DNA of 64,000 bases from Ascidia mentula (lineage: Eukaryota; Chordata; Ascidiacea; Phlebobranchia; Ascidiidae). Positions 1 to 64,000 of the stretch are shown here, piece after piece; position 1 is the stretch's first letter; every line of letters begins with the position of its first letter. The notes below the pieces were generated by a model, which was not told the DNA's origin, ran no database searches, and saw nothing but the letters and a program-made list of their open reading frames with translations. The stretch is taken from assembly GCA_947561715.1 (NCBI GenBank), contig OX387199.1, positions 5,275,001-5,339,000 of the forward strand, written 5' to 3'. A program made the translations under genes and the position numbers.

Positions 1-2678
1 GTTCGCGGGGCAAATCTCGTTCCGATATTGTGGATTCATACCGGTCTTATCCCTTGCGTAAAAATAATCCTTTAGAATTGGTTGCGCAGTCAAAGCTGCC
101 AACTCTAAGATTCAAGTTTTGTTGATGAACCAAAACGTATTTTCACTTTGTTGTCAATACTCAGGCCCGAATTCATGCGAATTTTTCATTTCGAGAAATT
201 GTTGTTTAAATGTTTGGCTCATAAGATTACTGATGACCAGGAAACGCATTTTTAACCTTCAGGAACAAACCAGGTCTTTCCAAGATGTAAATTATGTGAA
301 TAGTTTAACTGGCAACGAATGGTTCGTCATATTTCTGATATTTAAATTTCCGACTGGCAAAACAGGTTTAATACATTTATTTCGTTCGAGTCTTCGTCTA
401 TACAAATAACATAAGTTTACCGCTGACTGGCGACAGGGGAGAGCATTGTTTTTGTCCAGATGGGAAGAGCTGACAAGTTAGGAATAATCCCTCCATGTTG
501 GCGATTGTGTCGAGAGCAGAATGGTGCAAACCTTCCACTGAGTTCTGTTTCCACTTGTGTGAGAGAAGCACGCCAATTGTGGCTCCCCATGACCCCATGC
601 TCAGCACCCAACCTCATAAATAACAGTTTCTTATAATTCTCATGAATAACAGTTTCAAAAAATTGTTGTATAGATTAAGCTAACGCGTAGTTGTGCTGGT
701 AATGCATTTTCCAGTATAAAAACTTACATTTCACAAAACTTACATGGCCAACGGACACTCATTTCAAATTATAACGCAATAAAGGCCCATTGTATGTCAA
801 TTAATTTAGTCAATAAGATATATGCCAATATTCGTTTGCAAACCGACGTTACATCTTAACATTTCACTGAAATCGATATTTTGACCGATATTTACATTTA
901 AGTAAATTAAACTAACTTACCGACTGCTTGTATAACTGTCTTGGCCATTGCCACAAATTCCCTTCTCGCGAACTGGTTTCTGGCCAAGTTAAAACGGTTT
1001 CATAAAAACTTCTCTGCGAAAGCCTTTTTTTCTATTCCGTGCGGATAACGTCATTTGCCACAAGTGGGCGTGCGTGGGTCCAAATACATTGGTAACCAAA
1101 CATTTTTGATAAAGATAGCAAGAGAGTCGGGGTTCGAATCCTGGTGTTTCATCTGTATAGCCACAGATAATAATTTTGACATCAAAATCTTAAACATTTC
1201 ATATTTTTATGAGATAAAATGGTTTATGGCCAAGATGAGCTTTTTGGCAAAACTGGTAACATTAATTGTTAATTATTACTACGGTGTTTCTTATAACTTG
1301 GTTTGCCACCAACGACATTAACTGAAACAGGGCTTATTGGTCGAAACGTAGAAAATCGGAGTGCATTTGCAAACTATATCGGTTTATTAAACGTTGCTGT
1401 CTTTACTGAGACGCATCAAGCTATATTCGTTAATAAACTGTTTTGTTCGGGTTTTGTTTTCCAGTGAATCCTGCAGAGACATTGAGATTGCGCCTGCGCC
1501 AAACAATGTGATTGGAGTAATTTATCACAAGCTTGTAACATACGTCACAGAAACCAGTGGTTGAATTGCGTGGTGTTTTGCGCGCAGGTTTGCACATGCA
1601 CTGCATAATCCCATACTGCGGCCCATATGATAAATTCATCGAATGTTCTCAAGTAAAGTGATTCATTCAACATCCTGTTTGCCACATAAAATGTTCTCCT
1701 ATGCTTATGTCACATCACACCTATGTTCTTGTATTTTATTACTTCAAGCGCCTCATGATATCACGTGACATTATTGACCAATCAGCTCTCAGTATGGAGA
1801 GCTTCAAAGCCCATTGTGTACCTGTAAATTCATTCTATTTGATTCCATTCTATTAACCTTGTTCTGTCGTATTACTGTTACATTGCTATTATCACTGAGA
1901 CTCTACAAGCTATTCGCCGGCTTGGGATTTATTCCCATAGCCTGGTAATAAACTGTTTAATCGGGGTGAGGTGAGGTTAAAACCTTACAAGCTGAATAGC
2001 AGTCGGGAGTCGGAAATTGAAATATTTCACTGTATTTGCATCAACAATCCAATTGTGTTCACTTCTGTTTTAAATAATCAACAAAATTCTTCCGCTAAAC
2101 ACGACTCGAAGATTTAAAATTGGAGATGAACTTTAATAGGAGTCACGTTTTAAAATTACTTGATCACAAGACCCTTTGACGTCTTCCGAGAAGTTTGGCC
2201 ATTTTGAAAACTTATTTGCATGAAACTGAAGCACCCACATCATGACATACCAGCAGATTGTGTGAGTCTGTCTGCGTTGATTTATTAAGCGCTTCTGGTC
2301 GTGTTTTCTACATCAAAGTAGTCGACTTGCTGTTATAACCCGAATATTAGGTTCACTTATTATGTACATTTCAAAATACTTTCGTCGAAAAAGAAGTAGG
2401 GAGCTCGTATTGGTGAATAACCAAGTGGCGCTGGAGACGATGTGACAAAATACAATAAACCGTCGTCGCTTTCATTAAAGAAAAATATGTAAAGCCAACT
2501 ACTGATGTCTAATTGGCTGCGTTCATGCACTCTGAAGACACTCATATAAACAAAACTGTATTTTCTCTTCTTTTGTATTTAGTCGCCCGACTTTGCCTTC
2601 AATTCACACAAGGCATAATATCCCCAGTGCTTTGTGACCACCCACAACTATTTGACACAAAATCAATGAGACATAAAC
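1..2678. other. Gene-free stretch left of ZCCHC9
   Basis: I see no convincing gene here. The open frames are short, lack splice support and show no recognisable protein. Two segments, about 1380-1440 and 1880-1960, resemble each other: each has ACTGAGAC, then CAAGCTAT, then AATAAACTGTTT. They may be decayed copies of one repeat. Around 1131 there is a tRNA T-arm or B-box-like string (GGTTCGAATCC), probably a SINE remnant. The string TAACATACGTCACAGAAA at about 1537 recurs near 12559. Confidence 0.5.
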
Positions 2679-4147
2679 TCAAAAAAATACAATCTTCTTT
2701 TTCCTCCTGGCAGGTTGTTTTGGTGGAATAATATCTTCATACAAACTCATCTCGTCATCGATACTGACATGGGATTTGTTGTGTGTGTTGGTTCCCATGG
2801 CAACTCGTGGCATCCGGTAAACAGTTACCTCACCTTTGACCCGTCGGTCGGGGCAGTCCTTTTTGTAATGTTCAACTGACCCACAAAGTTGGCAAGAGCC
2901 CCCGTCAGGGTACAAACCCCTGGGGTTATCGGGGCAGGACTTGGAAAGGTGGCCAGTTTCTCCACATACAAAACATTTTGCAAAAACAAATTCCTTCCCT
3001 GTTAAAGAAGCGTAACATTGTTAGTGGAATGACATGGACAATACTTTTAGGCAAAATGAAGACATCTTCAACAAACAGTTATCTGGACAGCATAATTTTC
3101 TTTACATAATTAATTACATACTGTACTGCCATGATTCCTGATATACACACTTATTATTCTACTCAATTACACAACCAAATTACTACCAAAGACATGTAAC
3201 TAAACAAAACACAAATAAATAATCAAACAACCACTGACGGCATGCACCTCTGGCAACTTTAGCCGTGCAGACACTTGATCTATGTTCAGTTGATCCACAT
3301 TTAAAGCAGATATCAACTCCCTGTTCTACGTCATCCTTCATCATGGGACAATCAGCCATGCCATGACCAGGCATACGACAGTGGAAGCAAACCTATAGAC
3401 CAAAAACCTGGTAAGTTGTGAGAGGGTATGATATTTTGTATGTATGAATTTGTTTGGGGTACTTACCTGTTATATTATGAAAACAGCTGGAATAACCCCT
3501 TAATTTGTTCAATAAACAATAAAAGAGTGACAAGTAACCATTTGTCATCAAATGGACATGTTCAGCTTTTCAAAACATGAATCAATAATTGTTGGAATTG
3601 GCAAAAATACTGGTGTTTTACTGAATAACCAATCAAACGTACAACCTATTTGTTTGGGCACTGTTCATTGCTTTGAACGCGAACACCCCTATTATTACAA
3701 TGGACTCAAGACAGTGCAGATGGATATAGCAACCATGTGCAATAAATTAAGCAACTTTCAAGACCATTTGAAGTTTATGATGACAGTTATGGTTGTAACA
3801 ACTATCTAACAACCTTGGATGCTTCCTTGTTTCGTATTCGTTTGACCCGACGATTTTCTCTTCGTTTGTCTTTTTTAACGGCTAAATCTTGGGCAGTTTC
3901 CAACTGCAATTGTTCCAGTGTTGGACCTCCTTTCTTACCTGGCAATGCAAAAATGAGTCAACAAAAATACTGATCAGTTTGTTTGAATGACTAGTCTTGC
4001 ATTCAATTATCACATGACTGTACTTTAACAAAATGATTGTTATGCTGGTTTACCATTTGGTTTTGCTGTATTTTTAAAGTCATTCCACTTTGAAGCTTGG
4101 TGAGGAACTTTTTTAACAGTTATCCCATTCCTGGCCCACCTTGTCAT
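2679..4147 (-). CDS. ZCCHC9: ZCCHC9-like CCHC zinc-knuckle protein, 4 exons
   Basis: Exons 4147-4054, 3938-3814, 3392-3248 and 2998-2679 join in frame to 227 residues; human ZCCHC9 is somewhat longer, about 271. The N-terminus MTRWAR matches the start of vertebrate ZCCHC9 and fixes the ATG at 4147. A basic Lys/Arg-rich stretch in exon 2 is followed by four CX2CX4HX4C zinc knuckles, beginning CFHC, CFKC, CFVC and CQLC. The Lys-rich C-terminus ends in KKKIVFF. The family is a nucleolar/nuclear nucleic-acid-binding protein; mammalian reports link it to NF-kB and MAPK signalling, but its molecular role is poorly defined. All introns are GT-AG with phases 1, 0, 1. NUDT17 lies upstream on the same strand. 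Confidence 0.93.
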
Positions 4148-4998
4148 GGTGGTAACTTACTTAAAGCAAAACAATAATAAATTTGTACACCTAGAAAAGG
4201 GGAAAAATTTGAAAGAACAATAACAACAGCAGGGGTTTTCAAATACAAATGAATATGTCAACAAATGTTCACAACTGAATAATTAAAAAAATATATAACT
4301 GTGAAGCTGTTATGTTGTTCATGATTTGCTACGGCGATCTATTGTTTAACAGCTCGGCTACTTAATGTCAACAAACAATCTGACAATAACGGGCAATTTG
4401 TTATTATGTGAGCTAAACTGTAAAGAACAATGTAAGTTTCTGTGGCTGGCTACTGTGTAATTACATACTTTCACAAGCAAGACAACAGGCTTTGGTACCA
4501 ACACATAAAATACAACATTAATAAAATCACAGTTACAAACAAAAAAACTACAAAGTAACACTAAAAATTTCCAGTTAAGTTAAAATTTACGACCATAAAA
4601 TGAGAACATGAAAGAAGATTTCAAAACAATGTTGGTCAGAATAAATGAATGTTGAAGGGCACATGCTGAAAACTTGCAATATTGCATCAGGTAGTGAAGC
4701 AATTGACACACAACAATTTTTTCCACTCAGTACATTGTACATATATCAATGTTATGACAACTACAGGAAGCAGGCAGTAATAGGACATGTCTACAGGAGG
4801 TAAAAATGTGTTCAAGTATGTAAAGATCATGACTTCTGATAATTACACTTGTTTCACTTTACCTACATTTTCACTTATAGCTTCAACACACAAAACTGCT
4901 GCAAAGAAAGAAATTAAAAAACTAAAGTTTGCCAATAAAACTAATTATGAATCTTAACACACGGTTTTAAAACACAAATTTGTTTTGGGACAAAACAG
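4148..4998. other. Interval between NUDT17 and ZCCHC9 with a possible mini-exon
   Basis: No protein-coding gene is seen in this 850-bp gap. On the minus strand 4898-4863 looks like a 36-nt exon: a T-rich tract and TTTGCAG precede it and GTAAAG follows. NUDT17 also has a usable donor near its stop, CAG|GTACGA after 5012. Joining the two would replace the last few NUDT17 residues with a short alternative tail. The mini-exon could instead be a 5' non-coding exon of ZCCHC9. Confidence 0.3.
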
Positions 4999-5964
4999 CT
5001 ATTTTTCGTACCTGCAGAACTTCTCGAGCCACAGTTTAAGTGCGAACTTTGTGCCAGTGCTTACCCTCTCATGTTTATTGTCTTTGATCATATTTAGCAT
5101 CGGCGAAAATGGAATGTGATCAGTTTCGTGTGTTTTATCACCATCTACAACTGCGCCGACCAAACTATTATCATCAGGAGTGTGCCTTCCAGTGCAGCAA
5201 TTTTCACAATGCTGACTCAAATTGAACTGTGCATCAGACTGGACAATCCTCCTGACACGACAAGGGCACAACCACACCGAGCAATCAACCTCACTTTGCT
5301 GCAAGTTAATTTTGGAGTTAATTTCTTTTGTTGATTGTTTTCCTTTGACATATAGATAGGCAACAACATGGTGTCGTTTTGGAAGACCAGTGTTTAACCA
5401 AGGAGGGTAGACAGACTCCCACAAACCCAATAGCTTAGATTGGGAAACAAGTATGGTCGAATCTAATGCAATTCCTATTTCTTCATGTGTCTCGCGGAAT
5501 GCTGCTTGCTCAAAGGTTTCATCAGGGTCAATATGTCCACCAGGTGGCACCCACACATTGGGAAAAGTGCGCATGTTTGGTGCCCTTCTTGTGAGTAATA
5601 TATTGTTGTCAGCACTTTCTAACAACAATGCAACCCCAACATTGACGCCGCGCAACCGAGTTTGTGGGGACAAGTTGAGAAGTTGTTCCTCATCAAGTTG
5701 TTTGATTGGACAAAACGGAGGCCTGGCCAATATACCACAACTGTAGGACTCAGTACTTGAATTCTCGCCTTCAGTTGGCGCCGAGAGAACTAGTCTGTTG
5801 TTGCTGAGCCTACAGGATACTTTCACTTCGTTTGCCGACAGAACTGAGCCGACGTGCTCACGTTGAAGAATATCAACCAAACTTTCCGAAAACTTTGCAA
5901 CAATTGAAGCTTCGGAATGCTTAGGCACGTGATGCACGAGGAGTCTTACTGACCGAGAAGCCAT
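4999..5964 (-). CDS. NUDT17: NUDT17-like Nudix hydrolase, single exon
   Basis: An uninterrupted 321-codon frame starts at an ATG at 5964; human NUDT17 is about the same length. The Nudix box Gx5Ex7REUxEExGU is visible at residues 143-165. It begins GGHIDPDETFEQ and ends RETHEEIGI; the usual aliphatic U position is Thr, with the metal-binding Glu residues intact. Nudix enzymes hydrolyse nucleoside diphosphates linked to another moiety using Mg2+ or Mn2+; the physiological substrate of NUDT17 is not settled. The upstream part (TRRAPNMRTFPNVWVPPGG) is typical of the NUDT17/NUDT8 branch. It is divergent to PSME3IP1, with 645 bp between the two starts, and lies head-to-tail with ZCCHC9. A cryptic donor near the stop may give an alternative C-terminus. 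Confidence 0.93.
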   Translation of the reverse strand: MASRSVRLLVHHVPKHSEASIVAKFSESLVDILQREHVGSVLSANEVKVSCRLSNNRLVLSAPTEGENSSTESYSCGILARPPFCPIKQLDEEQLLNLSPQTRLRGVNVGVALLLESADNNILLTRRAPNMRTFPNVWVPPGGHIDPDETFEQAAFRETHEEIGIALDSTILVSQSKLLGLWESVYPPWLNTGLPKRHHVVAYLYVKGKQSTKEINSKINLQQSEVDCSVWLCPCRVRRIVQSDAQFNLSQHCENCCTGRHTPDDNSLVGAVVDGDKTHETDHIPFSPMLNMIKDNKHERVSTGTKFALKLWLEKFCRYEK

Positions 5965-6609
5965 AGTTTCACCCTAAATCTTAAAAGTAATAAAACTACA
6001 TTTAAAATATATTGTAGTAACAATTGAATGTGGTAAATTAGAAAAAGTCTCTATTTAGGAATTTATTGATAATCAACTTTACCCTATCGCGTTCGCTTGC
6101 AACTAACTACGTAACGTGACCACTAGCACGGGTTTCCAGTTTGTCAATTACGCAGCTTTCAATTTTACCCTTTTTCTTAACATTATCCTGGAACCGGCAA
6201 TAGAAATCTCGCGCATTCTATGCACAACAATCTTGTTGTCACCAGAAGTTTATCACTCAAAACTACAACTGTTTGTTTAAATCAAAACATTTTTACGAAA
6301 TATAATTACGGTATTTGTCTTCACATATCACGAAAACATAAAAGCGAAGAATCCCTACCAAAAAAGGTAATGCTATTACAAAGCTATTGCAAGTTTTAAA
6401 ATTGAAATGCTTTTTAAGCAGACCCAGCGCCAGCGGTGTCCACAAGAACATCTTGAAAATTAAGCAGGAATAACAATAAAAATCTTATTGCTAAACAAAA
6501 CTACCTAATGGTGTTTCCCCATTTTATATCTGTTTTTGGCTTGTTAGCTATTTTACTTTATTTAACGAATAATGTATGATAACGACTGGGTAAACATACT
6601 TTACCAAAC
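5965..6609. promoter_or_regulatory. Divergent promoter region between NUDT17 and PSME3IP1
   Basis: This 645-bp AT-rich interval separates two oppositely oriented start codons, so it must hold the 5' regions of both genes. I see no clear TATA box or named transcription-factor site that I can defend. The assignment rests on gene geometry only. Confidence 0.5.
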
Positions 6610-7257
6610 ATGAATAAGTTCGTAAGTGAATCCGAAATTGCTGAAAAGCGTCGCGTTCGCCAAGAAGAATGGGAAAAAGTTAGAAAAGCGGAAGATCCTG
6701 TTGAAGCACCAGAGCCAGATGAAGCTTACGATCCAAGATCGTTGTACGACCGCTTGCAGGAACAGAAAGACAAAAAACAAAGCGAATTTGAGGAAAGTAT
6801 CAAGTTCAAAAACCAGTTCAGGGGAATTGATAAAACCGAAGCAGAGTTCCTTGACATGGTGTCTGATCAGGCCTCGAAACTTGAAAAGCAGAAGAAAGAC
6901 GCAGTGGAAAAGGAGTTGAATGATTTCCGTGCTGCTGTAAGAACTGTGAGGACAATCGAATCAAAAGAGGTTGCAGAAAATGTTCCAAAATCCCTGACTG
7001 TTCCTCCCAAAAAGTCAAGTAACAAACAGGTCAAATTATTGCAATCTGGAATTAAGCGGAAAATCACTACTGCTGTGTCTGATGGTGGTGAAAAAAAGTC
7101 TCTGGGTAACAGCGAATCTATGTCTGATTCAAACGACAACAAAGGCCATAATGTTATGATAAATGACACTGAAAAAATGGCCAACAAGAAACCGCTCCTG
7201 ACTGGGTTGGTCAGTTATGATTCTGATGAGAATTCAAGTGAATCTGAAAGTTCATAA
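6610..7257 (+). CDS. PSME3IP1: PSME3IP1 (FAM192A/PIP30)-like protein, single exon
   Basis: A 215-codon frame starts at MNKFVSESEIAEKRR. The N-terminal half carries the diagnostic FAM192A/NIP30 core: RRVRQEEWEKVRKAEDP, then YDPRSLYDRLQEQKD, then FKNQFRGIDKTEAEFLD, predicted as long charged helices. A variable middle follows, then a serine/acidic C-terminus (YDSDENSSESESS). In mammals the equivalent acidic tail is phosphorylated by CK2 and binds the PA28-gamma proteasome activator (PSME3) in the nucleus; this family knowledge fits the tail seen here. Human protein is 254 residues, so this is a slightly short orthologue. An AATAAA signal follows within about 40 bases of the stop. Confidence 0.93.
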   Translation: MNKFVSESEIAEKRRVRQEEWEKVRKAEDPVEAPEPDEAYDPRSLYDRLQEQKDKKQSEFEESIKFKNQFRGIDKTEAEFLDMVSDQASKLEKQKKDAVEKELNDFRAAVRTVRTIESKEVAENVPKSLTVPPKKSSNKQVKLLQSGIKRKITTAVSDGGEKKSLGNSESMSDSNDNKGHNVMINDTEKMANKKPLLTGLVSYDSDENSSESESS

Positions 7258-8402
7258 CAATTGCTGTCTTGGCAAAATCAAAAAATGAAAATAATAAAGA
7301 TGGTGAACAAATGAACAAAGAAACTTTCTTAATGCATTACTGCGTTTTGTTTACAATTATGAATAGTTTTTGCAATTAAGTATCTGACCAATAAGTTAAA
7401 AAACAATGCTTAGTGTGGTACTTTTTAAGTTTGTGACAGAAGTTAGGCTTTTTTCTAGTTTTAGAAAAAAATGACAACATAAATTGATATTTTTTTCTAC
7501 CTATGTTACATGTTTTTCAGCTGCATTAATACATGTCAGCTGCATTAATACAACTTGTGTCTTTTAATAATCTTTAAAACTAGTATTGTGGCTGCATGGG
7601 ACCATCTACACAGCAAGATTTTGTAAAGGCTTTTGGTCCTTTGTGTCTAACTTTGATAGATTTGCATGGAGAAAAGAAGGGCTTTACATGCAACCACAGA
7701 TGATTGGGTATGAAACCCAAATACATTTTTGTTGCTTTTGACTTTGTAACCAGGGGGCCAAAAAGGGAGGTAAAGCTAAAGCACTACTCCAGCAAAAAAA
7801 ATTAAACAAAATGTAGAAGCGAGAGATGGACTATTCACAAAACCACCAACGATTGGGCATTTTAACCAGAGCTGGTCGAGCACGATTGGAAAAAAATTGT
7901 GAAACCTGTATTTCTCCCCCCCGCATAAAAAGACTAATCACAATTAAAGAACGGCAAATGTTGACTTACAAGGGAGGGGTCCGATGTGGACAAATAGGCC
8001 AAGTGTGTAACCTGACTTTAACGATTAATTTCTCTTCAATAATGCAGCCTTAACTTCTTTCTGATTTGTTCGCCCACTTTTTAACCAATTAAAGGCCCGG
8101 CACCATTGAACTGGAGATATCCCGAAAAAAATTTCGCAAAGTTATTTTCCTCTTTTTGGTATTTTAGGGCCTTTAAAAACTGCCCAAATTCACCTTGCAT
8201 CCGTGACAACCAACCAATGCATCCGTGCTCATTCAACCCTAAAATGACGTTCATGCATCACTGGTTCCTTTTTTACTTGCTGTTGTGACAAGACAAGGAG
8301 TATGAAATGGGCATTTCCCTCCGGAGAAACTCACTTTATTAGAAATAAGCGGCCTTTAATTAAATTATTTCTGCAAGTTAGGTGGCCTCTTACCCTAATT
8401 AT
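7258..8402. other. Intergenic, nothing recognised
   Basis: Beyond the likely PSME3IP1 polyadenylation signal near 7292, I see no gene, RNA or repeat here that I can support. The open frames at 7826-8053 and 8106-8288 are short, have no splice context and resemble no known protein. Confidence 0.5.
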
Positions 8403-8645
8403 TTAAACACCACAAACTTGATTGGAATAACTGCTGTATGTGTAAGTTGGCTTATCAGGTTTTACACTGTAGCGTTTTTGTGCGCGTTCTTCTTTCATCT
8501 CCGTGTATCTGACACCAATCAGGTATAACAATATTTTAACAAAGATGGCACAAACGTACGGCAACAGTCCAAGCGAAACCACAAGTAACAGAATGAGTGG
8601 AATTACCACAGAATGGGTGGAATCACACCCACCTCCACCAAAACA
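8403..8645 (-). CDS. Possible 3' terminal exon of a small membrane protein
   Basis: The frame from 8645 to the TAA at 8403 (81 codons) has no ATG near its start but follows an acceptor (TTTACTAG), so it reads as a terminal exon in phase 0. It begins CFGGGGCDSTHS, continues into a strong hydrophobic segment (VVIPLILLLVVSLGLLPYVC), then a charged stretch (RYTEMKEERAQKR) and a Tyr-rich tail (KPTYTYSSYSNQ). It looks like one transmembrane helix plus a short cytoplasmic tail. No upstream exon was found before the NAT gene that ends at 9120. It may belong to a gene interleaved with NAT or be a relic. I do not recognise the family. Confidence 0.35.
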   Translation of the reverse strand, partial: CFGGGGCDSTHSVVIPLILLLVVSLGLLPYVCAIFVKILLYLIGVRYTEMKEERAQKRYSVKPDKPTYTYSSYSNQVCGV

Positions 8646-9119
8646 CTAGTAAATGCAATTCGTTACATATACAAAGCACCGGTCAAAGACGTCGGCAAGG
8701 CATGTAAAAGGGCGGCCCAACAGATTACAATAGTTTAGAGTCCAGATTATTGTTTTAGAGTTTGAGCGATTGTTGACATAGGGTGTTCAGGTTGTTATCT
8801 TATATAAATATAACTGTGTTTACTATAACACAACACAAACTAAGCCCATTAAACTCATTTGTTGACAATAAACAAATAGTACATTAGTAAACGCAGGATT
8901 GTATTAAAATCAGTAAAGCATACAGAACCACTTGTAATAAAAGACTATGTTGAAATCAATGAGGTCGAACGAAGTAAATACAAATGTTTCATATTCAGTT
9001 ACTTGAGGCAGAGTACACTGTGGTGTGTTTTTCACAATTGGCTAAGCACCATGTACGAACAAACTGAAACCATACAAGATAGCATTATAAATACACTAAA
9101 GGGAGTTCCTAAATTAAAC
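8646..9119. other. Intergenic, nothing recognised
   Basis: AT-rich sequence between the possible terminal exon and the 3' end of the first NAT gene. I see no coding exon or RNA gene. Confidence 0.5.
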
Positions 9120-10447
9120 TTAAGTGCTAAAATTTTGAGTGTGGCCCGTACGCTTTTTCATTTCACTAAAAAAGTTGACCTTGTGTCTCACTTCATATTT
9201 ATACAATTCCTTACAAACGTTGACGATTTCTTCATCACTTTCCATAACTTTCTCCACCACGATTTTGTCAGTATTAGGGTCTATGCTTTCTTTGATGACA
9301 TAATCGTGTCCAAGCGTTTTAATGAGACGTTTCGGCTCATAACGGTGCAATAAAATCTGTGTCTGGAAATCTCCATTCTTTTCATCATGATACTGATCAT
9401 TGCATTTGTTATAATCCCCTAGTTTCGTCGGTTTTGTGGTCATGCGAAAAAGTGGACTCCAATGGTCCGATTCCTCTTTAGCACATTTCTCATTGCAGTA
9501 ACCAGTCGATGGCCCGGGAGGCGCTGGACCTTGTTTAATAATTTGGCCTGCACAATACAAATATTTACTTGTAACATTTTCAATTTAACACAAAAAAAAT
9601 TCGCCATTCATACTTGATGTAAAAGGCACAGTTAATAGCCAGGCCAGCATCCCCGGCCCTTTGGTTAAGATCCCAATTTTTCAATATTTGAAATCAGTCA
9701 TGCTTAACAAAAAAAACTTGTTTCAGTTATGCTTAAAAAAACTGATTTGAACCTTTACTGTCTAGAACTGTTTTCTTGTGTCGTTCGATGTAAAAATGAA
9801 AACTGTCTTGTCCCGGGATGTTTCGTGATCTGTACATTGCATGAGTTTCAACATGTGGGTGCATGTGTTGAATTTTCATGGGGCCTACAACAGGTCCACC
9901 AGGGTCGCAAAAGTAATATTCCCCATCAACATATATCTGTAATGAAAACTAATTGTTTTAATAAAAACAAAATGCAATAGTCGAGAATTTCATGATACAG
10001 ACGTTGTTGTACTATACAATCATTTTCAGTGTAAAATGCATGTATTGAAGTATTGAAGATTGACAAAACCTGAAGTTATGTTCCTTTAAATTGCAAAAGT
10101 ATGTTGGGTAGACTTACAAATGGAAACATGTGAGAATAGGGTGGTGTGTAGCAACCCCAGCCAGGATGAAAGAATTCCCCTTGTCCACAATGAACTGTGT
10201 ATCCCAGTTGTTCCAGAAGCCACTTGAAGAGCCAGTTCAGTTCATAGCACATTGCGCCGCTTCTGTTGACAACTATCTTCTTGTACATGGTTTCAAGATC
10301 CAATACAATACGATCTCCTCCAAACATATCCAAGCTCGTATAGGGCACAGCTATCTTATGGGCAAGAGAAATTGCACCCAAGTTTTTCAGATTAGGTTCT
10401 CGCGAACCATTGTAAGCAATCCTCTGAAGATACTCGTCCACATTCAT
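9120..10447 (-). CDS. Arylamine N-acetyltransferase 1, 3 exons
   Basis: Exons 10447-10118, 9936-9753 and 9547-9120 (intron phases 0 and 1) encode 313 residues. The catalytic triad is in the expected places: Cys67 (SGAMCYELNWLF), His106 (YSHMFPF) and Asp122 (YYFCDPGG), close to Cys68/His107/Asp122 of human NATs. The early motif VPYTSLDMFGG corresponds to VPFENLNMHCG of vertebrate enzymes. NATs transfer acetyl from acetyl-CoA to arylamines and hydrazines in the cytosol. The C-terminal third (CNEKCAKEESDHWSPLF) is lineage-specific in appearance. A second copy with the same exon lengths (330 and 184 nt) lies at 16517-18020 on the same strand. ATG 10447 is the first in-frame start and aligns with the paralogue. 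Confidence 0.92.
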
Positions 10448-11337
10448 TATGAACACAGGCTTAATGCAAAAGAAAATAGGATGTCTTTGCGACAAAGATT
10501 TGCATTTCGGTTAGTTTAAATTTGTCACTGAATTAAAAATAGTGTAGAAAAATGAAACAAAAAGTTAAATTTTTGTCAAAATAGTACAATTACATTAAAA
10601 AGATATCACAACCAACGAGGTAACAGGTCTGCAATTAAATATGTTCAGTAGATATTTAAGCTTTTGCTCAATAGTATTGAAGGCGGCATGTGTAATTATC
10701 CGACTGACTGCAAGCGCGACGACTTCGAGATAATTTAATAGAAACTAAGCGTTTTCGTAGGTGCAACACATTATGCGGCTTGTCTGGAAGTTTAATTTTT
10801 AATAAAGTTACCCACGCCACGCAAGTTGACAATATCGTTAAAAATACCTCAACACAAACAGAACGAGTAAATTTGCAGTTAAAACATTTATCTTGTGGTA
10901 AATTTACTGTGACTGACCTCAAAGCTATAGCTTAATCAAAAAGGCCATCTACTTGGGTGTCGATACCCGTTTCTTCAAAATAACCTGGCTCTGGCATATC
11001 GTGCGTGTGTGTTCTAAGCGGCGTGACAAAACCACCAGGCGTTTCTGGGAATTGTTCATGCGTATCTGTGCCCTTTTGCTTACCCGACAGTTTCAAAATC
11101 GAGGCAAAAAGCTGGAAACCTTGGTCGTCGACATAATTTAACAAATGAGACAATCATTGGACAAATGAGACAATTTGCGCAGTTATTATATCAGAAGGTT
11201 TAAATTTGCGTGTTCAAATATCACGTCACAGGGTGTCAACAGGCTATGTAGCCTGCAAAAAATCATGACATATTTGTGCACAGACCGCAACTCATGGCTT
11301 TCTAAACATCCCAAAATATGAGACGGACTTGTGGGTG

Positions 11338-11695
11338 AAAATGTTCACCTCGGTAAAATTACTTCACTTGAGCCGTGTTTTCGATGCACTTCACTCGGTG
11401 CAGTGACTTTACTCGGTGTAGTGACCTCGTCGGTGCAGTCACTTCACTCGGTGCAGTCACTTCACTCGGTGCAGTGACTTTACTCGGTGCAGTGACCTCG
11501 TCGGTGCAGTCACTTCACTCGGTGCAGTGACTTTACTCTGTGCAGTGACCTCGTCGGTGCAGTCACTTCACTCGGTGCAGTGACTTCACTCGATGCAGTG
11601 ACCTCGTCGGTGCAGTCACTACACTCGGTACAGTGACCCCACTCGGTGCAGTGACTTCACTCGGTGCAGTGACTCCACTCGGTGCAGTCACTTCA
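11338..11695. repeat. Minisatellite, unit about 18 bp (CACTCGGTGCAGTGACTT)
   Basis: About 360 bp consist of tandem, slightly varied units such as CACTCGGTGCAGTGACTT and CTCGTCGGTGCAGTCACT, with a higher-order repeat of about 54 bp. The open frame running through its end (11633-11998) is a by-product of the repeat. A shorter related tract occurs in inverted orientation at 13228-13372. Confidence 0.85.
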
Positions 11696-13227
11696 CCGAA
11701 AACTGCTTGCCCCTATCATACATGCACGCCACCAGCTGACGTCACTTCACTGTACTCTGATTTGATTGCGTACTGCTTGAACCCATATTGCTTATTTAAT
11801 AAAATTTCCCAAGAAGCTAACATAACAATATCAAATGCAAATCAAGTTCATTTAAATTTCTTGCAAGGAAAGCAACAGATAGTTCTTTTTAAGCGTTTGG
11901 AGCACAAATCACGTGTGTCCATCTCTCGCAAAAGTCACATGAAATCTACGAACACAAAAGCAGAAACCAATAGGATTCCCCAGTCGCTGCTTTGCTAAAG
12001 CTAAAGTCTGTTTGCGTGTTCTTGCTGATATAGACTACTGAATTAAAAGCTCCGTGAACAGACTTCTTTATTAATGGAAACACACGATTGCAGTTACCAG
12101 GTGGCTTAAGTTTAATTTGTTTCAAGCGCGTTTAACACGTGACTGAATTACAGCGAATTAACTATTAAAAGAACATGCGAACGTTTATAGCGCGATGGCG
12201 CGAATAACAACAGGGCCGAGAGAGGTCGAGCGACTGAACAATTACTACGAGGGCGTTTAGTGTTCCAGTATTGAATTTCAGGAAACATGCGGCGTGGTCA
12301 GAACTAGGCCATGGAAAACATGCGTGTTGCCACAACAGCATGTGTTTTGAATTATAAAAACAGACAGTGCAAACATGTCAAAAACACATATTTGAGTAGC
12401 ATTTATAATTTCAAAATGATTTTTTTACCCAGGATATCTTTTTCCTACGATTGCCAGGTGGAACTGTGCTCTTACAGGCAACACAGCAGTTTGAAATTTC
12501 TTTAACATCTGAAACAGAATAAGATATGTTAAAGAGAAAACTTTATGAGACATGTGTAACATACGTCACAGAAATCAGTGTTTATATGCACATTTTCCTT
12601 AAATAGAAAGTAATTTGTCAAATTTAATATTGTCATATGTTTTATACACAGTCATAAACAGTTTATGGTTGACCAGAATTATTTAATAAAATATTTCCAG
12701 CATCTATCCGATACTGATTGCATGATCCAATGTGGTCTTTGGATAGCAGTTGTTTCGTTCCATGAAGTTCCATGCTTTCTGTGTGTAGATAACAAATAAC
12801 CAAAACTAAAAATTTCACAAAAAGTGGTCACAAACTATTATCTCTGAAACATACTTTTAAAACCAGTGGTCCACAATTGTAACCGTTCTCTTGGTTTTCA
12901 TGTTTACAGTATGACATGAGCCAACATGCCATATCACTGTTACACCCACAGAAGAAACAAAATGATCTGCAATTATGTCATGCTACCATAGTACTATTGG
13001 TGTTTGTGAATTTCAGGTCATTTAAAATTTCATGCTATTCATTAGTAATAATTAGAACATTAAATAGTTAAATCAAATGTCCTTAATTCCAATTTTTCAG
13101 AATTTGGCCATGATAACAACATTCACGTCCAAGGGGGTCGTACATAAACAATGTTTTTAAATGATCGTCTTTGGCCTAATTGGTTAGTGCACTACGTTGT
13201 TACAAGTGCTCGCAGGCTACACCAGGA

Positions 13228-13372
13228 ACTTCGGGTGAAGTAACTTCACCGAGTGAGTTTACAAGGTGAAGTCCCTTCACCGAGTACAGTGATCGGTGAA
13301 GTTACTTCACCGGGTGTAGTGATGGGTGCAGTTACTTCACTCGGTGAAGTTGAGTGAAGTGACTGCACCGAA
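13228..13372. repeat. Second, inverted minisatellite tract
   Basis: Units such as CGGTGAAGTTACTTCACCG are nearly self-complementary and match the reverse complement of the 11.3-kb tract. The outer flanks also match loosely when one side is reversed: TTGTGGGTGAAAATGT on the left against TTGTGCGTAAAAATGT on the right. This suggests the two tracts are the inverted ends of one element. Confidence 0.7.
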
Positions 13373-13870
13373 GCGCACATTTTTACGCACAACCCCTGTT
13401 GCAAAATATGCTCCAGGGCATTTGCGCGAATTTTTTATGACGTAGCCTTGCTAATGCGGTATTTTTTCCATAGATTGTGTATACACAAGGTCCTCTTCGT
13501 TTACCTATTTTTTGTATTTGCCACGTACTTTAATGTCGTAATTACAAATGACGTTTGCTTTACACACAATTGCATAAGACTCTTTTCCAATAAAGCAAAA
13601 CTAGTATGTTGTACTGAAAAGCAAACATGCCCTTAGCAAACACAGTGTGTTGACTTTAAATCCGGACAACGGTGCAAAGCACAACGCCATTAGTTCTGCC
13701 CATGGTTTACTGCGGATGAACAGTTTCGCGTTACGCTAAAAAGAAAAACATTTTGTTTGGTTTTGAAACTTATTGAAAAATATCATTACTTATATCTTGT
13801 TCCGCTTTACAATACGGCGAAGAAGAATTTAGGCCTGGTAGGAAAACTGTTGAAAAGTCAAACGGCAAAG

Positions 13871-15330
13871 ATGACAGAAGCGATATTTTTTGCGAGCACT
13901 TTAGTCTTTTTTGCCGACCTCATTCAGGTAAAATTATTATTTTCACTGGATGATATACTAAGTTTAACCCAACGTTAGTTGAATAAGCGGTTATGTAGTT
14001 CGATTTATAGATGAGCTTGTATTTTTCAACTTGTACAACAGGCGGTTGAGGTGAAGTGTCAGCTAGGCAACAGCATCTGGGAGGAAACGTGCGATGGTGA
14101 GACTTCTGCATGTACACTTGTAAAAACATATATACTCAATTTCTTTAACAAATTATACGCTACCAGACACAAAGATACGGATAGGAAAATGTAAGTTATC
14201 TCAGACAAATTTTAAGAAACAAATTTTTAAGAAATACATGCCGAAAGTGACGTAGTGACAAAATGCTACAGTTGTTTATTCGGCCACTGACGCGTTAGGA
14301 CCAAAGCAATACTTTAAACATGTCTGCAGCGTCAACTCAATACTCTTTACAACGATGGTTATCGGTTATCTGTTTGTTTTTGGGTTACAGAGAGTGGAGC
14401 CCAGAACGCCTACTGCTGTAAGGACGATATGGGAGGTTGCTGTTACACACTGGTTTGGTGGGCAGAATGGTGTAAGTATAGGGAACACATACACTATTAA
14501 ATAACTTTGTCGGGATTGCCGCGGTTGCCTTTTCCTGTAAAGATAATATAATCACTTGGATGGAATAATTTGTCTGCTTAGAGTTCAAAAAAAAAGCATT
14601 GAATGGCGCCGATATCAATTCTAACGTAAAGGCCACCAAACTCCGGGAGTATGATAATTCGAGTTCATTCTTAGGTGTGGAAAAACACCTTAGCCAACGT
14701 TTTCTTAAGCCGAGTGCTTTTAGCTATCTTACTGTACAAGTCTGTTATGGAGACGTACTTAATATATGTCAATAAAACATGGTTTTTAGATGTTTGGTTC
14801 GGGGTCATCTTGGGAGTGTCAATTTTTGTTCTGTGTTGTCTCATCTGCGTCAGACATATGTCAAAAGCTCAACAACCTACAACACGTCGACCCACTCCAA
14901 ACAGACGGACCGCAACTGCAGCCCGCCCTTCGCCGCGTTCTGAGATGGTAAATCAATGCAGTTTTGTTCTATATGTGTCGACTACATGTTTTTGCGTTGT
15001 TGGCGCATTATCTCGCGTAAAAAATCCCTCGATTGTGTATGTGCAGTTCAAACATATGTATCACAAGTTTAAACGGCCTACCAAATCTTATATACTGATG
15101 TGGCCATTTGACAGAGTAACTTGGGCCTGCTACTTTTCCATTTAGAAAACATACGTCTTTTTTTAACACAAACCTTATTTTACCAGGAGTTGCCGGAAGT
15201 GACGTACCACGCTGACGCACTTCCCACTTACGAGGATGTTGAAGCTCAAGGGATCCCGGAGGAATATCTGCAATACGCCGAAAAGGGAGAATCGAATCCC
15301 GGCTTCGAGGTGTCTGTGGAAGGCGAATAA
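13871..15330 (+). CDS. STMC6 family member A: small single-pass adaptor, 5 exons
   Basis: Exons 13871-13927, 14042-14096, 14391-14471, 14790-14947 and 15187-15330 (phases 0, 1, 1, 0) give 164 residues. Exon 1 is a signal peptide (MTEAIFFASTLVFF). Exons 2 and 3 carry six cysteines: two single, then YCC and GCC, followed by WWAEW. Exon 4 starts Y-V-W and contains the membrane helix (WFGVILGVSIFVLCCLICV), then a basic Thr/Pro/Arg linker. Exon 5 encodes a tail with LPTYEDV, a PPxY-like motif. Six Cys, CC-CC-WW spacing, one helix and PY motifs fit the WBP1/VOPP1/Shisa-like STMC6 superfamily, whose members act as membrane adaptors for WW-domain proteins. Partner and function here are inferred. Exon 5 is nearly identical to that of member B. 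Confidence 0.82.
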
Positions 15331-16516
15331 AAACGGTCTGGCGTTTCGTGTTGTCGCTATGCAGTTCTATAAGTTTTGTATTAAGTGTGAATGTTCCAAA
15401 TCGTTTTTTTTTTTCGTTTTTATCCGTTCCTTCTGAATTTGTGTTGGTAATTGAACGTCGTTCGAAGTACAACCTTCAATCTACGTTATGCTCCTGTGAG
15501 TACGTTTTCTGGACAGGGTTATTAATGATCGCGCTGCTGTGTATATTACCTACGGGCACCTGTTAATCAATAACACAACGGATGAACCGATTGGATGAGT
15601 TATGTCGCCAGGCCGTTTTATTTGCAGTTCATATTGTGGTTCTAGTTACCCGACTGGGCTTCATTGTGGCACGCAAAAGAAATATCGCTTTTATTTTTTT
15701 GAGGATTTTAAATCGTTTGTCACTTAAAGTCAACATGGTTTAAACATTAATTTTGAGAATAAACAGAAACTGCCATCGTTTTTAACACACAAAAAACACG
15801 AGATAATAGTGTCATTCTAATGACATTAAAATGACACATTAGTCGGTCAGTTTATTATCCGCGAAACAAACGGTGAAGTCAATTAAGAGAAAAATGTCAT
15901 TAAGATAACAGAAATCAGTCTATTTGCTATAGTTGATACCTAAGGTTCTGTCCTATCTTGTCTGGTATAAAAAATAACTCACAAAGAGTGGTTGACGATC
16001 AGCGTTAGAGCGATTTTCTATGTAAAATTTCACAGAAATATTAAATTCGCCTTGAGCGGCATCGTCAGTTTCTGTGCTAAAAACGAATAAAAACAAAAAT
16101 AAGCAAAGCATAACGTTACCCCTTAGGCAAAATATACGCAACAAGCGACAATAAAATCAATGACTCTGGAGTAACGGCGCCCCTTCCTCTTCCTTCCTCA
16201 GCACATTCTTTGATCGGCTTGTTTGGCGGCATGCGACGGTTTTGTTGAGGGTTGTTTACAGTTGGAGATAATTCATCGATTTTATTGTCGCTTGTTGTGT
16301 ATATTTTACCTAGGGGTTAACGTTAAGCTTTGCCTTTGTTTTCTTTCCTTTTTCAGCAAAGAAACCGACGATGCCGTCTTGGCGAATTGAACATTTCTGA
16401 GAAATTTTAAATAAATATCGCATTGACGCTGACCGCCAATCACTCTTTGTGAGTTATTTTGAGTCAACACAATTATGTACTTTTATCACGCAGCGGGTGA
16501 TGCTGGCCAGAGGACA
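15331..16516. other. Interval between member A and NAT 2, holding an inverted-repeat element
   Basis: No gene is seen. The notable content is the large imperfect palindrome at 15971-16460, described separately. A small tandem of TGACATTA/ATGACAC words lies near 15810-15840. Confidence 0.55.
15971..16460. mobile_element. Fold-back (MITE-like) element with about 190-bp inverted arms
   Basis: The left arm (about 15971-16162), starting AAAATAACTCACAAAGAGTG, matches the reverse complement of the right arm (about 16277-16460) at roughly four in five positions by eye, around a spacer of about 110 bp. Both arms contain GCATCGTC and CAACAAGCGACAATAAAATC in the same order. No transposase frame is present, so this looks non-autonomous. 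I could not identify a convincing target-site duplication. Confidence 0.75.
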
Positions 16517-18020
16517 CTAATTTGCAATGAGCTGTTTTTTTAATTTTTTTCTGCTAAAAAAGTTGACTTTGTGTTTTACTTCATATTTATAAAACTCTCT
16601 GCAAACTTTCACGACTTCCTCGTCATTTTCCAGAGATTTTTCCGCCAAGATTTTGTCAGTATTCGGGTCGATGATCTCCTTGACAGTGTAACCTTCACCG
16701 AAGGTCATTACGAAACAGTTCGCTTCAAATCTATGTATCAACATGCTAGTGCGAAACAGGCCGTCTTCCTTATCTTGGTGCATTTCGTTGCATTCCTTGA
16801 AGTCATCCAATGACTGTGGTTCTGTGCACACCCGAAATAACATACTCCAGTGGGACGATTCTTCTTTGGAGCATTCCTCATTGCAATAACCTGTGGGTAC
16901 CCCTGGTTGTGCTGGTCCCTGCTTCAAGACGTTGCCTGAAACAGTATGACGTAATGTTGTTCTTTGACTTATTGTAATTGACGAAATGCAAAGTGTATTA
17001 TGTCTCGCGATTTGCGATTTTGTCTTACACCCCTCTCTTTTTAAGGGGAACCACCGAAATCGAAATATGTAAAAAACATTCCGGCTCTGTAACATTCAAT
17101 GTTATGATTTGTAATTTTACAATTTTAATAGGTTGGATATTTTTTAATAATATATACACCAATTGGGACGTTAGACCCACTCACAGAAACCCAAGAACTT
17201 TTGTGACAGTGGTTGGTCCCAGAAAATTATTGTAGTATGTTTTTAAAGCAAGACTACTTTTAATAACACAAAATTTACCTTTGCTGTCCAAAACCGTTTT
17301 CTTATGGCGTTCGACGAAAAACCAAGAATTACCCCAGCCAGGAACATTACGGGAGCGATACACAGCGTGCGTTTCAACATGGAAATGCATGTGTTGGATT
17401 TTCATTGGCCCGACCGTTACCCAACCAGGGTCGCACAAGTAATATTGTTTATCGATGGTTATCTGCAAAAAAATAGCATATGGTATCAGTGATGTAACGT
17501 TGGGCAAAACATTGCAATTAAGTTTAAAACAGCACGTCAAAATTATTACGAAAATTGAAAAGAAAGTAGGTAGGCGATAATGAAGACCCATGTTGCTCTG
17601 TAGCATAACCTAGCGGCATCAAAATGTCGTAGTTTTTTCATTCTGGTTTGTATAAGAACTTTAATTGCTGAAAATAAGTATTTTACTTACGAATGGTAGC
17701 ATGTGGTAAAAAGGCACTGTAAATTCTCCCAATTCTGGACGATAAAAAGCTCCTTGTCCACAATGAACTTTGTATCCCAACTGCTCCAGAAGCCACTTGA
17801 AGAGCCAGTTCAGCTCATAACATAGTCCACCACCCTTGTTCACAATCACCTTTTTGTACATGGTTTCAAGATCCAATACAATACGTTCCCCTCCGAATAT
17901 ATCCAAGCTCGTGTAAGGCACAGCTATCTTATGGGCAAGAGAAATTGCGCCCAAGTTTTTCAGATTGGGTTCACGCGAACCATTGTAAGCAATCCTCTGC
18001 AAATACTCTTCTACGTTCAT
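16517..18020 (-). CDS. Arylamine N-acetyltransferase 2, 3 exons
   Basis: Exons 18020-17691, 17462-17279 and 16935-16517 encode 310 residues, with the same exon lengths (330, 184) and phases (0, 1) as the copy at 9120-10447. The triad is conserved: Cys67 (GGGLCYELNWLF), His106 (FYHMLPF) and Asp122 (YYLCDPGW). The exon-1 product is nearly identical to NAT 1 over the first 60 residues (SREPNLKNLGAISLAHKIAV), whereas exon 3 diverges more. It should acetylate arylamine or hydrazine substrates from acetyl-CoA in the cytosol; substrate choice may differ because the region after the catalytic Cys differs (FYRPELGEFTVPFYH against FFHPGWGCYTPPYSH). It sits between members A and B of the STMC6 cluster, on the opposite strand. 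Confidence 0.92.
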
Positions 18021-19648
18021 TATGAGCAATTGTCTGCTTGAAAATTTAGACATATTTAAAGGATAGTAAGTTGTTCATGAAGATTATTAGTGAGTACATC
18101 ACAAGACCGTATCTATCCCAGCACTCGCCACCAAAACCATGTAAGCGTCATTTTTACACTTGGGCACTTTGCATCAAGTAACAACAAACTTCACACAAAT
18201 AAACAAAAACTGATCTCGAAACCCCGTTTTTGTGGAAAAAACTTACGTTTTAACCAAAACTATTGATCGATTTACACTGTAAGCTTTCTACTTGTGTATT
18301 CTTCCACCTGCTCGTTTATTTTGACTAAACCTAATGTTTCAGCGGTTTGTAGACACTGGTCACGATTAAAAAAAGCCAAACAACTCTCTAATTTATTCCT
18401 GCAGGGTGTAACAACTACCACGCCGAAGGGCATTTGATCGTTGCCAGCTTTTGTTCGTCGGCGTAAGTTCATCTGAAGGTAATTTGGTTGGTTTGGTTTG
18501 TGTGTTTTTAAGAAGGAGAGAAAATGCAACGGACACGTCATATTAATCAATAAAATCAAGCAGCGTACGAAATTCATTGAAATTGCTGCTGCTAAACACT
18601 TTTCGTTTCTGCAAAACGTCATTTTTGTAATACCCTCACGAAACACACGTAAGTTCATGTACAAATTTTCCAAAATAAAACCACCAGGTAACCATAATGA
18701 AGACTTTCGCGAAATTGAAAATTGGACGATCTTTCAGGCATGTCATAAGTTACCTAAAAAAAAACAAAGATATCATAAAAATAATTTAGCGTCTGAATTG
18801 TAAGCAAAATATGGTGCAAAATACTTGGGGCGTTTAATTCTATGGATAAAATTCAATGCTATAATATACACAAGTTCAATGTAGGCACAAAAACCATGCG
18901 CCCATCTTAAAGAATTTTTTTAAGTGTGTATACTTTGACCACAATCGAACAACCAACGAAATTGGCCCTAGTTATAATTTGATGTTAGTTTTATCGGATG
19001 GTTGTCGGTTTCCGTTTTGTTAATAAATAACAGATCGAGTCAATAGCCTCGTGATTGTGGCCATAAAAGCAGATGCCTTGCTTTATATGGGCGACGGACA
19101 ATACAAGCCGCGCATATACAGCTAAGAGCCTGCTGAAACATGTATTGCGCTGGAATATGAAGCATTACAATTTCATTGATGCGTTTAGTTTATAAACCGT
19201 GTATTGAGGTACGAGTTTTAGGTTGGTCCAAAAATATATCATTGAGTTAAGGATACTAAGTTCGCCTAAATGAAAAAGGCAATATATGTGTATGAATACA
19301 TGTAAGAGGACACAGCATTGGCACGTTATCGCAGTTCAGTAGAATTACTTGCATAGATAGTGTGTTCACAATACATTTTAAGCTAAAGGAGTTCACTTTC
19401 AATCAAGACAAGACCGCCTTCAGTCACCAGTTGCAGTACTTACTGATAGAAACGGAGTGCTTAGCTATGTGGACCTCACTGATCATTACAAATTCATAGC
19501 TTGTGCATGTATTGGACACAAAAAACGTAATAACTCTATGCCTTTATATGCAGTTACTCAAAATTACCAGTAAAAGTGTTTAACGCTATGAGTCTGGTAA
19601 TGAAACAGGCCTAGAAGGACTTTCAGGCTAAATTATCACCAACCCGAA
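18021..19648. other. Interval upstream of NAT 2 and member B
   Basis: No gene with recognisable homology. A minus-strand frame from an ATG at 18472 to a stop at 18272 (66 codons, starting MNLRRRTKAGND) follows an acceptor-like TTCAG. It could be a small protein or an upstream exon, but nothing else supports it. Confidence 0.4.
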
Positions 19649-21478
19649 ATGAACATTTTCCACGTTGCTTTCTGTCTTGTCTTCTTGTTCGAGAACACCG
19701 AGGTGACGTCGATACGTTTTAGCAAACATCGTAAACCAAACTAAACATCGATAACCAATCGTTTGCTGTGGTGATATAACTACAAGACATACACTTGCTG
19801 CCAACAATTTTAACTTCGTCTAACTCATATTACGTTTTTATGTACAGGCGGACCTGACGTGCTTTTTGGGCAATTCATCATACCCATGCGAAGGTATGTA
19901 TTGCTTGTAGTTTCTTGGGCTCGACTTGTAATAAAATTACTACAGTTAATGAGTAATGCGTAAGTTTAGTAATCTCAACACTTACGTTTTAACACTGGGG
20001 TGCTGCCAAAAGTGAAGTATTTTAACCGTACATTACTGCATAGCAATGAGCCCAAAAAGGCATTTCGGTAGTGAAGCCATTTTCAGTAATAGACCTATTT
20101 CGACATATAAGATCTCATCGGTGTAGCTGGTATATGTTGCACATAACTGGTAAGACCTTAAAGGTTCATACACAACGAGTTCTTCGCGTTACTGCCGCGT
20201 ATATGTAGTCTCACTCACCACACCCAACATAACATATTAGCCGGAGCTCAAGGCGGTGAGGAGATGGCGATAAAAATATGTAAAAAATATCATGGCTCTT
20301 TTGCCTCAATATCAATGTGCATTTCTCTATTGTTTGCAACAGAGAAATGCTCATGTTGTTTCAGATCACGGTACACAGGTTGCTTATTGTTGTGACGACT
20401 TGGTGAATGGAATCTGCTGTTTCTACACCGCTTGGTGGGACACGTGGTGTAAGCAAAGAACCCGCAATCTCTATTTTAAAATTTGCTTTGCCCTCCTTTT
20501 TTAACCGATCACAAAAATTGATTTTTTCATTGTGAACACCCCTGTATAGTCATCATAGCTTGGCTTCGTAAAATTTCACAATGAGCGAATTTTTTAAAAA
20601 AGGTGCGAACAATTTGGAGTTATCTTGTCGCGATAGAAAAGCCAAAGCTAATAAGCTACTCATGCCGAAGCAGCAGACTGCAATAGCACTTCGAAAAAAC
20701 ATCTACTCTTTTTTAATCTAAAACAACCTATTTCACACTTTCAAGATTTTTGGATGGGAATGATTCTAGCAATAATCCTCGTCGTTTCTGTGTTCCCAAT
20801 CATCCGGAACAAATGTTGCGGAGAATCACGTGATGCGGAGCAAAATCACTCAACCGAAGCGGTCGACGACCCACGACGAGCAAACGAAATGGTTGGTTTA
20901 AACACAAACAAGTGTTTCTAGGTCATGCATGCCGCCCAACCTTCTATGGTAAACGATTGTCAATGCATGTATGTTACAACACAAATAGCTACTGTATGCG
21001 CGTGTGTCCTTATATCTATCCCACCATAAATAACATAACAACGTCATATATAGCCAACGCGAGCCTCATATAGCTATAGCTGTGACGTCATTCCTTCCAG
21101 CTCCAGATAGATGTGATGTCAGACCAACAACACCATTGTATTAAACTGATGATGGCATAAGTTTTTGTTGCATCGTCAGAGTTAAATCAAGCATGCCAAT
21201 GTTTTTTGCAATATTGGCCAGTATTTTTGACCCAAGAACTTCATATAAAAAGTGTATTTGACGTGATTATTTCGTCGCGAAACCGTTTGTTGCTTAAATA
21301 CATATGTGTTCTTGTGTATAAAACGCATTAACAGGAGTTGCCGGAAGTGACTTACTATGCTGACGCACTTCCCACTTACGAAGATGTTGAAGCTCAAGGG
21401 ATCCCGGAGGAATATCTAAAATACGCCGAGAAAGGGGAAGCGAATCCCGGCTTTGAAGTATCTGTAGAAGTCGAATAA
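19649..21478 (+). CDS. STMC6 family member B: small single-pass adaptor, 5 exons
   Basis: Exons 19649-19702, 19848-19893, 20365-20448, 20746-20891 and 21335-21478 encode 157 residues with the same phases as member A. Signal peptide MNIFHVAFCLVFLF; ectodomain with single Cys (LTC, YPC), then AYCCDD and GICC, then WWDTW. Exon 4 begins Y-F-W and holds the helix (MGMILAIILVVSVFPII). Exon 5 encodes ELPEVTYYADALPTYEDV, a tail almost the same as in member A, with the LPTY motif. Superfamily and inferred role as for A. Exons 2-4 differ strongly from A while exon 5 is conserved, so outside and inside evolve under different constraints or exon 5 has been converted. Intron 2 carries a decayed hammerhead-like element (20099-20137). 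Confidence 0.82.
20099..20137 (-). repeat. Decayed hammerhead-like element in intron 2 of member B
   Basis: The minus strand reads AGCTACACCGATGAG, then ATCTTATATGTCGAAATAGG. This parallels the intact ribozymes at 28841-29073 (AGCTGCACTGATGAG and ACAGGTCGAAACAG), but the catalytic CTGATGA has become CCGATGA and stem II is broken. It looks like a relic of the same repeat family. Confidence 0.5.
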
Positions 21479-22895
21479 CGAGTATAACATTGTAGTTTTT
21501 TGTGGATCCGTTTTTTTACAGCGAACTATTTTCTTTTAATCATTTTCATGCTGATTAAACAAGGTTGATCTCATGGCACAAATTAACGTATTTACTTGTT
21601 TGGCGTTTCGTCTTCCATATACAACCCTAAAGAAGTCTTGCAGTATGACGAACTGAACGCCGGAAAAATATAGTACGTTAATTTATGCCAGAAGAGCAGT
21701 CCTGTTTAAATCGTAGTATGCCTGGCAGCAAAAGTAGCACAATTTTAATGCTGTTGCATTGATTTAATAACTGTGCGCTGCGGTCAGTTTCCACTTTATT
21801 AAATACCCTTTCTTCTTTCTACGCTTTTGTAATTGGGCGCTTGCCGATTCACGTGCCCAGCAGTTTGTTGTTTTATTAATCGACCAAAAAGTTCACTGAC
21901 TCTCAACTTTAATTCGCAAAGTTTGTTTTCCCCGAATTTTGTACAAAGGCGTTTTTCTTCGTACGCAGTTGCGTCCAGTTGCAGGGTCACTGTATAGGTC
22001 AAGACAAAAAAATTAGCGCGGCGCGTTTTAATTCCAAAATGGATATATATTGGCGAACTGTGCCGCATTTTAAGAGACGTTGTGTGGCGTAAAGTAACGA
22101 TATTTTTTTCTTTTAAGATGGCTAGTCCGTTCAGAAACGCAACATGTTTAGAAATAGGCATTTTCGTATTTCCGTTTTCGTAAGACATTGCTCGCGAAAA
22201 TAAACACCAACCATAGAAGCAAGCACGATATGGTAACCCTGGCCATATATGTTGGTTTCCTCCGCCCGCAGCCATGCGTATTCTAATTTGTTGTCGAGGG
22301 TCATTAACTTGTGTCGTTGTTGAGGGCCGGAACACCGAGGGGTGTGAGTTCAAGTCTCATCGAAAGCGCGATTGTTTAGTGTGTCGCACTAACTATAATT
22401 GTATGTGGCCTCGGCTGCGATGACGTTTTAACTATAATTAGTTTGCACAGTTTTCTTCAAAGAGGTTTTACGCAGATAGCATGTTTCGCTCCGTCATCTT
22501 TTCCCGTGTCGTCTCAGCTGCTTATTGTATTGCCTAATGTTCACTTATCTGTCGTTCATTTGTAATTTCCAACCATTAAAACCCCACGCAACGACGTATC
22601 TTAATCATTTCAGCTTGCTTGTACTTTGAACAGTTTTATTAGCCTGCGGTTAATCTAGATTGGATTTGTCCATATTAGGCGAAATTCCGGATTAACCGCG
22701 AGGCATACATTTATATCAAACCTGCGCGTTTCACCTTTTTCCCATGAAGCAAATGAGGCAAACTGGTACGTGACAATGTAAAGTTGCTGAGTCATAAACA
22801 ACTGAAGCGTGAAGCAAAGTTGCTGCCTCGCAGAAAAACATTTCTTCATGCGTTAAAGTTGCTGACAGTATTCCCTAGCGTGGAGGGTTTGCAAA
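21479..22895. other. Intergenic between members B and C
   Basis: No supported gene. A minus-strand frame of 184 codons (22353-21799) is open but resembles no family I know and has no splice context; it is noted under findings. Around 22340 a B-box-like GAGTTCAAGTCTC suggests a SINE remnant. Confidence 0.45.
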
Positions 22896-25572
22896 ATGTC
22901 GGCAATAATTTGGTCTGCTCTGTTTTTTGCATTTTTTGGGCCAAGTTATGCTCAGGTACGTCACTTTATATTCTAAAAAGCAAATAAAAGTAAATGGGGG
23001 TTAATACAATAAGCTTGTTGCTTGTTTTTGTTTTGAGACAAAGTAAATTTTATGGCTTCGTTATGTTCAGACAGACAAACGGAATTGTACAACCGCACAA
23101 AACCAGACAAAAATTTGCGAAGGTAAGCTTGGAAACTTCTGAGAGTTGAAAAAATCTTGTGTAATTTACTTCGTACTGATCAAATTTGTTTGAAAACTAT
23201 ACTTTAGGCAGCTGTGTATTTTAAATATATGTAATGAGTATGAAAGCCCAAGGTTTATTAGTAGCTGTGAGTTTTCAGACTTACTCACTGCAAGTGAGTT
23301 TCAGACTACTCACTCTAAATATATGTAATAAGTTTTCAGACTTACGCACCAAAATATTTTACTTCGCCTTTGATCAAAGTAAACAATACATTAATCCAGG
23401 TTATGCATAAGCACGTTGCTTACTTAAAACTGCGATAAAGTTACGATAACAAATTTATTATGTTTAATATTTAATATTTGTTTTCCTGAAATCGACCCTT
23501 TTCCAAGGCCACTTCTGTGCGTAACACAGATGAAAACTTCACATTTAAATATACAAAGCCAAACAACCTCGTGTCAAAACCAAAGAAAACCTGTTTTTTT
23601 TAAAAAAAATCGTCTGGTTATGTCAAGTTTTATTTCATTAAAGTTTATGTAGCATGACGTATACCAGATCGAATTAGTTCTGCTGGTCATAAATTGTTAT
23701 GTGATACAAGAAATTTGGCTGTAGATAGCATTTCTGGCACAAGTGTCACCTTGGGCAATTTTCTTTAACTTTCTCGCAGTGGGAAAAATAAACGAACGAC
23801 TGACAAACTGTTTACTATTAACGCAGACACAGCAGTGGAAATTGGATACTGCTGCGATGCCCAACCCAGTGGCTGTTGCCATTTCACCCCAGGGGTCGAT
23901 TGGTGGCAGCAATGGTGTAAGTAGAAAGATTTTATGAAATTTTCTCTTATTTTACAAAGTTCTTGCCACCTAGAATAGAAGTCAGGGAGTGACTTTGAGG
24001 TAACAAACAATACAGAAAAATTTAAACTTTCGGGTGACCCACAGGTTGGGAAACACTGTTGCAATACTAAGTAAACTTTACGATAAATTAAAAATATTTT
24101 CTATGCAACTGACGACTTTTGTTTGAAAACGTGTTCAGGTTTAAGAAAACTTTTGACAAAAATACCCACCATAAAAATCATAAAAAATACGTTTTTATAG
24201 ATTTCTGGCTGGGGTCGATTTTGTTCATCTGTCTTATGGTGATGTGCTGTCGGTGCGTGATATCAAGGCGCAGGCGACCTGTAAGGAACAATAACCCAGT
24301 CTTTGACGACCTACCGCCGCAGTACCAACCCGGACCAATGCAGATTCAGATATCACATATACCGTTAACGTATATGGCGCCACCACCAGATTCGGAGGTA
24401 ATTCCCACTGTACCCAAGTTGCCATCCTCATTTTTAAGCTGTTCCAACCATAAACGTTCTTATTTTTAGTATGTTTTAGTTCGAACAACGTTAAACTCCG
24501 GCTTTGTCCATTTTTACCACAAAACTTATTACAGTACTACATAAAATTCGTACATTCGTAATCTTGCAATATCTATAAACTGTAAGATCATTGAAGGTAA
24601 AAACTCTTGTTCAGAAGTCCTTATTTTTGGTTGGTAATAAATTAGTGGTTGACAGAACACGCGGCGAATTTCAACCTCCCCGGTTGTTAGGGCAGTCGTC
24701 TGCGCTTATTACTAAACTATCAGACGTTATTTTAAGTAAAGTTGGGGGAACAACAGTTACAAAATACGGGTTGTAGGACATTCTCACCTTGGGGAAAGCC
24801 CCCTTCGGCACTTTTTAAGAGGCGAAATGCGCCGATGTTTTTTAAATACGTCAGTTTGGTTGTGGTTTTTATTACTGTTTCAACGGCTTACCTGTATGAT
24901 AGTTTACGCTGAGCAGGGACATTCCCCAAGTTCTATAATGTAGCACACGAAACAGCCATGGAATTTCAATTCGTCACGTGGCCAAGACAATTCTGCATGA
25001 GAAAAGTTTTGCAAGCATGCTGGGCAGAAAAAAGAATTTAAAAAAATACGCAAGCAGATGATTTTGGTTATGTCTCATCTAAAATTTCTCGGAAATTCTA
25101 TCACACAATGTGTGGTTGTCTGTTATAAACTACATATATTGCATTGGTGTTTTTTTTTCCTTTAGCGCTATCGGTTACCAAGTAGATCCGTTTGGTCATA
25201 GTGCTCTCCACAGTGGTTCGTCTCTGTTTTTTGGTACACAGTATAGGGTACCCAACAGATCGACGTTGACCGGAACGGTACCACAAAGTGAAAATTAGTG
25301 TTCCTGCTAGTGTAGAAGCTAGCACAGTGCCACTTCAACAGCTGCACTGATGAGACCTTACAGGTCGAAACAGTGCGTGTACACACCCTGCCTGCAGCTC
25401 CAACATCCCTGTATGTTTGAGCAAAAAGTTCTCAATATTTTATTTGCAATATTTTCAGGATAAACCGGAATATGACATTTCGAATTTACCGACGTACGAT
25501 GAAATTTGCCAGACTTCAACAACAAACGAAAACACCACTGATTGTGACGCAACAGTCCCAGACAACAAATGA
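22896..25572 (+). CDS. STMC6 family member C: small single-pass adaptor, 5 exons
   Basis: Exons 22896-22955, 23071-23122, 23827-23916, 24201-24397 and 25459-25572 give 170 residues; phases match A, B and D. The signal peptide MSAIIWSALFFAFFGPSYAQ ends at the exon boundary. Six ectodomain Cys (RNC, KIC, YCC, GCC) precede VDWWQQW. Exon 4 starts Y-F-W with helix LGSILFICLMVMCCRCV, a basic RRRRPVR stop-transfer and DDLPPQYQPGP, a true PPxY. Exon 5 adds LPTYDEI. Together these give two possible WW-domain ligands. The exon-3 acceptor at 23826 was chosen because it gives DTAVEIGYCC, aligned in length with the other members; a CAGCAG downstream acceptor would remove two or three residues. Intron 4 contains a one-base-broken hammerhead element (25340-25399). 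Confidence 0.85.
25340..25399 (+). ncRNA. Hammerhead ribozyme relic in intron 4 of member C
   Basis: All hammerhead parts are present in order: stem I strand AGCTGCA (25340-25346), core CTGATGA (25347-25353), stem II GACCT/AGGTC, GAAA (25367-25370), stem III ending CTG, and the second stem I strand TGCAGCT (25393-25399). Compared with the intact copy, the base before the cleavage-site C is C (25391) instead of T. The NUH triplet GTC is therefore GCC and the A15.1-U16.1 pair is lost, so it should be inactive or weak. About 200 bp upstream belong to the same repeat, but the left ribozyme arm is missing. Confidence 0.75.
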
Positions 25573-26289
25573 TAATTGTTCCATTGTGATTTTTGAATTT
25601 TTGCCACACATACAACGTATAGCAGTCGACACTGGGTGATAGTTAAAGTTCAAACCCTTTTCTTTCATTTTGTTCAGTGTGTTTGTATAGAAGTAAAATT
25701 GTACGTTGAACACAAAACAGTGTTGGTAGTGTATGACGTAAGTTATTATGTAATAGCGTTCAAACTTCTCATTAAATAGTGAGCAGTAGGTCGACAGCTC
25801 ACGATACGCCATGTGAATTTCGAGTTTATGCTCCAATGCTTTCAATACGTCTGGGATTGTGCTCGCCAGCAAGAAAGACTTAAAGGCTCTGAAATTAGCG
25901 CCCTTTGGGACTGCATGAATATAATTATTACAATTCATACTTTGGTTTGTGCATCCTGGTTGGCAAGCGAAGCCATCAACATTTAGACTAATTAAAAACA
26001 TTGCCACCAAGCCTGTGTAGTTGGACTCACACGCGATCTCGAATTCTGACTTAATGTCAGTGCCGGCGGGGCGACAGTCATTGTTTGCATACTTGGGTTT
26101 GTTGTCTGATGTTGCTCGACCAAATCTCCTGTTTGTTTAGCTTAAAGTTACTTTGTCAGCGAAGTCTCGGACGTGTGGCAACACTATTTAGCATAGACCA
26201 GTAAGAAAGCACGGTGTAAAGTTCACTACAGCAAGCACGTGGCTGATAACACACTTACGTATAAATTGTTACTGACACTGTCAGGCATA

Positions 26290-27055
26290 TTTTGTTGCTG
26301 AATACTGCTCTTCTGGCAAACTTTAGTTTATCCACGTTTCTCGACGTTTCGGCTGTTATGCAGCAGCCTTCATCAGAAGGTAAGAAATGTAAATTAAGCA
26401 ATGTGGACAATGTTGAGGTACATAAACAAAGAAAAAAATGCTACAAAAGAAAAGAAGAAGTGAAGAAACGATATGAAAGGGCGAACACACCTGCACTATA
26501 TCAGTAACCACACGGGTTATCATGGTTTTTGGAGTGCGCGAGGTTTAACGGCAGAATTGCCTAGCAGGTGTCGGTACACTGGGGGAAACAGAGTTTGCTT
26601 TTTATCATTGAGTGACGACGCATGCGTATTCATGTTCAATGACTCCAAAAACATCCTCTGTAGCCTGTCGGACTCGCGTTCCAAAATGATCGTTGTTGTG
26701 AAGCCCACCGTATGTCAAAAAAACCATAATAACCCGTGTGGGTTATAATGGTTTTTGGAGTTCGCGAGGTTTAACGGCAGAATTTCCTAGCAGGTGTTGG
26801 TACATTGCAAGGGGAAAAAGAGTTTGCTTTTCGTTATTGACATTACTGATAATTGTATAGTACAGGTGTGTTCGCCCTTTCTTATTGTTTTTTCACTTCT
26901 TCTTTTGTAGCATTTTTTTCTTTGTTTATGTGCCACAACATTATCCACATTGCTTAATTTACTTTTTCTTACTTCCTGATGAAGGCTGCTGCATAACAGC
27001 AAAAATGTCGAGAAACGTGGATAAAATAAAGGTTGTCAGCAACACATGCGTATGT
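26290..27055. mobile_element. Inverted-repeat element with Penelope-type hammerhead-like ends
   Basis: Arms of about 200 bp (26290-26500 and 26845-27055) are inverted copies, both containing GGGCGAACACACCTG and GCTGCTGCATAACAGC. Inside, a roughly 100-bp segment starting GGTTAT(C/A)ATGGTTTTTGGAG is directly repeated at about 26516 and 26743. Reading outward, each arm has CTGATGAAGGCTG, then CAGC(C), then a GAAACGTCGAGAAACG-like string. On the left arm (minus strand) CTGATGA, a GGCTG/CAGCC stem and GAAACGTC are intact, the pattern of the very short-stem-III hammerheads found with Penelope-like retroelements. On the right arm GAAACGTC has decayed. No reverse-transcriptase frame is present. Confidence 0.6.
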
Positions 27056-27633
27056 TAAGATATTTTGATTGACTTACATATAAGGGTAAAAAACCGCCCT
27101 CATTTTTAAGCATTTTTGAGCTGTATTGGCTGTGCAAGGATTTGGTAATTGCCATTTTAAGCATGTGTAAGAAAGCCATATGGTTGCATCACTAGCAATC
27201 ACCGTGCTAACGTAGTGATTTTGAATTCTGTCCTTACACACTCTTATTATTTCGTTTTAAGCGTTCGGTTTGCAAGTGCTGTACCTGGCGTCCTATTCTC
27301 TGGTGAAAAGCTACTTTGGGGCTTGATATGTTTGGAAAAGTAAGACATGATAATGTATTGACAGCTGAGGTAGCAACGCACAAATTTGTGCATTATAAAG
27401 ATTAAGTTAGTGAGTGATTTAAAAGGTTATAAATGGCTTTCAACAATTTTGCTAAAATACTTCTGTATTGGGCACATTCTGTAATGGACACTATGTCAAT
27501 AACGTTACGTTACGTTACGTTACAACTATCTGCCGATAAAACGTAAGTTAATGGAAGGTGCTGTTCGAGTGCTATTAAGGTTGTGTGAAACCAGTGTGCT
27601 TTGTTCTTAGTCCATGTTTGTGATGTTTCCAGT

Positions 27634-27697
27634 TCCAAATTATCCGGCCCGACAGGATCCGGATAGTCATCAATCAAATCCGGCCGGATAATTTGGA
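27634..27697. mobile_element. Tiny palindromic element, 16-bp perfect inverted ends
   Basis: TCCAAATTATCCGGCC at 27634 is perfectly repeated in inverse at 27682-27697, with a 32-bp centre containing further ATCCGG words. It resembles the termini of a small DNA transposon or MITE. No target-site duplication was recognised. Confidence 0.6.
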
Positions 27698-27906
27698 TAA
27701 CATAATCTTTTATAACGAATAAGCGTTAAGAGGAGCACGGACAAATGTATAATTTCACCAAATACGTTGTATTTTCAGAAAATAAAAATGGAAGGTTTGT
27801 ACATATCACTAAAATTACCAAGAACGTTGTTACTGCAAGTTTGCACACTATAATCAATTCTCAATGAGAACAATATTTACATGTTTAGAGACCAGAAACG
27901 AATGTA

Positions 27907-29504
27907 ATGAAAGTGGTAATTTGTGGTTTTCCACGGACTGGAACCAAATCAACGGCAGAGGCGCTCCGCATACTGGGGTATGATGTCTGGGACTACATGG
28001 AATGCTTTGAACATCACCGGGAGCAATGGAAGAAAATCATTGACCTTGGATCAACTCCGGAGGACTTCCGCAAGATGTACGAAGATGTGGACGTCGTGGC
28101 TGACTGGCCTCCTTGCTTCTTCTGGGAACATATTTTGGAAGCTTTTCCAGATGCAAAGGTTGTATTTTACTTTAACGTTTTTTTGATTGTTAGATTATTT
28201 CAAACGCAATACAACTCATATACAGCTACTAACTACAGATATATTTTCAGCTCGTTTTTACGACACGAGACGAGGACAAGTGGCTCGCAAGCACCAACAC
28301 TCTCATTCAAACGAAAAACAACAGTCGTGTTCTGAAACTTCTGTACACCATCACCTTGACTGGTCGCAGATATCATTTGTTTTGTAAAAAGTATGGTAAG
28401 TGATGCTACGGTTTTCTGTGTTTGTTGAAAAGGTTTGTTAATGCTGCATGGTTGTTCAATAATAACCGGATATTTACGCAATCATTTGTGACCGTAAATG
28501 TGTTTTGATTGGGCGCTGTTAATTTGTGCGCCCAATCACCCAACAATTAAATCCAACTTTCAAGAGGAATGTCCCGAAATTTTATTTTTTGTTAAGATTT
28601 GATGTTCTACGATGCTTTGCGCACTTACCCGTGGGACAACATGAAGTTTAAAGAAAACGTTTTGAGGCTCCGATATCGTCAACATAACGCACATGTTCTA
28701 ATGGTAAGTACTGTAAAACAAGTCGGAAAGACTGAAAGTTTCAAACCTTTTTTTTGTTCATTTTTTGTGCAATAAACTAAAAATATTATTAAGAAAAATG
28801 AAGTTATTATATGCGCAAAAGAGCCATAATAATCAATGAGAGCTGCAGACAGGGTGTATACACGCACTGTTTCGACCTGTAAGGTCTCATCAGTGCAGCT
28901 GTTGAAGTGGTACCTAGTTTAGCACCCAACATATCGACGATTGACCGAAAGGTACCACAAAGTGGAAATCTGTGTGCCTGCTAGTCTACTAGCTAGCACA
29001 GTGCCACATCAACAGCTGCACTGATGAGACCTTACAGGTCGAAACAGTGCGTGTATACACCCTGTCTGCAGCTCTCATTGACGTTATTAGCTGTCGAAAT
29101 ATTACTACAACTGCAGTGTGTTCAAAATGACAGTTGCAAAAAATTACCGACCTCTTACTATATCTGTTTTTGAGATGTGTTGTGTGTTTGTTGATTTACA
29201 AAAGTGACTGCAACTTTCCCTTAAAACAAAATCGCCGCACCAACTCTTCAAAAACTTTTTTTAGAACGCGCCCAAGGACAAACTGTTGGTATTTCAACCA
29301 AGCCAGGGTTGGGAACCACTTTGCAAATTTCTAGACAAGGAAATTCCATCAGTAAAATTCCCCCACGTCAACAAGGGTTTCTCATGGTATGACGAAATGC
29401 TGCAAAATCACCCGATGGGAAGACGAATGAAACGCGAAGCTTTCTTACTGACGGGATGTTTAACCTGCATGTTTTCAATTATCACGTTTTACTTTTTTAC
29501 ATAA
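27907..29504 (+). CDS. P-loop sulfotransferase-like protein 1, 4 exons
   Basis: Exons 27907-28158, 28251-28395, 28597-28703 and 29265-29504 (phases 0, 1, 0) encode 247 residues. The N-terminus MKVVICGFPRTGTKSTAEAL is the PAPS-binding P-loop (G7-x-P-R-T-G-T-K-S15) of the sulfotransferase family common in invertebrates (Pfam Sulfotransfer_4 type). VFTTRDEDKWLAS in exon 2 resembles the 3'-phosphate-binding region, and HVNKGFSWYDEM lies near the C-terminus. The protein ends in a hydrophobic stretch (FLLTGCLTCMFSIITFYFF), suggesting a tail anchor. The expected reaction is sulfate transfer from PAPS; the acceptor is unknown. It is tandem with a paralogue at 32207-33550; exon 1 is almost identical and exons 2 and 4 differ. 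Intron 3 contains the paired hammerhead element. Confidence 0.9.
28841..28900 (-). ncRNA. Hammerhead ribozyme, left arm
   Basis: Read on the minus strand from 28900 to 28841 this is the same 60-base sequence as 29014-29073: stem I AGCTGCA/TGCAGCT, core CTGATGA, stem II GACCT/AGGTC, GAAA, stem III ACAG/CTGT plus GTGT/ACAC, and a GTC cleavage triplet. It is antisense to the host gene. Confidence 0.88.
29014..29073 (+). ncRNA. Hammerhead ribozyme, right arm
   Basis: Every core element is present: stem I 29014-29020 (AGCTGCA) pairs perfectly with 29067-29073 (TGCAGCT); CTGATGA 29021-29027; stem II GACCT 29028-29032 with AGGTC 29036-29040 and loop TAC; GAAA 29041-29044; stem III ACAG 29044-29047 with CTGT 29062-29065, capped by the self-complementary GTGTATACAC. 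The predicted cleavage site is after C29066 in the triplet GTC. It is in the sense strand of sulfotransferase 1 intron 3, so nascent pre-mRNA or the excised intron could be cut there. Confidence 0.88.
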
Positions 29505-32206
29505 GTTTTTCTGTTGCACTCAATGCAAGGTCAGTGGTTGAAGAAAACTAACGATCGCAATTCGTCACACCATGGTAAAGGTAAAAGCAATACAAGAAAC
29601 GCTCTTAGGAAGCAAATTTTTGTCTAAATGTAAAAATGTTTCATTGGAAGAAGTACAGGAACTGACGTTTGATATTTTCCGTTACTGTTTACCGCTTATT
29701 GCTAGGCTTCATGGCAACTCCATTCATAGTCACTATAGTATATTGTTACTGTGAAATAACGTCAGACCAGTGCTAAAAGTAAGCAAGTACGTCCTGGTAA
29801 GAAATCAACAGCTGGCAGGCTATGATCTAAATAGTTATGAGAAACTTAATATCAGTAAATTCATTCAATTATTAAAAAATTTTTACCTAGTAACAAAAAC
29901 ACTTTATGGTTTATTTTTCCCCTGTAAATTCAATAGTTCCGGTGAGAATTTGATTTTCATTCAACTTTTCGATAAGCTACTATCAAGCAACCCATCCGGA
30001 AGAATGTAGAAATCATTGCGAGCCCCTCGCTCGCCATCTTGCCACCAGCTAGACTCAGATTGGACTTCCTAACAGGGCGAAGGACAGGGCTGTTTCAATG
30101 TTACATTCTTAGCATTGCTGTGACAATTTGCAAAATCAAACCACGATATTTCAGACCGGAAAACCTTTTTCGCCAGCCAAGCGTGCACCAGCCATGTAAG
30201 AATGTTCTCAAGTAAAAAAGGCAGTAGAGTTCACAAAAGCGAGTACTTATTGGCAGATAACAAACTAATGCTTGTTAGAATATCTTGCTGTAGATATTAG
30301 GTAAGGAATAAAAGACTGACATACTGGAAGTGCAAGGAATTGGTAATTACCATTCAGAATATGCAAGATACGGTAACTTCAATGAGGATGATTCCATTTA
30401 TTGGGCGTTAAGGGCTAAATTAAAAGGATTGATTTTGTTGTTGTTATCTGTGTCAGCCTATACATTAAGGACATGTGCATTTAGTGAAGTAATCAGAATG
30501 CACAGCATACATTCTACAAAGAGCAGTGTGAAACTAAGTGACGTCACAGTAACTATCAGGCAATTAAATGCAAGCATGGGCGTATCCAGGGGGGGTCCGA
30601 GGGGTCCGGACCCCCCCCTTTTATGAAATATTTTGGTCTGTTTTTATAGCCAAACAAACGCTACTGTATTTTTTTGTCAAAATCCGCGTGAAAACCTGAA
30701 GTTTTCTTTAAAGTTTACCTGAAAACCGCATCGTGCTTGCATTCGCCATTGTTTCCAAACAGGGAGCATTGTTACCTAACACTTGGCATTGTTACCAAAC
30801 ATGTTGCATTGTTACGAAACAAGTGTTATTTTTCGTCAGTCTAAGTGGTCACGTTGTTGTAATGTTTTACTTGCGTGAAAGTCAATTGGTTTAGTTGTTA
30901 AACACGTAACCAATGTTACGCATGTTAAAAACAACTGTTAGCGCTCGCAGAGGTGCATACAGGAATATAAGGCTACTGCTTGGAAAAAAGTTTTTATTTG
31001 TTTGTTTTCTCGATAACGTAAGCCCACGTTTGATCCCTTTTGGTTACAAATGTATTCAAGCCTTTCTTTGGAAGTAGCAGTAATAAAACTACGGCACAAG
31101 CACTACCGCAAAAACTCGCATCGAGTGTTCCATAGCGTTACACAACTGCGCAAGCCAGGAAGCCACCGTTGATGTGACGATTTGCGCGAACACAGGCGTT
31201 CGTATTTTGCGATTCTCGACCACAATTAACCTTAGTTTACACCTGAAAATCGTGGAATTCCCAAAAAAATTTGACCCCCGTTTAAAAAATCCTGGATACG
31301 CCTATGAATGCAAGCACCCCGGTTTATGGTCCAGCAAACATGGTGTTAGGGTTGAAAGTAAAATACAATAGCACAAACGGTTGAACTTGCAGGGAAAAAT
31401 TAAACCATTTTGTTTTCGTACACTCAGTGAGATTTCCCCAAAAAGTGAATGAATTTACTAAATATAAGTTTCTCATAAGTATTTGGGTCACACCAGACGT
31501 TGAATTCACACCGGAACGGAGACCAGACCGTACCGGCTTTATTTTAACACTGTAGTTATAGCGTAAAAACGTACGAAAAGCAAAGCTTGATGAAACATAC
31601 TAGCAGCTCTGAATTAGCAAATTTTCGCTGGATCAAATCGTAACATGTGCGTTTTGGAAGCGATTTTTCTCTCCGTAATTTGATAAAGACGAGTTTGTTA
31701 CGGTGTTGTTGTTGCTGTCGGGCATATTGTAGTTTTAAAAGATCTGACGATTTGCCACAATCTAACGTTGGTTTTTCTTTACCTTTCGCCTGCAATTCAA
31801 AAATCTTGTTCACGGTAAATAAAAATCAATGTTTAGTTGTGCCAGAAGTTTGGATCGTTTGAAATTACTCTTCTTCTGGTTTCAATTCTGATCTAAGCTG
31901 ATGGTAACGGACCAAGATTGCTGTCAGAAATTCAAAGTTTGCTTGCAGCAAAGCTTCCTCGCCAAAACAGCAATTTTATGTAGAATAAGAGGGAATTTGT
32001 TACTGTAAGATATGGGATCAATATTATACCATGACTGCGTCCCTTTGACAGTTCCTTAACAAAAACTAATACAAATTGGAAAATATAACAATGAAAAAAA
32101 CAATAAACAACACCGAATCGGTGAACCAAGCCACCCTGGTAGGCTGTCGATCTTTCAAATAGCTGTCTAGCAGATTGATTTAAAAAGGTTTTACTCAGCT
32201 ATAACA
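29505..32206. other. Interval between the two sulfotransferase genes
   Basis: No gene recognised. The main content is a hAT-like non-autonomous element at 30575-31306 with 8-bp target-site duplications, described separately. The remaining open frames are short and unremarkable. Confidence 0.5.
30575..31306. mobile_element. hAT-type non-autonomous DNA transposon
   Basis: The left end CATGGGCGTATCCAGG matches the inverse of the right end CCTGGATACGCCTATG, a terminus of the CAGGGGCGTATCC type widespread in hAT transposons. AATGCAAG flanks both sides (30567-30574 and 31307-31314), an 8-bp target-site duplication as expected for hAT. A run of GGGGG...CCCCC typical of these elements follows the left end. 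No transposase frame is seen in 732 bp. Confidence 0.85.
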
Positions 32207-33550
32207 ATGCAAGTCGTAATTTGTGGTTTTCCGCGGACTGGAACCAAATCAACGGCAGAGGCGCTCCGTATATTGGGGTATGATGTTTGGGACTACATGG
32301 AATGCTTTGAACACCACAGGGAACAATGGAAGAAAATCATTGACCTTGGATCAACTCCGGAGGACTTCCGCAAGATGTACGAAGATGTGGACGTCGTGGC
32401 TGACTGGCCCCCTTGCTTCTTCTGGGAAAACATTTTGGAAGCTTTTCCAGATGCAAAGGTTGATTTGTATTACACATTGAAGTGCAATTTGCGTGCGAAT
32501 CTTTTCTAAACGCAATACAGCTTTGATGAAAAAGAACAAAAACAAAGTAATCATTTACGAATACTCCTCGTTAATTTACAGCTCGTTTTTACGACACGCG
32601 ATGAGGACAAGTGGCTCGCAAGCACCAACACTATGATATGCAGCATTAACAACAACCGTGTTCGGAAGTCACTGTGCCTTGTTTCACCAACTGGTCGAAG
32701 ATTTTATATGTTTTACAATAAGTATGGTAAGAGAAAACCAAGGCGCGCGGAGGTGTCTGCTGGTTAAATAGTTCTTAAATCTATAGTTGAACAGGAATGT
32801 TGTAAATGTAGGTAGTTTCGATAACTCCATTTGTACGATATTTTTTGAGTGCGGAAGTAATTCAACAAAAATGACTTTAATTCAAGACTGAGAACAACGC
32901 AGGGAAGTTGTTTGAGGGTTTCTGTTTTATGTTAAGATTCGATGTTCCTCGATGCAACGCGCACTTTTCCGTGGGACAACATGAAGTTTAAAGAAAACGT
33001 TCTGCGCCTTCGATATCGTCAACATAACGCACATGTTCTTATGGTAAGTACAATAAAGTTTCTGAGATTTTGAACACTCTGAAAAAACTTGCTTTGTCCC
33101 ATTGAGTTATTCATTTTATTTACAACAAAAACTAATGGCAGTGAAAAAAGGGTGTGTGCTCATTAAATGGAGTTTAAAAAATGGTTTCCAACGAGTTAGA
33201 AATAACAAATTACAACGGATTTTTCCCTTATAATGGAATATTGATGGTCCAGTACCATGTGTGTATTCCGATTCAGTTTTCTGAAACAGTCTTTTTAGAA
33301 CGCGCCCAAGGACAAACTGTTGGTATTTCAAACAAGCCAGGGTTGGGAACCACTTTGCAAATTTCTAGACAAGGAAATTCCATCAGTGAAATTCCCGCAT
33401 GTCAATAAGGGTTTCTCCTGGTATGACGAAATACTGCAAAATCACCCGATGGGAAGACGAATGAAACGCGAAGCTTTCTTGTTTGGAGTAGTTTTGACAA
33501 TCGCGTTGTCCGTGATTCTTCTTCTCTTACAATTTGGTGCTTACAGTTGA
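32207..33550 (+). CDS. P-loop sulfotransferase-like protein 2, 4 exons
   Basis: Exons 32207-32458, 32582-32726, 32937-33043 and 33299-33550 encode 251 residues, with exons 1-3 identical in length to copy 1 (252, 145, 107). P-loop GFPRTGTKS at residues 7-15; LVFTTRDEDKWLASTNT in exon 2; PWDNMKFKENVLRLRYRQHN in exon 3. The last exon shares the body with copy 1 but ends in a different hydrophobic tail (FLFGVVLTIALSVILLLLQF then GAYS). This again suggests a C-terminal anchor, with the enzyme domain presumably cytosolic. Exon 1 differs from copy 1 by only a few bases, whereas the middle of exon 2 is diverged (MICSINNNRVRKSLCLVSP against LIQTKNNSRVLKLLYTITL), where acceptor preference might differ. 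Confidence 0.9.
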
Positions 33551-33603
33551 TTTGTAGCATGGCAATGTGATACAAAAAATTCGGGCTGAATGAATAAACC
33601 ACA

Positions 33604-34012
33604 TCTGAGAAGCCTTCGCTGCGAAGCCTGTGAACCTTATGATCAGAATATTAGAGCTGTGATCGCCAAATATAAAGGGCCGCAGTGGGGCGATCCCGCC
33701 TTGCTGTGCGTAAGCATGGCATTACTTCTGCGTTGTCTGATTACGGTGGTGGAGATCCTCTACGCATGTGAAGGTTGCCTGACAAGTTGTGCGCTTGCGC
33801 ACCAGTGTACCTTGGCCACAATATACCCCGTGAAGCCACTGAGCTCCTGTAGCTCAGTTGCTAGAGCGTTGGGCCTGGTTAGCCCAGGGTCGTGAGTTCA
33901 AACCTCACCGGGAGCTTGATTTTTCAGATCTCGCTCCGACTTGTCGGGAAAAGTGGCTGATCCAGCTTGGCTGCAATGCCTTGGCTGCGAAGTCTGTGAA
34001 CCTTATCTGACA
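33604..34012 (+). repeat. tRNA-derived SINE, full-length-looking copy
   Basis: A 73-nt cloverleaf-capable core at 33843-33915 begins GCTCCTGTAGCTCAGTTG and ends TCAAACCTCACCGGGAGC. It has a 7-bp acceptor stem, an anticodon stem TGGGC/GCCCA and a T stem GTGAG/CTCAC. The loop would read GGT, an unusual eukaryotic Thr anticodon. The same core, with the same flanks (TTGGCCACAATATACCCCGTG before and TCTCGCTCCGACTTGTC after), recurs decayed at 49850-50020, so it is a repeat and not a tRNA gene. The sequence GCTGCGAAG(C/T)CTGTGAACC occurs near both ends. Confidence 0.75.
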
Positions 34013-35073
34013 AGTCTTCGTTTTGAATTTATCCTTTTCCAAACATGTTCAAATTTTCTGAGTGCCCTAATGTTGACAAGTAATACTGTAAGATACATCG
34101 TTGCAATATTTTAATCTAATGAAACAAACGAAAAACTGTCGGGAGAGTCGTACTTTCTAAAATAGTAAATGTTGTGTTTTGTGTTACTAGGAATATTTAC
34201 CACCCATAAATGTTGGCTGTGAGACTCCAGTTTAGAAAACCTGCGTTCTTAATTGCCCACAGTTTTCACACGAGATTGTTGATATTGGTATTGGAACATT
34301 CTGATCAACGTCCATAGTTCTGATGTTCGTAATATGCAAAATATGACGTCATGAATGTTGACGTAACTATACTTTGAGAAAATTTGCTGTCCATTCGTGA
34401 AAATGAAAAATCACTTGCCGGTAGTGATAGAGAAAACGACCCAGAACGCCGTTTCGGTAAAGGAATTTTTGCCAGTAGGCGGTTTCACTAAGAAAAATAG
34501 TTGGGGGATTTTTGTAAATTTATAAAATTTATTTGCATGCCTAGAAATCTCACCCAGCGACCGAAAACTTTATTTTGCTTAACTTTTTTCCTGCAAGAAA
34601 AATCTGTTTTCCGTTAATAGCTCCGACACGGCGCCTGCAGCATTGTCCACACACAACTGCCAGGAAAGGCGAAGTGAAATTCCAAAGCAATGCAATTAAT
34701 TGCCTTTATTAAATCGTAATGACGCCAAGCTGGGTACGGTCACCACTTCCCACTTTGTTCCAGCGATTAGGGCTTGCGCACTAACTCATGCGTGACGGGT
34801 GCACGTGACCGGAAAGCGCGTCACGCGACGATGATCCATCCATATGCGTCACAAGATCGGGTGTTTTTGTTCTTGCTAAAAACGGGTTTCTTGGTTTCAT
34901 TTTGGTTCCAAGCGGTCGGCGAGGGTCTCACTTTGTCAGAAGATGTTAAATCAGTACAGGATTAATGAGTGTTATGAGTTTCAGTCGTGGCTTTCTTATC
35001 GTGACATTTATAATGTGTGTAGGGAAAACGCAATTAAATGCAACTCAGTCTCCGGCATCTTATAAGTTGAATA

Positions 35074-35122
35074 TCTCGTCCAAAACGCGTGTTTGTGTAA
35101 ATTACACGCGTTTTGGACGAGA
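35074..35122. repeat. Perfect 19-bp inverted repeat (hairpin), 11-nt loop
   Basis: Arms 35074-35092 and 35104-35122 are exact reverse complements (TCTCGTCCAAAACGCGTGT) around TTGTGTAAATT. It lies in a 62-codon plus-strand frame. It could be a hairpin RNA, a protein-binding palindrome or a short fold-back insertion; nothing else in the sequence decides between these. Confidence 0.85.
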
Positions 35123-35516
35123 AATGTGTAAATTGCAACGTCTCGATTGCTAACATTCGCCAGTGAGTGGTTGCCTTGGCAGATGTTTCAGAAATAATCA
35201 AATCGCTCGTTATACTAAAAACACAAGGGCCAACTTATATTATGTGACCAGTATACAGTTAAACAGCAAGGGAGGCAAATTAAGTAGATAATATTGTATT
35301 TCTTATTGTGTTGTCGTTAACGTTTTCTGGGCTAGTGGTAAGATTCAAACGTTGAATGCTCTTTCCCATGAAACAGCGTCTGGCTGGTTTCCTTGAATGC
35401 CGTCACAGCTATTTCAACTGCCTACGCAAAGCGTTCGTTAAATATTATCTGCATTGTTGTACAGTTGACTGCTGGTGCTGGAGGAATTAGCTGAGGCAGT
35501 AGTAGGTTGGAGAAAA

Positions 35517-38500
35517 ATGGCTAATCTCCCATTGGTTTATGGACTGGCGGTTTTTATGTACTTTGTTGCCAACGTCAAGGTAAGACGCTGCTGATATCGA
35601 TAAATCCACTGTGAACATAGCCAGTGTAACCTCGAGGTATGGCTGATTGCAATAAGCGAGTCACTTTAACTCTAATCAGGTTTCGCACTTGATCCAACAT
35701 AATTTCATCTTGAACAACATGTTATGTACGTTGCACAGGAACCGATGTTACCAACAGGGTTTATCGATTCTGAAGCCATAGGGGCATCAGTAAATGTAAA
35801 ATGTCTATTATGGTCCCACAATGTCAACATGGTATTGAAAGCCAGTAGATTTTACATCTTACGAAAAGTCAAAAAAATGTAAAATTGAGACGATATCGTA
35901 AACGGTGTTTGTCAATTTCAGGCCATTAACCGCGTTTTGAGAAAAGGATGAATTCGATTTTTTGTGGCTAATGAATTGATTTTTTTTCAGGCATACCAAG
36001 TCTGCAGAAGTCTAACCGAAACCTTGACATGCGAAGGTTAGTTTTGCTTCGTATTTGATCACATTGTAACACAAAAGGTTTTAGCCTTGTTTGTCTGGTT
36101 CCGACATTACATACAATTAAATGTATAAACACTCTTTGTCAAAGCCTACAGTTAGGTTTTGGCCAAAACAGTGCGTGAGGAACATTCGGGACAAGTATTT
36201 TCGTAGTTGCTAGCATGCGTTGTGGCATCTGGCCATTTACTTCCCTTGGAGTCAATGGCAGCAAAACTATTGTTTCGCAATCGTATAGAAAGTTCCCCAC
36301 CCTTGGCCAAACTCGTTTGAGACCAAAAATAGCTTTTCAGTGCGAATTCTTGTTTTTACCACTTGGTCCTTGGTTGTAAATATGAGAAATTATTCTTTTT
36401 GTTGCTTTCTTTCATAAATTTATTACCTTTCCTAAATTAACAAATGACGTATGTGTGAATGGACCAAGTAACTGCCATGTTTTGAGAAATTTCATTCTTA
36501 ATATACTATTCGTATTCATGAGAAATCTTCTTGGTTGAACGTTACAATCTTCCCAATTTAGACAAACGTTAATAGACTTCAAAACTTGAAACATTGGGAT
36601 CTAACCAAACCTGCAGATGCAGGCCTAGCGATCACTGAATACTTTTATAATCACACATAAAAAATCAGTAGCTTTTTACTACAGGATCAGCCTGGCTTTT
36701 TCTCAGGAATATATATTTCGCCCCATGGGCATCTTTAGTTGCTTATAGTAAACACAATAAAATGATTTTAAGAAGTGTGCTTTGTTTCAGACAGTGGTGC
36801 TTCAGTGGGTTATTGCTGCGGGCAACACACAGTGTTGGAAGATATACCTAAGTGTTGTTTCCGAACCCAGTGGTGGGGACGGTGGTGTAAGTATAACGTA
36901 GTTTTAAATTTCATATATTCTAAGGTTTAATGATTTCTATAAGTAAATTGAATGACGTGAATACCAACGCCCTTAAAAGAGAGAAAATGTACAGATGCGA
37001 GCACCTTATATGGGCATCACATGAGGTTGTAAAAGGAACCAAACCTCGATGATTATGGGCCCAAATTTTGGCCTTCCTATTAGGCTCGTATGGCCCTAAT
37101 GCGACATAACGACCCTCTAACAAGGCCTGGGTTTGCTGTCGTTCATAAATTCGACAGAACCTGGTGTTTTAACTGTGTGGCATCATTATAGTAATATTAC
37201 ATGCGCCGCGGCGGCTGCATCCACTCTTATGATATCTAGGCTACTTATTATTTCATCCAAAAGAACTTAGTTTTTAAACTGTGTGGCATCGTTATATAGT
37301 CCTTTGTCATATTACACTCTTTGCTGTAGTCGTCGATTGGTGGCGCTCACGATCCCGTATAATTTCCCAAAAACGTTTTTGGACACAACAATGAGGCCTG
37401 TGGTAACACAGCGCTTACCACAATTTTCCCTTTCGTATCCCCTTTGTAAAGTGTGTTAAAATGAAAAATGACTTGCCAGGCGACTTCTAGGGAAAAGCTT
37501 GGCTGCGATGCCAGTGAACTTTATACTCGGATATGCATGAAACTAGACGAGTAAATACCAGCACTATAACATCAACATATGAGGAATGAACTTGAACGCT
37601 GCTGTTGTTGTCGTTGCAGATATTTGGTTTGCAGTTTCCATTGGCTTGAGTTTGCTTATCGCTTTTATAAGAGTTTGTGCCCGCGCTTCGAGGACAACAA
37701 GCAACCAAACTCCTCCGTATTCACGCATGGAAACACCGGTAAAGATGCTTTGTTTTGTGGCTTTAATGCACGGGTGCACAACTATAGCGGTCACGCCAAA
37801 TATTAACATAACAGAAATCGTGTGACCTCTTTTGGGGCTTGATGTCTTCCAAAATGAGTATTTTACACAAATCTCTTGGTAAAGGGTTGGAAAATAATAA
37901 ATCGTAACAATTATTGAGATGCCGACAGTAGTGGATACTGTTTTGCTCCTAAAAGGTCTCAAAAGTATGCAGCCGGAAACTCTGAACTAACTTTTAAACT
38001 CGTGTTTACAATGTGGGATTTAAACTCAAATCAAGTATACGTTGCTTGGAATTTTTTTTTTAACCGTTGTTGATAAACCGCGTGCCATTTTCAGTCCAAC
38101 GACGTTGCTAAGATGGTACTCGTGCCCTGTATTGTGCATCCCTATCTAATTATCCTTACTATTTCGCATACTGCTGAAAAACACTTGGGTTCCATAAAGT
38201 TGATTTGCAAAGCATTGTCATGACAACGTTTTTGATTGTGTAGCGTTTATCTACCAACATAAATCTGTTAAACTTACTAATGGTTGCTTTTACTTGAAAA
38301 ACGTTTGAGAGGTTTGATTTTTATATTTTTTGGATTATTTGTCGCAAATTGATCTAATCTGTTAGTGTTTTAAAGAATCTTCCGATATTATCTTAACATC
38401 CTTTGACAGGCCAGGTCGGATATGCGTCTTGTTCCGGATAACGACTTGCCACCTTCCTACCAGCAAGTAGTGGCGGGCAGCAACAAAATCAACCAAAACA

Positions 38501-38532
38501 CAAACTCTGTTCCAGCAAATCAGAGTAATTAA
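35517..38532 (+). CDS. STMC6 family member D: small single-pass adaptor, 5 exons
   Basis: Exons 35517-35579, 35991-36036, 36791-36886, 37620-37738 and 38410-38532 encode 148 residues with the shared phases 0, 1, 1, 0. Signal peptide MANLPLVYGLAVFMYFVANV; Cys at QVC and LTC, then GYCCGQ and KCC, then QWWGRW. Exon 4 starts Y-I-W with helix WFAVSIGLSLLIAFIRVCAR, followed by TPPYSR. Exon 5 has DLPPSYQQV, a canonical PPxY. Six ectodomain cysteines and PY motifs fit the WBP1/VOPP1/Shisa-like superfamily; a role in recruiting WW-domain proteins (for example NEDD4-type ligases) is inferred. It is separated from C by the sulfotransferase pair. Intron 4 carries a SINE-tail-like string near 37497. Confidence 0.85.
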
Positions 38533-39840
38533 AAGCTACACATTTCACGTGAAAGTCCCACAGCAGAGACACAACGGCGTCAGAATTTCATCATTTTCTC
38601 ATTCTCACAAACTTGTGTTCAACTGTGAAGTATCGTGGAGTTGCAATATTTGCTGCAAACTTTCAAGCAGTTGCAATATTTGTTCATCAATTATGATTCC
38701 ATGTTGCACAATATCGATTTCTCAACTTAACCTAAAGATTGTCAAGAATATCGGGAAAATCTTCCCACACCTTTTCTTAATACTCCTCTTGCTGGTTACG
38801 TTAATGCACGCTTCTGTATTTGTCGGCGAACGTTGGATTTTGCTGTTTGTATAAAACGATTTGCATAGAAAACATACAAAGTCTGGTTGTGTGTGAAGTC
38901 ACTATGCGGCCACCGTTAACGTATACTCACCTGAGCAGCTGAAAGAGGTTCGTAAATTTATAAGTAACCTTTTCAATGCATGTTTGTCCAGTTACAAATG
39001 TTCGGCGCTGGTTAAAAGGCAGCGCCGCCCAAGCGCATACGAGCTAGAGTTGAATCAGCCATCCCTTTACGCCCTGTGACGTACGACGTCGTATAATTGG
39101 TAAACAAATAGCGTGCGTGCGGCTCGCGGTTTCATCGACTCCCAAACACTTCGCCATACGCTCAGTTAAGTTTTGATTCCCATGTTTCTGCGCAGTAACG
39201 ACAATTGACCACAGTCCCAGAAGTTAAACATCGAAAACTTTTTTACTGTTATGGATAGCGTGAACATAATGTTACCTGTTGTTTATCCATAGCGAGAGTC
39301 GATGCCAGGTTAAGAGTCGTACATTGCGGTGATATAGCGAAATTCAAACCAGTTTGCATTGCTAGTATATCGTTTCTGTTAAAATAACAAAAAGGAAGTT
39401 CAGCCCCGTCAGTGAGCAGCAAGAATCCAGTATTTATTGAAATTGTTATCGGCAAAAATAAACACTGGTTTACTGTACGAACGAGTTGTTTGCGAATATT
39501 TTTGCAAAGTTATTGCCCATTCGAGGGTTGTTTTCCGAGAGAAATATTAAAGTAGTTTTAATTTAGTCGACAGCTTTCGCAAGAACGACTACACATGACA
39601 AGAAGTCAATTTCTGCGTCAAGCGGTTAGTCGGCATGACCCAAAAATCGATTTCGTCTCTGCACGCAGAGCAGGGGGCGTGTATCTTATATGCAATCCTG
39701 TCTTCCAAGATTTGCTTGAAATCGGATTCCGCAGAGAGTGGGCCTAGAAGTTGAAGAGAGAATCTGTTTACTTTCTGTTTTCTGACAATAAAACTCGTCT
39801 TTATTGCGGGAAGTTGGATTCAAAGCCTCTTCTTATTCGG
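38533..39840. other. Intergenic downstream of member D
   Basis: No gene recognised. A minus-strand frame at 39455-39249 and a plus-strand frame at 38549-38854 are open but lack a proper start or splice context. The missing first exon of member E, if real, might lie here; I could not identify it. Confidence 0.4.
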
Positions 39841-42103
39841 TTAGTGGATAATTCGGTTTCGGGGCAAATCTTCACCGATAAATTTAAAACTCACAAGATT
39901 AATTGTTTTACGTTTTAGCACAACATGGCACAAATTCGTGGGATTCTTGTACACTTTAGACTTGTGGTAATCTTGTGGTTGTGGTAATCTTGTGGTTGTG
40001 ATAATCTTGTGGTTGCGATAATCTTGACTCCAGACCAAAAACAGAGATTTGAAAAGGGTAGTTTGTTTTCAAGTCATGGTTTAATTCAGTGAAAATACTC
40101 ACCGAAACGGGTAATACGTAAGTTTCAGAAACTTATCAACCCAAGGAGTAAATACATTGCAAAGTTCTTCAAAATTAATATATGGCGGTACAGCGTGAGC
40201 AGCGATATCTTTGACCTTATCTTGGTTATCAATAATGACGTCAACAACGACAAACTGATAACCATATTTTCCCACAGTACAGGAGACACCTTTAATTAAC
40301 CCCTTGTGGCCTTGAAAACTAGTGTGTGAGAGTGCTTTAGCATTTACAAGGCTTTCGTCTCGTTCAATACCTTGGTATAAAAATGATGCGCTTGTTTCTA
40401 CAACTGTTGATGATGGCCCTTTTCCGATCGGTTGAAGTAAGTTCGTTGTATAGTCTGTTATGCGCAACGTTGTGGCGAATACTTTACAAGTAAAATGTTG
40501 TGGTATTCGCTTTTGGTAACACTAAACAGAAGTATGAGGCCAGATGTTATGGCAAATACTTTATGTAAACTTAGCGCATGGAGGTTACAGAACTTGGAAA
40601 TAATTTATTTCATAAAGTGATTTTATGCTTGCTTTTCATTTTCTGTTGTTGCATTTCTCCTTGTTCGCTTTTGTTATGAAACGTCATCTATTTGCAGGCA
40701 AACCAGTGCAGTGCTGATTATGCTTGTTCAGGTTTGTTCTGTTATTGCTACCATTTCGTTTATATGTATAATCAAATTAATATCTATATTGCCTATAGGC
40801 CCATATATTATCAGTATCGCTGGTTAATATAAATGATATTTAGATTCTAATTATCTTTTATAGTTACGTTGTAAAACAGTGCGCCACTGAGGAAATCGTT
40901 TGTATTTTGCAGTGGTTGTGGGCCTGTGTACCGTTTTGTTTGTGGGAATCGTGATACTGGGATGTTGCAGCAGTTGCAAAAGCATCAGAAAAAGGGCATC
41001 GCTTCTGCGCCAAGGAACCTTGGAGGTAAACAATTGCACTAATGACCATAAATGTGTGCAGAATAGCCATAATGTTACGTCACTAGCGTCGAGTTTGACA
41101 AACTATAACCTGACCACATCTGCTGCAACAAAGCGTGCAAAATATAGTCCTACCCCTCTTTGTGTGATGCATTTTTTCCAGTGCAGGATTACCCATTAGA
41201 CAAACGAGACTCATGTCTTAGGGTCAGTTAAAATCCTCACAGATTCACCACGAACCTCAGTTTGAAACCACTTATCTTAAACAAAGCATGGAAAATAAAT
41301 TTCCATTCGCAAATTTGGAAATTGCAGTCAATAGCTTTGTTTTGATTGGTATACAAGTTTCTACAGAGAAACAGAGAAAAGCGGCTACACCAATTCTTAG
41401 CTAATGGACCTTTTTGGCATATTTCGCCCAGCTAAAAGACTTTTTTTTTGTGTAGAGCGATCCCGCCGTAGCAAAACCACCGACGTACGGACAAGCAACC
41501 GGACGAGAACTTTCGGAAGAATATCGACAAACTTTACTCGATTACGGTTTCATAAAACCGAGCTGCAAATTAGTTGAGACAACGATAAATGTAAAACCAC
41601 CCTCGTATAAAGAGGCCGAGGGTGGAGGTCCAGTCTCCAATGCATAAAATTTGCATGGAAACAATACAGTGCGCCAAGCCACATATTCCCAACGCAATTA
41701 TCGAATTGTATTCTGTGATGTTTTAAAGTCAGTGCTTCTCAAACTTTTTGTGTTTTACAAAGTTGGACAGTTTCACGGCGCTCGCGCAGCACTAATTATA
41801 AATCTATTCGGTCGATTTTACCAAATGTTCACAATTTTCAATGATTAAAGGTTAACTACATTTGTAAAGAACCTCCATTTCATCCAAAAACTCACCATGT
41901 TTTTGTATCAACTTTTCGCGACGCCCAACACCCGAAACGACGCAATTTTGAGAACCGATGTTTTTTAAGTCGTTATCTAACGCAGCTCGTGACCCCACTT
42001 GAAAATCAAAACCTGCCACTTTGTTTGTCCGGGCAAGAATACAACCACCAAAAGCTGATGTAAGGATTTTGTGTTCTTGTCCGCATTGTAAGATGCCTTG
42101 CAT
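39841..42103 (-). CDS. Unrecognised 248-codon gene, 3 exons, hosting member E
   Basis: ATG at 42103; exons 42103-41896, 40454-40103 and 40027-39841. Donors are G|GTGAGT both times, phases 1 and 2 match, and the total length is a multiple of three, which is the main support. The product starts MQGILQCGQEHK; exon 1 includes FDFQVGSRAALDNDLKNIGS, exon 2 includes SCTVGKYGYQFVVVDVIID and NFEELCNVFTPWVDKFLKL. The C-terminal exon encodes a low-complexity stretch (HKIITTTRLPQPQ) from a 16-bp tandem repeat at about 39965-40025. No signal peptide or membrane helix is evident. I do not recognise the family. Intron 1 (41895-40455) contains the visible exons of member E on the opposite strand. Confidence 0.55.
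40698..41647 (+). CDS. STMC6-like member E lacking the CC-CC-WW exon (partial, first exon not found)
   Basis: Exons 40698-40731, 40913-41025 and 41456-41647 join with phases 1 and 0. The first visible exon (ANQCSADYACS) matches exon 2 of A-D: it starts with Ala, has two Cys and ends in phase 1. The membrane exon follows directly (VVVGLCTVLFVGIVILGCC), then SSCKSIRKRAS. The last exon has two PPxY motifs, KPPTYGQA and KPPSYKEA, separated by ELSEEYRQTLLDYG, which parallels IPEEYLQYAEKG of A. No CC-CC-WW exon exists in the 180-bp intron. Because that exon is symmetric (phase 1-1) in the other genes, its loss keeps frame. A signal-peptide exon was not identified. The gene lies in intron 1 of the gene on the other strand. 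Confidence 0.65.
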
Positions 42104-42411
42104 GTATGTTTCTTAACGTAATAAAACATTCGATTTGTGGCGGTGGTGAATTTGAGTCTAACTTTCCACTTCCCGGTGTAGAATGTACGAAACTTTTTGC
42201 TGACCGGACGGATGCGTGGTTATCTGCACGTCAAACATCCTTATTGGTCATTTACTTCTTTGCAAAACTTGCAAACAGTATGAAATGCAATTACGAAAAA
42301 TTCTTTTTTCGGTGACGAAGAACGATGATTGAAACATAAAAGCTACAAGGGATTTAGCAATACAAGGCAGCACGGGACGCCTCTGACCCAATATTGACAT
42401 TCAATCGTCTG

Positions 42412-45104
42412 TTATCGGACGCGTGACGTCTTTGCCCACATATCGGGGTTTTCCCCCAATTTTTCCTTTAGCGTTTCGGTGGCGCTAGAGAGCTGGTCAA
42501 GGATTTCCTGCAAAAAAATCGATTTTTCGGTAAAATTCTATTTATTAGAATTTTTTTCCTGCAAATATTATCAACGTACTTCCTACTAGAGAGTTGTTCC
42601 CTAAAATTTTTTTGATACAGAACGGAGTTGCCCTGCTCATGCTTACCCTGCTTAACTTAACCAAACGGCAATTCTCGACCATCTGTTCCGGTCCACTTGC
42701 TCCGACAATTACCGAACACACCCGAGGTCGTTCGAGTAGCCAAGATATAGCGGCATTGCCCATATTTGGTATGTTGGCCTTCTCGCAAATCGAACGAATT
42801 TCGGAGATTGTCTGAAAAGTTTCCGCTTCAGCGCCGTCCTGTTCATGACGTGACAAAGGAGTGCTGAAAGTATTTTAAAACTCATAACTTTGTATTGTTA
42901 GGTCACAACAGGAAATTCAAAAAATACACCTCATACAAAAACAAAGAAATAGTTCTATGAGCAAGAGCGCAAAGTTAAGTAAGACGTTTGCTGCAAATGA
43001 AGGGCTATTCTGCAACAAAAACATTTCGGTGCTATTAAGCTGACTCTTTATGGTGTGAAGAACAACTAAACACGAATGGTCAAGGTCAAATTAACACGAG
43101 ATCAAGGTCAACGGGCAACAAAGCCACTCCAGGTTGCGAACTTTAAGCCGGTGTCTCCCAAACAACTTTATATTTCCAACAAAGATAGAATGAACTTTGC
43201 ACCTGTCGCCCTTGAAATGTCTCGTCCTCCTCCTGCCCTCGGGAACGCTCATTACGTCACGGTACTTTCCCGTAAGCAAGCCCTGCTGCAGCGGGGAGTA
43301 GGCGATGACGTCAACATTGTAGCGGTCACATGACTTGATGATGTCATACTCGATTGAGCGCCAGAGGAGGTTGTAGGGCAACTGAATGGAAAGATAATTT
43401 TCAAACCTATTGCCATGGAAGGTTTTGTAACCCACGCACTTGCTTGGCCCGGGATTCGAACCTTTGACCGTCAGGTTTTGTTTCACACCTGAATACGATC
43501 ACCGCGAATTACTAGAGATGTTAAAGTAGGCGATTTTTCACGAAGTTACGTCTCTCAGAAATTGAAACAAAATCACTGGCGATTGGTTTCGAATCCCAAT
43601 GCCACGAAAACAACTAATCAGAATACCTGATTGGTAGCAGGTATTCCCCCCGCTTCGTTAAAATCTTTCATGGAAAGCGGACCAAAGTTGGAGACGCCGT
43701 AGTAACGGATCCTTCCTAGAGACTGCTGGCGTTTAAGTTCCTTTACCACTTCGGCGTAATCTTTAATGAATATTGATTGGTGAACCTTAAAAATAAACAA
43801 TTTTAGGGGTTGAGTATTTGTCTAGATCTGGATTTTTATTTGTTTGACAAGTTTCAACTGCAAATGTAAAGTGTGGGCAACGGTCTTTGTTAGCTTTTCC
43901 ATCGTTTCACCAAAACGCGGCTTCAAATATCGAAATACGACCAACTTTTACCAAATATCAAGAGTTATCTTTTCACTTTGTTCTAACATAATTCTCATGG
44001 TATATCATGGTAAAACCATAACCCACTTAAAATATATGTTAAATATTAACTGGTTTAAATGCGCACGTCTTACCTGATACAAATCAACGTAGTCAGTTTT
44101 CAAAGCTTGCAAGCTTTCGTTGAGAGACTGTTCAATGTCGGTAGCACCATACTCCTAAAAGTTGTACAAGCAACGTTTGATAGTCGTTCTTAGCATTTCA
44201 GTGTGAGTGGTAGGTTTTGGTTGACATTGTTCAACTCACAGACAATAGTTATACTGGTGGCTTGGACAAGTAACAATTTCAAACGACGCAGAATCAGATC
44301 TACTGTAAACAATACTGATCCGCAAAACACACCTAAAAACTTTAGCTAACCTCTTTCCGACCTCCAAATTTCGTTGCGATTATGGCGTCGCGTCGGCGAC
44401 CTTCCAATGCCCTCCCAAGGACGGCTTCTGATCCATGGTTGCTGTAAGCCTCAGCCGTGTCGAAAAAGTTTACGCCGAGCTCAAGTGATTTTTCCACAAT
44501 CGCACAAGATACCTGCAGTATAATTATAATATTTCAATGTGCTTGTGACAAGCATACAGTGGTTTACACATTTTCCTTAATCCGTTTATATGAAACCTAT
44601 GCTTACGAACGTATACTGGTTACAAAAAATCAACAAAAGAGGTGCTCCATTTGCGTGTATTCATACCACATAGCAAGCAAGACACCTAGGTAAAATGCAA
44701 GTGGTGTAAAGAACATTGCGATTTTATGATTCAATGTATTGTGCTACAAAACGCAATGGACGGCTGTACGTAAGAGTAAGTAGAACAGCCGATTATTGCT
44801 GTAACCCGTCCAATGTAAATAGAGATCACACATGCGTTTTCCACACTGTTCTTGTACAGTGCGTTTAGCGCTGTATTTGTATTGTGAGCGTTTACAGCCT
44901 TGGATCGTTTGTCTTGCCGGGCGACAATTTCCTGTATTTTCCCCACAAAGCTATGGCGAAAACGCCTCGGTGCAACACTACGCCAACCTTAGCATCTTGC
45001 GGGTGCCACGTCATGTCTGCTTTGCCATCATTGAACTGCCAGCAGCCCAAACACACCCTAGAGACCTCCAAGTCGCTGTTTGCTAACTTAACGCGTTCCA
45101 TCAT
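42412..45104 (-). CDS. Aldo-keto reductase, 7 exons
   Basis: Exons 45104-44988, 44512-44351, 44154-44074, 43785-43627, 43381-43203, 42863-42647 and 42507-42412 encode 336 residues. AKR hallmarks are in order: LGCWQFNDG near the N-terminus, FFDTAEAY (catalytic Asp and Tyr), IATKFGG (Lys), LYQVH (His), GVSNFGP, IAYSPLQQGLLTGKY and the NADPH-binding SVIVGASGPEQM. The complete D-Y-K-H tetrad predicts an active NADPH-dependent carbonyl reductase of the (beta/alpha)8 fold. It resembles bacterial YajO-like and plant/animal oxidoreductase groups more than steroid AKR1 enzymes; substrate unknown. Two in-frame Met codons open the gene (45104 and 45101). It neighbours the unrecognised 248-codon gene, 309 bp apart on the same strand. 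Confidence 0.92.
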
Positions 45105-45747
45105 TCAAATGGTTTCAGCAGCAGAACACTACAATCTAAAAATTCCATATTACAGAAACGACATAAAACATTTATCTATATTTGACTTGAAACACGCAAC
45201 AAAACTACAGAAACAACTATGGACTTCACAATAGTAGCATATACCAATAACTTGTAGCAAAAAGCCAACAGCAGCAGTTCTGTACACAGGAAGTAATTTG
45301 CCGCCGGCAGCCTTTTTCGTCTATTCGAAGGAGCGTGGTGCACAAATTCACAAAATCATTTATTACGAAACTAATTTGTGAACTGAGACAATACAAGGAC
45401 TTATGACAAATCTCACAAACGCTTCGCAGAGTTTTAATCAAGATCGAAGCTTCTAGCATTCATTTAACGTTTACCAAACACGCATTTCAGATTTTCAGAC
45501 AATCAGCAGCTTGAGTGTTTGGGAAGCACTGAAGCATGACGGCGCCGTCAAGGTTTGCTGATAACATAAAAATCAATATGTTGCCCGTTTTTACTACGGA
45601 TCATTCTTTCGAAATAATTTATTTATCGTAATTTTACCAGTCATTTCGCCGCCTTAAAATTTTTTACAAGCTTATTTACTACCTTATTCGCGCATGCTGG
45701 GGAACAGACCATAAAGGTTCTACGAGCAAAATAGCAAGAGAGTAAAT

Positions 45748-46172
45748 TATGGGCGGCGTGAAGGGTCATAATTCGCCTGAATCAACACGTTGCTTATTTA
45801 ACCAACATGTTGCTTCAGTCGCGCGTGGTCTTCTAAGTCTGCTGAATAATGTTCAATTTCCCGCCAGGGTTAAAGGTTACCAACGTGACAAAGCGCGCCA
45901 GAAGGGTCAGAATAAACACGTTTGTTAAATAAGCAACATGTTCGTTATTTAAGCAACGTGTTGTTTAGGCAGACTTTTGACCCTTTTCGCCGACCACGGT
46001 CGCCTTCTAGCGACGTCTCTTTTAACACGTTGCTTATTTAAGTGAATTTGACCCCTTGTGGCGCCAAATAACAAGTTGCTTAATAAGCAACATGTTGGTT
46101 AAATAAGTAACATGTTGGTTAAATAAGCGACGTGTTGATTCAGACGAATTATGACCCTTCTGGCCGCCCATA
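45748..46172. mobile_element. MITE with inverted ends and 6-bp target duplication GTAAAT
   Basis: The left end TATGGGCGGCGTGAAGGGTC and the right end, inverse of TATGGGCGGCCAGAAGGGTC, pair over about 60 bp including the words TCATAATTCG and CAACACGT. The direct repeat GTAAAT flanks both sides (45742-45747 and 46173-46178). The interior has many copies of AATAAGCAACATGTTG and similar near-palindromes, giving a strongly folded sequence. No coding capacity. Confidence 0.85.
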
Positions 46173-46617
46173 GTAAATGTCCTGTTTAGTCCACTTTATT
46201 GGTGTGGTGGTCAAGAAAAAATGCTACCAACTATAGGCGATTTTATTTACATTTTCACTATTACTTTGCATGTAAATTTGGATGCGGTGTAATGTTGACC
46301 GAGGAAGGACGATCTGGATATCTTCGCTGCTGAATTCAACGAGATTATGTTTCCATTTGAATGCACGGAAATATCATATGGCCACATTCGATTTCCTCTC
46401 TCGCGACTGTGGTTATCGGAGCCACGATCATTTGACATGCACAACCCACGCGACAATTTTCAGGGCACAAATTTTGGCTTCTTTCAATGTGAAAATAACA
46501 CATACGCAAAGGAAACCCATCTGGCACGATAATCCTTCCACTCAAAACCACAAAGAGCAGAAAAAAACGTTGTTGAATGGTTCTCGTGTTGATGGCATTC
46601 GCGTGCCTCATGGATTA

Positions 46618-46690
46618 CCTTGAGGAAGCCTTGTTGAATAACAGGCGAAACGTCGGTGAATAAAGTTACGTTTTATCTTTGCCAGAAGAA
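46618..46690 (+). repeat. Penelope-type hammerhead-like remnant
   Basis: TTGAGGAAGCCTTGTT, then AACAGGCGAAACGTCGG, then a short stretch ending in GCCAGAAGAAC, is laid out like the arm ends of the 26.3-27.0-kb element (CTGATGAAGGCTG, CAGCCGAAACGTCG, GCCAGAAGAGC). The GCCT/AGGC stem and GAAACGTC are intact, but the CTGATGA core reads TTGAGGA, so activity is doubtful. Confidence 0.5.
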
Positions 46691-47966
46691 CAGATTATTA
46701 AGTAATCTTTAAAGACATGGCAACATCAGTAACAAATTGTGTAATCTGACATTTGCTAATTTGGCCTCAATAGCCTTAGAACAATTGGCCAAGCTCAAGG
46801 TTATAAGTTTACTGCATAAAATCTATTTACGGTTTGAAATGTTCGGTCAATTTTAAAGCTCTTCTGGTGAGATTTGAAATGATCGTTTGACAAAAATGCA
46901 TAACACTTTAATGTCTATAAAAGAACTATAGCTGGGGAAGTTAGGTTACCAATGCTTGAGAAAACACAGCCAGGGGCTCTGATTTATATTTAGCATTTAG
47001 GCTGGATAGAACATAGGTTAAGTCTGCTCGTATGTAATTACCCTATTCGTTAGTGGCGACTATCACATGGTTAACGCGTAGCTAGGGTACGACAGGAATT
47101 CTGTCTCTTTGATGCCTCAACGCGACTGCAGTTTCCACGGATATGCCAGACTGGCTGCCATTCAAGCTCAACTAGTTCCCATTAATTTCGATGGAACTTG
47201 GGGGCACAATTAGTGACGTATTATGTCATGAATGTGACGAGAATGGAAGCGAGTTCCCTTCGTTTCGTCGGCCTCTTCACTGCTGATAAATATTAGGGGA
47301 AGTTGGGACGTAAGCAGATAACCTTACGGAGTTTGTCACGTATACGCCAATAATATAATACATTGATTTTGTTGGTTAGCAACGTACTATATGATCAATG
47401 TTACTGACAAGGAAAGTAATTTGCCTCATTGATTTTTTAAAGTGGAATGACAATTTTAAAGTGGAATGACAATTTAGAGGAAACGCGTTATGTATTAAAG
47501 TGTTAAAAATAATGAAACTGTTTTTCGGACTTCTAAGAAATCAAATATTCGCTCCAGAGGATCAATAAAAGTAAACGAGTTTAGACAGGAAAGTCAAGGT
47601 TACGGTTTGTATAAGAAGATGGAAACCACTTTCGTTTCTTGAAAACTCTGAGGCTCAGAGTGGTTACAATTGAAAGAAGCGAAAACTAAAGCTGTTTTAC
47701 AGCATTTAAATTTGACATTTCCCTAACTTTAATACTTACACTGGTTTACATCTGATAACTATCACATTCAACCAGCAAGTTTTACTACAAATTGCAAGCC
47801 TAAATATTTTTTTTGTAATATTTAAAAAATCGACAAAAAATAAGTGTGTGTATACTGTTTACTGTATGATTAAAGAAATGTTATGTAAAAGTTTATGTGC
47901 AAAACCACCAACGAACCTCTCCGCACAGGTATAGGGTAAGAAATAAGCCTAGTAAAGACAATAAAA

Positions 47967-49142
47967 ATGACATCAAAGGTGATTTTTGTTGCCATTATTG
48001 GTTTGATTTGCATATTTTCACGCTTTACTGCGTACGCGATCGAGTGTAAGGTGGGACTGAACATCACAGCCAATTATAAATCCGAAAATCAGGGAAAACA
48101 CTTCAACAACGTCACCATTCAAAGTTGCTCTAACAGTGAAGGATGTTCTACGTTTGAATTGCAAGGAGATTACAAAAATGGCAAGTCGAATGTATCTTAA
48201 TGTTTTGTAATTTTACCTTGAAATTATCACGTTGCTGAAGCTGATTACAAATAACTGACGCGAAGTTAAACCTAATTCCAAAACTACATTGATCAGTCGA
48301 AGGGATTACAAATGAAACAAACTTGCTTTAACTGCCAGTCAGGGTTACGGTTAACCAACTCCATTTTTACTCCAGGCACCCAACAGGTAAAGTTCCACGC
48401 TTATTACGGAAGATGTTTGCCGTCTGACCAATGCCAAGGTCCAACTTCTTGCCCACACAATATCCCTCTACCGTTTTCCAAGGAAATTAATGTAACGTGA
48501 GTGAAATTACCTTCAGAATAAATAAAGTAAAGTGATATACTTGGATAACCGAAGCAATTGCGACTAAACTGTGCATTAATATATTTTCCTCATTATAGAA
48601 ATGTTTATTTTTATAATATAAATCTCCCACTGACCACTTCGATTGGTCTTGGTTTTGTGTTCGTCGTACTAAAAGTCTTGCGAAAAGTGATTAATAGAAC
48701 TGACCTATATAGATTATTGCACAATTATCCAGGATATATATATTAACTTCATTACAGAAATGTTTAACAATTCAGGTCATGCCACGCCCAGTGTTGCCAC
48801 GACACTTGCAGCGAAAAAATGAAGGTGAATCTGACAACGATAAACAACTTCCTTAACAGAAATTCTGCCGCAACAATCAACACCAGCACCACCGAACAAC
48901 CAGTAGCTAACAACATCACAACTTCAAGTGCTGAAGTTGTTACTACTGCAGGTCCTAATGCCAACTCCGGAAATGGCAACACCAGTTCCACTGCAGCAAG
49001 TACCGGCAAAACCAGCACAATAGCAAACTCCTATTCTTCTGTTGGGAATCTCGAATTGACCACAAGCTCAGGAAATGCAAATGAGTTTGTATATGGGGTT
49101 CTTATGGTGTGTTTATTGGCCTGCCAGGTATCGTACTGGTAA
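47967..49142 (+). CDS. Secreted Ly6/uPAR-like protein with Ser/Thr stalk and GPI-type C-terminus, 3 exons
   Basis: Exons 47967-48191, 48297-48496 and 48776-49142 (phases 0 and 2) encode 263 residues. Signal peptide MTSKVIFVAIIGLICIFSRF. The Cys-rich ectodomain ends in CHAQCCHDTCSEK, reminiscent of the CC...C-N close of three-finger Ly6/uPAR domains; other Cys lie at IECKVG, QSCSNSEGC, TCFNCQ and RCLPSDQCQ. A Ser/Thr/Asn-rich stalk follows, with several N-glycosylation sequons (NTS, NNIT, NTSS). The C-terminus ANEFVYGVLMVCLLACQVSY is hydrophobic without a basic tail, as in GPI-attachment signals. The exon-1 donor (AAT|GTATCT) is weak and was chosen for phase. Ligand and role are unknown; the Ly6 assignment is by Cys pattern only. 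Confidence 0.65.
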
Positions 49143-49500
49143 CTTTTGCTTCTGGATTCGTCGCCTTTGTACAGTTTCTATTGCTTCGTTGTTCCTCATG
49201 GTTTTGACTAATTACAGGGAAAAATGAGATTGCTTTGTGTGTTTAATGTGTTTCTTTTGCACGTTTTTTTTGGTGCAAATTTGTGTGTGAGGGAATGCCA
49301 CAGTTGTAATTACAAATGTTATAACAATACTTGATCCACTTCTTTTAGAAGAAAATGCTTGGGGCAACACAAATGGCTGTAAATAATAAAAAAATGCATT
49401 GAATGTTCAAAAAATGTTTTCTCTGTTATACGTTTGAGTTAAATTAGCAGGAATACAGTTTCAAAGGCAACGTGTTATTTCGATACAGCGACTATTGTGT
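49143..49500. other. Short convergent interval, nothing recognised
   Basis: The Ly6-like gene (+) and the two-pass PPxY gene (-) converge here. An AATAAAAAAATGC run near 49385 could serve as a polyadenylation signal for the former. No other feature seen. Confidence 0.4.
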
Positions 49501-50570
49501 TTAAAGCTTTGGGAGACGCGAAGCACTTTCGTAACTGGGAAGAACAGTTTTGTCAGACGATGAAGGAGCATCACCATCTTTACATCCTTCCGCCACAGTC
49601 TTGACTTTCGATCGACTTAGTGTCCGAGATAGCAAACTTCTGTAGGTTGAAGGGTGTCTGACAACCTCCGCGTAACCCGGCGGTTGATCGGAGAAAGCGA
49701 CGGATCTTCTTCCAAAGAGAATTGACCTCGGGTACCGACGAGTTGGGTGGATGTCATATGTTGGTTCTGTTGCTTCATTTGAGTTGAGGTTTTCGTACAC
49801 GCGGTCGATCCAATCATCTGGTTCTATTGATAAAAGCGATATTATTTTTTTATGTGTACCTTGGCCATAATATACCCCGTGAAACCACTGAGCTCCTGTA
49901 GCTCAGTTGGTAGGGCCTGGTTAGCCCAGGGTCGTGAGTTCAAACCTTACCGGGACCTTGATTATTTAAATCTCGCTCCGACTTGTCAGGAAAAAGTGGC
50001 TGATCCAGCTAGGCTGCATTGCTGGTTATTTTATTTTGTTTACACTTGGTGGGCCAAAAAATCCAGTCATTTGTAGCATACTCATTGTCGGACAAATGTT
50101 CTGAACGTATTCAATTCCTTCACTTTAAAATCGGTTTGAGGCTCTGAGCTCCAATGGTTTCGACATTTAATACTTGCTAAATATAAACACGCTGAGTTTG
50201 TAAATGCCCCCTTACCGTAATCAACACAGATCTTCAGGCCGCAGGTTAGAAGAACGAGGCTGGTTATCATGACAACAATCCCAGCGAACCAATCCACAAC
50301 CGCGGCAATTGCTATCGAGGCACAAAAACAAAGACATCCCAACGTCATCGAGAAAAAAGACAGACGTCGATAAAACCGGCGCATGTTCCTCCGCCTCTCC
50401 ATACTATTACGCGTGTCCTCGCGCATTCGAGTCAGATCTACTTGTCTTCGCTGGGTAACAAAGCTTTCAGACCCCGCTCCAATGTTTTCGTCACCTGGGT
50501 TTGAACTTCTTGCGCCAGGAAGGACAGCAGGAAGATTTTGAGCAGCGCCTAACGCCATATTCGTGATCAT
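49501..50570 (-). CDS. Two-pass membrane protein with PPxY cytoplasmic tail, 2 exons
   Basis: Exons 50570-50216 and 49823-49501 (phase 1) encode 225 residues. ATG 50570 is the first after a likely 5'-UTR acceptor (GTGTAGCAG|GGGAAAG). Residues 1-69 are hydrophilic and end in a very basic stretch (MERRRNMRRFYRRL). Two helices follow: about 71-92 (FFSMTLGCLCFCASIAIAAV) and about 94-116 (WFAGIVVMITSLVLLTCGL). The remaining 109 residues form a tail with PPGY at 166-169 and LPSYESA near the C-terminus, both candidate WW-domain ligands, plus Ser/Arg-rich sequence. I cannot name the family. Termini are predicted to be on the same, probably cytoplasmic, side. A decayed SINE sits in the intron. Confidence 0.7.
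49850..50020 (+). repeat. Decayed tRNA-derived SINE in the intron of the PPxY gene
   Basis: Shares TTGGCCATAATATACCCCGTG, the tRNA-like core (GTAGCTCAGTTGGTAGG, GAGTTCAAACCTTACCGGG) and the downstream TCTCGCTCCGACTTGTC with the copy at 33604-34012. It has lost part of the D-arm and anticodon stem. Confidence 0.75.
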
Positions 50571-51791
50571 CTTTCCCCTGCTACACAGGTTGAAGATGTA
50601 AAACCAATAAGATCTGTACACAAACAACTTTTTTCCACCAACTTGTATTTGTTTGTCTCCAATCTTGAAGGACAACCTTACAAAAGTTATGACACTAGCA
50701 ACTTGCTATTAATTTACCTGCTATTTGGTGCAGTGTTCCATTTTTGATGTCTAGAATTTTTTCAACTGTTTAATGTACGACCCTAACGCTAAACGGCAGT
50801 AATATTTTTGTGACTGGTGACGTTTGAACAGAGCATTTCGACTCAATAATAACAACACGTTTCCTTGCAGTACTTTCCGGTTTTGATGCGATCGAATATG
50901 CGAAAATGTCAGTAGTCACGAAAAACGTGTATGACCTTTTTTGTACAGTTCACTCGTTGTAAATTTCAGAGTGATTGACTTGCAGTGGTTTTCTTCAAAC
51001 AGAATTCGCTGAAACGATGCTTATGCCCGCAACATATCTAGTGATTTTTTCTTAAACGTTTGTCTGACGCAGTTCTAAGGTAAGTTAACATTTGGTGTGA
51101 AGTTACCGAAATATACTGCTGCTGATGCTGCCAGGCATATTTATAGTGCACAAAAGGGACTTCTGGCATTGCAAAACTGCTGATATTATTCGAGGTTTCA
51201 ATTGCCATGTAACAACCTATATCAGGACTTCATAAATGTGAGCATACACCATGGTAAAATACCAAAAGCGAACAAAATCCACGAAAATCAATCGGCGGTT
51301 TTTATATTGCCAGAAGAGCCTTTTTGTTACCCAAATATTTCCACACAAGAAACTGACACAAGGTCTTTTTATTGAGGAAGGAAGAAAGAAGAGAGATTAA
51401 AGCGACAGAGCGAGGCTACCTTATAAACCTATTTCTATTATGCAATTTCAATGGAGAGAATAGAGACCGAAACGTTTTCTACAAAAAAACTCATTGGATA
51501 CAAAACACATCGTTGGCCACTCGGACATTGTGGTTTCGACGCCTCTCGTAGATTCCGTAGCACCTTCTTGAACAACACAGCGTTCTAGTTCAAATTCTCG
51601 ATCGCCGACCAAATGTCCGAGATACGCGCCAGCCACGAAACGTGACGTCATCAGCATGACACTTCACCAACACGTCACGTGATCGGCGGTAAGGATGGCT
51701 GTGTGTGGATTAGAGTGCAAACTAATTAATGCGTTGCGAAAAGTTAAAGAGTAAACTACAAGAAAAGGTGATCGCAACGTCAGCGATGACG
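50571..51791. other. Interval between the PPxY gene and the mucin gene
   Basis: No gene recognised. Paired strings TTCTGGCA...GCCAGAAGAGC at about 51165-51320 resemble the outer ends of the Penelope-type repeats in this window and may mark another small element. Confidence 0.4.
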
Positions 51792-52163
51792 TCAGACTGA
51801 GCCGAAGTCGACATCACGTGAGCTGTCTTCGGAAAGTCTGGAAAGAAAAAATATGTTTTTTAGGATTGCATACGACGATATTGAACAACATTGGAGGTAG
51901 TATAACGCCTCAGTACGATGGAAAAGAACGATTCGAATTCAACTGAAATTAAATTGTAGGCCAATGTTATGCAATGTGACGTCACATATCTTACCTGTAC
52001 TTGTCGCTGCCCGATCCACGTGTTATGCGGCTCCTGTCGTTATACTGCAAGTCGAGATGCGCCCTCCGACTCCGCGTGCAGTGAACAACAGCCAGCACCA
52101 GGGTAACCACAAGCAAGACACCCGCTACTACGCCCACCACTATAGCTGCCACTATGGCTCTGT
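51792..52163 (-). CDS. Mucin alternative end B: membrane helix plus cytoplasmic tail
   Basis: Exons 52163-51995 and 51837-51792 continue in phase 1 from EGF exon 53656-53526. The helix is IVAAIVVGVVAGVLLVVTLV, followed by CTRSRRAHLDLQYNDRSR and a tail ending SRDVDFGSV before TGA. The tail has a basic stop-transfer and acidic/Ser sites. It competes with the terminal exon at 53043-52955. Confidence 0.75.
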
Positions 52164-55100
52164 CTGTTGACACAAAACACGGTAAAAGTTAGTGTGAGTT
52201 TAAAGGGGAGTGTTGGCAAACGCGCTGTTTGATGTTGGTCGGTTCCCCTTTAAGTTTTATCTCTAGATTTAAACATGCTGTTACATCAAAATCCGCAAGA
52301 AGTTAAAGGTATAGGACGCAACTTGTGCAGTTTAGGCAAGAAGCTCATCTTAAACGGCTTTAAATGTAACAGGTTGAAAAAAGCTTTTAGCAGAAAATAC
52401 ATAGATAAGCAGAATGCTTAGGACCACATAATAGTAGTGTAATTATGTATTGCCAATTACAAAGCATTGATATAGGTGGGTAACAAATTAAAGAAATACG
52501 TATTAACTGAGCAATTAGTCCCCAGAGTAAAAAATTAAGCTGTTTTTAAAATTAAGTTACAATATTTACAGAAAAATCGTAATACAGATAATTATTCGCG
52601 TATTTACAGCTTTTACGCGTATTAGAAACAGTCTGAAAACGCGGCGGTCGCATGCAAAAGACGCGATTATTTGAAAGAAAACAAGTGATCACATGCTTAA
52701 TTGATGGACCACTTGTAACAGGAAACCACAATAGAAAACAGCCAGAAATTCATGCTATAAAAGGCAACAAAATTTGCCTCCAAGTCGGACAATATTTGCT
52801 GGTGAAGAGTTGGTTGATATATTTACCAACCAACATTTCGACCACACCTGTAGTCCCGTTTGAACAAATATGAGGTTAAGTTAGGTGCATAGTTTGTTAA
52901 TATTAAAGGAAGGGTTAGCGTCGGTGCACCATGAGGGCAAAAGAGGATGGTTCATTACTTGTATCGCCAAATCGCCAGAGCGATTGCAACCAGAAGGACC
53001 ACTCCCAGGATTAGGCCAACAACCAACCCGACCAATGCTCCGCCTAAAAACCATTCGGAGCAAATAAGAAAACCAGTGTTTCCAACATTATTTACGGCCG
53101 TAAAACGCACAATCACAATCGTTGAAAGGTGTTACATAACCCTCTACCGCCACCACGTGGCATGTCGGCCACGCAGCAGTTTGAAAACTACGCATCAGTG
53201 ACGTTTACATTTCAGTAATGATGTAACGTGTGACGTGCGCATGCAGTTTTTAGAGTTCTGTGCATTCCACTTCATGGTTGACATTTAGCGCGTTTGACTG
53301 CCATAGAAACGAATCAGTCTGTTTTGTTTCTAAAATTTTTATTAAACGTTTTTTTTAACTGTAATATTTGTGCTCTTACTCTTGAAAAGGTAAACACTGC
53401 GCTGTTGCTTTAAGTGATGCAAATAATAATACTATTTGTTATTTCAGACTTTCTTAGGTAAAGATGACCCTAGTGACACTAACTATGCCCGATGACTAAA
53501 AGCAGGAAGTAAAGGTTGGACTTACTCGTTCTTTCGCATCTGTCGCCTTCGTACCACTGAGTACAACCACACACTGGATTAATATTCAATGTTGTCGTAC
53601 ACGAGCCTCCGTTGTAACAATAATCTTCCCCATCCAGTTGGCATTGGGCCTCACAACTGGAGAAGAATACACACATAGTTAAGTGTTATCAACATCTCGA
53701 TGCTGTGTTAAACAACGTTGTTGACCGCACAAGCTTATTTGCTGAGGTCCGAACAAAAGTGGATTATAAAATGTTAAACAGGTTAAGGAAGTTTTAGTTT
53801 GGGAATCCTGTGTACTGATCTTGTTATCAGAATAAACCAGCCGGGCTTATAAATTAATTTGTTTACGTTATACATCCATAAAAGTCAATTTGTAGGTTCT
53901 ACTTGAATAAGTGATATTGAAGATGTCTAATTGTAGGCAAAATATATTCCAGACAAAAACACGATCATTACGACAAAAATGGTATCGTCTTTTTACTTGT
54001 CAAAAAAAAACAATTACCAAGTTTGTAAGCGATTCTTTTACGTTTTCAATAAATTCATTCGTATTTAATGTTTAATTTCAACTCTGATATACAAAAAAAC
54101 AACAACTCAGTGCTTAACTTTATGCGTCGCGATCATAAATCAAAGCAGAATAATAACGAAGATCGTTCTTAACAGCATTAAACTTTCAAAACTTCATGCA
54201 TCTTACTTCGTCCCTGGGTTGGTCTCATTCTTGTCTCTGAATCCTGCAGCACACTTGCAAGTGAACCCGGGGTGATCGAAACTGTCCACACACTCTGAGT
54301 TGGCGCTCGGGTCGCAGTTGTGATACTGGGGGTCCGAACACTCGTTGAAGTCTGCGGAATAAATGTTTGCCATAACGAAAACCTGGTTTCAACATCAGAA
54401 ATAGACTATAAGGTTTACTTCGGTAAAGGTAGGCGAAGTGGAAATAATAAAAATAACTTTGGACATTTTACACATAAATTTATTCATTTTGAAAAATGGA
54501 ATTTCGATTCACGACACTTCTATACCGAGCTTTCAAACTAATATAAAAAATTGTGTAAATTGTGATGGCTCCCCTTTGCTTATAATATAAAAAAAGTTCT
54601 TCAGAGCTGCAGACAGTTCTGCACACTATTTCGATTGATAAGGTCTCATCAATGCAGCTGGTGACATTGGACGAACTAGCTGGGTACCCAATGAATCGAC
54701 GTTGACCGAAAGGTACCACATAGTGGAAATGCCTGCTAGTCTAAATGCTGGTGCAATCCAATGCCACAGTCACCAGCGTCACTAATAAGTCGTTATACAT
54801 AGAAACAGTGCACACAACTGTCTGGCTCTTATAGATTACTATGGTCTTTTCGCTCATATAAAAAAGTTTCACGAAAACTCGAAAGACAATTAAGCACAGT
54901 AACTCACTGGAAGTGGTGACAGATGTTAGATTGGAGTCGAAATCTGTCGGGTTGAGGGAACTTAGACTGGCGGCAGTCGCGTTGGATGAAGTTACTCCTC
55001 CAACACGAGCGTTGAAGTCAGCGATGGTACTTCCACTTCTAAAGGTGACCAAACCCTCGAACCCAACGAAAGTGGCACCGATTTGTGCCAACATTGCTGC

Positions 55101-58100
55101 AAACTAGAGGAAAACAGGAGAATTGGATTAATTTATATACCTTGGATATTTGGCCAACAAATATCTTGATCAGTTGCTGATCAAGTTATGACGTGCCTTA
55201 GGTCGCGAGTTCAAACCTCACCGTAAGCTCTATTTCTTTCTGGTTTATTATATTTAACTTAAATAATGGATGTTTAAACCTCACATGATCTCTAGTCTGA
55301 GTGCTTGGCGGTTTTTTTGAGTCACCAATTTGCAGATACTTCATCCGGAGAACGAACGATAACACTACGTGTTATTGAGTCTGCCGCCCGTTTTAAAAGT
55401 TTATACCCATAGATAACAGTTATTTTAAGCAAGAAAAGGTCGGACAAATAAACGATACAACTGAAAAGTTTGTGTTATAAGCAGAAACTTTAACTTACCA
55501 CTCTTCGAGTTCTAAGTTTCATGTTGTTGTATTCAGTACTACTTGTGTTAGAAAGGCTGGTGACGTATGTATCTTGGAATGTCATTTGCAACGTCATCAC
55601 CAGATATCCTGAAGACATGTACATAATTTTAGGATAAAGCTTAGATACTGGAAATACTAAGCGGACGCCAAACACAAAGGTTCAACTGCAGGTTTTAATG
55701 TTAACGAAGTGCATTGGAATTGATTTATGAAATATATAACTTACGACTGCACACGGTTCCAGTTTGAACAAAGAATGGTGGACAATTGATGCCAGGTGTG
55801 GTTGAGACAGTGGTAGTTGGTGCTGCAGTGGATGATACCGTGGTAGTTGGTGCCGCTGTTGAAGATTCAGCAGTGGTCGATTCAGTTGTGGTTGGTGCCG
55901 GGGTGGTAATTTCTGTTGGCAGCAAAAATACAGATTTGCGTGGAACACAAAAAAAAGTTTACTAGTGTTTGGGTATTTTATGCCCAAAAACTTGATTTAC
56001 CATCAATACTTTGGTTACGTTTGCCTGAAGTCGCCAAAGCATGTTTTCTTTACTTTATCCTCACTTAATTTATGTAGCTTTACTCATAAAAAAAAACACC
56101 AACCACTCTCGCATCTAGTTCCTTCATATCCGGTGGCACAGACGCAAGTGGGGTTGACAGAGCTTGCGGCAGGGGTGCACGTTCCTCCGTTCATACAGTA
56201 TGGGTTACCACCAAGCATACATTGGTCTTCACAACTTAATACAAAGAAAGTGTTATATAGACACGAACAACAGACAAATGTCCACTTATTGTAAGTTTGC
56301 TAAAACATGTCGAAATTTGTGTAAAAATTGAAGCAAAAACCGACGTACACAACAAGTATGAAAATCCCCTAAAAAACATAATAGCTGGCCAATGAAACGT
56401 AAACACGTTTATTTTGTCCTTTTACAGAAACGACCACCATCCAAGTCAACCTGACAACAATGATATCTTACTTTCTGCCGGGGTTGCTGACGTCACTCTC
56501 TCTGTAGTTTGCGAAACATTGACAAGTGAAACCAGGGTGTGAATCGGTGTTGGTGCAGTTGGCATTCTGTGAGCAGTCGTTGGTAGTGGAGTTGCTGCAT
56601 TCGTTGAAATCTGACAAAATCAAACACAACTTAAACGGTGGCTACACATGGTAACCGTATGTTTTCTGGGGATTCTGTCCCCCACCATACAACGTGTTTC
56701 ACATTAACCTCGTCCAGCTTTGCAGATTATTCTGATTTGATTTTAATTTTGATTTGCCACGGGGAAGATTTACATACGATACTAAACTTTATCACACACA
56801 ATTTACAACCCTAATATTCGAACATTTGTGGTAATCTATCTTCTCATTGTGCAATGGTTATTTACCGGATATGACGACGGCACTGACGTTATTTTCTTGC
56901 AAAACCATCAAATTTCCAGCATTTAACACTTCCGCCACATCAGCTGATGTTTGGGTAACATTGGTAACATTTCCCATCTGAACGTTCGTGTCGGCGATAA
57001 TGCTTCCGTTTCGGAAAGTGATGGCGTCAAAAGCGATGAAGATAGCGCCAACTTCGTTCAATACTGCGCTTAACTGAGAGGGAATCGGTCAGGTTTATGT
57101 AAGTAATCCATCATTGTCTTTATAGTAGCAGGTTATGAATAAAATGTGCAAAGCAAAATTGCTTTGAGAATAGAAAGACGGCCCATATTGCTGAAAACAT
57201 TGTGTTTTCTGCAATATTGACGGGTTTCTTTATTCCCAGAGCTATGAATAAATAGTGTTTCGAAAATGCTTTGCTTTATTTTTTTCTAGTATTATCAATT
57301 TGGATGCAAGTTTCTTTTTTGAAATCATTGATTTTTTTTATATTAAACCTTACCACAACTGTCACGCGGTTTCTGTAGCTGAAGTAGAGAGCACTAGATG
57401 GGTTATTAAGATCGGCCGAAAATACTTCGTTGAAGGTCATAACGCATCTGGTTCTTTGGAAAGCTAAACACAACAAACAAAACAATTCAATTCAATCCTA
57501 ACCACGCCTAGAAAGTTACTTTAAAAGCTTCAAAGAAAGTTTGGACACGCGACAAAGTTTGGACAGTTCTGTCATGTCATAAGATTAAAAACAACACGAC
57601 CAAGCCTTGCAGGGAAATTGTCGTTCTAGATTGAATATTGACCGGTTAACTGGTGACACACGAAAATAAACCACAATATAACTCACCGGTACAAGTGTTT
57701 CCCATCAGAACTGTGAAAGCTGGGCAGACAACAGGGGTAGGGGTGGTGTCAACTACAGCAGTGGTGGTGACTGTGCAAAAAGAAGTTCTGGTAACTATAG
57801 GTAGTGCAAAACCACAACACACGTGTCTATGTACATTGTGTGGGGGCACTGAGGAGGCTACATTTGTGCACTGGAATGCACAGTGGGTAAAATGCGTTTG
57901 ACACTGCCACAGTGTTAGAAGGCAATAAATATTCAAGCAATAATTTTGTATAAATAGAAGTGGTCATTTTCATGCGCAACATCAATCGATTCTGCAAGAT
58001 TTCTTCTTCCATTAAGAGGATGTTTTAAAGAAGTTAGCAAAAGTCTGGAAAGGACAGATATTCGGAAAAGTGTTTGATACAAAGTTAGTGTCAAAGTTTC

Positions 58101-61100
58101 TGAGCAACAATTCAGAAAATGGGGTTTATAAAACGGTCATGCAATGCAATTGGAAGAATCAGACAAGAATTAGTAAGAACAGTTTCCATATAACACATGT
58201 TATAGAAGTCGAAATGAGATTTTTTGTGAAAAGTAGGGAAAGAAAGTTAACAGCTCTGAGAAAAAAGAAAAGTAATCCACGCAATCCAAAACAATTTCCA
58301 CCATAGATGTTTCAAAAAAGCAGCACCAAAAGGCCAAGCACGGTTAGCACACAGAGCAACAAGTTATTTCGGTTTGATTTCGAGCAAGCACTGCTACCAT
58401 CAGGGGCTGTCGTCGTTGTAGTGACTGCAGGGGTTGATGTTGTGGTGGTTCGGGGCACAGAGTCAACAGTTGTTGTAACCTCTGCTGCAGTGGAGGTGGT
58501 TGCGGCTGCTGTTGTGGTGGTGGTGGTTGTAACTTCAGCGGTGGTTGGTACTTGCGCGGTTGAAACCACCGTGGTGGTAACTGACATTTAATATTTAGTT
58601 GCAAAACCGAAGGAACATGATACAACGAAATAGTCAAGGCAATATTGGACAACTAAGATATGTTATGCTGACTACAAACGTACCTGGCGCTGTGGTGGCC
58701 TCAAAGGTGGTCGATTCAACAGTTGTAACTACAAAATACTTTCAGGTTACTTTATTGAACATTTAAGAACAGCAAACAATCAATCTGAACCCTTACCATT
58801 ATTTGCACAAATACGTCAACAATTATTTCGACATATATTTTACAACAGTTACCCTCCGACAACAAAGCCTTATTGCCTATTATCGCCTAATTTATATTGC
58901 ATGGGCAATTATGTAAAGGTTTCTTTGCATCAAACACATATGTCTCTTGCCATCATCAAGTCAGCAAAACAATAAGCTGTGAAATGTTTCTTGGAGAGAA
59001 TCATTTCACATTAGGTAAAAACAATCCACAACCAAGAAGAGGAAAGCAGACATGCTGGTGATAACTTGGAACAACGCAAAAAACACTGCCCGGTCAAATA
59101 AAAGCTGCATAAAATAATATGATTTGTGTGTTCTTTTCTGCCACACAATTTAGTTAGTATAGCGGGGCAAGTGCTAAGCACAGTTAAACACCCAAGCAAA
59201 GCAAGCCTGTTGTAAGGTCCAGTGTTCAACAACTTGTCATAGTTGGCAATCGTATTGTTCACAAAGAGGAACATTTTACCGCGGTCGAATTATTAGAATT
59301 TGCAATGTTCAGCGGAAGTTTAGGGTCTTTTAACCTACTGTGATAAAATACCAAGCTATTTGGTCTAAATGTTGCTTCAACGTTGCTGCTATACAAAATG
59401 TATCGAACCCTAACAATCTTGTCCATGCACATTGAGTTAGTGTCACCAAGTTCATTTGTCGCACAAATGATGATTTAAAGAGTTTCGCCGCCACGAGCCC
59501 ATAAAGAACACTTGGTCAAGATAGCGTTTAACGCAAAGTTGTATGATAAAAAGAGTTAACAAATGTTATTTGCACTGAAATCCCGCGTCAGCAGAATACT
59601 GGTTGATAAATGTTAAGAAATAAAATGTATAGTTTGTTACAATTTATGCGCGTATTAGGAAAGAGATGCGCAAGTGACCAGCCGTATGAAAACAAACTTT
59701 TCCGCAAGATTAAGCTTTTTCGAGTTGGCGAAGCAAGCGCTGCTACCACCTGGGGCTGTCGCCATTGTTGGGACTGATCTTGTTGCATTTTGAACCACAG
59801 AGCCAACTGTTGTTGTAACCTCTAGCGTGGTTGTAGCTGAGGATGTTGTAACCCCTTGTGTGGTTGTAGCTGAAGATGTTGTAACCTTTTGTGTGGTTGT
59901 AGCTGGGGATGTTGTAACCCCTTGTGTAGTTGTTGCTGAGGTGGTTGTAACTCCTTGTGTGGTTGTAGCTGGAGATGTTGTAACCCCTTGTGTGGTTGTA
60001 GCTGGAGATGTTGTAACCCCTTGTGTGGTTGTAGCTGGAGATGCTGTAACCCCTTGTGTGGTTGTAGCTGAAGATGTTGTAACCTGTTGTGTGGTTGTAG
60101 CTGGAGATGCTGTAACCCCTTGTGTGGTTGTAGCTGAAGATGTTGTAACCCCTTGTGTGGTTGTTGCTGAGGTGGTTGTAAACCCTGGTGTGGTTGTAGC
60201 TGAGGTTGTTGTAACACCTTGTGTGGTTTTTGTATCCTCTTGTGTGGTTGTAGCTGAGGCTGTTGTAACTCCTTGTGTGGTTGTAGCTGAGGTTGTTGTA
60301 AACTCAGCGACATTTGCTGATTGCGTGGTTTTAACCACGGTAATGGTGACTGACATTTAATGTTTAGTCGCGTAACCACACAAACAGGGCACAACTAAAT
60401 AGTGTGGGCAATATGGGATAAGATGTGCTATGATAACAGTAAACGTAGCCTACCTGGTGTTGTCGTGACCTCCGAGGTGGTCGATTCAACAGTTGTAACT
60501 GCAAAGTAGGTTTCATGTTACTTCTACAACACTTTGAAACTACTTGGACTTTTAAGTTTGAGCAATAAACGAAAAAACGGCGTTTGGAATTTTAATCCTA
60601 AAACCTTTATTTATCAATTCAAAAGCTTTTGTAAACTTAAAGCACCTTTGCTGAAAAGTTGTTATATTACGGCCATTAGTTCAAATATTTCTACAGACTG
60701 TGAGAGAAACAAAATTACCAAAAAGTTGGAATATATTGATGTTGTTTTGAATAAAAATCACGATTCACTACTTGTACGCAAAACCTACCTGGCATTGTAG
60801 TCGGAGGAGCAACGGTTGTCACTGGAACCATGTCTAAAACACAGAAGATAATTAAGGTGTTGTAACGTGTTTTAAACCCAAGTTTGTCATTGATAAACAT
60901 AATAATATCAAGGGGTAAGAAAATAGTTGCAAAGAAGTGGAACATGTTCAGAAGTAACTCCAGTTTTGACTTTATGAATAATACCACCTAAAGGATATAT
61001 CTGATTAAACTGCATGCCATCTTTGATCATGTTTCGTCGTAATCAACCCATATCTCTTATCATCAGCACGTGAGCAACGCGATTGGTTGCGATGTGCGAG

Positions 61101-64000
61101 AGAAAGAATTGGATGACCTCCACAACGAACACAGAACATGCCATTGCCAAGAAGATGAAAGTAGGCATGCTGATGACAACTTCACGCCAAACCAACTCCA
61201 TCATACAAACGGTACACAGGAAGAATTTTTTTTTTCCGTCGCGCACGTTCAGTTAGTTGCAGGGCAAGCGCTAAACTAACTTTCAGTCGAAAACCCGAGC
61301 AAATCAGCAAGTCTGCTCTTGGTCCAACGTTTTTAACAGTTGGCATTTTTGATGATTGCATAGCTGATGGATATTTTCATCGCTGCTACGTCATCTAGGA
61401 TTTCACAATCGTTCTACGATCTTTGGGGTTAATTCTACCAGCTGCATTCAGACCCAGCACCTATCAAGCTAACGGTCTAAATAGGTTATGCAATTCAAAA
61501 ATCGCCATGCTACAACATTGCTACTATACCCGGTGATAACGTCCCAGTTGTAACTTGTGATCTGGTCGTTTCACTGGTTGCACCAGACATTGTTGGCGTT
61601 TCACCACCAGAAACTGCCCCTGGGTTGGTAGATACTGATGGCATTGCAGTACTCGACGAAGAAGCTGTCGGGTTAGTTGTGGCTTCAAGGCCAAAGGTAA
61701 TTAGATTTGCAGTGGTTTCTGCAACCGTGGAATTGGTTGGCTGCGAGCTTGTTGCCACAGGAGAAGTATTTGCTGGTGCAGTGGTTGTTGCAACTGTTAA
61801 GTTGTTCACTGGTGCAGTGGTTTCACGAATCGTTGAATTGGTCACTGGAATGTGTGTTTCTGCCACAGAAGAAGTTGTTACTGGTGCAGTGGTAGTTTCC
61901 GTTGGTGAAGTGGCTACTGGTGCAGTGGTTTCAAGAATTGTAGAATCGGTCAATGTTGTAACTGTTTTTGTCACAATAGAAGTTGCCATTGTAGTTGTAG
62001 CTTTCAGGCCAAATGTAATTAGTTTTGCAGTGGTTTCTGCAACCGTGGAATCGGTGTGCTGCGAGCTTGTCGCCACAGGAGAAGTATTTGCTGGTGCAAT
62101 GGTTGTTGCAAATGTAGAATTGGTCACTGGTGCAGTGGTTTCACGAATCGTTGAATTGGTCACTGGAGTGACTGTTTCCGCCACTGAAGAAGTAGTTACT
62201 GGTGAACTGGTTTGTGCAAATGTTGTGTTCGTCATTGATGTGGCTGTTTCTGCCACTGTGGAGAGATTAGCTTGTACACTGGTTGTTGTAATTTGAGAAG
62301 TTGTCGCTGGTCCTGTGGTTTCAGATAATGTAGAGTTGGTCACTGAGGCATCTGTTTCAGTCACCAAGGAAGGTGTCGGGTTAGTTGTGGCTTCAAGGCC
62401 AAAGGTAACTAGTTTCTCACTGGTTTCTGCAATAGTGGAATTGGTTGACTGCAAGGCTGTTGTCACTGGAGTATTTTCGTGTGTAGCGGTTGTTACAAAC
62501 TGAAAAGTGGTTACTGGTACAGTACTTTGTACAATTGCGGAAATGGTCGTTTCTGCAACAGGTGTAGTGGAAACTGGTACAGTGGTTTCTGCAATTGCGG
62601 AAATGGTCGTTTCTGCAACAGGTGTAGTGGAAACTGGTACAGTGGTTTCTGCAATTGCGGAAGTGGTCGTTTCTGCAACAGGTGTAGTGGAAACTGGTAC
62701 AGTGGTTTCTGCAATTGTGGAAGTGGTCGTTTCTGCAACAGGTGTAGTGGAAACTGGTACAGTGGTTTCTACAATTGCGGAAGTGGTCGTTTCTGCAACA
62801 GGTGTAGTGGAAACTGGTACAGTGGTTTCTGCAATTGTGAAAGTGGTCATTTCTGCAACAGCTGTAGTGGAAACTGGTACAGTGGTTTCTGCAATTGCTG
62901 AAGTGGTCGTTTCTGCAACAGCTGTAGTGGAAACTGGTACAGTGGTTTCTACAATTGCGGAAGTGGTCATTTCTGCAACAGGTGTAGTGGAAACTGGTAC
63001 AGTGGTTTCTGCAATTGTGAAAGTGAAAGTGGTCGTTTCTGCAACAGGTGTAGTGGAAACTGGTACAGTGGGTTCAACAACTGCTGAAGTGGTCGTTTCT
63101 GCAACAACTGTAGTGGAAACTGGTACAGTGGTTTCTACAATTGCGGAAGTGGTCGTTTCTGCAATTGTGAAAGTGGACGTTTCTGCAACAGGTGTAGTGG
63201 AAACTGGTACAGTGGTTTCTGCAATTGTGAAAGTGGACGTTTCTGCAACAGGTGTAGTGGAAACTGGTACAGTGGTTTCTACAATTGCGGAAGTGGTTGT
63301 TTCTGCAACAGGTGTAGTGGAAACTGGTACAGTGGTTTCTGCAATTGTGGAAGTGGTCGTTTCTGCAACAGGTGTAGTGGAAACTGGTACAGTGGTTTCT
63401 GCAATTGCGAAAGAGTTCGTTTCTGCAACAGTTGTAGTGGAAACTCGCACAGTGGTTATTGGTGACGTAGATTGCGTACCACCTGACACATTAACTAATG
63501 TGGTTTTCGGTGAAGTTGTTGCTTCGAAGCCAAAAGTAATTACTTGCGCTGACGTGTGCGGAATGGCAGAAGTAGTTTCTGCTGTAGATGTAGCAAAATC
63601 TGCACTTGTAGTTATTGGTGCAGTTGTTTTAACGACAGTGGAAGTGACATCTGTATTGCTGTCAATACTGGTAACAGACACAGGAGTGGTCGTGAAAGCC
63701 GGGCCAGATGTTTGAGGCACTGTAAAAGTAGATACTTGTCCACTGCTAGTGCTGGTAAACACAGGTGTTGTTTCAGAGGCAGGTTTTGAAGTCAGTGTAG
63801 TAATTGCCCCAGAACTAGCATCGCTGGTTCCGATTGGTGAAATGGTGGCCAAAGTAGTAGATTGAGTTGAAACAATTGTGTGTGGCGATGAAGTATCAGC
63901 AGATACCGTGGTAGAAATTGTGCTTTCGGTTTGAGTTGTTGCAGCAGAAGTCGTCTCAACAGTGGTAGTTGTAACGGGAGTCACAGTTATTACTTTAACT
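51792..64000 (-). CDS. Membrane mucin with Thr/Ser repeats and two SEA-EGF-EGF modules (5' end beyond the window)
   Basis: The reading frame is open to the right edge, so the N-terminus is missing. In transcription order: a giant Thr/Ser/Pro exon (64000 to about 61537, donor G|GTATAG); 15-codon exons 60833-60789 and 60498-60454; a Thr-rich exon with its own stop (60349-59655); another 15-codon exon 58728-58684; a second stop-containing Thr-rich exon (58580-58312); a short Cys-pair exon 57770-57687; SEA 57463-57354 and 57073-56866; EGF 56610-56472 and 56234-56104; a Thr-rich/Cys-pair exon 55912-55745; SEA 55608-55499 and 55103-54908; EGF 54351-54207 and 53656-53526; then alternative membrane ends. 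SEA plus EGF next to a helix is the layout of MUC3/12/13/17-type mucins. SEA domains self-cleave in many of these, but I do not see a clear GSVVV site. Likely a surface or secreted epithelial glycoprotein. Confidence 0.85.
52955..53043 (-). CDS. Mucin alternative end A: membrane helix with almost no tail
   Basis: After acceptor TTTTTAG the exon reads GGALVGLVVGLILGVVLLVA then IALAIWRYK and a stop. The incoming phase (1) matches the EGF donor at 53526, exactly as for exon B downstream. It would give a protein anchored by a Gly-rich helix with only a few cytoplasmic residues. Confidence 0.7.
53526..55912 (-). other. Mucin module 2: Thr linker, Cys pair, SEA, EGF_CA, EGF
   Basis: Exon 55912-55745 is Thr/Ser/Pro-rich and ends NCPPFFVQTGTVCS. 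SEA halves 55608-55499 (LVMTLQMTFQDTYVTSL) and 55103-54908 (FVGFEGLVTFRSGSTIADFN) follow. EGF 54351-54207 begins FNECSDPQYHNCDPSANSEC, a calcium-binding type. EGF 53656-53526 reads CEAQCQLDGEDYCYNGGSC and ends WYEGDRCERT. Exon lengths 110 and 131 equal those of module 1. Confidence 0.85.
54606..54835. mobile_element. Decayed copy of the paired-hammerhead palindrome in a mucin intron
   Basis: Same layout as 28841-29073. The left ribozyme on the minus strand (54660-54606) retains stem I AGCTGCA/TGCAGCT and GAAA, but C3 of the core is T (TTGATGA). The right copy near 54776-54835 reads CTAATAA in place of CTGATGA. The shared centre GTTGACCGAAAGGTACCACA is well kept. Both ribozymes should be dead. 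It lies in the intron between 54908 and 54351. Confidence 0.75.
56104..57770 (-). other. Mucin module 1: Cys pair, SEA, EGF_CA, EGF
   Basis: Exon 57770-57687 ends VCPAFTVLMGNTCT. SEA halves 57463-57354 (RCVMTFNEVFSADLNNPSSA) and 57073-56866 (IFIAFDAITFRNGSIIADTN). EGF 56610-56472 (FNECSNSTTNDCSQNANC) and EGF 56234-56104 (CEDQCMLGGNPYCMNGGTC). Phases are the same as in module 2, so the two arose by block duplication. The donor after 56104 (G|GTTGGT) is weak but gives the only in-phase link to module 2. Confidence 0.85.
58312..58580 (-). CDS. Mucin alternative terminal exon with GPI-signal-like end
   Basis: After acceptor AAATGTCAG, in phase 1, the exon encodes Thr-rich sequence (TTTVVSTAQVPTTAEV) and ends GSSACSKSNRNN then LLLCVLTVLGLLVLLF and a stop. 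A hydrophobic C-terminus after a small-residue and polar spacer is the standard look of a GPI-anchor signal. Including this exon would cut off SEA, EGF and membrane exons, giving a GPI-linked mucin. Confidence 0.6.
59655..60349 (-). CDS. Mucin alternative terminal exon with 11-residue repeats
   Basis: Phase-1 exon after AAATGTCAG encoding about 16 copies of an 11-residue unit, consensus TTTQGVTTSPA, then a link to GSSACFANSKKLNLAEKFVF and a stop at 59655. It parallels the terminal exon at 58580-58312 and is preceded, like it, by a 15-codon exon of nearly the same sequence (VTTVESTTSEVTTTP). Its C-terminus is less hydrophobic, so it may be a decayed GPI signal or a secreted end. Confidence 0.6.
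59800..60310. repeat. 33-bp minisatellite in a mucin exon
   Basis: On the plus strand the unit reads about CCTTGTGTGGTTGTAGCTG plus GAGATGTTGTAACC, repeated roughly 15 times with few changes; it encodes TTTQGVTTSPA on the minus strand. Array length is likely polymorphic. Confidence 0.85.
61537..64000 (-). CDS. Giant Thr/Ser/Pro mucin exon, open at the window edge
   Basis: More than 800 codons of mucin-type sequence with no stop until 61510. A donor (CCG G|GTATAG) before that stop gives phase 1, matching the 15-codon exon at 60833. The central part (about 62500-63460) is a 20-residue repeat, consensus TTVPVSTTPVAETTTSAIAE. Flanks hold a longer degenerate repeat with ITFGLEATT-like segments (seen at LITFGLEATTNPT, VTFGLEATTNPT and VITFGFEATTSP), a non-mucin insert recurring every 100-150 residues. 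Dense O-glycosylation is expected. Confidence 0.85.
62500..63460. repeat. 60-bp minisatellite coding 20-residue mucin repeats
   Basis: About 16 near-identical units, each with the plus-strand phrases TGTAGTGGAAACTGGTACAG and TGGTTTCTGCAATTGCGGAA. Indels are in multiples of three, so the minus-strand frame is kept. Third-position identity is high, which points to recent unit turnover. Confidence 0.9.

What the first reader, a model, noticed from the sequence alone, without database searches (positions are those of the whole stretch)
28841..29073. Palindromic mini-element with an intact hammerhead ribozyme on each strand, inside an intron
Both arms encode a canonical hammerhead: perfect 7-bp stem I, CTGATGA, 5-bp stem II, GAAA, stem III and a GTC cleavage triplet. 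Because the arms are inverted, either strand's transcript carries one functional-looking ribozyme and the complement of another, so folding into a long hairpin competes with self-cleavage. The sense copy (cleavage after 29066) sits in sulfotransferase 1 intron 3 and could cut the intron or unspliced RNA. Hammerheads are known in animal repeats and introns; this paired inverted design with no coding capacity may be a distinct non-autonomous family.
Basis: partly seen in the sequence, partly recalled or inferred. Interest (0 to 1): 0.75.

Follow-up and report, generated by a model that had tools for sequence, protein, structure and literature searches.

The report
Head-to-head hammerhead-ribozyme retrozyme insertion
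A tiny self-cutting-RNA parasite of what is probably an animal genome sits here as two head-to-head copies, and its insertion scars match those of Penelope-like retrotransposons, which points to the machinery that moves it.

Summary
In detail: window 28810-29078 carries the same 60-nt type I hammerhead on each strand, inside a Sulfotransfer_4 intron. The interpretation changes: this is not a family of paired-arm mini-elements but one insertion of a 293-nt non-coding retrozyme whose hammerhead core matches 2,729 places in this 196-Mb genome. Copies occur single, in tandem and often head-to-head (12 of 20 distinct insertions in a sample not chosen for pairing); no convergent pair from one event was seen. 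TSDs of about 12 bp flank many whole pairs, so a pair arises in one integration event. In 23 of 23 inverted loci with a TSD score of 9 or more, exactly one outer end carries an extra ~30-nt 'tail' (ends classed by eye). Head-to-head GIY-YIG (Penelope-like, PLE) pairs of the same genome show the same signature in 11 of 12 pairs examined, as do published PLEs. Best reading: PLE machinery integrates this retrozyme from both sides of the target break. PLE mobilisation of animal retrozymes is a published proposal; the shared footprint is, in the papers I searched, new evidence for it. The window's paired ribozymes are predicted to be locked in a hairpin. Cleavage was not tested.

The parts
28799..28809 (.). 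candidate left target-site duplication TGAAGTTATTA
   Evidence: 11 bp, 1 mismatch with the right one; weak alone
28810..29078 (.). head-to-head retrozyme insertion (whole element)
28810..28905 (-). left arm: antisense partial unit, outer end with the ~30-nt tail (about u38), inner end about u236
   Evidence: inner end read by eye from the sequence against the unit
28841..28900 (-). type I hammerhead ribozyme, minus strand; predicted cleavage between 28848 and 28847
   Evidence: cleavage place by eye
28900..29078 (+). right arm: sense partial unit, u128 to about u12, outer end without tail
29014..29073 (+). type I hammerhead ribozyme, plus strand; predicted cleavage after 29066
29079..29089 (.). 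candidate right target-site duplication TGACGTTATTA
28704..29264 (+). host intron (GT..AG) of a Sulfotransfer_4 gene that holds the element
   Evidence: splice sites by eye
25163..25400 (+). second copy of the same family, single, 86% to the unit; cleavage triplet GTC reads GCC; no TSD found
54603..54861 (.). third, older head-to-head copy (about 75%), tail on the right end only, 10-bp AT-rich candidate TSD

Best explanation
This is one insertion of an animal-type hammerhead retrozyme, a 293-nt non-coding, non-autonomous retroelement. Likely cycle: genomic copies are transcribed; tandem copies self-cleave at the hammerheads into unit-length linear or circular RNA (inferred from published animal retrozymes). 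A protein encoded by a Penelope-like element (reverse transcriptase plus GIY-YIG nuclease) cuts both target strands about 12 bp apart, and each 3' DNA end primes reverse transcription inside the RNA, one at about u40 and the other about 30 nt upstream at about u10. Both cDNAs grow toward the RNA 5' side and their ends join, often by short homology, giving a head-to-head inverted pair with a TSD around the whole and one tailed end. Shown here: the unit, the orientation rule, TSDs, the one-sided tail, and the same footprint on resident GIY-YIG elements. Inferred: circular RNA, the PLE enzyme as agent, two-sided priming. The ribozymes of the window copy are probably silent because its RNA folds into a long hairpin.
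For: 2,729 core matches. Period 293, tandem and inverted forms. Inverted pairs are divergent: 8 (-,+), 5 same-strand, 0 (+,-) among neighbours within 600 bp in the 100 sites that one search lists; 33 divergent joints in the loci. TSD score >=10 in 29 of 52 loci against 31 of 2037 shuffled pairings (in L028 and L069 the shared word is partly or wholly element sequence). Exactly one tailed end in 23 of 23 inverted loci with TSD score >=9 (ends classed by eye). GIY-YIG hits of the same genome: 17 (-,+), 7 same-strand, 0 (+,-) neighbours within 8 kb; 12-15 bp TSD and a one-sided 23-61-nt extension in 11 of 12 pairs examined. Joints overlap by >=4 nt in 10 of 25 (gap under 6) against about 2% of random joins. 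In 7 older pairs the arms share source variants (3.0% discordant against 25.8% between loci). Literature: the PLE protein PAc cleaves and extends both strands, and the tail is the stretch between two RT start sites (PMC11167929, main text read); inverted pLTR with one 31-bp tail and a 9-bp TSD (PMC3846280, passages); PLEs proposed as retrozyme drivers (PMC7229834, discussion read).
Against: No expression, circRNA or cleavage data. No specific partner PLE and no shared tail sequence were identified; of the paired GIY-YIG elements only L053's ORF was checked for a reverse transcriptase. L033 is inverted with both outer ends of the tailed type and no TSD; 13 of 36 inverted loci score below 9, the window among them. 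8 of 20 distinct sampled insertions are not paired. Antisense self-priming also gives head-to-head pairs with joint homology. In vitro, PAc showed no difference in start site between the two strands, and hammerhead mutants did not affect insertion (PMC11167929). In PMC3846280 some PLE copies lack TSDs or have direct pLTRs only. The LINE control had only 27 hits. In 15 young pairs arm discordance equals that between loci (2.2% against 2.6%), so a common source is untested there. No shuffled null was run for the PLE TSDs.
Confidence: 0.8

Rival explanations
1. The pair is made before integration: an antisense retrozyme RNA folds back, primes itself and is copied, and the resulting inverted dimer is inserted by PLE machinery.
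For: Proposed for head-to-head PLEs in PMC3846280 (passages). Joint homology and common source of both arms in older pairs fit equally well.
Against: Does not by itself explain why exactly one outer end bears the tail nor the in vitro extension of both target strands by a PLE protein (PMC11167929).
Confidence: 0.15
2. LINE enzymes move the retrozyme and the inverted pairs are ordinary twin priming.
For: Twin priming gives the same geometry (recalled); LINE-type endonucleases are present, 27 hits.
Against: None of the 27 LINE-type hits has a neighbour within 8 kb (read by eye), whereas GIY-YIG hits have 17 head-to-head neighbours. The one-sided ~30-nt tail is a PLE feature. Start sites cluster at two places.
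Confidence: 0.05
3. A cut-and-paste MITE or foldback DNA transposon whose terminal inverted repeats hold hammerheads.
For: 98% inverted arms flanked by a candidate TSD.
Against: Arm lengths and inner joints vary from copy to copy; single and tandem copies share the unit; the two outer ends are at different unit positions.
Confidence: 0.01
4. A domesticated intronic ribozyme that controls the sulfotransferase pre-mRNA.
For: Sense-strand hammerhead with intact core in intron 28704-29264.
Against: Member of a family with 2,729 core matches; hairpin preferred by 94.8 kcal/mol over the active fold. Conservation was not tested.
Confidence: 0.03

Closest known systems
Metazoan non-LTR retrozymes with type I hammerheads (PMC7229834; outline, sections 13 and 17, passages seen)
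   Same: Type I hammerhead, non-coding unit within the 170-400 nt range, tandem copies, TSDs longer than 4 bp, high copy number, coexistence with PLEs
   Different: There copies are described as tandem repeats; 'inverted', 'tail' and 'head-to' do not occur in its main text. Here head-to-head pairs with a one-sided tail are common. Circular RNA not tested here.
Penelope-like elements (PMC3846280 passages, PMC11167929 main text)
   Same: Head-to-head inverted copies, short TSD around the whole, ~30-bp tail on one end, 5' truncation, hammerhead association
   Different: No ORF; a hammerhead with stem III, whereas PLE hammerheads are described as minimal variants lacking it (PMC7761336 passages)
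Rfam RAGATH-1-hammerhead RF03152
   Same: Best ribozyme match on both strands, 30.0 and 29.1 bits
   Different: Below the curated cut-off of 56.3 bits

Membership tests
Metazoan retrozyme | type I hammerhead with intact core and stems | tested here: met
   32 of 69 ungapped instances identical to the window motif (copies mostly chosen for a perfect core)
Metazoan retrozyme | non-coding unit of about 170-400 nt found in tandem | tested here: met
   293-nt period; tandem in L018, L031, L034
Metazoan retrozyme | TSD longer than 4 bp, dispersed high copy number | tested here: met
Metazoan retrozyme | expressed as linear and circular RNA; self-cleaves in vitro | not testable with these tools
   no RNA data; folds only
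Penelope-like element | reverse transcriptase and GIY-YIG ORF | tested here: not met
   293-nt unit is too short to hold one; a resident PLE, L053, has both domains
Penelope-like element | integration footprint: head-to-head form, TSD, one-sided ~30-nt tail | tested here: met
   exception L033
Penelope-like element | minimal hammerhead lacking stem III | tested here: not met
   stem III present
MITE / TIR transposon | fixed terminal inverted repeats around a constant core | tested here: not met
   variable arms and joints
Rfam hammerhead families | score at or above gathering cut-off | tested here: not met

The most novel reading that the evidence does not exclude
Animal retrozymes are PLE-driven (a dependence others have proposed, PMC7229834, PMC8969392), and PLE-type integration is two-sided by rule: in each paired insertion the two DNA ends prime at two different fixed sites ~30 nt apart on RNA of one source, so that exactly one end bears the tail. 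The 293-nt retrozyme, free of ORF and pLTR complications, would be a minimal substrate for working out how PLEs integrate.
Probability: 0.6. Interest if true: 0.72.

Novelty: new variant of a known kind. Interest (0 to 1): 0.58.

Why it matters
Which enzyme moves animal retrozymes is open; the papers I saw offer PLEs only as a candidate (PMC7229834 discussion; PMC8969392 passage: 'may rely on PLEs'). A specific, countable footprint shared by retrozymes and resident PLEs makes this testable in any genome by computation. The one-tail-per-pair pattern also limits models of PLE integration, of which relatively little is known (PMC11167929, start of abstract).

Tried and rejected
Rejected: MITE/foldback reading (variable arms); unique-element reading (2,729 core matches); two independent insertions (one TSD around the pair; arms share source variants in 7 older pairs); domesticated intron ribozyme (repeat family, hairpin cost).

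Led nowhere: Rfam at curated cut-offs. Stem variation showed no pair changed on both sides to another standard pair, and stem I pairs were broken in 1-6 of 27 distinct sequences; these were mostly copies chosen for a perfect core, some at arm ends, so the test is uninformative. Scans for hammerheads with stem III in L039-L060 found only the retrozyme pair beside the PLE pair in L053; by eye L040 and L043 hold a minimal, stem-III-less hammerhead-like stretch. The LINE control had too few hits. Partner PLE and host species were not identified; 'animal' is inferred from intron-bearing genes and GIY-YIG PLEs, and a tunicate was a guess that I do not claim. The tunicate paper search and passages of PMC8704543 told only that 9 type I hammerhead loci were annotated in Didemnum vexillum.

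Rows dropped and limits: one search used 52 of 59 loci (7 duplicates out: L009, L019, L027, L030, L037, L032, L067); L073-L075 and L079, duplicates by their flanks, stayed in. Searches dropped those 4 too. L028 was counted as single because its larger + copy was taken, not its (-,+) pair with a 21-nt right arm. The sample of 25 loci (L061-L085) took the last 7 C2 sites and 18 of the first 20 C1 clusters that one search lists; the two left out (4552386, 7339415) are both paired. Merging duplicates by flanks (by eye) gives 20. L086 and L087 were picked because one search showed pairs. L009-L038 came from a search with the palindrome as query and are biased to paired copies. One search scored 40 of 1,867 candidates and 150 of 382, so those lists are partial; one search lists 100 of 2,729 places. 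Of 17 head-to-head GIY-YIG pairs, 5 were not end-analysed.

Full report
What is there. The window holds two identical 60-nt type I hammerheads, on + at 29014-29073 and on - at 28841-28900. Folded alone, the + motif takes the hammerhead shape as its minimum-energy fold, with stems of 7, 5 and 4 bp plus an inner helix (the z-score of -1.31 is unremarkable and the centroid structure differs). The arms are 98% complementary over 81 nt with 87 nt between. Rfam at its cut-offs reports only two tRNAs in the window; with relaxed thresholds RAGATH-1-hammerhead matches both strands below its cut-off.

The family. The window lies in a 195.8-Mb, 79-contig genome of an unidentified species, probably an animal (inferred). 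A 35-nt hammerhead core matches 1,369 + and 1,360 - places at up to 3 mismatches, its reversed control none. Tandem copies give a 293-nt period; I number the unit from the cleavage site, u1 = first base of the 3' product. The window has further copies at 25163-25400 (single; triplet GTC changed to GCC; no TSD), 54603-54861 (old, head-to-head) and a fragment at 20095-20142.

Architecture. Of 25 loci not chosen for pairing (20 distinct insertions after merging duplicates by flanks), 12 of 20 are head-to-head, left arm on -, right arm on +, and 8 of 20 single. Some of the 12 are imperfect: L061's right arm is 49 nt, L076's is two pieces of 16 and 19 nt, and in L062, L063 and L065 about 50 nt between the arms do not match the unit. 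Among the 100 core sites that one search lists, neighbours within 600 bp are 8 (-,+), 5 same-strand and 0 (+,-). The only (+,-) neighbour within 400 bp in the fetched loci is in L061/L032, one locus, where a second copy of 83% identity lies 226 bp away.

One event per pair. Words shared by the two flanks of the whole element reach score 10 or more in 29 of 52 loci against 31 of 2,037 shuffled pairings; in L028 and L069 the word is partly or wholly element sequence. In the 23 inverted loci with score 9 or more the shared words are 9-14 letters, mostly 12-14, for example 13 in L010, 12 in L014, L018, L053 and L078, 13 in L087. The window's own flanks, TGAAGTTATTA and TGACGTTATTA, score 7, which 317 of 2,037 shuffled pairings reach, so for this copy the TSD is only plausible.

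The tail. Outer ends fall at two unit places, about u2-u14 (A) and about u35-u45 (B, with a ~30-nt tail). In all 23 inverted loci with TSD score 9 or more, one end is A and the other B (classed by eye; L026, L065 and L080 are the least clear). If the two ends chose independently, one-of-each could occur in at most half of the pairs, so 23 of 23 has a probability of at most about 1e-7 (own arithmetic). The 13 inverted loci below that score are mixed: the window, L023, L062, L066, L068, L074, L075 and L076 read as one A and one B; L033 has two B-type ends and no TSD; L061, L072, L073 and L079 have an end that could not be classed.

Resident GIY-YIG elements do the same. 121 GIY-YIG hits (150 of 382 candidates scored) form 24 neighbour pairs within 8 kb: 17 (-,+), 6 (+,+), 1 (-,-), 0 (+,-). 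GIY-YIG is the C-terminal domain in the 699-aa ORF of L053, which also carries RVT_1, so (-,+) means head-to-head; I take the other hits to be PLEs without having checked their reverse transcriptase. Of the 17 pairs I examined the outer ends of 12. In 11 there is a 12-15 bp repeat at the borders and an extension on one side only: 32, 23, 35, 40, 35, 38, 35, 37, 30, 37 and 61 nt. L054 has a 12-bp match but its arms are too rearranged to measure. LINE-type endonuclease hits (27) have no neighbour within 8 kb, a weak control.

Joints and source. Arm joints overlap by 4 nt or more in 10 of 25 joints with gap under 6 (of 33 joints), against about 2% of random joins; overlaps came from BLAST and may include mismatches. 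In 7 older pairs the arms disagree at 3.0% of source-variant positions against 25.8% between loci; in 15 young pairs the two rates are alike (2.2% and 2.6%), so nothing can be said. In the older pairs both arms thus derive from one source, or were homogenised later.

What it works like, and what it is. By anatomy it is a metazoan retrozyme (PMC7229834: outline, sections 13 and 17 and passages read). By footprint it is integrated the way PLEs are. PMC3846280 (passages) describes an inverted pLTR, a 31-bp tail optionally on one of the inverted pLTRs, TSDs of 8-10 bp in several copies and none in others, head-to-head as the most frequent inverted form, and proposes antisense self-priming. PMC11167929 (main text read) shows a PLE protein that cleaves and extends both strands and identifies the tail with the stretch between two RT start sites; it also found no start-site difference between strands and no need for hammerhead cleavage in vitro. 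I put these together as two-sided target-primed reverse transcription. The element is not itself a PLE: it has no ORF, and its hammerhead has stem III.

Activity. In a single unit (u65 to u41) the hammerhead is part of the predicted minimum-energy fold; in the window copy forcing it costs 94.8 kcal/mol on either strand. In the 293-nt circle the active fold costs 2.0 kcal/mol. So single and tandem copies look able to cleave and the paired copy looks silent. These are predictions.

Novelty. Searches and the passages read show PLE mobilisation of retrozymes as a proposal, and no report of inverted retrozyme pairs or of the PLE tail on a retrozyme. Most listed papers were seen only as listings, and the library lacks most subscription journals, so this is not proof of absence.

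Noticed in passing
G000:C67:6134028-6146916 (L051, L052): Array of five GIY-YIG hits, two on - then three on +, 2,870 bp apart within each strand, open frames of 559-892 aa reported; repeats 99.97-100% identical in the parts compared.
   Followed up: partly
L040, L043 (minus strand, about 1942 and 1961 in reverse-complement coordinates): A minimal hammerhead-like stretch without stem III near a GIY-YIG hit, as described for PLE hammerheads (by eye).
   Followed up: no
L053:7560-7845: A head-to-head retrozyme with 12-bp TSD about 400 bp beside a near-perfect 4.8-kb head-to-head PLE palindrome.
   Followed up: partly
L060:1-1716 and 6394-9501: A ~138-bp-period satellite on both sides of GIY-YIG element fragments.
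   Followed up: no
L002, L003, L005, L008 and others listed: Further hammerhead-core variants with different stem II or loop sequences, perhaps other retrozyme families or chance.
   Followed up: no
window 28860-29054: Rfam MIR6140 scores 51-52 bits on both strands, below its cut-off of 140; I take it to reflect the long hairpin, not a microRNA.
   Followed up: no
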